In this document: positions 1 to 64,000 of the stretch, one piece after another
Layout of the letters: each line of letters opens with the position of its first letter
How positions within the stretch are numbered: the first letter of the stretch is position 1
NCBI RefSeq assembly: GCF_024713945.1
Contig: NC_134684.1
Coordinates: 3,286,001 to 3,350,000, forward strand
Direction: 5' to 3'
Origin: Dermatophagoides farinae
Taxonomy: Eukaryota > Arthropoda > Arachnida > Sarcoptiformes > Pyroglyphidae
DNA: 64,000 bases
Made by a program: the position numbers and the translations under genes
Notes under the pieces: model-generated
Database searches by the model: none
Told to the model about the DNA's origin: nothing
What the model saw: the letters and a program-made list of their open reading frames with translations, nothing else

Positions 1-5
1 TTACA

Positions 6-3000
6 ATGATAAAAGATCATCTATGCAATCGTGAAATGTTGAATAAGATCGAAACATCATTAATTGGTAATGGTAAACAGCGATTTTTATTGGAATCCAG
101 TTATCAGATGCTTGCCTATATATCCGATATATTCAATGCATTGGAATATAAATATGTTCTACTTAAAAATCGTAAAGATGGCAGTGGTGGTGAAGAAGAT
201 ATTAAACAGAAAAAAGATGATGGTAAAATCAAATCATCTATTTCAAATCGATTGTTTATTGATGATGACTTTGATGTTGATGTTGAAAATACGACCATAA
301 TCGATACTGATGATGAAATGGATCTTGATTATGAAGATGATGAAGAGTTGGCTGGAAAATTATGTACATTTACTCATACAGCTAAAGATTTTATCAATCA
401 ACATTGGTATCATTGTCATACATGTAAAATGTTGGACGGTGTTGGTGTTTGTACTGTATGTGCAAAAGTTTGTCATCGAAATCATGATATAACATATTCA
501 AAATATGGATCATTTTTTTGTGATTGTGGTGCAAAAGAAGATAGTTCATGTAAAGCATTGGTAAAACGTCAACCAAATGCCAGTGATCGGGATAAAAAAC
601 TATTAAAAAAACGTAGCCAACAACAACAACAACAACAACATCATCAAACGGCAACATTGACCGGCAATAAATCCAATAATAACAAAGTAGATGATAAAAA
701 AATGACATTTATCGATAAAAAACGTGCCTTACATATATCAAAATATTGGTATACATCATTCTATTCGCTTGATTCACATCAATCAAAATTATCGGATAAT
801 TATAAAATGTCTCGCAATAGATTCTCAGCCAATCCAATGATTGTACAAAATTATGAACGTTTTGGTTTGAAATATGAAAATCTTGATAATTATAGTTCAT
901 TATTCATGTCGTATATCGTGCCGATTTCGGATACGGTCATTTCACTTGTTGAATTTTTTGTACCAATTTTGCAAAATTTTTTCGATATTCATTCAGAATT
1001 GGGTTATTTAACCAATATTCGAAAAGCATTTGATGAACATCATAGTTCAACAAATTCATGGTCATTACAAAAATGTGAACAACTTATGGCAGTGCAGAAA
1101 GCATGGCAAGATTCAGTTTTCGATAATGTTCAAATATCAAATGATCAATCACATTCGGCACGTCATGTATCCATAATGAGCGGTTCAGTTGTACATCGTA
1201 ATTCAATGTTGGTGATTGGTGCCAATGCATATGATAATTATTGTTCGAATTTATCTCAACAGCAGCCATCATCAGCTTATTATCCATGTTTGATGGCCAT
1301 TGCACATGATAAAAATCGTTTATCAATCATACATCTAAATCAATTACTTGGTCAAGTTTATTCAAATTCACGAAAGAAATTAAATCCACAAAAAATTGCA
1401 GCCATTTCGTTTCCATTCACAATAATATCAATATCGAATAATCCATTGAATGATGAATTGATAGCTATATCTGGAATTAAAGAATGTCATATTCTTACAT
1501 TAGCTGCTAATGGAACCATTACTGGACATTATCCATTATCAATGCCATTTGATAATAATAATCATTTGATTAAAACTTATTGGTTTCCTGATCGCCATAC
1601 AGAATTGGCTGTTGTAACATTTGATTTCATCAAAATTTATGATTTATCCCGAGAAAATCGTGATGAACCTATTTACAATTTTGTCATCACTCAACGAAAA
1701 ATTCGTGATATGACTTTTTTCTCATGTAAAGATCGTAATGGTGAAAGTAAACGTTTCATTCTAATTTTTTCTAGCCGTGGCCATATTTATGCTGAAGAAT
1801 TGAATGCCGAAAGTCAATGTTCATCATCAAATGATGTATTCTATGTTACATCAATTTTGAATGTTTCATATCCAAAACAATGGAATCCAAATAATCAATC
1901 AACAGTAGTCGGAAATTCCATCTATTATTCACATTTATTGCAAATGTTATTTGTCAGTTTTCTTTCTGGTTTTTCATTCTGTTCCCCATTTGGCATACGA
2001 AACATTTATGATCAGAAAATTACGAATATAACATCTTTGGATTTACAATCATCAATAGCAAATAATAATAATAATAATTCATCGAAACAGGATTCATCAT
2101 TGATCACACAATCAGATCTTTCATCTTCATCATCATCACCACCACCGATTCAATCACATCAACAACCATTGTATCGATGGACCGAAGTTTTACAACATCC
2201 TGGCCTTATTTTTGCATTAACGCATACGAATAATCCAATTTGTTTTATGATTGAATCAAATCGTATAAAAATTCAAGAATTAAAACCGAAGAAAAAAATT
2301 ATTGATTTTGTTGCCATTTCATCACAACTCAATGATCAATATCGCTCAAAAATTACAACATTATTATCATTATGTGATGATGGTTCATTACGATTTTATC
2401 GTGCCGTTCAAGAACAAACTAATTTCTGGTTAAAGCCTGAAATTTATAATCTAGATGGAATGCCAGCCTATCATTCATCCACGATGTCAAAGAACGCTGA
2501 ATCAAAATCATCATCACGTGCTGGTTCAAATGAACCACAACAATCATCGTCATCAACATCGAATAAATCAACTCCTCATTTTGCTGTAGATTTTTTCGAA
2601 AGATGTACCATGTTGAATGATATTGAATTTGGTGGATCCGATGTATTAGAAGTATATAATGTACAACAGATAAAAAATCGTCTAAATTCAACCAATATGT
2701 ACATTGCCTGTACAAAGCCAAATGGTTTCAGCATAACTGTCACACAGACCGGTTCTTTCGATATGGTTATGGCTGGTGTACGTGTTAATCTAGGTGTATG
2801 TGATCCAGCACGTGCGCCTACAGCTATTGAAGTATTTGGCCGAACCGTTTGGGTAGCTGTCAATCGTCATCGATGGTTTGATATACCATTCACACGATCT
2901 GAGATGAAAAAATTAGTCGAAACAAATACTTTCAGTATAAGATTTGCTCCCAGTGGTGATTCAAATCAGGTAACCATTGTTGACTCAATTCGTGTTTATG

Positions 3001-6000
3001 GCCGTCTCCGTGATCTTGTTGGATTACCATCGGTGAATGAAGAAGAAACTGCTAATGCTATTGCAAATACTAATGGAACTAGTAATGCACCATTCGGTGA
3101 TTTACGACGTAGATTAACACAATCGGCAATGCAGCAACGATCATCATCAATATCGATGAAATCACCGATTCAAAAATTACGTCTTCTTCTATATGCTCCT
3201 TGTATTACTGATGATGAATTGATTATTACGATGAAATCAACAAACCAATCTATCATCGTTGTAAATCGTTTGATGGCCAATTCATTGGATGTATTGGAAT
3301 CATTAATATCGTTTACGAAATCAACATCCGAAATGAACATTGATCAACGACCGCGAGCATCATCGGCAATATGGATAATGACTGCACGTGATCTATGTAA
3401 TGGGCAAGAATTTAAGCAAAAATGTGACACATCATTATCTATCGCATCGAAATTATTGACCATATCATTGAGTAATCGTTTGGATAAATCAATTTGTTTG
3501 CTATTAGCAAAACTTTTACCATCACGTAATCAATATGATGAACATCGTGGGGATATTCTTTTCGAGAATGGTATTGAAAATCTCAGTCGTGTTGATGATA
3601 TTAACGTATATCGTTATTATCTCTCATGGTTCCGAGAAAATGTACACGAATATCCGAAAAATTTTATCCGTTTCATAATGAAATATTTTAGTAAAAATTC
3701 CAATGATCCGCATACATATACTGTACAATTTTGCAGCTATCTTGTTGATTTATTCTGGCGTCTATATTCACTACGACCATCGAATGATCTGACCAGTCCA
3801 TTGACAATGGTTGGCCATTATTACGGTCTGGAACAAGTAGTCGGTTCATTGGTATTTATTTTACATTCATCAACATATGCCATCATATCATCAACGACGT
3901 CTGTTGATCAACAAAATGATAATCAACAGAAAGTGATGAATAAATGTTCACAATTGCTAATACAAATGTTATGTGCTCTAGATCCACGAATTACTTTTGC
4001 AACGAAAAAAGCCTTATTAAGAATTTTGTATTCAATTTCGAGTGGTGTTTATCGTCATCATATAGAAAGACAATCATCATGTAATCGTACAACATCTGTA
4101 TCAAAACAGTCAAGTGCCTCTTCATCTGCCATTGGTAAATCGGATAGTAATCGTGAACGACGTCCTTCTGCACGTTATTTAGCGACTCATCGTCATCAGA
4201 ATACTGCTAATGTATCTATCAATAATCAAGAACCATCAACATCATCAGTTGGAAGTCTTTTACATAGACAAGGTGCAACAAGGCGTTCACGATCATCCGG
4301 ATTTAGTTCAAGTTGGTGGACAACCACCAATCGACCTGATTCATCATCAAACACTGGTGGTGGTGCTAGTTCACTTAGTGGTCAAGGATCAGGATCCCTA
4401 TTTGGATCAATATCAAGTCGAAGACAAAATACAGCAGCCGCCAGCCTCTTGGAACGTGTTAGTGAATCAATATTGGATTCAGATTTTGATCCATATCAAA
4501 ATCTATTACTTAATATTGATAGTGAATTTCCATATTTTCAAGATCTTATGGCCAATCTTCGTCGTGAAAACCAAGAACAGAATGAACAAGAAATATTCGA
4601 ATCAATCACAGGTGAAGATGATGATGATGACGAAGAAGAAGAAGAAGATGATGATGATGATGATGATGACGACGACGACGACGATAATGATGTAGATGTT
4701 GATCTTGATGGTGAAGAATTGGATATTTCACGTTTGGCCGAAATAACTTCTGATAATAACTATGGTGCTATTGGTGATAGATCATCTGCTCCTCCTCCAT
4801 TGTTTCCACCGAATTCTGGTTCAGATAATGGTGCTAATGTACAACAGCAACAACAATCAATACCATTGGAAGAAGTATTAGAGGTTGAAGATGTTCCTGT
4901 TGATGATGATGAAGATGATGACGAAGACGACGACGACGATGACGAAGAAGACGAATTTGAAACTATGGATGAAGATGAAATGATGGAAATTGCTATTGCA
5001 TTAAGTTTGGAAGACCAACAACGAGGAGATAGCGGTGGTAGAGCCGATGGTGAATCGAATTCAATCGAAATTGATGTTGAAAGACAACAACCAAGTCGTA
5101 CATTAGAGGAAATTGTTGCCGATTACCAGAGACAACGAATACAGCGCCAAAGACAACGAGATCATCATCAACAAGGTTCATCTAATATTATTCTACCTGA
5201 AGAAGATGAAGAGGATATTGTACGGCAACAACAATCCAGTCAGGAACATCATCAATCATCACAACAATCTGATCCTGGTCAAGCTTCATCACATTATTCC
5301 GTACATTCAGAATCAGATGATGATGATGAAGAATTATTTGATGATGAAATAAAATTGGCCGATACAACTATGGAATCAATTGAAGTGGAAGAAGAACATG
5401 AATTTGATGATGATGACGATGAATTGATTTCCATGGAAGCATCAACACAATCATTAAAAGGTGCTAAACAGATTTCGAAATCAACTGAAGCAATCACAAA
5501 TAAACGTTGTAGCAGTGGACATGTGTCTAGTTCTGGAACAAATAATATTTCATCTACTCATCTACATGCTGGTCAATCACAAAAACAATCATCAAACACA
5601 ACTGTTTCAATAAGCGATGGTCAACAATCAAAATCAAAAGAAAAAGATTCAAAAACACAGCAAAAAGAAATTCAAAAGAATAGAAAACGACTTCGTCGAA
5701 TGGTAACCAGTAAATTATGTTTAGCTTTATTGAAACAAATGAATCAATCATTCGATAATATGATCAAATTGAATGGCATACAAGCTATACCATTTCTACA
5801 GGTTCTTACCATACTTACGGATTTTAATTATACCGAATCTGACCAGAAAGAATTTGCCATCATTTTCAATCAAATTATGAAAAAATTATTAGATCATTTA
5901 TTGGCTAAATCATCAAATGATTCAATAATAAATGTTTCGGAATCAGCTTCAACAACAAATGATACGACAGCAAGTCCATCACATATTAAATTACGTTGCC

Positions 6001-9000
6001 ATAATAAATCCATCTCTCAATACAAAGATCGTATTGAACATATAGCAGAAAATGAAATCCATCTATTAACGATGCGATTATTCAATATATTTTTATCATA
6101 TTTTAAACGTTTCCCAACAATTACATGGCAAACATTTTTATCCAAAGATTTACCGATAAATGAAAGTTTCCGACAATTGATACCATCATCACAATCTGGA
6201 CAAATGAAATCTTCTTTCGTAACATTCAATGAAGAAAGTATTAAAGCTTCCACTTTGACAACGGCTAACACAACTTCCATACATCAAAGCCTATTGTTAG
6301 CGGCTGCACAATTGATACAATCCAATACCAATGTGTTGGATTACTGTTATACAATGTTACATCATCTATTGAAACATTATTGGCGACAAATGGCTATTCA
6401 ATCTGAATCAAGTGGAACAGATTCAATGGATAATAAAACTACGACAAAATCTCAAGGATATGATCGATTGATAATTGAATATAATTCGAAGAAAAGTATC
6501 CATATGCGGGATGATCGATTATTGAATTCAATGTTTATACCTACAGATTTAAGACCATTTTTTACCATATTACCTGAAATTGTTCAACCATCATCACCAT
6601 CACCATCCACTGCATCTAATCAGCAGCAACAAAATTCACAACAAGCTCAAGATACATCCGGTGTTGTTGTTGTGAATAATTTTACGAATTCAAGTATTAA
6701 TCTTTCAAATACTTGTACGGCAATCAATTCATTTGTATTTGCAAACCGTGCATTTGATCATTATTCAGAATTATTAACAGAAATGTCTTTACGAATGCCA
6801 TATCAATTAAAAAAATTGATATCATTCCTCAATGCTCAACAACAGCAACAACTACAAACCAAAAATGATGATAACAAAGACAAAGATTCAACAGTTGATA
6901 AAGAATCATCATCATCACAGCCATCGAAACCGATCATACCAATTGATTTTAATGTATCATGGATTGAAACATTATGTGAATATATGATGTTGCCATCAGT
7001 AACACCTTATATTCGAAAACAAGTACGAAAACTCTTGTCCAATCTATGCGGTTCAAAAGAACGTTATCGTCAAGTACGTGATTATTATGCCATCAAAACA
7101 AATCTACGTGCTGTACGACGTATTATTGTCATGCATTTTTTCGATCATTCATCATCAAATAATTCAAATCAAATGAAAATTAAATTACAAGATTTAGGTA
7201 TCACTGAAGAAGATCTTGATGATGAAGAACAATTAGATGAATTGATTCGTATAATAATTGCAACGGTCATTCAAAATGATGACAATAAAGCCAATACAAT
7301 GATGATGACAATGATGTCATCTGATCAACATCGTCTATTGAATCTTCCTTATGCACAATTAATCAATCTGGTCGAATATCTGAAAGCTTGTCTGGATATT
7401 GCATCTACACGTGTACACAATTGGCAACGGCTTTGTCGTCATGAAATTCGTATCATACCATTTTTGTTTCGAATTTCATTCCTATTCGGTGAAGGAATTT
7501 CTTCAATCATATTGCAATTATTAAGCTTAGCATTATTCTCATCATCGGATAGCAAGAGCAGAAAACCAGAAGAGAAAAATCTGACCAACAATCTTATTTC
7601 CATTGGTAATCGTATTCATTCTAATTCTAATCATTTGTTGAAACTAATTTATTATTTTTTGACAGATAATAAAACAGATGACAATGTTAAAGATTCAGGA
7701 AAATCTTCTACATCACATGGTAATCATCAATCATTCATATGTTGTTATGTATTTGTCGTATTGGATCGTCAAATACTTTCACATTTTATTCGTTTCTTTT
7801 TGCTGGAATCAAATTCAACACAACAACGTTGGGCTACTCATTCATTACTTTATATGTTCTATGAATCGCTACAGCCCATTCATCAGGAACAATTTCTTTC
7901 CTTATTTTGGCAATTATGGCCAAGTATTGCTTGTTATGGAAAACGTGCTTCTCAATTCGTCGATCTATTGGGCTATTTCACATTGTCTATATCAAAGTTA
8001 CATCAATCATCTAGTTCAACACGTTTGCAAACAAACAAAGAACGTTCATATGCCGATTCTGCTATTGGTTTGCTTCGTTATCAAAATCAAGTTCTAGCTC
8101 GGCATCCGAATTCAAATATTTATAATTCATTACAATCATTATTGGATCTAAATGGTTATTATCTGGAAACGGAACCATGTCTTGTTTGTAATAATCCTGA
8201 AGTGGATTTTGTAGCCGTCAAACTTTCAGCAATGAAATTAGATTCCAGATTTACGATCAATACACAGATTGTCAAATTGAATGGTGCGCATACTATATCG
8301 AAAATTGCTGTGAAAATTTCTGAATTGAAAAAATCAAAAATGGTTAAAACTTTATGCATCTATTATAATAATCGTTGTGTGCAATCCGTGGTAGAATTGA
8401 AGAATAAGAATACTGTCTGGTATAAGGCTAAACAGATAACGTTGGCACCATCTCAATCTGAAGTTAAAATTGAATTTACACTACCAATTGTTGCTTGTAA
8501 CCTGATGATTGAATATAGTGATTTCTATGAACAATCACATCTATCCACTGAAACATTACAATGTCCACGTTGTTCATCGGTTGTATTGGCCAATCCGGGT
8601 GTTTGTACAAATTGTGGTGAAAATGTATTTCAATGTCATAAATGTCGTGCTATCAATTATGATGAAAAAGATCCGTTCCTCTGTAATTCTTGTGGTTTTT
8701 GCAAATATGCCAAGTTTGATTATGTACTTACTGCAAGATTCACAGCATCGGCTGTCGAAGCTATTGAGAATGAAGAAGATCGAGCAAAAGCTGTACAGAC
8801 CATCAACACGTTGTTGGATAAAGCGGATAGATTATATAAAATAATTCTATCAATACGGCCAACATTAGAAAATCTATTGTTATTTTCACAAGATTATCAT
8901 AGTACCTTATATGGTAGTGATGGTAGCGGTATGGATGGAGCTAATTATGGTGGCGTTGGAAATGTGGCTTTATCTTCGTTACAAACATCTGCCATTGGAT

Positions 9001-12000
9001 CATCCACATCGGTAACTAGTTCATCATCATCATCGGTTTTGGTCAATCGATATATTCATCAATTAGCATCACGTTATAGTAATGATTGTCGTGTACATTT
9101 TGAAGAACTGTCTAAAATTGTACAAAAAATTCTATACACACGAAAAGAATTGGTGGATTATGATAATCGACAAAATGATAATCGCCATAATTTAGATGAT
9201 ATTAAACGACTTTTGCATGAACATCGCAATCAACAAAATGATATGATCACAAGAACATTTGGCGGTTCAACCACATCCTTGTCATCAACATCATCATCCA
9301 CATTGGTTGATATGTCTATGGCTGCTATATCAACATCGACCACATGTAAAAAACAACAGGGTAAACAAATTCTGCCAATAGATGAACATTATCAAGGTGT
9401 TGAAACGAAAAAGAAACGCTTATCAAATGAAGATGATGAAACTTTACCAATGGATTTTAAATCAGGTCGTTGTTATGGATGTGCAAGTGCTACAATTGAA
9501 CATTGTATCATCTTACTTAAAGCTCTCGTACATAATTCACGATATAAGACCATTCTTGGTTCATCAAATTTATTCCGTGAATTAATCGATTATAATCTTC
9601 GTATTGGTACTCCATCATTTCGTGCAAAAGTTCGTGCATTGTTATGCCTATTGATAAAAGATGATTTGGAAATTACTGAAGAATTTAACAATCTATTGCT
9701 TGAAAAAATTGGTTCCGTATTGCAAACACGATTCATGACTACATTTGATTTTGGTTCCATACGTCATGAAATGTCATTATTGGCCACATCGTTTGAAAAT
9801 GAAGATAATTGCTGGGAACAACGCTTACGATGTGTTATGAAATTGTTTCTATTATCGTTACAGAATAAATCACCTGCCGTACTAGAGGCAATTACATTGC
9901 CTTGTCTTCGTATACTATACGGTTTGATTGTAAAACCAGCATTAAATGATCAGAAAAAATCCGATCAATCAAAAGCAATACAATCATCCGCTAATACAGT
10001 GGAACAATTAGCATCCGTACAATCACCATCTTCATCATGTTGCAAAAATTTGAAACCAACACGTATTCCATTTGAATCATTGAATGTCAAAGTTTCAGTT
10101 GATCTTTATCATTGGATTTCATCTGATTCTCAGACAGCATCATTTCCAGCATGGCAACAACGAAATATGAAAATACCACCGCATACAAATGAAACAATTA
10201 ATGATCCAGTAATGATAGCTCAATATAATGAATATCTTCAGAAAAAATATTTTGCTCGCTGGTTATATCTACATCAAACTGGGCAGATTCGTGATCTTAA
10301 ATCTGAATGTTTTATCGTACGTATTGCAAGTTCAACATGGATTCAAGAAGTATTATTCAATCCAACATCAAAAGCATTACGAATCGCATGTCGACAATTA
10401 TTGATGGCCCTGTTTGAACGTTTAACAAGTAAACGACGTATATTGATCGATTTGTTTACATCATTCTTGGATGATCTTTGTCAAGTTGGTGGAGAAATTG
10501 GTCTGGAATTTTATGATTTATTCAGATCAATAGTTTTCAGTGAATTTAGTGCCAAAACAATTAATATTGCAAAAAATAACCATTGGCGATATTATTTAAC
10601 ATTCTGTGGTTTGCTTCAACATCTCGGTCAATTAATATCAACCGAAATTGATCGTCTTAAACAGTTGGAAGAATCAACATTGAGTTCGGATTTTTCACAA
10701 GGTTCAGCTTTACGACAATTAGTTGAATTGATGCAATTATTTATGCGTGATGAACGTATTCGTCGTGTACATAAATCATCAATGGTTGGTTTTGTTTTGG
10801 ATGGTTATCTTTCCTTACGGAAATTGATTGTACAACGAACAAAAATGATCGATGAAACACAGGCTGCTTTGTTGGAATTATTAGAATTACTCACGACTGG
10901 AACCAGAGCTGAAACAATAAATTTTATGAAAGTCTGCATAGAATCAGTGAAAAAATGTTCTCTTCAAGATTTGAGAACACCGGTTTTCATATTCGAACGT
11001 CTTTGTTCAATTATACATCCAGAAGAAAAAGATGCAGATGAATTTTTCATTTCGTTGGAAAAAGATCCACAACAAGAAGATTTCCTACAAGGCCGAATGT
11101 TAGGTAATCCATATAGTTCGAAAGATTCTGGCATGGGACCGCTAATGCGTGATATAAAGAATAAAATCTGTCAAGAATGTGAATTGGTTTCATTGTTGGA
11201 AGATGATTCTGGTCTGGAATTGTTGGTCAACAATAAAATCATATCATTGGATTTACCGGTTAAAGAAGTTTATAAGAAAATTGTTTGTGCTGATGCACAA
11301 GGTGCACAACAACAACAGCAACAACAAGCAAGTGGACATTCATGGGCCGGAGGAACTTTCAATCTCGGTTCAGATATTTCAATTATTGATACGCTTACTG
11401 GTAATGCCTTGCAGTTGGGCTCAAATCTTGCCGCTGCTCCTGGATCTGGTAATTTGGCTACTCAATCAATCAATGTGGCTGGACCAACAATGAAAATAAT
11501 CTATCGTATACGTGGTTTGATGGGTGATGCTACAGAAGAATTTATTGAAAATTTATCCAACAAAGAATCTGTCGTTAAAGATGATGAAAAAATGTTTGAA
11601 TTGGCCAATATAATGTCTCAATCAAATGGCCTTAGTGTAATGCTTGAACGACTTCAAGCAATACAAGAGATTAATAATCGTAGTCGAAGCCTGTTGTTTG
11701 TACTTTTGAAATTATTTGGCTATTGTGTCCGTGTTATCTCAAATCGACGTACATTGATTGAACCAGAATTAAATGCCATAAGTATTATGTTGGGAATTTT
11801 ACGATTATTCCTAAAGAATCCTCATGCTGATCTTTTGACATTACCATCAGCACCTGGCGAACCATCATATTTTGAACAGCTATTAGCCATAATGGAAACA
11901 TTATTGGCTGAAGCAAGTAAAGAAAAACCAGATGTATTTGATCTATTTAATCGTGAAACCTGTGGTACATCCAATGATATACAGATGCTTTTAAATTCCG

Positions 12001-13957
12001 TATCATCACCTGATTCAATCATATTCAATAGTAATGTTGCCTCTTTGAATAATCGAATTTTACGTGTTATCACTTTTCTATCCATTGGTCATCCGGAAAA
12101 AATGTCAACTTTGATCAATAATTTCCGGCCTTATTTTGAATTCGATGATTATGATACACAGAATTTACCAGTTGCCAATGCCGATCATTGGTATGAACTT
12201 TTCTGTTCACTTGTTTCGGCTATTGAACGTAATCATAATGGTGCACGATTGAAAGATCGTATGAATGAAGAAAGATTTGTTTCGATGGCCATCGAATATC
12301 TTGTTCGTAATGCACCGTCTATGAAAAGTTTTGTTCTTCTTAATTCAGAAGAATGGAAAGAATTTACGTCAAGACCAGCGTTGAAATATGTACTTAAAAT
12401 GTTAACCGGTATGTGTCGTGGACATGAACGAACTCAAATGTTGATCACAAAAGAAGGTGTACCAATCATTCATGCATTGGAACAAGTGCTCTCGGATTCA
12501 CATATGGCAACTTTGGCCGAACATCTTATGGATGCATTGAAAGAAAATCCATCGGTTGAAGCTAAAATTCAAGAGATTCGATTGAAAACGAAAGAAGAAA
12601 AGAAACGTATTGCAATGGCTGTTCGTGAAAAACAACTTGGTGAATTAGGAATGAAAGCTAATGATAAGGGACAAGTTATGGCCGATTCTGATTTATTGAA
12701 AAAAATGGAAGGTGAATTAAAAGAAGAAAAAGGTCTTGTATGTTCAATTTGTCGTGAAGGCTATGCATATCAACCGCAAAAAGTTCTAGCCATCTATACA
12801 TTTACAAAACGTTGTAATGCTGAAGAATATGAAGAGCGAAAACCACGTAAAACGATTGGTAAGTTGAATTGATTGATTTAATGTTTCTTACAATCTTGAC
12901 ATTGTTAATTTCAATTCCAAATTTAGGTTATACTACCGTAACGCATTTTAATATTGTACATGTCGAATGTCATATGGATGCTGTACGGCATGCACGTACT
13001 CGAGATGAATGGCAATCAGCATCATTACATAATGCCAATACACGTTGTAATGGTTTATTACCGTTATGGGGCCCAAATGTTTGTGAATCGTTATTCGCTC
13101 ATGCACTATCTCGACATAATAGCTATCTACAGGAGGCTGTTGGTCAACGTGATTTTGTCGGTACAAATTCATTCTTGGGCACTGTTCATGATTTGAAATT
13201 ATTATTACTTCGATTTGCCAATACACGAACATTTTCGGAAGAGACCGGTGGTGGTGGTGCACAATCTAATCTATATCTAACGCCTTATCTAATGCATACT
13301 GCGTTATATGTAATGAATACGACAAAAATAACCGATCGCGAACGTACAGCATTCGAAGAATTATTTATGCAACAATCTACATCGAAATTATTGGAAAGTT
13401 GTTTCCAGATAGAAAGTCCATTCTTTTATTCAACTATGGTCATGTTGTTACATTCACCATCATTTTGGCAACAAAATCGTTTCTATTTTCTTCATCGTCT
13501 TATTCTTTGTTCATTGATTCGAAGTTTGCCAAATGATTCACGAGATGTCGAAACAATTTCAACGATGGAATTGCCCGAATATTCAACAATAAAACCGGCA
13601 TTAATGTTTTTTGCAATGATCAATCTATTCTACACTGTCATGTTCAAGGTAATTTTTTTCTATTTATGTTAATATTCCATTCTAATGATCTGGTTTTATT
13701 TTTTTTTCTATATTACTGTTAACCAGTCGTTGGAAAACAAAGCTGATGATGATTGGTCACAATCATTGATAGATTATATACGACATAATGATCAATCATT
13801 AATGGAATCAGCCGATCGTATGTTGGATACATTTGAAAATGATATTCTACCATCAACATCATTCGGTGAATATTGTGATGCAGCTGATTTATTACGTGGA
13901 ATGAATGCCATTGTGGATCCAGATGAATTTCTCAAGGATACTTTAAGATTATCATAA
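6..13957 (+). CDS. UBR4: E3 ubiquitin-protein ligase UBR4 (poe/pushover orthologue), 5' partial
   Basis: Giant N-degron-pathway E3 ligase. Exons are 6-12858, 12927-13648 and 13727-13957, with introns of 68 and 78 nt in consistent phase. Residues are counted from the Met at 6, but the frame is open to the window edge and vertebrate UBR4 has well over 1000 residues before the UBR box, so the true start lies outside. A UBR box spans residues 120-185 (CTFTHTAKDF onward, Cys/His zinc ligands). A galactose-binding-like beta region lies near 880-1000. Acidic and Ser-rich low-complexity sequence spans about 1400-1830. A zinc-ribbon cluster starts at 2853 (CPRC, CTNC, CHKC, CNSC). The C-terminal catalytic zinc module (known as the hemiRING) starts at 4246 (CSICREGY) and crosses the first intron into HFNIVHVECH. 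The family's conserved C-terminal region follows to the stop. Identification is very secure; the asparagine, glutamine and aspartate runs are lineage additions. Confidence 0.97.
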
Positions 13958-16558
13958 AATGGCTAAACATTTAAACAGTACACATCTTTTCATAAAATCA
14001 TAATCAAATGTATAATTTTCACATTATTCTTTTCAATGAATTCAATTACACACATTCATTTGAAACTCAAAAAGCAGAAGCAGCAGCACGGTCAATCTAA
14101 TCACATCATTTAAATTTTTTGTATTATATAAAACAAGAATTCTTATGCAATTCATCAAATATGAATATGAATATAGCCAAATCAGCAGCAGCAGCAACAA
14201 CAGCCATTTTGTTTTTTTCTCTCTGAAACAAAATTTGATTTTTTCTTGTTTTTTTTCTTCTTCTCATCTTACCAACTTTATTCTTTTCTTTCAAATAAAA
14301 CAAACAAGTGATTCTGTTGATTAATTGATTGATTTATATATGTCACTAGCTTTGTATGGCTAAATAAATGATTATATCTTTTCAAATGAATGAAATGTCA
14401 ATTTTGGAAAAAAAAAATTTTTTCCATATCTCGATATATATGTAATATATACGCTCAGGCATGACAATAGTATTCGTTTGTAATATTTGGTTTTTATTTA
14501 TATCTGGAATGTGGATTTATTTTATTATTTATACTATTGCAATCAATCAAATGATAATAACATAATAGTAATAATAATAATGATCAAAATCAATGAGCTA
14601 AACATGGTAACCGGGTTGATGTTAACTTTTTATTGATTATTACGATGATATTGTTTTCGATAATGGTTGCCATGGGTGGTGGTTTGCCAACATTGCCAAC
14701 GATGATAACGACACCTGAAATTTTCAAAATGTTTTTTTTTTTGTTTGTTTATTATAACCATCATTTTGTGTTTTATTGTAGAAAAAAAAATCAAATCGAT
14801 TGAATGAATCATCCAATATGGATGCATTGAATTTGCAATGACGACAATGCAGATGATGATGATGATGATGATGATGGTGAAAAACATTCGAAATGAGGAC
14901 AACATTCTAGGCTGTCAATTTTTTTTTTCGTTTAGTCATTGTTGATTGTCATTAGATAATTTAGTACGAAAAAAATACTAACAAAACAATTTCGTTGTAA
15001 TGTGGATGGACAGAACCAAAAATGAATAAAAAACTCTTTTCCACCAATTCTTGACGAATACAATATGATTACCAATTATATTATATATGGGGGACATGCG
15101 AATATCGATATATTCCGTATTGACCTAGATTTCTTCAATCGTTTTCATTATATTTGATTGCTATTTCCTGCATCGATAATCATGTCAATGTTATGGTTTA
15201 TTTTAGGATCTATATGTATGTATGCTTTAATCGGATTTAATCATTATGGGCTATAGACTTGGGTCTAAAAACATTGCTGCACGCAATGACCATAATTGGT
15301 TATTATAACATGATTAAAATTGACATAAGTAACAAATATTCTTGCACGAGGATCTGGTGACTTAAATTTTTTCTCTAATATCAATGAATGATGATGATTC
15401 AACCATTCATTCATTCATTTGTCATTTTTTTCAGTGGTTCCAAAATAATTTATCATGCATGAAATCATTGTTTTTAACTTGAGAAAAGGGCAAAACCTTG
15501 AATTTATTATCATGTTATTAATAGCAATGACTTTGATGATTGTTTCACGTGCAATGCAATTGATTACGTGCACGATGAATGAATGAATGAATAGTGCCTG
15601 ATGATTTCATCTTTTGATGTTAATATGGACAATCTTATCAATAAGATAAGAAAGCAATCAACTAACGTGTCATCCGTGTTTGTTAATAGGATTTCATCAA
15701 ACCCACTCAATGTTAATGATGATGATGTATTATAATGCTTAATATTAAATACTGATTGCAAATTAAACATTTCCGGTGATTATTCACAGTTTTCAATGTT
15801 ATACTATTTGATTGAATTAAATCAATCAACTAATGCATGAAGAAATTCAACACAGGTTAACATTAACATTAACTAACGCTATATCGCACACAATGGTAGA
15901 GGGTGTGGTTCACATCATTATTACTAATAGCTTATGGTTCTTGTTTTCTTAAAACATTCAACATTCTGGTTGGATAACGTCAGGTTTGTTGTTCACAACA
16001 ACCAACAACAACAACTCCTCATGATGATGTTTGTCCAATACATTCACATTAAACCTTGGAAAACGATGTATGTAGAATGATGTTTATAATAATGATAATA
16101 ATCATCATCATCATGTATAATGGTAGTAGTATACACATTCCTCAATAGAAATTTATATATCCAAATCAAAAAATAAAAGAGTCGACTACATTGAAAGAGT
16201 CGTCGCCATAGTTTAGCCTGTTGGGCTGGTTTTGATTCATGGTTGGTTTTTTTTTTTTTTTTTTTTTTTGATTTCATTGGTTCTGATGTTAGTCATTCAT
16301 TCGATCGAATGAGACTCTACTACATGGTTAAATTATTTAATAACAAACGATTCATATTCGATATATTGTTGTTTCGAGCACATTTTCAATCATTAAGTAA
16401 ACATCATTTCAGCCATAATTAAACGTCCACCAACCATACACCGTATTACAACCATCGTCTTTTTTGTTGGATTGTGATTATATATTCGAAATCCACACCC
16501 ATTTTATTGTTAATATTTTTCGGTAATCAACAACGAAAATCAAAAAAAAAGAACAAAA
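13958..16558. other. Non-coding interval: UBR4 3' UTR and intergenic DNA
   Basis: No supported gene. The first part should be the UBR4 3' UTR, with AATAAA at 14294 and 14363. The rest is AT-rich with ATG/ATC triplet runs, a 23-nt T run at 16247-16269 and a GATA-type inverted repeat near 15632-15650. The short open frames here are low-complexity and show no family resemblance. The last roughly 100 bases should hold the leader of the first PMP3 gene. Confidence 0.6.
14363..14368 (+). terminator. Polyadenylation signal AATAAA, UBR4
   Basis: AATAAA about 400 nt after the UBR4 stop; a second copy at 14294-14299 may be used instead. Confidence 0.4.
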
Positions 16559-16732
16559 ATGCCTTTCACCTGTACGGATATTTGTAAAATAATTTTGGCA
16601 ATCATATTTCCACCAATCGGTGTATTTTTGGAACGAGGATGTGGTGCCGATCTTATTATCAACATTGCCCTCACCATTCTGGGTTTTATACCCGGAATCA
16701 TCCACGCCCTTTATATTATATTTAAATATTAA
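16559..16732 (+). CDS. PMP3/UPF0057 family membrane micro-protein, copy 1
   Basis: A 57-residue, single-exon protein of the PMP3 (plasma membrane proteolipid 3, RCI2/UPF0057) family. It begins MPFTCTDICKIILAIIFPP and has two hydrophobic helices (about residues 8-25 and 31-54) joined by the family-typical short loop with ERGC and DLIINI. Family members are small plasma-membrane proteins linked in fungi and plants to membrane potential and salt or cold stress; the role in animals is poorly defined. The ATG at 16559 gives the usual family length. It is 48/57 identical to the second copy 1.1 kb downstream on the same strand, so the two are tandem duplicates. AATAAA motifs at 17024 and 17043 give it its own 3' end. 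Confidence 0.93.
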   Translation: MPFTCTDICKIILAIIFPPIGVFLERGCGADLIINIALTILGFIPGIIHALYIIFKY

Positions 16733-17023
16733 CACATTCAAAATGAAGTGAAGATGAGAAAAAAATGAATTCCGTTAGCTATTCAATCATCGATTGATTC
16801 GCCTTGAACATCGTTATCATCATTTTGATTTTGAAAAAAAAATCCGTCAAAAAAATTCAATTCAATTCATTTTTCTTTTCTTTCTTTATTTTCCATCATC
16901 GATCGCCACAATGTAATCAAAAAAAAAAATTCAATGTGTTCACTTTCAATTAAATTCTTGCTGTTATTTTATCTTTTTCTGGTTTTTGTTATTCATCATC
17001 AAAATGTATAGAAAAAAAAATAC

Positions 17024-17029
17024 AATAAA
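17024..17029 (+). terminator. Polyadenylation signal, PMP3 copy 1
   Basis: AATAAA about 290 nt after the stop; another copy at 17043-17048. Confidence 0.4.
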
Positions 17030-17462
17030 AATCGTCATAACAAATAAATGTTCGAATTGAAATTTTCTTTTTCAGATCACATCTATTGCCATCTGTCGAG
17101 TATTTTTGACAGCATACCATTTTTTGGGTTTCAAAAAAAAAAAAAAAATTTTCGAAGTATTTAAATCTTTCAAAGTAGAAATTAGAACAAATGAAAATGA
17201 AACGGACAAATTTCTTTTCTTGAAAAAAAAGTCATTCGGTTGATTTGTTTTTCCATTTTTTTTCAAAGCATTATTGCAAAAGAAAAAAACAACTTTGTAA
17301 ATCTTTGCAATTGCCTTTTTTTTACCTGTATACCCAAAAAAAAAATATAGTCCTTCAATAACAGCAACAACAACAATTGTGTTTTAAATCATCTGATTCA
17401 AGGTAATATCTGTCTATTGAAAGTGAAATTACACAAAAAAAAATTATCTTCAATCATATTTG

Positions 17463-17463
<1 letters not shown>

Positions 17464-17492
<29 letters not shown>
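17464..17492. repeat. (TG)n microsatellite
   Basis: About 14 uninterrupted TG units between the PMP3 copies. Confidence 0.95.
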
Positions 17493-17496
<4 letters not shown>

Positions 17497-17863
17497 TGCG
17501 ACAATCAAACAAATATAAAAAAATTTCTCAAATCATTGAAATTGAAAGTTAAAACGAGCACTTAGAGACTGTTATATTGTTGCATCGATATTATCATCAT
17601 CATCATCCCCATCATTCAATTGTCGGTGAAAAAAGGAGGATTTCTGGTTTGTGTATCGACTCATAACTGCATATTACCGTTTTTTAATCGAATCGTTTCT
17701 TTTTGGGCGTCGTTAATCCATCCATACATCGATCAATAAAGGTCTATTTAATATAAGTAGATTCGTTTCATCCATTCATTTGTTATCCATCGACTATTTG
17801 GATCACATATTACAAGATTTTGTTGTTTGTTTTTTTACCAAATTTTTACCAAAATACGAAACA

Positions 17864-18037
17864 ATGCCGTTCACTTGTTCCGATATCTGTAAAATTATTC
17901 TGGCCATTATTTTACCACCATTGGGTGTTCTATTTGAACGTGGATGTTCGGCCGATCTTATCATCAATATTGCATTAACTATTCTTGGTTATATACCAGG
18001 TATCATACATGCATTGTATATCATTTGCATATATTAG
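17864..18037 (+). CDS. PMP3/UPF0057 family membrane micro-protein, copy 2
   Basis: A second 57-residue PMP3/UPF0057 protein starting MPFTCSDICKIILAIILPP. The frame stays open upstream to 17780, but that 28-residue extension has no family counterpart, and the ATG at 17864 matches copy 1 residue for residue in start and length. It differs from copy 1 at nine positions: six swaps among similar residues (T6S, F17L, I20L, F23L, L24F, F43Y), G29S, and two at the tail (F55C, K56I). The DNA has diverged more at third positions, so both copies appear to be under protein-level constraint. AATAAA at 18067 lies 30 nt after the stop. Confidence 0.93.
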   Translation: MPFTCSDICKIILAIILPPLGVLFERGCSADLIINIALTILGYIPGIIHALYIICIY

Positions 18038-18844
18038 CCTTTATGCCAATTCTATAGAATTTTCTGAATAAAAAAAAAATTTTTATTATTATTGTTTGTT
18101 TGTTGTTTTCTTATTTGAATTCGAAATCGAGAAACTTTTTTTTCTTTTTTGATTCAATATCAACCAGATGGCGCATTCGTGATGAGATTGGTTGGCTTTC
18201 TAGTATTTTCTTAACGGCGACTGATGGTAAACAGATAATTTTTTTTTTCGTTGCTTTTGATTTCGATATAGCTTCTGACAAATAATAAAAAAAATATCGA
18301 TTGGCAACAGTTTTTTTTTGGCTGTCATCGAAACTGTTGACGAATAATTTGTTTCTTAATTTTGTCTACAAAATACAATCTTCAAACAACCGTTTCTTGA
18401 GTTATAATACCGGTAGTTTTTTTTTATTCATTGATTCTAATCATCATCATCATCACATTTATAGTGATAACAATAGTGTATCGTCAATGACAATATAACT
18501 AAACCATAACCATATTGGATTAAATATCATCATCATATACAAAGGTTATCATTAAGTTTGTTTTTTTTATATATCGATATTGTTTTCATATTCTATATCT
18601 ATTTGTAGTGATTGTCATAAAGTTATTATCACTCATAATTGATATCGATTTACCAATCATTTATTTGATTCGATTTTAAACATTGTCATTATATTGGTAG
18701 GTGTTTCTTCATAACATAATATTCGATTCAAACTGTTTCTCGTATGTCGTTGCTAATTTTTTTTTCTTGATTTCTTTCCCATTCGATGCTGTGGATCAGA
18801 TTCATATCCTTGAATATAATTGATTGAATTTCAATCATTCAACC
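18038..18844. other. Intergenic interval before the CUB/LDLa gene
   Basis: No supported gene. It holds the PMP3 copy 2 terminator, T-rich tracts, and presumably the promoter and leader of the next gene; no clear TATA element stands out. Confidence 0.55.
18067..18072 (+). terminator. Polyadenylation signal, PMP3 copy 2
   Basis: AATAAA 30 nt after the stop, followed by an A run and a TTATT-rich stretch. Confidence 0.5.
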
Positions 18845-21800
18845 ATGGCCATGAAATTGTTCAATATCATCACATGGTCATTTTTCATCTGTTTTGGTTT
18901 GTATAAACATATTGGATTCTGATTCTTTTGGCAATAATTATTGTTTTATTAATAGTATTTCAATACAGATCATGTTTTGCTGATGAACAGAATTTTTGCG
19001 ATCTAAGTACATCGTATAAAAGTGATTCCTTAAATCTTAATAATCAGACCGGTTATCTATATTTAAATGTAATCAATTGGAATGCTAAGAACCGGACAAA
19101 ATGTCTTTGGATAATCGATATACCGATTTCTCGGAAAACAATTGACCTTTCTCGAGTTGTATTGTCATCAAAAGATAACATCACCATTACAGCTATGCTC
19201 GAAACGAACAAGACATCAACGATTTACACCATTTATGACAATCATAAGCATACAAAGATTTCATCTGGCCTATTATTTGTCGATCAATATGATAAATTGA
19301 ACATTACTCTTGATTTGGATCCACAACATTCGACATTCAACCGAGCATTTCAAATAATTTTATACATTAATTATTCAGATGTTTATTTAATGAGAGACAG
19401 TGGATCATTGTCATTTCCAATCAATCAAGGTTTAACATCCGTTATTGACTCGAAATTTATGCTCCTACCCAGTCCTCAATATTCTGAACGATTGATTATA
19501 TTAACATTTGCCAAAAATTCCACTACAAACTTCAAGATGGATGGCCAACAATATAATCAGACAAACCTTCCGGATATTTACATGGCCAAAATTGATGGTA
19601 TCAAATTTGAATTGAATAAATTCAATGTTACCCTTAATGAATCTATTGAAATCAATTATTGGCTTGTTACAGCAAGTTGTAGTAAAGAGATAGAATTGAA
19701 TGATAAAAATCCTTCATCTTCAATCATTTATCCGAATGAACAAGATCGCCAAGATCAATCATTAACATCAATGGTTTGTGCACAAATATTTACTAACAAT
19801 GTTGATAAATATTATGAAATAATGATCACGGACGAGACTACCATGTTACCGAATCCAGGTGATGTAATAACCGTATATAGCTTACCGAAAATGGAAGTCA
19901 TACAAACAATTCAATCATTGTTTATTCCTTTGTTGAAAACTATCAATACATTTTTGGAATATAAAAAAATTTTAATCATCTATGATTCACCATATTCAAA
20001 TCATCCCGTCACTAAGACGATTCCAGTTGAATTGGCACTAACCAATAACATGTCATTTATATTGAATACTCTATCCTCCAATCAAGAAATCAATGTTGAA
20101 AAAACTAATGAAGAAACAAAATTCATCTACAACATTTATTCGGCGCCTGGTAAAAATTTAATCGTGTACATTGATCCAAAGGAAAAACTTGATGATAATA
20201 AGATGAAGATTGCTATCTACAATACAGATATTCATGGTCCAACAATAAAACCATTGGTATTGTTAGATCAATTCAATGTATTACCTTCAGCAATTGCTGT
20301 GGATAAAACCGAAATGCGTATCGAAATTTGGGGAAAATTGTCAAAAATCAAATTCACCATTAAACATGTTGATGATAAAGATTGTCAAACGGTTTCCAGT
20401 TATAATTCTACTTTTCAAGTTTCAAGTAATCGTAATTGTTCTTGGTTTATTCCACGTGATGATTCCAACCAAGACCACACTGTATTGAGTGCAAATTCAT
20501 TGACGTTACCGAAAGGTTCATCGCTACATGTAACACGTTTGGCTGCAAAAAGTACAACACAAATTCTTCAAGGTCCGAAACATGAATCATATCTTGCCGA
20601 TTTTATAATGCCATCTTCTTATGATTACTTAATTGAATTTATTGTTGATGAAAACAATAAGGATAAAGATACTAATATTTTCATTGCGAAAAAAGCTTAC
20701 CTTTTACATTACAACAACACAATCATCGAAGATCAGCATAAATTTTCTGTCAAATCGATCAATTATCCTGGATTATATCCGATTGGATTTGAACAAGATT
20801 TGATGATTCCTAATAAAGATCAATATGTTTTGATTACGGTTAATGATATTCAATTATACGGTATAGTAAATAAAGACAATAATTATATATACTAATACTA
20901 ATATATTATCATTTTAGATCATCATTTCTTGTCACTAACTGCAAAAGATTTGAGCAGAAATTTTACCAACGATGTCGATATTAAAATGTTACCTGATTAT
21001 GTTGCATATTCAGATTTGGCCGTCGCATTCAATACGAATAATTCTCTACTTTTTGGTAATTCTGATCGAGGATTCGATATCGAGATGACTTTTTTCGGTT
21101 GTGGCGATATTATTGATTTGAGTAAGACAAATACTTTGAAATTCAATTCAAGCTCATCGAATTATCATTCAAATCCAATTTGTATCTGGCAAATCATGAA
21201 TTCAAAGTCCAATGGTCATCTAGCTGAAACTATATTGAATTTCAACATTTTAATGGCTAGTACTTTAGCAGAAAACGAAGCTAATCTCACGATTTATGAT
21301 TCAATTAGCCTTAGAAATTCTAGCATACATCGTGCATTGTGCAATGAAACCAATGGCGATTGTTTGACTGGTAATACTGTGAAAAGTCACTATCAAGGAT
21401 CGATTGGATCGGCTTTTATTGTTTATGACTTTTCAAAATCATTAACAACAAAGAAAAATTTTTCATTTGAAATAACCATCGAATCTTCTAGTAAGTATAA
21501 ATTGAATGAATTTGTCTAATAGTTTTAATATAATATAACTTTATTATTATTCTAAATTCTAGAATGTACAAACACTAAATATAATTTAAGCATCTGTTCT
21601 AATGGTGAACGATGTATAACGGAACTTATGGCCTGTAATGGCCAGAATGATTGTGGTGATTGGTCAGATGAACTTCATTGTAACACTACATTTATTCCGC
21701 CAAAGCCAAATGGTGGTGGAAGTGGTGGTATGTTTTTATTTGAATTCATGTGTTTGTGTGTGTGTGTGTGTTAAATCTTGTCGGCTTTGGCTTTTTTTTT

Positions 21801-22492
21801 AAAAAAAAAATTATTTTCTATAACTGAGTCCTCTGTACTTTGTTGCAATGTTTGTTGAAATGTTGGTTTTTATTTTCTGAAAATTCAAATATTTTTTATC
21901 TGCATTTTTTTTCATGACCCTTTCAAATCCCAATCGCACCCACTATATAAAAACCATATTCCATTAATATATTTCACTATTATTATGACCAAATCATTAT
22001 AGTTAGCTGGGCTTTTGCCATTCTGGTTCTAATGCCTATTAGTGCAATTATCGCTATATTCGGATACATTTATTGCCGACCATTCATAATGAGATTTGTT
22101 TCTCATGGATCATACATGAGATTAAGTGATTCAATATGAATTCAATCAAAGAAGAAGAATATTTATTTTTGCCCTGTGCATTTATTATTCTGTAAGCATG
22201 TGTTATTATAACACCCATTGTTTATTATTTTTTTTTTTCTAGCCAAGCCACATGTGAAACACATCCACATTATGATCAATGTCATTTTTTTTTTTTTTTT
22301 TTTTGAATCTAATTTATACGATTTTGTTTTTTTTTCTTAACTATAGTAAGCATTTGGGTCGTTTTATTCATCCTGATGCCTTTGGGTGCCATACTTGGTA
22401 TATTAGGTTATATCTATCTACCACGATTATTAATGAATGTACGTCATGGTCGATATTCAGAATTTCGTTCAGATATGTCTGAAGTATCATAA
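18845..22492 (+). CDS. Type I membrane protein with CUB-like regions, LDLa module and alternative TM/tail exons
   Basis: Exons: 18845-18896, 18956-20860, 20918-21490, 21563-21727, then either 22003-22139 or 22347-22492. Every intron is phase 1, as in shuffled extracellular modules. The ATG at 18845 is chosen because joining exon 1 to 18956 creates a signal peptide (MAMKLFNIITWSFFICF..., cleavage likely after SCFA, residue 26). The ectodomain has about 870 residues with many N-glycosylation sequons. CUB-like blocks with Cys and C-W-I patterns begin near residue 31, within exon 2 at CQTVSSYNST, and in exon 3 at FFGCGDIIDL. Exon 4 is a class A LDL-receptor module (residues 845-883, CNGQNDCGDWSDELHC). 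The last exon gives one transmembrane helix and a short tail, for 943 or 946 residues. Ligand and family name are unknown; a cell-surface receptor or scavenger role is inference. Confidence 0.8.
22003..22191 (+). other. Alternative exon 5a of the CUB/LDLa protein (TM helix and tail, own stop)
   Basis: After a TATAG acceptor it codes VSWAFAILVLMPIS..., one transmembrane helix, and a tail ending LSDSI with TGA at 22137-22139. A GTAAGC donor at 22192 would let it act as a cassette exon spliced to 22347. There is no AATAAA before 22347, so transcripts using it probably share the downstream polyadenylation site. Confidence 0.7.
22347..22492 (+). other. Alternative exon 5b of the CUB/LDLa protein (TM helix and tail)
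   Basis: After a CTATAG acceptor preceded by a T-rich tract it codes VSIWVVLFILMPLG..., one transmembrane helix, and a longer tail ending SEVS. Same phase 1 entry as exon 5a and clearly homologous to it (shared LMP, AI and GYIY positions). AATAAA follows at 22615. Confidence 0.75.
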
Positions 22493-22614
22493 TTAATCAT
22501 TCAAAAATTTTGTTAATGGTCAATATTAAAATTGTAAAACTAAAAAAGTCATACAATCAAACGTATTCCATCCAAAATATGTCTACACACACACAGATAC
22601 ACACTCTTGATGGT

Positions 22615-22620
22615 AATAAA
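22615..22620 (+). terminator. Polyadenylation signal, CUB/LDLa gene
   Basis: AATAAA 123 nt after the exon 5b stop; the only good candidate after either terminal exon. Confidence 0.5.
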
Positions 22621-23095
22621 ATCTTTGCTTTCATATTTCTGAATTTATTTCATTATTGATTGATATATTAAGAAATGAATTTTCTTCTGTTATTTATTTA
22701 TTAACATTTGATAAAAAAAAAATTTAATAATTTTTCCACAAAATATTATTCATCATTCATCAGGCACGTTTGAATCAATATAAAAATGATGATAATTTGA
22801 TTCGATTAGTAGTACGCACACACTGAAATAAATAATTGAAATAACTTAACATTGATCACGAATAATGATAACTGAAGGAATGAATGGCTATTGAATATTT
22901 ACTAAATATTATCATTGATAATTAGATTGTCATCGATTTGTTTTTAAAAAAAAACAAAATCAAGATTCTATTCATAATTTGTTTAGCCGTTGATAATTTT
23001 TTTTTTTGTTAATTGAATTGGATTTCAATACAAAGATATTGTTTACCGGCTAATGAAACCATATTATAGAAAACATTTCAATTCAATTCGATAGA

Positions 23096-23104
23096 TATAA
23101 AAAG
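23096..23104 (+). promoter_or_regulatory. Probable TATA box of the LPGLG-repeat gene
   Basis: TATAAAAAG lies 84 nt upstream of the ATG at 23180, leaving a leader of roughly 50 nt if transcription starts about 30 nt downstream. A strong TATA element fits a highly expressed secreted protein. Confidence 0.45.
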
Positions 23105-23179
23105 AGATTTTTTTTATTGCAATAATCATCGTTTTATTTCATTTCATTTCAAAATCATAACTTCAAAAACTAATCAACA

Positions 23180-23687
23180 ATGAAATTTATTTTTTTCGTT
23201 TCGTTTTTAGGTAAGTTATGATTTTTTTTTGCCGCAACTTTATATATAATTTTTTTCCAAAATATTTTTTCTGAAAATTTTCCATATAGTATTTGGAATC
23301 GCCAATATTATAGCAGCTGAAGATGTTGCCCAACCCAATCAAAGACTCTTAGATCCATTGCTCCCAGGAGTCGGATTGCCAGGACTAGGAGCTGGATTAC
23401 CGGGCCTTGGATTACCAGGACTTGGTGTCGGATTGCCGGGACTAGGAGCTGGATTACCGGGCCTTGGCTTGCCTGGTCTTGGTGTCGGATTGCCGGGCCT
23501 TGGCTTGCCTGGTCTTGGTGTCGGATTGCCGGGACTTGCAGCTGGATTACCGGGCCTTGGCTTGCCTGGTCTTGGTGTCGGATTGCCGGGACTTGCAGCT
23601 GGATTGCCGGGCCTTGGCTTGCCTGGTCTTGGTTTGCCTGGAGTTGTGGATCCAATCTTAAGAGAAGAAAAAACAGAATCCGCTTAG
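23180..23687 (+). CDS. Small secreted LPGLG-repeat protein
   Basis: A 142-residue protein from two exons (23180-23210 and 23290-23687; 79-nt phase 1 intron with GTAAGT donor). Exon 1 plus the start of exon 2 makes a signal peptide (MKFIFFVSFLVFGIANIIAA, cleavage likely before EDVAQ). After a short linker (QRLLDPLLPG) it is almost wholly built of a 19-residue unit, roughly GLPGLGAGLPGLGLPGLGV, present about five times with one unit shortened to 12 residues. The tail (VVDPILREEKTESA) is acidic and non-repetitive. There are no Cys residues. It resembles elastin-like or structural extracellular proteins in composition; a role in cuticle, silk or mucus-like secretion is inference. No family was recognised. 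Two AATAAA motifs follow at 23759-23768. Confidence 0.85.
23352..23645 (+). repeat. 57-bp tandem repeat inside the LPGLG protein
   Basis: About five imperfect 57-bp units (one with a 21-bp deletion), each coding three LPGL blocks. Neighbouring units differ mainly at third positions (for example CCGGGCCTT against CCAGGACTT) and by GLGAG/GLAAG variants, so the array grew by unit duplication. GC content is well above the surroundings because of Gly and Pro codons. Confidence 0.9.
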
Positions 23688-23758
23688 TTATAATGAAAAA
23701 TAATATTCAATTATTGATGGCGATTGATATTTTTTTTGTTTGTTTGTTGACGACGAAT

Positions 23759-23768
23759 AATAAATAAA
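23759..23768 (+). terminator. Double polyadenylation signal, LPGLG gene
   Basis: Overlapping AATAAATAAA about 72 nt after the stop. Confidence 0.5.
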
Positions 23769-23904
23769 AAATTTCAAATTCATTTACTCTTGTGATATTT
23801 TAAAATTTCTGCACTGGATTATATGAATGGACATCGGGAATTTGATTTTGATGAAATCAAATCACATGTGTATTTTTTCATTTATATTTCTGATTCAAAA
23901 TAAT

Positions 23905-24899
23905 ATGGCCAATGATATTAAATCAAAATCTTGCGCCTGCAAAGGTATTCGAACTTGTTCAAAATGCGAACAATACCAACCACCTAAATCAAGTGATCGA
24001 AATTCGCATATTGAAAAAACCTATGTCCATTGTTGGCGATGTGGCAATCGGGCTTATGATTCTGAATTTTTCGACAAACATTTTGAGGATCATGAAAAAA
24101 CCAACAAATTCGATAATAATGTCCCTATGGTTGAAATCGATGGCATATTCTTGCAGACCGATGTGATTACTGATGATGAAGAAGTTCAACTTATCCGACA
24201 GGTTGATTCATTCGAATGGGTAGATTCGCAATCAGGTCGTCGTAAACAAGATTTTGGACCAAAAATAAATTTCAAAAAACAAAAAATTAACTTCACACCA
24301 TTCGAAGGGATGCCAAAACTTGATGTTGAACTATTGAATACAATTCGCAGTGAACGTCTTACATCACATGACGATTGGCATAGATTTTCATCGCTTCCAT
24401 TTGATCAATATTCAGATTATACGATATTGAATCGTTTTCACTCGATCGAAATTTGTCATCTTGAATATTGGTATGAAAAACATGATATTTTCAAATTTTT
24501 ATATACTCAAATTATCATTAATTTCAAAACAGTCCAGAACGTGGATCATCAATCGATCCTCATTTCGATGATAACTGGATTTGGGGTGAACGCTTGGTCA
24601 CATTAAATCTGGCTTCAACCACTGCCATTACATTGACATTTCCAGAACTATCCTCATCACCTGAATATTGTATTCGCATTGTATGTCCAAGAAAATCTCT
24701 TCTAGTACTGTATGGTGATGCACGATATAAATTTCATCATTCGATTCAAAGAACTGATATAAATCATCGACGATTGGCCATAACATTTCGTGAATTAGCC
24801 TATTCATTTTTTCAACAATCATATCTAAACAAAGATATGCGACATTTACAAATCCGTGATGAATTTCTTAATCGTTCGAAAAAATTTATTATCAAATAA
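23905..24899 (+). CDS. ALKBH4: Alpha-ketoglutarate-dependent dioxygenase ALKBH4
   Basis: Fe(II)/2-oxoglutarate dioxygenase of the AlkB family; ALKBH4 in mammals is reported to act on actin methyl-lysine and on DNA. Exons are 23905-24470 and 24533-24899 (62-nt phase 2 intron), giving 310 residues against about 302 in human. The ALKBH4 N-terminal signature CACKGIRTCSKC is at residues 10-21, and the family-specific SQSGRRKQDFGPK follows. Splicing restores EYCPERGSSIDPHFDDNW; H199 and D201 are iron ligands. The distal His is near 258 (HHSIQR) and the 2-oxoglutarate-binding RRLAITFREL near 268-277. All catalytic residues are present. Residues 43-63 add a perfect C2H2 zinc-finger spacing. The frame extends upstream to 23827, but the Met at 23905 matches the family's short N terminus. 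Confidence 0.93.
24885..24890 (-). terminator. Polyadenylation signal for BRF1 inside the ALKBH4 coding end
   Basis: TTTATT on + reads AATAAA on the minus strand, about 105 nt after the BRF1 stop. It lies within the last codons of ALKBH4, so the two transcripts would overlap tail to tail. Confidence 0.35.
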
Positions 24900-24900
24900 A
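24895..24900 (+). terminator. Polyadenylation signal overlapping the ALKBH4 stop codon
   Basis: AATAAA overlaps the TAA at 24897-24899. No other AATAAA occurs before the BRF1 stop at 24994. Confidence 0.35.
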
Positions 24901-24993
24901 CAAAATAATGCATTCAGATAAAAAAAAAATCTAAAATTACAATATAAACAAATGAAATGGTTTGAGTTCATTGACATTGAATATTTTTCCTGG

Positions 24994-27325
24994 TTAAAAA
25001 CCACAGTCTTCAAAATCATCTGCATATCCGCTTTCGCCTTGTAAGCTATATTTTTGTTTAATTTTCTGAAATTCATCATCATCATCGTCGTCATCAACAT
25101 TGTCATCATCAACATTGTCATCGTCACCGAAATAATCAACATCATCGTCATCATCAATTGAATTGATATTGGTTGATGGTTTTTGTATTGGCATTTTTAT
25201 TTTCTTATTACTAACATCGTTATGATCTTCATCATCAATGTCAGTTGGTTGAATATCAATAACTTTATCTTTCTGATTGATCGATGAATTTGTTTCTTGG
25301 TGATCATTTTTATCATCTGATATTGAAGCAACATTTTCTTTTGGTGAGTATGATGATGTTTCAATCGCTGGAACTTTGGCATATGAATGATATAACGATA
25401 CCAGAAGTGCAGTGTCTTCCTTATCAGATTGAGAATCAACCACTTCGTTAGTGTTCGAATGATTCGGCATAACTGTTATGTCACTAGTGCACGGTTTTGA
25501 ATGAGAACTTTGATCCGATTCTTCATTGAATAATTCTTTGAGATTAAGATTTGAATTTAATTGGATAGATTTGGCTTTAGCAGCAGCTTTAACAGCTTCA
25601 CTAGCACTGGTTGCTGTTGACGTTTCAACTTTGTCCATTTTCCGTCGTTTTTTCTTCTGTAAAATAGAAAAAAAAATATTTCATAAACGATATCAAAAGT
25701 TGACAAGAAAAACTTACTGTTTTGCCATTTTGTTCTTTTTCATTATCCTCTTGTGTTTCTTGCTGTTTTCTTTTTAATAATTCTTGGGCTTCTTTTTCCA
25801 AAAATTCTCGATTCAACATTGTCCATTCCATTTGTCGCTGACCAATTTCTGTTTGATCATCAATAATATAGGCATTTATTTCATCATCATCAATATCTTC
25901 ATCAAGACCTTTTTCTAATAGATCTTGATAATTATTCGTTTCCTCTCTAATTGTTTCACGTCTCAATAGGCCAAGACTTTCGGCTGAAGGCCTAAGATTG
26001 GCCCAATATTCAATCTCTTCATTTGATGGATTACCATGATCTTCAAAATGCATTTCTTGAGTCATTTTCGTTATATTACCATCGATTGATAAGATATTAT
26101 GATCAATAATTGTTTCCTTAATAATTGAAGTTTCATCATCTTTGAGTTTATCTCCATCATCTTGAAATGTGAATATATCTTTCAGGAACTTGGCATACAT
26201 TCCACGTAATTTTACTCTGGATTCTTTTAAATGTTCTTCGATAATATCCTGATATTTTTCCGCTTTTTTCAGATTAGCTTCGATATCATCCTTTAGGGTT
26301 GCGGATAATTTGAATGCAGGAGGATCTTCCTCTTCAGTAAGAGAATGATCGTTTAGACATGAATTCTTTATATGTTAATAAACTTGATGGCGTATCAACA
26401 AATTCGTTAATACGTTTACGTATGGTTGACTCACAAACTTTAGCTATGGATATGATGTCTTTGAAAGAACATCGAACATTATTGATACGGGCGGCGACGA
26501 GTACAGCGGCTGCACATACACCAGAAGGTCTACGACCAAAATGAATCCAATCACGTTTCATTCGTTGTACGATTCTATTGGACGTTTCACGAATGGATGA
26601 CGCTGAGCGCTTTACCTGCAATAAAGTTCGATCGCCTAATAATAAGTTCATTAGAGATTTTTCGATAATATAAACAATAATAATAATATGCAACTAACCA
26701 AGATTGAGCATATCAACGAATCGGACAATATATTCACTTGGATCAACTGATTTTATATTAAACCGCAATAAACGAATAATTTGAAAATAATAGCGACCAA
26801 TATCGTAGACATTTGCTTCGGCAACATCGCTAATATCCAATAGGATCACATTAGCACCTTCAGTACGAACAGCAATATATAGACATGCAGCCAATACAAT
26901 ATTCAAGCGTCGGCCATTCATATATTTTTTAATTAATAATTGATGATAAAATCCACTGGATATCTGTGCAAATGATCCACTAATATATAATTTGTCACAA
27001 TATCGTCGTAGAATGGTTTTAGCATTATCCACCGATGCTAAACATTGTCCATGACTTGAAAATTTACTGTTTACAAGAAAGGTAAAGAATATAATTAATC
27101 ATTCTGTATTCCACCTGAAACATACCTGTTGACGAATCCTTTTTCTACACTATAAGTGGATCCAACGGCTGAATATCTTCCACGATCATCTTCACGATAT
27201 TGTATTTCATCGGTAAAAGCACCCAATTCAAAACATTCACCACAACCAGTACAAAACATACCGGACATTTTCTTGTCGTGAACAATTTCACCTTTATTAC
27301 AAAGATGACAAATTGTAGCAGACAT
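24994..27325 (-). CDS. BRF1: TFIIIB subunit BRF1, with an apparent +1 frameshift
   Basis: RNA polymerase III initiation factor subunit that recruits Pol III to tRNA and 5S genes. Exons on the minus strand: 27325-27126, 27066-26699, 26635-25718, 25656-24994; introns are 59-63 nt. A TFIIB-type zinc ribbon lies at residues 6-28 (CHLC ... CTGC). Two cyclin repeats follow: the first around [15 protein letters not shown] to VDMLNLG, the second around [14 protein letters not shown] to [14 protein letters not shown]. Next come EEEDPPAF and the BRF1 homology block ([16 protein letters not shown]). A basic KKKRRK and an acidic Asp-rich C-terminal tail end the protein, about 715 residues in all. Within exon 3 the frame breaks near 26351-26354: upstream reads ...YKEFMSK, downstream [11 protein letters not shown], needing removal of one base. 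Both sides are conserved, so this is a sequencing or assembly indel or a recent lesion. Confidence 0.92.
26351..26360 (-). other. Frameshift site in BRF1
   Basis: On the minus strand the frame reads ATG TCT AAA C, and the conserved downstream frame then resumes at GAT CAT TCT. One extra base sits in or next to the AAA run (TTT at 26352-26354 on +). Left as is, the upstream frame ends at the TGA at 26334-26336. Confidence 0.75.
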
Positions 27326-27766
27326 CTTCGATGATTGTTTAATAAAAAATGAAATATGACAATGACAATAATCAATGAAACAATTTAAAGATTCAAAGAT
27401 CCACCATGCTGCAATGATCAATGGCTAAACTTGGCTCATAAACATAGGGTCATTCAGAAAAAATGTTATGAATTTAATTTTGATTTATCGCCACCAGATT
27501 ACACTATCTGCAGTATAAATGACCTCAATCTGATAATTGATGCAGTGGCAACTGATTTAGATTGTCATTTCAGATTATGTCCATTTTTCTATACTCAAAT
27601 TCTAGATATTCAAAATAAGACAGCTTTCCATAATGAAATTCTGATTGAGTAATTCAATTTTATCCCAGAATATTATTTGATGAAAACGAAATCTAAAAAA
27701 TCTCTGTAACCTTTTCAGCCGCGATCTGAGATTGAAATCCAGTTAATAATTGCCACAATAATCGAT
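27326..27766. promoter_or_regulatory. Divergent promoter region between BRF1 and the SLC17 transporter
   Basis: 441 bp separate the two start codons, which point away from each other. The stretch must contain both leaders and promoters. No TATA box or clear motif was recognised, and the open frame at 27431-27652 looks like chance. Confidence 0.5.
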
Positions 27767-29583
27767 ATGAATCCGTCAATGCAGAATGTTATTGCCGATA
27801 GTGAACCTAATCCGAATCGAAAAATGACAAGTAGGTTGGGTTATTTTTCGAAAAATTAATTAATCATACTTGGTGATCATTACTATTCACAACATGTTAA
27901 CAGAATGTCAGTGTTTGCCAAAAAGATTCATATTGGTTATAATGGGATTTTTCGGTTATAATTTACTCTATATGCTTCGTGTGAATCTATCCGTTGCAAT
28001 CGTATCTATGGTAGATCATAATCATAACCAGTCAAATCAAACCTGGATGATAATGAATAATAATGGATCTAATAACATGACCATTACAAACGGGATTATT
28101 GAAAAGGATAAATTTGATTGGAATGAAAACATTCAGGCATTGATTCTCAGTAGTTTTTTTGCCGGTTATGTTATAACACAATTTCCCGGGGGAAGATTAG
28201 CTGATTTATTTGGTTCAAAATGGCTTTTCGGTCTAGGCATTATGGCCACATCAATATTGACTATAATTAGTCCGTTTGCAGCTCGAATACATTATTCTGT
28301 ATTTATTGGTTGTCGTGTATTGGAAGGATTATTCGAAGTACGTTGGCTATATAATAATACTTGTAATTTTGAAGAAATTTGAATTCGTTATGTTTTTTTT
28401 CCCGAATTTAGGGACTAGCATATCCTAGTATGCATTCAATGTTTGCAAAATGGATTCCATTGTATGAACGTAGTCGAATGTCAACATTTATGTATTCTGG
28501 ATCACAAATAGGAACCGTATTAACAATGCCTATTGCGGCACTCTTATGTGATTCAGAATTTTTCGGTGGTTGGCCATCAGTATTCTATGTATTTGGATCT
28601 ATTGGATTAATTTGGTGCGCAATCTGGTTCATAGTGGTTCATGAGACTCCGGAAATTCATCCGACCATTCAACGTAAAGAATTAGAAATGATCATTGCCA
28701 ACCGGAATAATGACCTGACAAAAAAAGTAAGTTTCTGATTTTTTTTCTCATTTTACTGGTAATCACTATGATGGTCATCATTAATTATGATTATGAATAT
28801 GTAACAGAAACCGAAAATGCCATGGCGATCAATTATTACATCGGTCCCATTATGGGCATTGGTTATAGCACATTTCGGACAAAATTGGGGATTCTATACA
28901 TTTTTAACACAATTGCCGCGTTATTTTCAAAATGTTTTACATTTTGATATTAAAAAAGTAAGTTTACATTCATTGCATTCAGATATATTTTCATTGAATT
29001 TGTTTAGAACGGACTATATTCATCATTGCCATATTTATGTCAAGCAATTGTTGGTTGTATGGCTGGATATATTTGTGATAAACTTTATGCTAGCCAATTT
29101 TTCCGGTTGGGAACATTAAGAAAAACGGCCAATACAATAGCATTCCTTGGGCCAACCATTTGTTTATTGTTATTGATACAAATTGGTAATAATGATCCCA
29201 AATGGTCTATCATATTATTCACAATAGCATTGGGATGCAATGGAATGTTTCTGGCTGGTTATCATGTTACACATTTAGATATGTCACCAACATATGCTAG
29301 CACATTGATGGGAATCACGAATTGTTTGGCAAACCTGGCCGGAATATTTGCCCCATACGTTGTTGGAATCATATTAACCAATGTTCAAATCGAAAAGCAA
29401 AAACAACAACAACAACAACAACAATCATCATTATCATCGAACGATGGATGGAATCAAGTATTCTATGTATCATGTATTATTTATATATTATCGGCTCTCA
29501 TATTCGTGCTATTTGGCTCTAATGAAAGACAAACCTGGGACAATTGCATACCTGATGACGATGATGATGATGATGATATTTGA
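27767..29583 (+). CDS. SLC17 family anion transporter (sialin / Na-phosphate / VGLUT-like)
   Basis: Major-facilitator transporter of 512 residues. Exons: 27767-27830, 27904-28337, 28412-28726, 28808-28957, 29008-29583; introns are 50-81 nt. The ATG at 27767 is placed by splicing MNPSMQNV...NRKMTK onto CQCLPKRFILVIMGFF. TM1 carries the family RVNLSVAIV motif. The first loop has four N-glycosylation sequons. TM2-3 shows FFAGYVITQFPGGRLADLFG (MFS motif A type). R159 and E166 (CRVLEGLFEG, then YPSMHSMFAKWIP) match the Arg/Glu pair essential in vesicular glutamate transporters and sialin. ENGLYSSLPYL-type sequence opens the C-terminal half as KKNGLYSSLPYL. The last loop has a Gln run and the tail is Asp-rich. 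Substrate and membrane (lysosome, vesicle or plasma membrane) cannot be told from sequence. Confidence 0.92.
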
Positions 29584-30119
29584 GTATGTTGTCCGTAAAG
29601 ATGATGCACACATTCTGTAATTCATTTATATATGTTACTCATAAAAAAAAATACTACCAAAGCTTATCATTATCAACATAGAAAGCATAATATTAATGAT
29701 GATCATGATGATGATGATGATGATGGAAAATGAACAAAAAAAAGAAAAGAAAAACATTGACATCCGTTAAAAGAATTCATAGAGAATAAAAATCAGTTTT
29801 ATATTCATTCATTTAATTCATATTTTGATTATACATATAATTGTCAATAATAATTTTGATTTGATTGATTGATTTTAGATACAATGTTATGGCCTACATA
29901 TAAACATTGCATCTTGATGAAAAGAATTGTACAAAAACCGACAGCCATCTTTTGATTAGTTTCAGAATTTAAAAATTTTAAAAAATATCCTTTTTTTTAT
30001 CTGAATAAAAACACACTACATAATGATGATGATGATGATGATGATGATAATGTTCCAGAATAGAAATGATAAAATTATTACAGATGATGCTTAGGAATTG
30101 GATGGGAAGATTATTTTTT
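29584..30119. other. Convergent 3' UTRs of the SLC17 and MTCL-like genes
   Basis: 536 bp between the two stop codons. It holds AATAAA (+) at 29785 and ATG/GAT triplet runs near 29697-29730 and 30022-30049. A minus-strand ATTAAA at 29817-29812 could serve the MTCL-like gene, in which case the transcripts overlap. Confidence 0.5.
29785..29790 (+). terminator. Polyadenylation signal, SLC17 gene
   Basis: AATAAA about 200 nt after the stop. Confidence 0.45.
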
Positions 30120-33100
30120 TCATACATTTGTTTCGGTACGATAGATTTTTATTTTCGGCGGTGGTGAACGTTTTGATGGTGGTATGGCCAGATTTGAATG
30201 CAATGGTTTCTGTTTCAATTGGGCTATACCAGGAATGACCATAGGACTAGATTCTTGATAGAGCTGTATGTGTGAATAGAATGATTATTATTAGTGAAAT
30301 ATAAAAAAAATCATTCAACAAACCTTTTTTATTTCAGGTGATTTTGATCTTGTCGGTGATTTAGTCCTACTAGTTGATTGTTGTTGTTGTTGTTGTTTCG
30401 AAGATTGTATTTCCGGTGTTTCCGATAATACGGATGCACTACGAGAGAATGTTTTGGACAATGTTTTAGATATTTTATATCGAAGACTTTTCTCTTTCTT
30501 TTCACGTTGTTTAGCCAATTCAATTGGACTTTTTTCAAATCCTTGCAATGTGAGATTCTGTTTTAACGCTTCATCATCAGATGATTTTGTTGATTTTCGA
30601 ATTTTAAATCTTTCTTTAAGAGATTTTTTTGGTTCAGCTGCTGAAATAGCACTGGTATCTGAATCACTTCCACCAGCGAATGATGAATCTTTTGTGAATC
30701 CTGGCCTCAAACGAAGCAATGTATTGGATGGAGCAAAAAATCCTGATCCAGATGAATCGGATTCATAGCCACCACCATATGCATAACGACTACGAAGATT
30801 ACTAATGGATGAATTTGGTGTACTGTTCAATGAATGATCTGAATCCCAGATTCGTTCTTGTGAAGCACCACGAAGCTGTTGATCCAACGATAATGATTTC
30901 TTGACCATTTTAAGTCGAGGCGGTGCACGCTTTATATGACTTGGTGGTGGTAGATTTGTTGCCGATGCTAATGATGTACTTGAACCGCCAGTATAACGGC
31001 CATTTAGATTTGATGAGACACTAATTTGTGATGCGGCTCGTGCTTCCTGTATGATTTCATTATATCTAGAATGTAACCGTTCCTTAAGTTGATTGATAGT
31101 TTCAACAATCTCTTCTTGTTTGTTATTATTTAATGTAGTTTGTTGGGTAGTTGAACGAACAGTTTTCATTGATGAATTGGCAGTCGTCGATGATTTCTGT
31201 GTTATCGAATCAACTATTTTACGCAATTCAGCCATTTCAATGTCAATAAAATCTATTTTAGCTTTTTCGAACATTCCACGTTCTCGTTTATAGCGTTCAT
31301 TTTGGGATTTTAGTCTTGCGTGCACTTCTTTCAATGCTAACAAATCAAATTGAAGTTCGGCAATTTTTTGCTGAGTTTCAACATGTTCTTTATCCATGTT
31401 TGTCTTCAATTCTAACAACTGTCGACGTGCTTCTTCACGTTCTTTTTCACGAAGACTTTCAATACCCATCAATTTATCACGTAATTCTTGAATGAATTTT
31501 TGCGTATCCTGCAATAACCGCAAGTTTTCTTGTCGTTCCTTTTCCCATGCTAATTCCATTTTTGTACGAGCATAATTTCTAGTTGAGCCTCGTGTCTCTA
31601 ATAAAATCCTTTCCTCTAATTGATTGATCTGTGTTTTATATTCGGCCAACTGTATTTGCCATGTACTTTTTTCTGTTCCATGTTGAATTTTCAGATTACG
31701 ATTTTCCAACAATGCTCCCTCCAAATCGGTTCGAACGATACGTAATTGAGAATGAAGATCTTCAATTTCATTTCGAAAAGTGCCCTTAAATGTTCCCTGG
31801 TCTTTGTTAGATTTTTCCAATGATTCACGATATCTATCACGTTCCTGTGCTAAATGCACCATTTGTTGTTGTAAATGTTCAACTTCTTCGCCCAATAATC
31901 TCATACGACCTTCATATTCGGCATGTAATGCAGCCAATTCGCCTTTATGTGATGTTTCTGAATGTTCTAATCGTATACGATAGTCTTGTAACTCTTTATC
32001 GACTTGTGCACGACCAGTAATACTCATAAATCTAGTATTCCGTTCCACTCGTTCAAGTTCACCAATTCTTGTTTGTAGTGCATCCATTTTGATACGATTA
32101 CGTTCACGTTCTTCATTATGAACACGTTCCTCTTTACGATATGAATTTAGAAGATTTTCTTTTTCCGTCATCAACATTTTAAGTCGGTTACGTTCCTCTT
32201 CAATCAAATTAGCTTTATTGAGTTTTGATTCCAGATCGGCAACACGTTCTTGTAGGGTCAATTTTTCTTTATACCATTCTTTTCGTTGACTAATAAACGA
32301 ATGCAATTTTATTTCCAAATTTTTTTGGAAATAAAAAAAAACATATAAATCCAATAAGTGGTTAATATTATCAATTATTTATATTATAATCATATACTTA
32401 CCTCATCGATGTTTCTTTCAATGATTTTATTTCATTCAATTTTTCTTCATAGCTTTTTTTTAATGACTCAACAGCTTCGACAAGAGTTCCTTTTTCGGCC
32501 ACAGCTCGTGATTTCAAATCAACAAAATCTTTTTCAAGCATTTCATATTTATTCGTCAAATCATCATAATCTTGTTTGATTTTGTTCAATTCTTTTTCAC
32601 TTGAATTGATACGATTCGTATAATCATATTCAACATCATCAAGTTTGGCCTGCTGACGACGGATTTCACGCTCCAATTGAACAATTCTTTCTTGTGATCG
32701 TAATAATTCCTCTTCACGGCCACGGCCAACATTTTCAATCTCTTTCTCCAATCGTTCACGTTTTCGTTGTTCACTTTTCAATTGATTCTCTAATCCTTGA
32801 ATTTTTTCCATCAATTCATTCTGTTCTTTTCTCACCTGAACATTATTGGATTTAAGTTTTTCATTCAATTCTTTTACTTCTTTTTCAGACTTTTCTAATT
32901 TTGTTGCCAATTCTGTTGAACGATTCTTATAATTGGTCGATTCTTCTCGTAATGATTGTAATTCAAAGTGTACTTCTTTTCGTACATTTTTTGATGTTAT
33001 TTCTATTTTTTGATTAAATTCATCACGAATTTTGGCCTCTTTTCCTTTGAATTCATTCCGTTGTCTATCAATTTGTGTCTGTAATTCATTAATGGTCATA

Positions 33101-36100
33101 CGAGATTCGTCCAATCTTCGTTTAAGTTCATTGCATTCTTTTTGCAAGGTAATGGATCGATTATCACCACTAGCAGTAATAGCAGTTGTTTTAGTTTTTG
33201 TATTAGAATCGACCTGTCAACAAGAATAAAAACAACAATTATTTTTAGTTTGACCTATATACTTTTTTTCGAAATTGTATACAATGTTCAAAAATTTGGT
33301 TTTATGTTACACATATAGGTATTTCTAAATATCAAGGGACCAGAGAACAACAAAAAAAAACTTTATACAGAAAAAACACTCACATCATTTATTATAAGCT
33401 GGCTGTTCAAATTCCGTACACGTTCCAATTCTTTTTTCATTTCATCAAGTTTGTTGTTCAATTCTTTTTCAAATTTTTCACTTGCTTTTAATTTATTTGT
33501 CAATACATCGATCTGTTCATTGAATTGTTCTAGTTGTTGTCGTAGTTTACCATTATCATCATTCAATTGTTTGTTATTTTGAATAAATTCCGATAATTTA
33601 TTATTCAAATCATCAGCATTAGTTTTATATCGTTGTATATTGGCTTCTAGATCTTTGATTTTATGTTCATTTTCATTGCCATTGTTTTTATTATGACTAA
33701 TACTATTGGCTATTGATGTTGTTTGTACCAATTTGTCTAATTTCTCTTGCAAACTTTTCGTACGATGTTGTTCCTCTTCCAATCGTTTTTTCAAATCATT
33801 CACTTGACTTGTTTCATGTTGTTGAGAATTTTTAACACCATTCATGTTGTTACCAGATTTTTGTTGCTGTTCTGATTCCTGTATTGATCGTTTTAATTCG
33901 GACACCTCTTCGGCCAGATTCTCAATGAACGCATCTTTACCACGTATATTCGTCTGTAAATGTTCTAGTTCTTCTTCCATTTCTTTGATTATTTCTTTCA
34001 ATTCCAAACGTGTAGCTGTTTCTCGTATCACACGATTTACTCTTCGTCTGAGCATAATAAAAATAAAATCAAGAAAAAAAAGTTAGTTAAAATAAGTGGT
34101 CTACATTATGACTATAGAAAAAGTTTCATTACATTAAAAAGAAAATAGATAAAATCAATATAGGATACATGCAATTTCAATTGTATGTATAACATATAGT
34201 TTTTTTTTTTAAACACTAGACCAATATAGTGAATGATGATAATGAAGATGATGATAGAATAGAATAGAGAAAAAATACAGAATAATATATACAAACCTTG
34301 GATTTAAAGAGTCTTTAAGTTTTTTATATTCACGATTGATTTTGGCCATTTCGATATCCATCTTTGCCAATTTGGATTGCTGATTGGACAGATCGTTCTC
34401 TTTCTGTCGCAATTGTTTTTTTAGATTGCCAATAAAATCCGTTTCAGTTTCAGTCGTCTCTGTATTCAATTTTGTATTCATTAGATCAGTTTTCAATGAA
34501 TCACATTTACGTTCCAGTTCACGTATTTTGTCTTTTAATTCAATGTTTTCCATTTGCAATTGATCGGCAGGTCCCGGTGGAGGTTTTTTACTAATACGTA
34601 ATTGTAGCCGTTTATTTTCATTCAATAGTTTCTCATTTTCATTCTCTAATGCGATCATTTTTTGTCGCAAAATGTTTGCTTCTTGTTCGAATAGTTGTAA
34701 TTGTTTTTTCATATCCAATGATTGTCCTTCAGAATCTAAACTACGGCTACGATTAATCACTTTCGATGTTCGTCGTCTATGTAGTTCAACTTCGGTACGA
34801 AGACTTTCATTTTCTTTTTCTTTATCCACTAATTTTTTTCGTAATTCACGTGCTTCAGTTTCAAGTATTTTAATCTTATGATCATAAATAACATTTACTG
34901 GTGATCCGGCCGGTATTTCTGGTATTTCCATTTTCGTTATTGGTTGTGATACTAATTTGTCTTGTAGATATTTAATTTCTTGTTGAAAATTTTCATTCTC
35001 CTGTTCCAGCTCATCGGTTTTTCGCCTCAAGACAATCATTTCTTGTTCATATAATTCAAGATGAAGTTTCATTTCTTCAGGATTCAATTCATCACTTTCA
35101 CTTTCATCATCATCTAAATCATAATAAATATACAAAAATGGATGGATGAAAATCTAAATTAAGCCAATTTCAATCTAACCTACCTTTAGTTTGATTATTT
35201 TTCAAAGTCATTTTCCGTATTTGTAACATTAGAATTTCATTCTCCTGTTCCATTGTTGACAATTTTTTTCTTGTCGTACGTGTTTCTTCTTCAGAAAATT
35301 TAAGCTGTTCTTGTAGATCTTTTTCACGTTCCATTGTATCGTATAGATCACGAACAACTTGTTCATAATCTTTTGTGCTTTGATCAAACGATGGTGATGG
35401 TGATAATTTTCCAAATGGTTTACGGCCACTATCATTTGTTGTTGTTGTTGTTGTTGTTGTTGTCAATTTATTTTTATTTCGTTGCTGTTCTTGTAATTGT
35501 TGCAATTGTTCCATATCTAGTAGCCGTTCTTCTTTGAGCTGTTCAATTTCGGCATGTAATTTTAACGATACTTCTTTAGCAATAGATAGTTCATTTTCCA
35601 ATTCTTTCATTTTACGTTTATCCACATCCATCTGAGCTGTTTCATAAAGATCATGCAATTGTTTTTGCATGTCCAATTTTTCATTATCTAATTGTTCGAC
35701 AGTTCGTTCGGCTTTTTTCAATTTAAATTGCAGAACACGACAATTTTTTGACATTGTTTCTAGTTCATGTTTTATCACACGAAATTCAGATGATTGATCT
35801 TCACGAAAATTGTCATGTAATTCTTGAAATTCTACTTCCAATTCTTTGACATCTTTTTTTATGTCTTCATTTTCTTGCGTAAGTTGTGCGATTATTTTTT
35901 CCGATTGTATAAGTTTATTTCGTAATTCATTCACAGAATCGTTATTGTTATTGGTTCGTTTCATTCTATCTTCCAATGTTTTCTTTTCATTTTTCAATGT
36001 TTTAATTTCATTTTCCATATCGACAACACGTTGTTTTAGTTTAGCCATTTCATCAAAATTCTGTTTAATCGATTCTTGGCCACTTTCTGCTGTTTTGGCA

Positions 36101-36945
36101 AAAGTTTTGCGCTATTTTTTTTCATTACAAATATAGAAAAACATTATTAACATTTTGGTGATCAATTATATGCAAATGGATGGTTAGTATGAACAAAAAA
36201 AAATTAATCGATTGTTAATTAGAATAAATAAAGAATAACGTTGATACTGTACCATGTTTTCAAATTCTTTATTTTTACTTTCAAGTAGAACAATTTTTTC
36301 CTTTGATTTGGTTAATTCTTTACTCAATTCTTGTATACGACTTTGATAATCATGTTCATTTTTGTTGAAATTTTCAGCCGTCGATGACGATGATGATGAT
36401 GATGATGATAACGTTTTGGTTGGTTTCTTAACACAAACGGTAAATGCCACATCGATCGGATCATCATCATTTTCATTATCATTGGTGATGGTTTTTTTAC
36501 GATCAAAATTTTCATTGCCATTATTAGCATCGTTTTTTGTATCGGAAAATTTTACACATTTCGGTTTCAATGTAAATGAAACCGATTGTGAATAATCAGA
36601 TGATGAATCCAATTTTAATGATGAACTACGTTGCGGTGTACGGAATCGTTGATTTTCTTTTTTTTTTTTCATTTACAAAAAAAAATAAAATAAAATTAAA
36701 CATGGCCTTAAATTGAATTTTTTTTAATGAAAAATATCACACGTACCTGATGATGATGATGGCTGTAAGCCAGTTGAATCATTTAACGATTGTTGTCGTT
36801 GTTGTTGTTGTTGTTGTTGACGATGTTCGCTGATATCTTTGTAACATTTTCGACATCTTGTCGGATTAATTGAATGTGCAATGAATCCTGTACAGCCGCT
36901 CGTAGTCGAAATATTACTGCTGTTGTTGCTGTTATTATAACTCAT
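30120..36945 (-). CDS. Large coiled-coil protein, MTCL/SOGA-like (microtubule cross-linking factor family)
   Basis: Eight exons on the minus strand: 36945-36747, 36656-36253, 36111-35184, 35113-34297, 34047-33384, 33213-32402, 32289-30324, 30263-30120. All phases agree, giving 1977 residues. The N terminus has a Cys motif (CTGFIAHSINPTRCRKCYKD, residues 18-37) and a Gln run, then a Ser-rich segment with nine Ser in a row. From about residue 200 to 1680 the sequence is almost continuous heptad coiled coil. The blocks LFEQEANILRQKM, LYEQEMIVLRRKTDELE and EQLKFSEEETRTTRKKL resemble the repeated EEEAN-L-RK signature of SOGA/MTCL proteins, which in vertebrates bind and cross-link microtubules. The C-terminal 300 residues are Ser-rich and basic with SLDQQLRG and a KIKIYRTETNV end. 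The coiled-coil structure is certain; the family name is moderately sure. Confidence 0.8.
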
Positions 36946-39900
36946 TCTGCTGCATGGCTTGGTGGCTAATTTTTGTTACACACTACTGGGGGGGGGCTTT
37001 GTCAAAGATAATTACGACAACAACGGCAACAATTTCCGTATGATGATGATGATGATTGTCGTTGTATGATTATCGTGATTGTTATTGCGACATTAGAACA
37101 ATTTGTGTATTGTCGAATAGTAAATTCCAAATACACCCACAACTATTCGTGATAAACAAGTATATATAGATGAATGGTGAGAATTTTTTTCTTTAAAGAT
37201 TAAAATGAAAAAAAATCGATGACACAATAACAAAAGAATTTCGTTTCGTTGTTTTTTTTTCTTTGAATCCAATGCATTCATTTCATTCCGGTTGTCGGTA
37301 TATCATTGTAGAATGACATCAAACACATACAATTCTGTTGAATTCTTGTGGTTGAATCAAAAAAAATTTTTTTTTCCATTATAATAACAAAAATTCTGGA
37401 ATCGATTCGAATTCGTTGGAATTTGTCGATACCGTACACACACACATATTTCGAAAACACAATACCATGTGCATGTATGTGTGTGTGTGTTTATTTGATG
37501 CTAATTAAAATCGACAAAACAACGGTCGTATGGAATCTGATAATCAGATAGTTACAAGACAAGAGAAAAAAATTGTTTTTTTTTCTGTTATGAAAAGAAT
37601 TCAATTCAATTCAATTTTCAATTCAATTGAGCGCCTACGCGTCACAAGAATATTCTGAATGAAAACAAAATTCTTAAAGAGATTAAGAACATGAATATAA
37701 TGGCAATGCCAATGACGATGATGATGATAATAATAAGGGCGTACTGTTACCAGGAACAAAATTGATATCGACGACATTATTTTCGAATCACTATTATCAT
37801 CATCATCATCATCATAATTATAGCATATATATATTCGGTATATTTTGATGATTTTGTTTCAGTACATTCGTTTTGTTTTGTTTTTATAATAGTGGTGGCA
37901 TTTGTTGTTGATGTTATTCATGATGATCATCATCATATGATTGCTTTGTATTTTGTAGTTTCGGCATCGGATTTTTTTTTTTTTTTTTTTTTTTTGGCAG
38001 CTTTCTCGCATAACTGGAATCCAATGAATATACAAAAGTTGAATTGGCACAGTTTGACTATAACCTAATTTTTTTTTTGTTCATACATCTAAGCATTCTT
38101 TTTTTTCTCCAATCTCTCATTCTCACTTGAAGTCAAGAACGATATATTCATGGTGGTATTGTTAGAAATAGAATTTAAAAAATGAATTGTATATATGGAA
38201 TATTGGATGGATATCATTTCTGATGATAACGAATGTGTTTTCATCATAATGATGATGATGATGATGTATTATTATGATATTTATGAATGAATTACCCGAA
38301 TGTAAGAATTTATCGCCATCTATGGATTATACATTCGTTCGTTCGAATATTTATATTTTTTTACTAATTCGTTGACGCATCATCATTTTTGGACAAAATC
38401 AAAGAAAAATTATCAATTTTCAAGTATTTTATAATACATTTTTATTATTTCATAATTTTTATTATTATAAATATAATGATAATATTAGTAATTCTTATAA
38501 TTTTTTTTTGTTTTGTTTGTTTTGTTTTGTTTTGTTTGTTTTTGTTTCCTTTTCATTTCACTTGTTCAGTTGATGATTTCAATTTCAATGATTTTTGTTT
38601 TTTTTTAATGATCTGATTCTGATGATGATTGATGAAAAATTTTTGTCAATTTGATAATGTTGTCGTTTTTAATGTCTTTTTTTTATCTGTGTGTGTGTGT
38701 GTGTGTGTTTGGAATTTCTTTATTTTTTTTTTTGTTTTTGTTTTCACAAACACCACGTATATATCGTCATTGGCCAAAGTAATTTATTGTTTCTTCTATC
38801 TTCTTTCTTCTTTCTTTTTTTTTCTCGTTGAATTGATTGATGCTAAACAATATAATTGATCGCCATCTTTGTATTTTATTTTTTTTTAAAGATTTTTTTC
38901 TTAAGTTTTTGTGTCTCTCTGTGTGTGTATGTGTGTGTGTGTGTGTTTTCTTCATTTCGATTCGATTCGATGTGTATGAGATTGAATCGAAATCAAATTG
39001 ATGAATTATTACATTATCGAATGAAAGGGAAGTAGATGGTTCTGTATAATAATAAACATGAGTGAGAGATTGAGAGAGAGAGAGAAAGAAAGAGAAACAA
39101 AGCAAAAAGAAATGAAAAAAAATCGATGATTTCGGCGGTTGATTTTATTCTTGAGAATTCATTCATTCATTCATTCATTTTTTTTCATTTTGTTGATTTA
39201 ATAGATGATGATGATGATGATGATGAAGATGGGTGGGTGGGTAAAATTATAAATTAGAAAATAGATGATGAATGTGTTGTCATAGTTTAGTTGTCGAAAC
39301 AAAACAAAACAAAAAACAAAAAAAAAATTTCACCATTTCTGATTGAATGAAAGTCGTAATTTTTTTAGTGGTAGTTGGAAAATAGAGGAAAGTATAAAGA
39401 TGAAAAAAACCACCATCACCACCACCACCACCACCACCAATCAATAATCATCATCATCATTCATTCATTTATAATCCATTTAAAGTAAAAATTTTTTTTT
39501 TGTTGTTGTTGTTGTTGTTGAGCGAATAAATGCGCCGGGTGTTGTTGGTGGTAGTAGTGGTGAATATAATGAATGCATTTGGATGATGAAGATGAAAATA
39601 TTGATGACAAAAAGATAACATGTAATGTCATGAAATACAAATAAATGATGATGAATAAAAAGAGAATGAATTACATGGTAAAGTATTCATTTTTTTTAAG
39701 CCAGGTAATTTGTCTCTCATTTTTTCAGGATTCTTGTATGCATGTATGTATGGATGATGATGATGAATAATAAGAATCATAAGAATAATAAGAATAATAA
39801 GAATCATAATATAATTATAATAATAAATATATGACAGATAGGTAAATATATCATCATTTCATATAATCGTAATAAATTCAAAGAATTTTTAATCAATTTT

Positions 39901-41515
39901 TTAATAATATAATTATGGATGTGGAATTTTTTTCTTTTAGAGCATTGTTTGTTTGTGTGAGAGTGTGTGTGGGTGTGTCGGTGGTGTTTTCGTTTTGTTT
40001 TTGCCTTGGCACCAGAAATTTGAGGAAAAGAAAAATTGTTTATCTGTTTGTTTGTTTGTTTATTTGTGCACAAAACAATTATTGTGTTTGATGAGACTGG
40101 ACAGTCAATGTGTGTATGTGTGGGTGTGATTTGTGTTTCTATTTTCATTGTCTTTTTTTTTTACTAACCGAAATTTTATGATGATGATGATGATGAATTG
40201 ATGTGAAATGTATGAAAAAGGAAAATTATTTTCATAATAACAATATGTGCCCATTGTGTATACACATACATATGGTTTGTTGTTGTTGTTGTTGTTGTTT
40301 GTGTTTTTTTTCTGGTTCTTTTTCTCATCCATTCATCCAATTCCAATTTCAATTGTCCATAATGGTTGACCACTCATAATACATGGACAATAATATGTGA
40401 ATGAAATAAACAAAATGAGAAGAAAAAAACATATTTCTGCTTGTATCCATGGATCATCTCTCTCTCTCTCTGTTTATAGCCATTACTATTTGAAATGATT
40501 TATTGATTGCAAATAAAATAAAAAACATTGAAAAAAAAGTTTTTCAGTTTCATTTTTTTTTTCAATTCAATTCAACAAGGCTATAATTTTTTCTTTTTTA
40601 AACTTTTGGTTTTTTTTTGCTTCTGACTAGAATGGTTTTTTTTCATATATATATGGGGACAAAAATTATTCTTTGAAAAAGAATCACCCTTCACAACTGT
40701 CCAACAACAACAACAACAACAACAACAACATATTCTCATATATGAACAAAACACAATGATGACACACACAATGAAGAAGAAAAAAAAATGAATGATGATG
40801 ATATCGGTGGCTTTCGTTATGAGAAAGTGAAAAAAAAAAATTGAAACTTGTTTTTGAGCACATTTTCCAAACAACGACAACCAGATTCATATACACACAC
40901 ACACACACAGATCATTGAAGTGAGAAATATGAATGAAAAAATGAATCAAGTGAACAACAAAACAGAAACGGAAGTGTTAACAATGAAATAATAAAAAGAA
41001 AATATACGATTCTAAGAATCTAGAATGTTCTATGATATTATGGCAATGACAAAATTTCATCTTTTTTTTCCAGTTTTATGGCCATCATGTTGTTGATCAT
41101 GGATTGCAAAATCTGATTTTTCTATCGAATTTCCATCGGTGTGTGTGTGTGTGTGTGTGCTGTTGTGCTGATGCTCGTGTCAATTACATTTCAAATCTTA
41201 TCGTATCGATATATTGATGATAATTTTTGATGTGATCAATGATTGAATGAAAAAAAAAGAATTTAAAAAAAGGCAATGATGATGATGATGACAATGATGA
41301 TGTGTTTTATAAATGAAAAAAAAATAATAAAAAACAATGATTTATATGTTATTTTATGATGATGATGATGTAATGAATCAAATTTTGCAACATATCAACA
41401 AATATAATAATAATCCACATATATATTCATAAATAACAATGAAACAAATATTTGATGATCATGATGATGAATTATTTAAAGTGAATTTCGTTGTCGTTGT
41501 CGTTGTTGTTGTTGT

Positions 41516-41549
<34 letters not shown>

Positions 41550-42586
41550 GTTGTGACATTTTGGAATATGAAGTTTTTTTTTATAATTTATTAAATGATG
41601 ATTACAACAACCAGAAAAAAAGAATGAAAAAAATTTTCAGGGCGGTTCAAAGTTGTATAGGTGTGTGTGTGTGTGTGTGTAATTGAATGTATAGTGTGAA
41701 TATTTATGAATTTTAGGCACTATTATCATCAATTTGTCATTTTCTTTACCATCTTTGTTTGTTTGTTGTTGGCGAAAAGAATTATTATCTTGTTTTTTTC
41801 ATTGATGAATTTTTCATGTTTCTTTTTTCATTCTTCTTCTTTTAATTGATTCGATTCGATATATATTTATTATATTATTACTATTTCCACAATTCATGTC
41901 TGCCAATTGTGCATATAGGGTATATGTAAAAAAAAAATGAAAAATTCGAATCATATAACCACTCAAAATCAATTGAACACCAATGAATATAATTGGACAT
42001 TCTTTTTTTGTTGTTGTTGTTGAATTCGTTGTTGAAAATAGCCATCCATCGATTAATTTAATTATTTTATTTTTTTGTATTAATGACATGATGATAATTG
42101 TTAATTAAGATTATGATTTCAATGATGATGATAATGATTATAAATATAGTGATGATGAATGAATGAATAACAATATTTGGCGATTGATTGGTATTTCGAT
42201 GATGATGATGTCAATGATGATGCCGGTGATGATGATGATCGAAATTTTTCATTTTGGTGAGTGTATTGCTCATTTTATATATTGCAATTAAAGTTGGTTG
42301 AAGAATTTGTTTGAAGAAAAAATAATGATAAATAAAAGAAGATAATAAGAAGTAATATATATTCAATATATATATATATAATAAAGTGATATCCAAAAAT
42401 AAAAAAAAAATTGATTTAAATATATGAGTTTTTTTTTTGGTGTGAAGAAAGTAAAATAAAAATGATTGACGCCATACAATTTTTGATTAATTCGAATGAA
42501 TTACATTGTAATGGTCAATTATGATTGATGATGATGATGATTATGGTAATGGTAATGAATTTTTTTTTTGTTTTCTTTATGAAAAA
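36946..42586. other. Long non-coding interval between the MTCL-like and RBM24/38-like genes
   Basis: 5.6 kb with no supported coding sequence. The left end should hold the MTCL-like promoter and leader, including a G run near 36990. The right end is the 3' UTR of the RBM24/38-like gene (TTTATT, minus AATAAA, at 42066, 41866 and 41587). The rest is dominated by ATG/ATC, CAA/TTG, TG and poly-T microsatellites; a long TTG/TCG array lies at 41491-41554. Confidence 0.6.
41491..41554. repeat. TTG/TCG triplet microsatellite
   Basis: About 20 consecutive GTT/GTC triplets; one of the longest triplet arrays in the probable RBM24/38-like 3' UTR. Confidence 0.9.
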
Positions 42587-43360
42587 CTATCCAATTCTTG
42601 TATCATTAAGATAGGCATTCGATGATGATGGTGTAATAACACCAGTTAAGAATCCATTGGTTGTATGTTGACCATTTAGATAGAATGCAGCAGCAGCAGC
42701 CGCAGCTGCTGCTGCTGAATTTGTTGGCGTCATTGTTGATGATGATCCACCGGTTGTTGATGATTGTGGTGGTGGTAATGGTGGTCCAGATATTCCTGCT
42801 AATGCATTAGCTGCTGCAGCAGCTACCATTGCTTGTTGTGCTGCGGCTGCCGCTGCTGCATGATGATGATGAGGATGATGATGATGATGATGATTTCCAC
42901 CGGTTGTACCATTATAATGTTGTTGATGATGATGATGATGATGATGACCAGAATTTGATGATGAACTAACTATTGTTGATGGTGGTGGCGGTGGTGGTGG
43001 TGGTGCAGCAGCAAATGTTGGCGCTAAAAATGTAGTCAATATTGTACCAGAATCAGGTGGATAACCTGATGGCGGAAATGGACCAGTTGTTCCAGCTGTA
43101 GCTGCTGATGCTGTATTAGGACCAGCTAGACCATAATCTGAATAGAAAGCGCTTGGTGGTGTTAATAATAAACCTGCTGGTGTTGCTGATGGTAAAAATG
43201 TTGCCGCAGGTGGTGTAGTTGCTGCTGTAGCAGCAGCAGCAGCTGCTAATGCTGATGATCCTGGATGATGATACATTATATGTGGTTGAGCAGGAAATCT
43301 ATATATATATATAAAGAAAAAAAAAATTCAAAAAATCAATATGAAAAGACAAAAAAAAAG

Positions 43361-43393
<33 letters not shown>

Positions 43394-46300
43394 AAATAAT
43401 AATAATAAAGAAACAAATTTGGGCGTATTTGCCATTTCATTATTTGACATTAGAAACAAAGCAAAAAAAAATGAAAGTAAATGTTAAAAAAAAAACAATT
43501 AATGCGGTAATTATCCATTATCATCATGGATTGATTATCATAATGTATGATGAAAAATTCTGGCCTAGCAATTTTTCTTTTTTTTTTCTAGCTTAATTAA
43601 AGAATCACATAATATACAACCTAACCATAGGTTTTTTTTTGCTTTTTTTGCTTTGTTTTACTTTTTTTTCCACTCAGGCACTATTGTGTGATTTATTAAT
43701 GATGTAGACTCGTACATACGCACGCAAATAGAGTATTCAGACATGTAAAAGCCACCAAGAATACTGAATCGGCTATTATTATACACTATGAATGAATATC
43801 TGTGATATATTTGGAATCTATAGATGAACAACGACAACAGTATAATAATGAAGAGGATAAAAAAAAATTGCTGAATCAAACCATCATCATCATCATCATG
43901 TATATTACAGCCAGCAGCATAATAATATATGATGATTGAACAACAACAACAACAACAACAAAATCGACCTAAAAATGATAATTATTATGATTATCATCAA
44001 TTGATTGTCAAGATTTTTTATTTTTATATTTATTTTTCGCCTTGGATTCACTTGGGTCCTATATATGACCGGTCCGACAACAACAACACCAACAACAACA
44101 ACAACAACAACAACATTTGGTTTTTCTGATTAATATATATTTACATAAACGGCGAACCAATCTGGTTCAATTAATAGCCATAATTACAAAAAATTAAATT
44201 TTCAACAAACAACGGATAAAATAAAATTTTTCACGTCTTTTGCCATCCAGATATTGCTGCATCGAATTAAACAATGGGATGAGGTAATATTTGAACTAAT
44301 GTAGTAGTTCCCATCCAAATTCAAATACTTGGAGTTTTCTTTTGGTGATTCTTGCCGTATGAGGCCGCCTATTGTCGTGATGGAAAACGACTCCTAGTCG
44401 ATTAACTAGCGCTGGTCGTTTCTGGTCAATTGCCAATTTTAATCGCTCCAACTGTTGACAATAAACCTCTGCTGTTATCGTATGATCCGATTCAAGAAGC
44501 TCAAAATGAACTACTTCTTGTATATTCCATCAAACTGATAACAATACTTTCTTCTGATGAAGCACTGGTCTGGGCATTGGAACTGGTGTTTGATCATGAC
44601 AATTATATTCTCATAGTGACATTATCGTAAAGTCACTATCCATTTTTCGTCACCAGTTATCATTCGGTTGAAAAATGGATCAACTCTATATTTCAGCAAC
44701 AATGAAGTGCAAATCATTATACGTTGTCCAAGGTTTTTCTTCAGACAAATTATGGGGCATCCATCTACCCAATCTGCTTCTCTTTCCCAATGAACGAATG
44801 AAGTTGATCATAAATTTTTCCTTCTCATCAATTCCAGTAATCATCAATTTCTAGAAGTGAGTCAGATCTCGATCTGTCTTCCAGGCTGTAATAGCTGTAC
44901 CATCTTGAAATCGTAAGAACCACCGTGAAGAACAGTACGAGAAGTGACAGCGTTTTCGTAAGTTTCGTTGATTTCATCAGCAGCTCTAGTTGCTTGGTAT
45001 TTCTTGCTTAAACCATCAAATGGCAAATGTTGATGAGCAGATTTTAGTTCTTTTTAAAAAATTTCAAAATTTTATTCGTTGTTGTTGCAACTGCTGTTCG
45101 AGTATTAGTGCTGAAATCGAAAATGAAAAACATGCTTGATTCAAATTTATTTTTTTTTTCTTCTGATAAAACGCTGATAAAATCAATTAGTCACTAAACA
45201 TGTACGATGAATATAGTCGAATGTTTTCAACAATTACCGTTAACATGTATGTATGAAAAGTAAGATATAGATAGATGATGACTAAAGTTCAAAGAGTTTT
45301 ACCACCACCACCACCCACCGTAGCAAAAACGTGGCGTGCATAGTAGTTGCAGTGTGGTCCATCCAAAATAAACGGTAAAAAAAATGATTCAATTTTGATT
45401 GCGATTCTATTTCCATGATGACTATTTAACATTGGTACACTATATATGGTTAATAATGGACACAGATTGGCAAAGATTTTTTTTTTCATTTTGCCGGGTG
45501 TATATTATATAAAAGTAGTATGATGATCATCAAATGGGAATGAGAAATATATATAAAAAAAGTAAGAAAATGTAGGATACAAAACCCAATGATGAGATGT
45601 CAATTTTTTTTTCTTGTTGTTCACAAAAAACAATCACATCTCATGTTGTCAAAATAAAGGCATATATATATTTACTAATAATAATAACAAGAGCCGGGCA
45701 GCAGCAGCAAAAACACAAAGAAACTATAGTCATTCTTTCCCTTTTTCTCTTTAAAAAAAAAAAAATTTTTTTTGTCTCAGCAAAAAAAAACAAAAAAAAA
45801 CGACAACTACAACGCCAATATCTCTCATCTTCTTCATCGTCGTTGTTGTCGTTGTCGTGGACAATGGCCAGCAAAAAAAAAAAGAAAAGCTTTTTGTCAA
45901 ATTAACCGATACTACTGACATACATGCAGAAAAAAAAATGGACAAAAGTTGAAGTTGTAAAGTTTATCGTGTATATACATCATCAGGGCCGGCCGAGAAA
46001 ATCGCGAGGCCTTGTGCAAAAATAGCTTGAAAAGTTGGAGCCGCGAGGCCCTGTGTTGTACAGCGGAAAGGGCGAAGGCAGCGCGAGGCCTTGTGCGGTG
46101 CACAGTCTGCACAGGCGCCTCGGCCGGCCCTGTACATCATCATCATGTTTTTGTTGCCTTTCAAAGAAAAAACCTCTCAGCACAAAAAAATAAAAACAAC
46201 AAACTAAACTAAACTACATATAACACACTGAATAATGAATTCTCTCGAGTATCAGTCATAGATAAAAAAAACATCGAACACATTTTTTTTTATTTTGGTC

Positions 46301-49300
46301 AAACAATTCATTCGATTTCGATGTTTTGTTGTTGTTGTTGTTGTTAAAAAACTTTTTCATTGTCTCGTTATATATTCTTTGATGAAAGAATCTTTTGGAT
46401 TGACGAATAGAAAAAAAATTAAAGAAATTAAGAAAAAAATCGGAAAATCATCAAAATATTGTTCAAGTTGATGATGATGATGATGATGATGAAAACATGA
46501 ACATGAACATGGACATGGACATGGTAACATCTTGGTCTGTGGATAGATCAAGAAAAGGAACGAAAAAAAAAATCTCATCGAATCCAATAATTAAACAATG
46601 TATGGGCAAAAAAAAATGCTGTGAAAAATGTAAAGTGTCGGAAGTGTGAATTCATTCAAAAGATTCATGTGATAATAATTGTGCATCGATCATCATCCTC
46701 ATCATCATCATCATGTCTTGAGTTAATGATGGGCGTCTAGCTGATGATGGTGATGGTTATTATCTTTTTTTTCTCTTCTTTTTCTCATAAAATGATTATG
46801 ATCATCAAACGTTCTTTAAAAAAAAAACGATAAACGTCGGAAGACCAAAAAAAAAATCCGGAAAAAAAACGAATGAAAATTACAATGGCTCTGAAGCCAT
46901 TGATGATGATGATGATGATGAACAAATCGATCAAAATATAGCCGGTAAAATGGTCTATTTTGTCCGGATATGACCGTCCAAATAATTGTTTGATGTGTGA
47001 TGAAAAAGCAATCGATGACAATCAAATTCCAACCAAAAAAAAAAAAAAAAAATCCATCACCAAATAACATTAGACCAAATCAATGTTAGAAAAAAAAATT
47101 CACTAGAACCAACAAGAATTCTTTGATAAATCGATTATATTAATGATAATCAATATAATTCCCCCCCAAAAAAAAGTAATTTTAAATACTAGGAAGAAAT
47201 TTGTTTTTTTTTTGGTTCTTCTTGTTTCAGTAAATGATGAATAAACAGAATTTTTTTTTTCGTTTCTATACAGCAAATTCAATTGATGAGCATTATTCAC
47301 TTTTATTTTATTCCAAAATTCCATCATAACATTATTGCAGTGGATCATTTGGATTCTTCTTGGTTTTTTTTATTCTTTTTTTTCATTTTACTTTCATCCC
47401 ATTTCGTTAGAAGTTCATTCAAGTTGCCATTCTTTTATTTCATCAAATTTTTTTTTTATTTCTGTCGTTTCACATTGAATTCATTTCCATCATCAGAAAA
47501 ATGATGATGGAAATGAGAGAGAGAGAGAGAAGGAATATTATTCTCAAAAGACTCATTCAAGAATAATAAAGAATAAAGAAATGAAAAAAAACCTTTGCCA
47601 TCAAGGCCTGACATACACGCAAATACACACAAACACACACACCCAACCCCCTGGGTAGTAGAATCAAAATGGGCAATTTTTTTTCTCTTTCGTTGGTTGG
47701 TTGGCTGGTTGTTGTTGTTATTGTCATTTTTTCCCACCATCCACAGTGGTTGGTTGTATGAGAGAGATAGAGAGAGACAGAAAGAATTAAGTCAGCAAAA
47801 AGTCAACTTAATTTTGGAAAAAACGAAGAAGAAAATAGATGGTAAAAAAAAAGTTTTTTTAATGAAATGAGAAAAAAAAATTCCTATATATATAAATAAT
47901 ATGATGATGATTTAGAAGCATAAAAAAAACAAATTGTTATCATCGTACAACAATAACAACAACAACAACGACGACGACGACGACAACAACAACAACAACA
48001 ACAACTATAACAACAACAACAACAACGGCTGGTAAATAGCATCGCAAATTGAATCACCGTATGATATTAGAATCTTATATGTTTTCATCATTCATTGCAT
48101 AATGCATGGAATAGAATTAAATAAACTAACCAGCAAACGAACGAACGAATGAATGAAGGAAAAAAAGAATCTTCCTGAAAAAAAAACAACAACAACAACA
48201 AGAATTGGAGCATTTTTAAAATTTGATTTCAATTAAAGATTCTGATAGAATATAATGAAAAGCAGGAGAAAATTTCCAAAATCAATAAAAAAAGAGGAAA
48301 AAAATTCCATGGAAATGAAAGAACAAATTTTTTTTTCTCGTGTTTCATAATGACGATGAACAAGATGAATGAAAAATTTTCTTTCTGATTCTGATTTTTA
48401 AAGTTTATTTACATACCCAAATTGTGATCCATGTCCAAATGCTGTACCGGTTGAATTTGGAAATGTTGGATAAGGACCACCACCAGTGGATACAGCTGCA
48501 ATTGCATTTCTGGTTAGCGATGAAAATGGAAAACCTATATAAATGACGAAATGAAACAAACAAAAAAAATTTTCATGAGAATAAATTCAACAGAAAAAAA
48601 GAAAAAGAGAAAAATTTTTCAATGCACAAAATTCGGTTGAATTTAATTACAACGATGAATAATGTTGATGATAATGGTGATGAAGACAAAAGACGAAGAA
48701 AAAAAACACATCAATATGTGTGTGTGTATCAAATTTCATGAATCCGAATCTTACCTTTCTCACATTTATTATTGTTTGAATGACTTGGTTGACTAGCAAA
48801 TACAAAAAAAAAATCGTTATTTGCCAGTATTATAATCATCATCGCGTTAAAACTCTGAGAATGTCTGAACAAGAGACAGAAAGGGAAAAATTTTTTTTTG
48901 TGGGGGATGGTGGTTGTGGATCTAAAATCATTTGTCATCGTTATCCTTTTGTCGTTGTCATTATCATCATCATCATATACATGTGTGTGATATGAGAAGC
49001 ATCATGAATTGTAGTCTGCGTGTGTGTGTGTGTGTAAACTACATGGAACCAAAAAAAAAAAGTGTTTAGGATATGTTTATCTGCGAAACTAAGACATTAT
49101 ATCATATTCAAAAAAAAAAAAAAAAAAAAAAAAAAAAGAAAAACCAGCCAGCCAGCCAGCCAGCTAGTCATTAAATTATGAGTTTCAACTGTAGTAGATC
49201 AGAATAAATTTGAATTGAACATAAAAAATGACAAGACACGATGGCGGCGGCGGCGGCAAGAATAGATTATAGTGAGAATTTCTGTCTTTTTTTTTATTCA

Positions 49301-50759
49301 CCATTTCGATAAGGTCAAGACGTCCGACAGATAAGAGTGAAAAAAAAGAAGAAAAGAAAAATTCTCTTTTTCAATGGAATAAATGTGTAATGTTTAACTC
49401 CAGACAACAACAACAACAACAAAACATAGTATAAATATAAAAGTTAAGGAAACAAAAAAAAATGAAATGCAGTGAAGCCGACAGTCGACAAGAAGAAGCT
49501 TTTCAGCGAATTTTCATTTTTTTTTATTTTTTTTGAAAAAAAAATTTTTTTTTCCTGCCAAATCGACCATTTTCTATCCAATACAAATGTATGCACAAAA
49601 TATAGACAAATAGCATCCATAGCCATTATATATTACAAAATGAGATCTAGCACATCATATACAATGGAACAATCATCATCATCATCATCATGGCCCAATG
49701 AATTTTTCGTTTTGTTTTGTTTTGTTTTTTCTTCATTCTATTGTCTAGTTTAAAAGAAGAAAAAATAAAAGAGTTATTCTTTTATTATCGTTTATATTCT
49801 GTTCGTATTCGTATTCGTGTGTGTGTGTTTTATATATATAACTTCCTGTTTGAACAATGTAACACATTTATTCTCTCATAATGAATGAATTCAATGAATG
49901 AATGAATGAATGAATGAATGGAGTGAAAACATTGAATTCAATCGGACAATTTGTATTTTGGATCAATTTTAGTTTTTGTATGTTTGTGTGTGTGTGTGTG
50001 TGTGTGTCATAATGATTTTTTCATCATCATCATCATCATCATTATTGTTTGAATGGTTGGTTGAATGCTGGTTGTTTTTTTGGAGGGGAGGAGGTGGATG
50101 GGGTACGCTAGTGAACACCAATGAAAAATCGCTACGAATTATCATTGTATTTATAAATTTGAATGCAACAAAGAAAAAAAAATTTTCTTTTTTTTGATTC
50201 TTGTTTTTGTTTTATTTTTGAATTAAAAGTTTTTTTATTTATTATTATATTCACATTGTGATGCTAAATGCCAAATGAAATTGAAATTTAAACGAGAAGA
50301 ACAAAAAAAAATTGAACAAATGAAGGAGAACAAAATGAACAAACAAAAAAAAAAAAAAAAAAATGCCAAGACCACAAATAGATTGCTATTGCTAGAGTGT
50401 AGATATTTTTATTCGCTGGTGAAAAAAAAACAATACTCCAGACTTTGTATGGAATTTGACAATAGCAACAACAACAACAACAAAAACAACAACAACAAAA
50501 ACAAACAACAACAACAACAATGAAACAAAAATTTTATTCAAAACACATCATCAACAACAACAACAACTATTAAATCATGTACAAAACAATAGTGGCCATA
50601 CTGACCCGAATTTTTTTTTTGTTTTTTTTTGTTGTTTTTGTTTGTTTGTTTCATTTCTTTGTCAATGTGTGTGTGGTCACCATTAATGTTTGGTTCACCA
50701 TTGGAGATGAAAAAAAAAGTTTTATTCAACAGAATTCTCGATCAAAATGGAATTTCTTC

Positions 50760-50790
<31 letters not shown>

Positions 50791-52326
50791 GTTGGTTGGC
50801 TTGTCGATTTATCGCATGTTCACTTCATACATTATGATGTTTACAGCGGGTCTGGGGTTGATTTGATTAGACTGACCTTTTGGAATTTTTTTTGTTTTGT
50901 TTTTTTTCATTCTTACCAAAAAAAAACATGTGTTTACTTGTATGCCGGTTTTTTTATTTGTTTTTTTCACTCTTTCTATGAATTTCGGTTCGATAATTAT
51001 TGATCACCACTGAATATTGCAAAAAAAAAATCAAAACCAAAATCTAAATATAAACAAAAAAGTTTAAAATAAAGAGAAAACAAAAAAAACCAAATGTGAT
51101 GTGATGATGTGTAAATAGTGATTATATATATTGGATCGATATAGGAAATGGACAATTTCTTATGAAAATAATGATGATGATGATGATGATTTTTAATAAA
51201 TCAAACTAAGAGGAAAAGACAATGGGGAAAAAAATCGATTCAGTTGTTGCTATTAATATCCGTGTAATAAAAAATGACAATTTCGAAATATTATCTACCC
51301 AAACAGGTTCGCTCATCATGTATTTTTTTCTCTGTTTTTTTGTTTGAACTTTTCTCTATTTTTTTCTGGTTGGTTGACAATTTTAATTTTTAATGAAAAC
51401 GATATCCAGAAAAAAAAACTCTGAATGATTTTCGATAAAATGTTCAATCAGTATTTGAAACTTTGAAACAATAAATAAATTGTGTTAATTATGTATTGAT
51501 GGATATTCGATAATCGAATATCATCGAATTTTTTTCTGTTGGTGGGGAAAAAAAAATTTTTTTTTGTTCTGATCCAAAGATTGATTGTTCATTGGAAACC
51601 GATAACCAGTATTGTCAACTTTATCATTGTTGCCATTGAGAAAAAAAAAGTTTCCAGTGTCTTTTTTTTCCATCCATTCATTTACTGATTTTTTTTTTTT
51701 TTTTTTTTTTGGTTTGCGATTGGATAGAATGGTGAATATTTAAAAAAAAAAAATTCGTTTCACTCACAAAGATGAGATGAAGATGAATAACAATAGTGTC
51801 GCCAACAACAACAACAACAAAAACAGCAGCAACAACAACAAGCGACTATAAATGGGAAACAGGAAGAGAAAAAAAAAACACAGCGACAACAACAACAACA
51901 ACATGAAGAAGCAATCAAAGAAAAAAAAACGAGAACTTTAAGATTAAAATGGATCGTTTTTTCTTTCCTGGTTTCAAACTTATGAAACAACCAGATCACT
52001 ACTATACTACATTACTAACTGATATGAAAAATACAATCATGATGATGATGATGATGATGAAATAAAGAATCAAGAATAAAAAAAAAGCTCAAACCATTAT
52101 AAATATTAACTAGAATATTCTCTTCAATATGTAGTGTCTCTCTCTCTCTGTGTGTGTGTGTGTGTGTGTATTGAAATGATTGAACTGAATCAATGAGGCG
52201 AATCTAAAGCGGTGGCGGTGGCGGTGGTGGACGATCTCAGTTAGTTCAGTTATATATGGTTCATTACTACTAGTTTTTTTTTTGGTTGTAGTTATCATTA
52301 TATTATGGATCGATTGATACGTATGG

Positions 52327-52366
<40 letters not shown>

Positions 52367-55300
52367 TCAATATTTTGATTTCGATTTTATTCAGTGAGAT
52401 TTTATTCACAGTGGAAAAGCTATTTCCATATAGAGAAAAAAAAATTTGTGGTTTCCATATACACGAATGGCCGTTTTTTTCATATTAAAAAAACATATAT
52501 ATATATATAAATCAACTAAGCCATCAAAAAATATATCAATGAAAATGTGGACATTAAATGGTGTTCAATTAATGTGTAGAAACAAAAAAAAAAAAAAAAA
52601 TAAACCAAATGACACCCATGTGAACAGACATAAATATCGAAAATAGAAGAAGAAAATTGATGTCAAAAATAAATTGAAATACAGACACACATGCACACAC
52701 ACACACAAACACTCATTTATATCCAGAAAAAAAAGACAATATTCTTGATTCTTAATATTCTTAATAAATTCTGTGGTTGCCACTACTACTACTACTACTG
52801 CAATAATAAACCATGTACAGTGTTCAATGAATTTCAATTTAAAAATTTTCATCATGTAACACAACTATAATCATCATAAATAAGTCCTACTTCATTCCAT
52901 TCCATTCGATTCCATTCAAATTCTTTTTTTTTGTATTCATATTCAATTTATGAAAATTTTCTTTTCTTCCCATTTCTTTATTCATCGTCGTCGTCGTCTT
53001 TTTTTTGGATTTTTTTTTCTGAATGAAATTCCATCATTTGAAAAATGCCGACATACAAGAATTTATACAGAATAAACATACAAACATGAATATTCAGTTT
53101 GTTTGTTGATAAAGTAATTTCATTTGCAATTATTTCTATCAGAAAAAAAATTATCAAATGAACAGCAAAATAAATAAATAACTGAATAAAGATATACAGT
53201 GTTGATTTAATCATTGGAATTGGTTTTTTTTCTGTGTCCATGTGAATGAAATGTTCGCAGATGGTCAATAAAATAATTGGGCAACAACAACAACAACAAC
53301 AACAAAAAGAAAAAAAAATTTTGTCCATCTTATCATCATCATCATATTTGATACAATTTTTTTTGTTCAGTTTCATCGTCCGTTATGTCAACAACAACAA
53401 CAACAAACTGAATCAAGTAGTATCCACTTCAATTTGTGATATTATCTATATGATGATATTTTTCATTCTTACACGAATAACCCGGAGAAAACTAGACAAA
53501 TGAAAAAAAGTGTTGAATTCAATTTGATTTTAGCTGGATAGCACAAAAATTATCAATTCTAACACTCTATACATACAGACAGACAGAAAAAAAATGTAAA
53601 CCATCACCCAAAAACACACACACACACACTTTACATTGAAGCAGATGCCAATTCACAAAAGAAATCCTTCGTTATTTTGTTTTGAATGGGCAAATCCTTA
53701 TCATTGTTGATTGTCAGCATATAGAAAACAAAAAACAACATGAGACAAACGATACGATTTAAGAGATATATGAAGAGACAAAACAAAAAAACCTTCGACA
53801 GATAATACCCACTAAAGAAATGTAATAAGCAATGAACATTGATGATGATGATGATAATGGCGATGGTTATGATGAAGCAATTTTTTTTTGATAAGAATCT
53901 ATATGACTGCTGCTGCTGCTATCATTATCCCGGACACTATTGACATAATGTGAAATGTTTTTTTTTTGTTTTGTTTTGTTTCCAGAATATATCGCCAGAA
54001 TATATATATGAAACAATGAAAGTAATGTAAATGTAACAAGAATCACCAAAAAAAATGTAATGAAACACAAAATGAGACATGTAGAATGAAAAATAAGGCA
54101 AACAATTCTTTGTATGATTTAGATTAGAATTTGTAATCATCATCACCATTTTTTTTTATTGCTATAATTCATTTGTACTCATAATATATTCGATATGGAA
54201 CACATAGACAAAGTTCAAGCGTTTTTTTTTATTCTGTGTTAACCAAATGATCAAGATGATAATTGGAGTTGATGATGATGATGATGATGATAATGTGAAT
54301 TATTCCAACCAACAAAGATCGAATTCAGAATCAGAGAAAAGAATTCTTTCAGCTTATATTCGATTAAATATGGAATACTATAACATATGCACAAATTAAA
54401 TGTCAAAAATATTACAAACACATAACATGTGACACGCCCATATATTACATGACATGTGATGGAAACAAAAAAAAAAACAACAAAGAATTTCATGGTTCAT
54501 TAACATGGAATAATCATCATCATCTTCATCGTCGTCGTTATTATTAACAACAACAACAACAACAAAAACGGAATAAGAAATTAATTCTGAAATTTTTGTT
54601 GTTGTTGTTGTTGTCTTCCATATGCATTATTACAGAATCAGAATCGGAATAATATTTTGACATGTTGTTCATCATGCTGTTGTTGTTGCTGCTGCTACAA
54701 AAATTTTTTTTCACCTATTTTTTTCTATCATAAACTAATGAATAATTGATATCTGGGAGAAATGAACAAAAAAAAACAAAAACAAAAATTCATTGATTCC
54801 AAGATCTCAGCCATTGAAGAACAAAAAAAAATTTTTAGGCCATAAATACGAGACATGACAGTAAGAAAAAAACAAAATGCCTAATTGAATTATAACTTTG
54901 TCGTCGTAGTCGTCGTCGACGGCAACAACAATTATAATGATGACTTGATGGTTCACTACTTTCGTTGTTACTGTCTGTCATCAAATGTTGATGATCCATG
55001 ATCCACCAAAGAGAGAGAACCAAAAAAAAAAAAAACGAAAATGAATGGCCATTTCTCAGGAACAAACCCGGATTGTTTTTTTTTTTTTTTTTTTTTTGTT
55101 ATTTGTTGTTGTTGTTACCAAAGGATAATTGTTGATCGTGTGTATGCTATCTTTTTCTTGTTTGTTTTTTTTTTTTTTTTTTTTTTTTTTGGCTCTTGAA
55201 AATGATTTTCCTGTCTTCAATAATAATACTATGATGATGATGATGATGGCCATTAAATATGATACTAGACACGCACACATTCACTTACAAATGCACAAAT

Positions 55301-58300
55301 GAATATTATTATTATTATTACAGAATAAATCGTGATCACGAAACTGAAGAAAACAAAAAAAAAAAAAATTCTTGTGAATAAAAATCAACAACAACAACAA
55401 AATAGAATCACTATACTACTAAGCCTAGATGTTTTTTTTTTTTTGTTTCCAATAGTTTGTTGTTGTTGTTGTTGTGCTGTATGCCTGTCTGTCAAAAAAT
55501 GTGTGTTAGTAGTAAGTAATTTAGCCATTCATTCATTCATTCATTCATTCATGTCCACTATTTTAAAAACAATGACAATCTTGAATACTCTGTACACGTT
55601 TTCAATGGCTAATTGTTAATGGATCGAAAAATTGAATGAAATGGCTGTATTTATAGTTATTTCTCTTTTGCTAAATAAATTTTACACAATGTGACAATGG
55701 TCATGAGTCATAGTAATAATAATAATAATTTCTTAATGTAATTAAAACTGAATGAATGTTAAAGAATGTATGTAAAACTTTCAATCAGTAAATCAATGTG
55801 AATTGTTGTTGTTATTGTTGTTATTGTTGTTGTTGTAATTTGTGATGAAGAAAAAGAAAAATTTCTTTGTTCATAGCATCAAGATAATATAAATTCCAAT
55901 ACATTGCTTGTTGAAAATGGATGACAACATTTTGTTTGGATGTCATCACCATTGTTGTTGTTTCAATTAAATTGTTTTATATACAATGTTGTTGTTCAGT
56001 AATGTGTGGGTGTGTGTGTGTGTGTGTGTGTAGAATAGAACAAAAACAAGTGACAGAATGAAAAAAAAAACAAAAAACATTAAGACAACGAATATATAAT
56101 GCCAACAGATTTAGAATTTCTTTTCTTTTTCTTTTTCTTCATTCGGTTCAATTATGGGCCAGCAAAATTGTCTGGAAAATGGCGAAGAAACAAAAAAAAA
56201 AAATAAAATAAAAACCGAAAACCAAAGTATTCGATCATCATTTGTTGCTGATGATGATGATGATGATGATGATGATCGAAGGATAAAAATGATGATGGTG
56301 AAACACATGATGGTTTAATCGAATCAATCAATCCATCAACATTGATGGAGAGAAAAAAAAATTGATGTTGCAAAACCGACGGCAAAAAAACAAACAAACA
56401 AACAAAAAATTGTTTGACATGTATAAATCCCATAACCAGAAAAAATCAAATCAAATCGAAACGATGATCATGTGTTTTATGTGTTCCAAATATTTATCGC
56501 AAAAAAAAAAAAAAAAACTTATTATGGCCAATATGTCTGACGACACACACACACACATCTGCTACGTTTTCATCATCATCATCGTCATCTTTTTTCTTTT
56601 TTTTTGTTAATCCAATTTTTTTTTCTTTGATCAATCGTCGTGTTTTGTTTGCTTTTCCGGTAAGATTTTTTTTTTTCTTATGCTCTCTCAATGAAACAAA
56701 CCTAAATAATGATGGAATCGATTGGAAACACACTGATGATTCTGATCATTTTTTATTTTCTCAGTTGTTGTTGTTGTTCTATTTAATCGAATGAAATGAA
56801 AAATGATATTGAAGCTAATTATGATTCATATCATCATCATCATCATCATGTTGGTGATATAATAATCGACAAAATGATAACAGCCAGATACAGATTGTGA
56901 AATAAGTAATTGGATGATAAACAAATCAACAATGACGACGAAGATCAAGAGATCATGATGATGATGATGATGATGATGATGTGATAATAATAATCTGTAG
57001 CCATGAGAACAATAAACAACAACACAAGGGCAGAAAAAGCTGAAATTATCAATCTCGCTGTGATAATCACACATTGGTGAATGAATGAATGAATGAATGA
57101 TGATGATGATGATATAATCAAAGAATAGGCTACCATTATCTATTCAAAAGTTTTGTCAGCCATATATTCATATATGAACCGCCAGTATCAAGAATCATCA
57201 TTATCATTATACGATGTATATTCATGAATGAATGAATGGAGAAAAAAAATGCAAGAATTGTCAATTACTGCATAGATCTGCATATTTTTCATCCTACATA
57301 CATTACATATACATCGAATGAAAATCAAAAGTAAAAAAAAAAGAATCAGAATCAAGAATTACGAATCCTCTGATTATGGTTAATTTTTTCGAGAATTCAA
57401 ACTGACAAGTTTTAATAACAAGTAAGATGAAAAATCTATTTCAATTTTATCGTTTTTTTTTCTTGTACTACAAATTCAACTTCTAATTCATTCATTTTTT
57501 TTTTGTTATTTCAAATATATTCGTTTTAAAAATGATGGCCACATTTTCGATCGAAAACTTTGCCATTAAATTAGATCATCATCGGTCTTGTTTCGTTTAT
57601 GAGAACAGAATGAACAAGAATCAACGACAGTTGAATAAGTCAAATGGCATTAATTATTCTTCATTCATTTGTATTGGTAAAAACAAAAGTTGAAATTTAA
57701 ATTATTGCCACTTTGGCCATATATATTTGAACAAGACAATAATGATTCATCACTATGTATGTAGGAGTCTTTTTTTTCATTTTGATTAATAAATCAGATA
57801 AAAAGTCTAATTTTTATCATTATGATCGATGCATAATTCACAATCTGTGTGCGATCGTGTGTGTGTGTGTTTCAAACGAATTCTGTATATAACTGGGGTG
57901 AATAAAAATAATGATGAAATTGCCAATGGCATATTTTTCACAACATTTACATTTGAAAAATGATTACAAATCTATGGAAAAACTGTCAATGGAAATGAAA
58001 AAAAGAATAATTTTCCATTCAGACATGAGAATGTCAATTTGAAATAAAAAGGCAAACATGCACACACACACACACACTTAACGAAAATTAATCAATAACA
58101 ATGATTCGGTAGTCAAATTCTCATGTATAGTACCAGTCGCAAGCCGACATGAATAATAAGAATATATATTCACAAGAATATTGAATGTAGATGAATAATC
58201 ATTACGAAAAAAAAAGTGAGAAATTCTTACCATTTTGTAGGAATCCATTCCGTGGTTTGGCACCTAAATAGGCCAGATTGACGTTTGCTTTTCTACCATC

Positions 58301-58360
58301 AATAATTGGATTGGCATCTTTGACGGCTCTTTCAGCCGATTCACGATTCACCATTGTCAC
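42587..58360 (-). CDS. RBM24/RBM38/SUP-12-type RNA-binding protein, 5' partial
   Basis: Three exons on the minus strand: 58360-58231, 48534-48417 and 43298-42587, with phases 0, 1 and 2 agreeing, giving 319 residues to the stop. Exon 58360 begins at [15 protein letters not shown] and continues [21 protein letters not shown], the second half of the RRM and the family signature just after it. The first half of the RRM (RNP2 to GYGF) was not found up to 64000 and must lie beyond the right edge. Downstream sequence is [15 protein letters not shown], then a tail of Ala, His, Pro and Ser runs, as the family's Ala-rich C termini are. Relatives bind GU-rich RNA and control muscle splicing and mRNA stability (SUP-12 in nematodes, RBM24 in vertebrates); that role here is inference. 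Confidence 0.9.
44250..45045 (-). mobile_element. Decayed mariner-family transposase (Tc1/mariner superfamily)
   Basis: The minus strand reads, with several stops and frame changes, as a mariner transposase from the helix-turn-helix part to near the C terminus. Recognisable pieces in order are [44 protein letters not shown] (first catalytic Asp region) and [12 protein letters not shown] (second Asp). The third-Asp region is degraded, with His where Asp is expected. No terminal inverted repeats were found, so the edges are approximate. It is an inactive fossil in a host intron, in the same orientation as the host gene. Confidence 0.85.
45976..45983. repeat. Target-site duplication of the MITE, left copy
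   Basis: TACATCAT, identical to the right copy at 46133-46140. Confidence 0.85.
45984..46132. mobile_element. Non-autonomous hAT-type MITE, GC-rich, 149 bp
   Basis: Perfect 14-bp terminal inverted repeats (CAGGGCCGGCCGAG) flanked by a perfect 8-bp direct repeat TACATCAT. An 8-bp duplication and CAGRG-type ends are hallmarks of the hAT superfamily. Inside are three spaced copies of GCGAGGCCYTGTG at 46004, 46043 and 46083, about 40 bp apart. There is no transposase, so an autonomous relative must have mobilised it. The element is strikingly GC-rich in a very AT-rich region. Confidence 0.85.
46133..46140. repeat. Target-site duplication of the MITE, right copy
   Basis: TACATCAT directly after the right inverted repeat, then host CATCATG. 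Confidence 0.85.
48755..48792 (-). other. Candidate 38-nt cassette exon of the RBM24/38-like gene
   Basis: On the minus strand a T-rich tract and TTTGCTAG acceptor precede 38 nt, followed by a GTAAGA donor, 220 bp upstream of the 48534 exon. One frame is open ([12 protein letters not shown]) and leaves in phase 1, as the next exon needs, but requires phase 2 entry while the 58231 exon leaves in phase 1. Direct inclusion would therefore shift the frame and stop soon after. Confidence 0.3.
49110..49137. repeat. 28-nt poly-A run
   Basis: Uninterrupted A run, followed by GAAAAA and five CCAG units (49144-49163). Confidence 0.9.
50760..50787. repeat. (GT)n microsatellite
   Basis: About 14 uninterrupted GT units in the second RBM24/38-like intron. 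Confidence 0.95.
51502..51522. repeat. Perfect 21-bp near-palindrome
   Basis: Two 10-bp arms, GATATTCGAT and ATCGAATATC, around a single A. Confidence 0.9.
52327..52362. repeat. (ATC)12 microsatellite
   Basis: Twelve uninterrupted ATC units, the longest pure example of the triplet that dominates this region. Confidence 0.95.
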
Positions 58361-60224
58361 CTATATATGAATATGAATAAAATGAAAAAGCAAAAAAAAA
58401 ATTGTCATCATGATCATCATAATTTGGCCATATTATCGAGAAACAAAATAAGACAAAACAAGAAATAACAAAAAACGATCGGCAGTTTTTTCAGTTTATT
58501 CAATGTATTAAGCATTAGTGATCCAATCAATTTAATTGTATTCAATGATTTATATCAATGGTATGTATGTTTGCGAATGTATCAATGTGTTATTAGTTTG
58601 ATGGAAAAAAACAAGAACTAACAACTTGAAAACACAGCCGATGATTTACATATTTTTGCCAATTTTTACATCATCCCTTGATCAATACAATTTTCATTCA
58701 ATATGGCTAGGCAGGTTCATTGAAAAACCGTCCACCCACCCACCAAACCAACACACAGGTCATCATCATTGATCATTATCAGGATAAAGAATTTCCTGTA
58801 GCGATATTTTTGCACTTGTTTATCATCATCATGACAATAAATTTGATGCAATAAAATGAGAATATATGTTAAGCAGCAGCAGCAGAAAAAAAAATCCAAT
58901 ACAATTCTATGTAGCCAACAATCATGCAATCAAATATGCAGATTTTTTTTCATTCATTCTGATTCTCAACATTCATGGAAACAGAGAAAAACATGGAACC
59001 AACCATAATGATGATGTGATGGTCGACAATCATCATCATCATGACATCATTATGTTCTCATGATGATTTTGAAATTCTCATGTTAAAAAAAAAATCCCAA
59101 AAGAAAATGAACAATAACCAAACCAAAAAAAACGTGAAGAAATTCAATCTTTCTTTCTTTCTTTTTTTTTCTCCCATCACAAATTCTTTGAAATATTGAT
59201 TTTGATGCAACTGGATTGGAAATGGGAATCACTAAAGTGTATGGCGTATATGAAATTCAATTTTCCACATAAATATGGATAAGTTCTGTGTCTGTATCTT
59301 TTTTTTCATTCTCTCTCCCTCTCTATCATTTCGATTTCAATTGGGCAACGTATGAATTGTATTGAACAGTTAACGAACGAACGAACGAAGAAGAAGAAAA
59401 AGAAGAAAAAAAAATAAGAAAATCAAATTGGAAATCAAGGAATGAATCAAGAAATGTTTTTTTTTCTCTCTCTCTCACTCACTCGTTCTTTTCTCATTAT
59501 TTTTTTTTCCTTTCACCACTGATGTCTTCAACAGATAAATTTTTAATTTAAATTGATGAATGGATGAATTCACATATATATACAGAATCATATCCTGTGA
59601 AAAAAAAAAATTTTTTTCAAGCCGCAAGGAGCAAATCAATTCATGAATGTATGCTATGTGTGTGTGTGTGTGTGTGTGTGGGAGGAAGAAATCCCAGAGT
59701 GCATTCACACATACACAGTTTGCAAATGAAAAAATATTGAATGGCGACAAAATTGAAATTGGAAAAAAAATCAAAGAAAAAACAACAACAACAACAACAA
59801 CAACAACGATGACGACGACGACGACGACAACAAAATTCAAGTATAAAGATAGGGTTGAAAATCAAGTGAAAAAAAAATAAAAAAAAAATTTTCGGCTGAC
59901 AAAGTTTCAATTATTGAATCGTTTGAATCGGAAACAGATTGATTTTCATTTCAAGAATTCAATCATGAAATCATTTTCAATTTTGAAGTTAGTGAAAAAA
60001 ATAAAAAATTTTTTTTTTTAAATTGGATGAAAATAATAATAACACATAACGGAGGTCAAAATAGTCGTTATTGGATGTTTGTTCTCCTTCTTTCTCTCTA
60101 GAATAAAACAGCAATAAATTGATAACATAACACATGTGGAATATTCTTGAACAGTCTGATAATAGACTACAATTAGTAGATTTTATTCTCTATATCCACA
60201 TTGCCTTGACACAGATCAACAGAG

Positions 60225-60260
<36 letters not shown>

Positions 60261-63200
60261 AAAAATATTCGCTCTGTTGGTCGTCAAATCAATGGCTCTA
60301 GTTTGATTGGAATCGATTCCAGGCGATAAGGGAGACAACAACAAAAAAAAGTCAATGCAATTTTCACTAGACAACAATACCATTCAACACTCGTTTTTCT
60401 TTTTTTTGCTTTCGTTCATGACAATGAATTCCGGAATCAAAGAAAAAGTGAAAAGTTCCATCAATCGGAATGAAATGAAATTCAAAAGTGAGAGAGAGAG
60501 AGAGAGAGAAAAGAGTGAGAATAAAAATAAATTTGAAACATTCAAACAACCAAACAGCCGTGAAATTGTTATTCTAGATTCTGTAGACATTGGTTGTTAT
60601 TTTGGATTATATCTTGTATAAAATCATTGGAATTTATACGAAAGTCACTTATACGAACGACTAAACATGCTGCTGTGATTGTTTTTCGGAAAAAAATAGA
60701 AGAAGAAAAAATTCGGTGAATATATACGATACGGCAATACGTTGATGGTTTCGTATATATATTCATACTGAAACACAACAGCAATCGTTTGAAGCCATTA
60801 AGTAGATTATAATTAACCTACTTTTTCATAATTCCATACACATAAAATGATAATAAAAAAAAAACAGAAAAAAATACACACCATTTTTTTTTCTCCTAAA
60901 CATGTCACTGATAATAGTATAGTGGTGATGGTGGTGATGGTGGTGGTGATGGTGGTTAGAGTATATCAAAACACGTTTTTTATATTAAACAAAAAAAAAT
61001 TACAGTGAAATAGAGGTGTGTTTTGATCAGCAAATGATCATTGAAGAGAAAACAAAAAAAAATTACACCATGTACTACTCATCATCGTTATCGCTCAATA
61101 CATACACATAAAACAAACTGACCAATGGCCAATAGAATCACAATCACAATTCGTGTTTGTGTGTTCATGTGTGTAGAAATATACTATATTTACCAAAGCA
61201 AAATAAACTACTCAAGGGGAAGAAAATCAAATCAAAGTAAAATCTGAAACAGAATAATGATGAGAAAAGTCATTGTAATCATTATCATTAGCCCTTAGTA
61301 AAGCGAATCAAACAAAACAAACAGAATTCGTATGTACCAAACACAATGTCCAATTTAATCAAAGAATCATTGAAAAAAAATTTGATGATAAACAACCACC
61401 CACAGAAGTGCTAGTCTCCATCATCGTCATCATAAAAAAACTGACCTATAACGTATAGAATCAATAAAAATTCATAATAAAAACAACAACAACAACCACC
61501 CACCCACAATCAAAATGAATTATTAATAATGATGATCATGAATTATAATCAGAGAGAAAAAAAAAGTGGAAAAAACAATGAAAAACAAAAAAAAAATTCT
61601 ACAGGACATCCAGAAAACCAGAAAAGATAAAATAAATGAATGAATGAATAAATGTACGATTAATTAATATTAGTCCGTTCATTCAATTCAATTCAACATC
61701 ATGACATCATAACATCGACATTTTGCTTTTTTTGGATCTTCATCATCATCATCATCATCATCGTCCGTGTGATTCAACACAATAAAGCTCGATGCTCACC
61801 CATATAACCCCATGCAGTTTGTTTGTTTGTTTGTTTTTTTTTTATTTACAAAATTTACTGCTTTCATTCATATATATTAATTTTTTCCACATTTTGTTAT
61901 CATGGGTATTTTTTTTTGTTTTGGTTAAAGAATAATAACCAGAATTTTTCTCGTTTGTTGTATGCAAAAAAAAGGCAAAGATTAATTATCTTAGCACATT
62001 GAGTGAGTATAGAGGAAAAAAAATCCAAGAGGTTAAAAATAAGAAACAACAACAGAATATTCTTTAGAATATGCAAGATTAGTTTTTTTTACTCACTGTT
62101 TTCTGATTAAAAATCTTTTTGCTGTTGTTGTTGTTGTTGTTGTTGTAGAATACATAAAATAATTTGTTGGTAAAGATTTTTTAATTTTTTTTCTGTGTTT
62201 TCTCTCCCAAAAAAGAAAAAAAAAATTCTTGTCTACGCTGACAAAATAAAGTTATCCATAATGCTGAAAACGTGTTCAGTGATCATCATCATCATCATCA
62301 TCTTTATTGTCATGATGAAAATGAAATTTTCTTTCACTAGGTCAAATCCAAAATCAAATAATCTCAAGGCACAGAGAGACAGAGAGAGAGAGACAGTGTT
62401 GCTAAGCTTTACAAATTGTTTTGAAAAGCAAAGCAAAAAAAAAATGAGAATCCCGTGGATCTAGAATCTAGAATTCAAGGATGGTGTGTATTTTTTTTTT
62501 TTTTTTGTTTCCTCAGAAAAAAGCTTTTTTTTCCCCATTGCCAAATATGAAATAAACAAGAGATGAACGAAACAAAAAACGTTTTTCTTCTGTCCATATA
62601 TATATATGGATGGATAGAATGGAAAAAAAAGTTTAAGAATTGAAGTAGAAAAAAAAACTTTTGTCGAAAACAAATTCTGTACAAGATGGGAAGTAATTTT
62701 GTTTTGTTTAGTTTCGGTTTGCTTCTATCTTGAAAAACCTGGTATATACAGTGCATATAACGATAAAATGAATTGTTATTTGCTGCTTGGCCTGAAAAAA
62801 GCATTTTATTTTCCAGTTTCCAGAAACTTTTCTTTGCCATACACACACACATACACACTGGTAAACCAATTTTTAGACTTTTTTTCCATTCTTGAACATT
62901 CAACATTCACCACATGGTATATCGAAGATGAAACGGCACGAATTCATCCATATAACGACAACAACAACAGCAACAAAAAACGACATTCGACAAATCTCTG
63001 GACAATTTAAAAATGATGATGCTTTTCTTACTATCAAAAAAAAAGAGAATTAAAGAATAGAAGAAAAAAACCGAAAAAGAATTTCAAACATCAACAATCC
63101 ATATCCACATATATAAGACAGATATCATTGGAAAGTTGGATATTCTACAGTCGCTACAAATCATCAAAATTTGAAAAAAAGAACCAAAAAGAAAAATTTT

Positions 63201-64000
63201 TGAAATGGAATAGAATGGCTGATTTGAATGAATGAATGAATGTACAGAACGAAAGAAAGAAAAAAAGAATAGAAAAAAAAATGGAATGAATAATGATTCA
63301 TTCAGATTGAATGTGAATGCCAAATATATGGATCGTGAGGGAGAGAGAGAGATGTAAAGAGAATAAAAGATCAGCCAGAGAAAAAAAAAGACGAAGACCA
63401 TTGGAACCATTGGAACCTTCAATGGGAATGGAATAAAATGAAATAATTTTCATTTACTTTGAATTTTTCCTTCCATTTTTTCATTTCATTTCATTCCATT
63501 GTATATAACATGATCCACAACGAATCAAATATGGATGATTCAAACATACACCCACCCACACACACACACACAGGCACATCGATTTTCGAGTATCCACATT
63601 ATATTCTGGAAAAGAATCGAAATTCTTTTCTTTTTTTTTTGGCCATCACAGTTTGATTCGTATATATAAACTATAATCATGAATTTTTTTTTTTTGATAA
63701 ATTATTTCAAAGTTTTTTTTACAACAACAACAAAAAAAATTTGTCGGATACCAGACAGATGGATAATGAAATGAAATAATTGAAAAGTTATCATAGCACA
63801 ACAACAACAGCATCAAAAAAAAATGATGGTCGATAAAAAGACATGGACAATTATCTAATGGTCATCATTATCATTGGAAAAAAGTACACCCACGCACACC
63901 CACACCCATGAATTCTTGAACAACAATTTTAACAACAACAACAACAAAATAGACAATAAAATTACCATTCTCATTGCTCATCAAATTAATATCGTTCGAT
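58361..64000 (-). other. Upstream intron of the RBM24/38-like gene (at least 5.6 kb, continues past the edge)
   Basis: The acceptor TATATATAG at 58361 opens the exon at 58360. No RNP2-type sequence (FVGGLPY-like) was found on the minus strand up to 64000, so this is probably all intron. It contains TG, CA, ATC and CAA microsatellites and an (AAAACG)5 tract at 60227-60256. Confidence 0.55.
60227..60256. repeat. (AAAACG)5 hexanucleotide repeat
   Basis: Five exact AAAACG units followed by an A run; unlike the di- and triplet repeats that fill the region. Confidence 0.9.

Follow-up and report, generated by a model that had tools for sequence, protein, structure and literature searches.

Tandem-duplicated terminal exons as candidate alternative membrane anchors of a CUB-like/LDLa protein gene in the dust mite Dermatophagoides farinae

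Introduction

Several described genes vary the membrane anchor or the cytoplasmic end that follows a given ectodomain. In Drosophila Dscam1, the alternative transmembrane exons 17.1 and 17.2 provide one ectodomain with two anchors, and the accounts available associate the choice between them with dendritic or axonal location (PMC2566808, PMC5465998). Drosophila Neto-alpha and Neto-beta show a CUB, LDLa and transmembrane order and vary at their cytoplasmic ends by alternative exon; as described, the isoforms have their transmembrane exons in common and carry distinct tails of 206 and 351 residues (PMC4408064). CULD, also of the CUB/LDLa type and with one predicted transmembrane motif, acts in endocytic trafficking, and the available text on it does not mention alternative anchors (PMC4732287). 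Surveyed C-terminal exon swaps come, as far as the source describes them, from human, fly and nematode genes (PMC9741552), and in human tandem duplicated exon substitutions it is likewise neighbouring homologous exons that are swapped.

The locus described here, contained in a window of 64,000 nucleotides (the whole stretch of D. farinae DNA that was analysed), combines features of these systems. Its exons 5a and 5b resemble Dscam1 exon 17 as two candidate anchors for one ectodomain, although they are terminal and carry stop codons, whereas the Dscam1 exons are internal, belong to an immunoglobulin-type protein and are followed by cytoplasmic exons 19 and 23 (PMC5465998). The domain order recalls Neto, but in the mite gene the helix itself is duplicated, the tails are about 20 residues long and homologous, and the CUB part is unrecognised by Pfam. 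As in tandem duplicated exon substitutions, 5a and 5b are adjacent homologous coding exons of the same phase with an interchangeable junction; the human cases rest on annotated GENCODE transcripts, whereas the mite pair is known from genome sequence alone. With Dscam1 exon 17, Neto-alpha/beta and many human C-terminal exon swaps as precedents, the type of arrangement appears to be already known and this instance of it new. No paper on the gene was found among the best literature matches, which is not a claim that it is unpublished.

Gene model and neighbouring features

Allergen frames elsewhere in the genome fit its assignment to D. farinae: one of the Blo-t-5 family matches Mite allergen Der f 21 at 112 of 113 aligned residues and one of group 2 matches Der f 2 at 107 of 108, and another group 2-like frame resembles both Der p 2 and Der f 2 but is neither. 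The exon model (Table 1) was built from open frames and splice consensus, with first, second and third introns of 59, 57 and 72 bases. It predicts a protein of 943 (5a) or 946 (5b) residues, probably a type I membrane protein with a signal-like start and a divergent CUB-like plus LDLa ectodomain of about 850 residues. The part coded by exons 2 and 3 contains 21 N-glycosylation sequons. Retention of intron 4 would add a short stretch (21728-21785) with several cysteines and a stop, a possible anchor-less form.

Table 1. Coordinates of the predicted gene and associated elements, numbered within the window
Feature	Position	Strand	Description
Exon 1	18845..18896	+	Start codon, signal-like hydrophobic stretch; frame continues into exon 2
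Exon 2	18956..20860	+	Bulk of ectodomain; Cys-x-Trp motifs; without recognised family
Exon 3	20918..21490	+	Last CUB-like stretch
Exon 4	21563..21727	+	LDL receptor class A module, Gly-rich juxtamembrane linker, phase-1 donor at 21727
Intron preceding 5a	21728..22002	+	Acceptor T runs of at most 2 in last 30 bases
Terminal coding exon 5a	22003..22139	+	Helix, then tail ending LSDSI; stop TGA 22137-22139
Spacer, 5a stop to GTAAGC donor	22140..22191	+	52 bases
Candidate 3' UTR intron	22192..22242	+	51 bases, GTAAGC ... T-run CTAG; predicted
Terminal coding exon 5b	22347..22492	+	Helix, then tail ending SEVS; 9-T run at acceptor
ATTAAA, possible poly(A) signal	22525..22530	+	
AATAAA, likely shared poly(A) signal	22615..22620	+	

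Just upstream of the gene lies a Pmp3 family proteolipid (17864-18034, + strand; PF01679, E 6.8e-25, profile positions 1-49 of 49). Downstream, an open frame at 23250-23687 (+ strand) consists mostly of L-P-G-L-G type repeats in tandem units of 15 to 93 bases; Pfam, searched to E 0.001, assigns it to no family, and immediately before it is a start with a signal-like sequence. Further on, 24522-24896 (+ strand) matches a 2OG-Fe(II) oxygenase (E 7.6e-5; 23.4 bits, below the curated cut-off of 31.2), and the Cys-rich stretch ahead of this match recalls ALKBH4.

The ectodomain

The original prediction named a CUB/LDLa surface protein, of which profile searches recovered the LDLa half. The module in exon 4 matches PF00057 (E 3.9e-10 with the exon alone, E 3.5e-8 within the 946-residue protein) and adjoins the membrane helix, which comes next. 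Pfam returned no CUB match, whether the whole protein was searched (E up to 1) or exons 2 and 3 separately (E up to 10). A genome-wide CUB search (80 candidates scored) listed 63 matches, of which none lies on this gene's contig. Against a home-made profile of seven CUB domains from the same genome (an eighth, L007, was dropped, being identical to L006), exon 3 scored 9.0 bits and the two top shuffles among its 300 (292 listed) 9.1 and 8.2; exon 2 scored 3.3 bits and the top shuffle among its 300 (235 listed) 9.1. A hint of CUB ancestry nevertheless comes from the Cys-x-Trp motif, a CUB habit that is also present in the domains of this genome used for the profile: it occurs at 3 of 11 cysteines, and none of 20000 shuffles had as many. 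The ectodomain would be best named CUB-like, not CUB.

Modelled alone with AlphaFold, exon 3 has predominantly strands and a mean pLDDT of 41.5, too low for a fold search. Four of the cysteines that open CUB-like pairs are spaced 220-235 residues apart. Six pairwise segment comparisons gave no clear internal repeat: for each of the two best, 19 of 400 shuffles did as well, and for the remaining comparisons the number was 66 to 244. A genome search with the ectodomain (E up to 0.1) returned 12 matches, four of them the gene itself and eight confined to query residues 819-890, in the neighbourhood of the LDLa module; a full-length paralogue was not seen. Viral contigs scanned with exon 2 yielded three pattern matches, none confirmed. 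The gene thus appears to be without recognised relatives in the collections searched.

Homology of the two terminal exons

At 21727 exon 4 stops one base into a codon, and the acceptor AGs of 5a and 5b stand just before 22003 and 22347. Either join yields Val-Ser followed by an unbroken helix and tail: the peptide after the exon 4 join is VSWAFAILVLMPISAIIAIFGYIYCRPFIMRFVSHGSYMRLSDSI for 5a and VSIWVVLFILMPLGAILGILGYIYLPRLLMNVRHGRYSEFRSDMSEVS for 5b, whose stop ends at 22492. The joins stay open, as expected of the two successive terminal exons that had been predicted, both phase-1-compatible with 21727, both starting Val-Ser and each coding one helix.

Alignment of the two peptides spans 38 columns from Val-Ser to the tail tyrosine, with one gap, 17 identities and a BLOSUM62 local score of 77. 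This score was reached by none of 5000 whole shuffles (maximum 52) and by none of 5000 block shuffles in which helix and tail were randomised separately and Val-Ser was retained (maximum 56). Over the 62-Mb genome, the 5a query found itself and 5b (E 8.4e-4, 42% identity) and the 5b query itself and 5a (E 6.2e-4, 42% identity), with nothing else up to E 10 in either case. A six-frame scan of 16000-27000 revealed no third copy: outside 5a and 5b the best site scored 40, less than either shuffle maximum. The proposed local exon duplication is thereby strengthened, each exon being the other's sole partner in the genome, and an origin of 5a and 5b by local tandem duplication can be regarded as well supported by their sequences.

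The LMP, AI and GYIY positions that had been picked out as shared are all present in the alignment, together with a further common motif that had not been named, V-x-H-G-x-Y-x-x-[LF]. The best 19-residue hydropathy values are 2.51 and 2.54 for the two exons, and both helices carry small residues four apart, SAIIA and GAILG, which sets an SxxxA pattern against GxxxG, a spacing that we take to be a helix packing pattern. The tail motif is presumably a tyrosine sorting motif of the YxxPhi kind. The description of the tails as different was too strong because they have this motif in common; the last residues do differ (LSDSI vs SEVS). Different cytoplasmic signals, also proposed, are half right: the tyrosine motif is the same in both and the differences lie mainly in the last residues. 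The SDSI end of 5a may presumably be read as a class III PDZ ligand, a reading that depends on a short pattern. At the level of sequence, the proposed coupling of one ectodomain to two anchors is well supported.

Selection on the two copies

Over 44 codons aligned end to end (17 identities), 5a and 5b differ at 64 of 132 nucleotides (0.485), and the differences are only mildly skewed among the three codon positions (21, 14 and 29). Neutral decay of one copy was simulated without indels and with an assumed base composition, at four settings from each exon and with 1500 runs per setting. At a mean difference of 0.456, an open frame persisted in 6.2% of the runs started from 5a and 5.2% of those started from 5b, and not one of 1500 runs from either exon kept the frame, at least 17 identities and the helix together. 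The same combination survived in 0.2% and 0.4% of runs at mean differences of 0.398 and 0.397, and in 0.9% and 0.7% at 0.326 and 0.325. At 0.238 (0.4 events per site), the case in which about half of the divergence falls on the decaying copy, the frame remained open in 18.7% (5a) and 14.3% (5b), and the full combination, helix included, was retained in 2.7% and 3.9%, so neutrality is excluded only to a moderate degree. By this simple neutral simulation, both frames are unlikely to have survived by chance, and purifying selection on both copies is favoured as the better reading, short of proof.

Splice sites, 3' end and competing readings

The acceptors of the gene differ in their T runs and pyrimidine counts. 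Within the last 30 bases, the longest T run is 2 at 5a and 9 at 5b (4, 4 and 3 at the other three acceptors), and pyrimidines occupy 11 of 20 positions at 5a and 16 at 5b (11, 12 and 14 at the others). Since the 5a count equals that of the exon 2 acceptor, calling the 5a acceptor weak rests on its short T runs; it falls at the low end of the gene's range, within it, and looks weaker than the 5b acceptor. A search from 22003 to 23200 for 13 types of poly(A) hexamer (2 canonical, 11 variants) found none from 22003 to 22431, that is, none in or just behind 5a, and then in order AATGAA at 22432 (a variant, inside 5b), ATTAAA at 22525, ACTAAA at 22539 and AATAAA at 22615. Given the gap up to 22431, 5a probably uses the 3' end of 5b.

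Pairing tests addressed a possible RNA structure around the exon pair. The front of intron 4 against the 5a-5b interval reached -42.5 kcal/mol, with 10 of 200 shuffles equally low; one further long-range test was equalled or undercut by 196 of 200 shuffles, and folding of the whole region gave a z of -0.66, with 4 of 20 shuffles equally low. A TG repeat in intron 4 (21746-21771) and a CA repeat behind 5b (22585-22610), which flank both exons, are 81% complementary over 26 bases; pairing of intron 4 with the stretch behind 5b did not reach significance, 42 of 200 shuffles being equally low. A looping structure of the Dscam type that would guide exon choice thus receives no significant support from these tests.

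The GTAAGC donor predicted behind the 5a stop was located at 22192; it had been taken to suggest that 5a is a skippable cassette. In that arrangement, joins 21727-22003 and 22191-22347 would make 5b always the last exon, serving as 3' UTR when 5a is included, with the same two proteins as products. The donor itself, the 9-T run at the 5b acceptor and the lack of a poly(A) hexamer between 5a and 5b would all suit a cassette. However, the T-run CTAG at 22242 is nearer and gives the same donor a 51-base intron, close in size to the gene's other introns (57, 59 and 72). The pattern GTAAG, 20-75 bases, at least 9 pyrimidines and AG has this pair as its single occurrence on the + strand of the window and none on the - strand, a post-hoc count, the pattern having been written after the site was seen, when a stricter first version had missed 22192-22242; it also misses the gene's own AT-rich introns. 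A looser version with a GT[AG] donor occurs at 10 places on the + strand and 2 on the - strand. On its exon side the donor has a poor sequence, TCT. The junction would fall 52 bases past the 5a stop, a borderline distance under the nonsense-mediated decay rule, and this last point applies equally to the 51-base intron. A cassette is accordingly given a low probability: the donor exists, but its fit to a 51-base intron and the absence of a poly(A) hexamer from 22003 to 22431 make a cassette spliced to 5b less likely than a common terminal exon of which 5a forms the front and which is entered through alternative acceptors. A third acceptor at 22243, spliced straight from 21727, was considered and set aside; its tail would carry a poly-Phe run.

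That 5a is a decaying or unused copy, with splicing to 5b only, is a reading we hold to be improbable. It would account for the short T runs at the 5a acceptor and the missing poly(A) hexamer of its own, and the most lenient simulation does leave an open frame in 14-19% of runs; yet frame, phase, helix, proline, GYIY and tail motif all persist at 48% nucleotide difference. The weak acceptor may also mean that 5a is rarely used. Hydrophobic helices are generally similar in composition, and the two helices might have converged on it without any duplication. We consider this extremely improbable, as block shuffles that keep helix composition stop at 56 against 77, the similarity extends into the tail, and 5a and 5b are each other's only genome match.

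Discussion

The reading that we prefer, and consider fairly probable as a whole, is a tandem-duplicated last exon of which both copies code and between which the choice is made by alternative acceptors. The last exon of this dust mite gene would have been duplicated in tandem and both copies would have stayed coding; the use of both exons, like the age of the duplication, is what we infer from open frames, homology and phase. Exon 4 would be joined to 5a, or to 5b by skipping 5a, linking one ectodomain to homologous anchors. The 5a mRNA would probably continue to the shared poly(A) site, with 5b remaining in its 3' UTR, and might lose a 51-base 3' UTR intron. As the 5a acceptor looks weaker than that of 5b, 5b is probably the default form and 5a the regulated one.

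Trafficking is the likeliest theme common to both forms, by analogy, because the YxxPhi-type motif is common to the tails and CULD has an endocytic role. The shared tyrosine motif suggests that both forms would be internalised via clathrin adaptors, and helix packing (SxxxA vs GxxxG) together with the tail ends would tune oligomerisation or sorting. A more specific version, to which we attach little credence, is a selected anchor switch: with a single-copy ectodomain, a common internalisation motif, differing helix packing and tail end, and a 5a message lowered by the 3' UTR intron 52 bases past the stop, the choice of acceptor would set receptor oligomerisation and surface life.

Should both exons be used, the pair would offer a compact system, provided by nature, in which the contributions of a membrane helix and a tail of 20 residues can be compared under a constant ectodomain. 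Among the studied proteins of the CUB/LDLa type, Neto acts on receptor clustering and CULD on endocytic turnover. The known C-terminal exon swaps would then also gain a chelicerate example, and one from a medically relevant mite.
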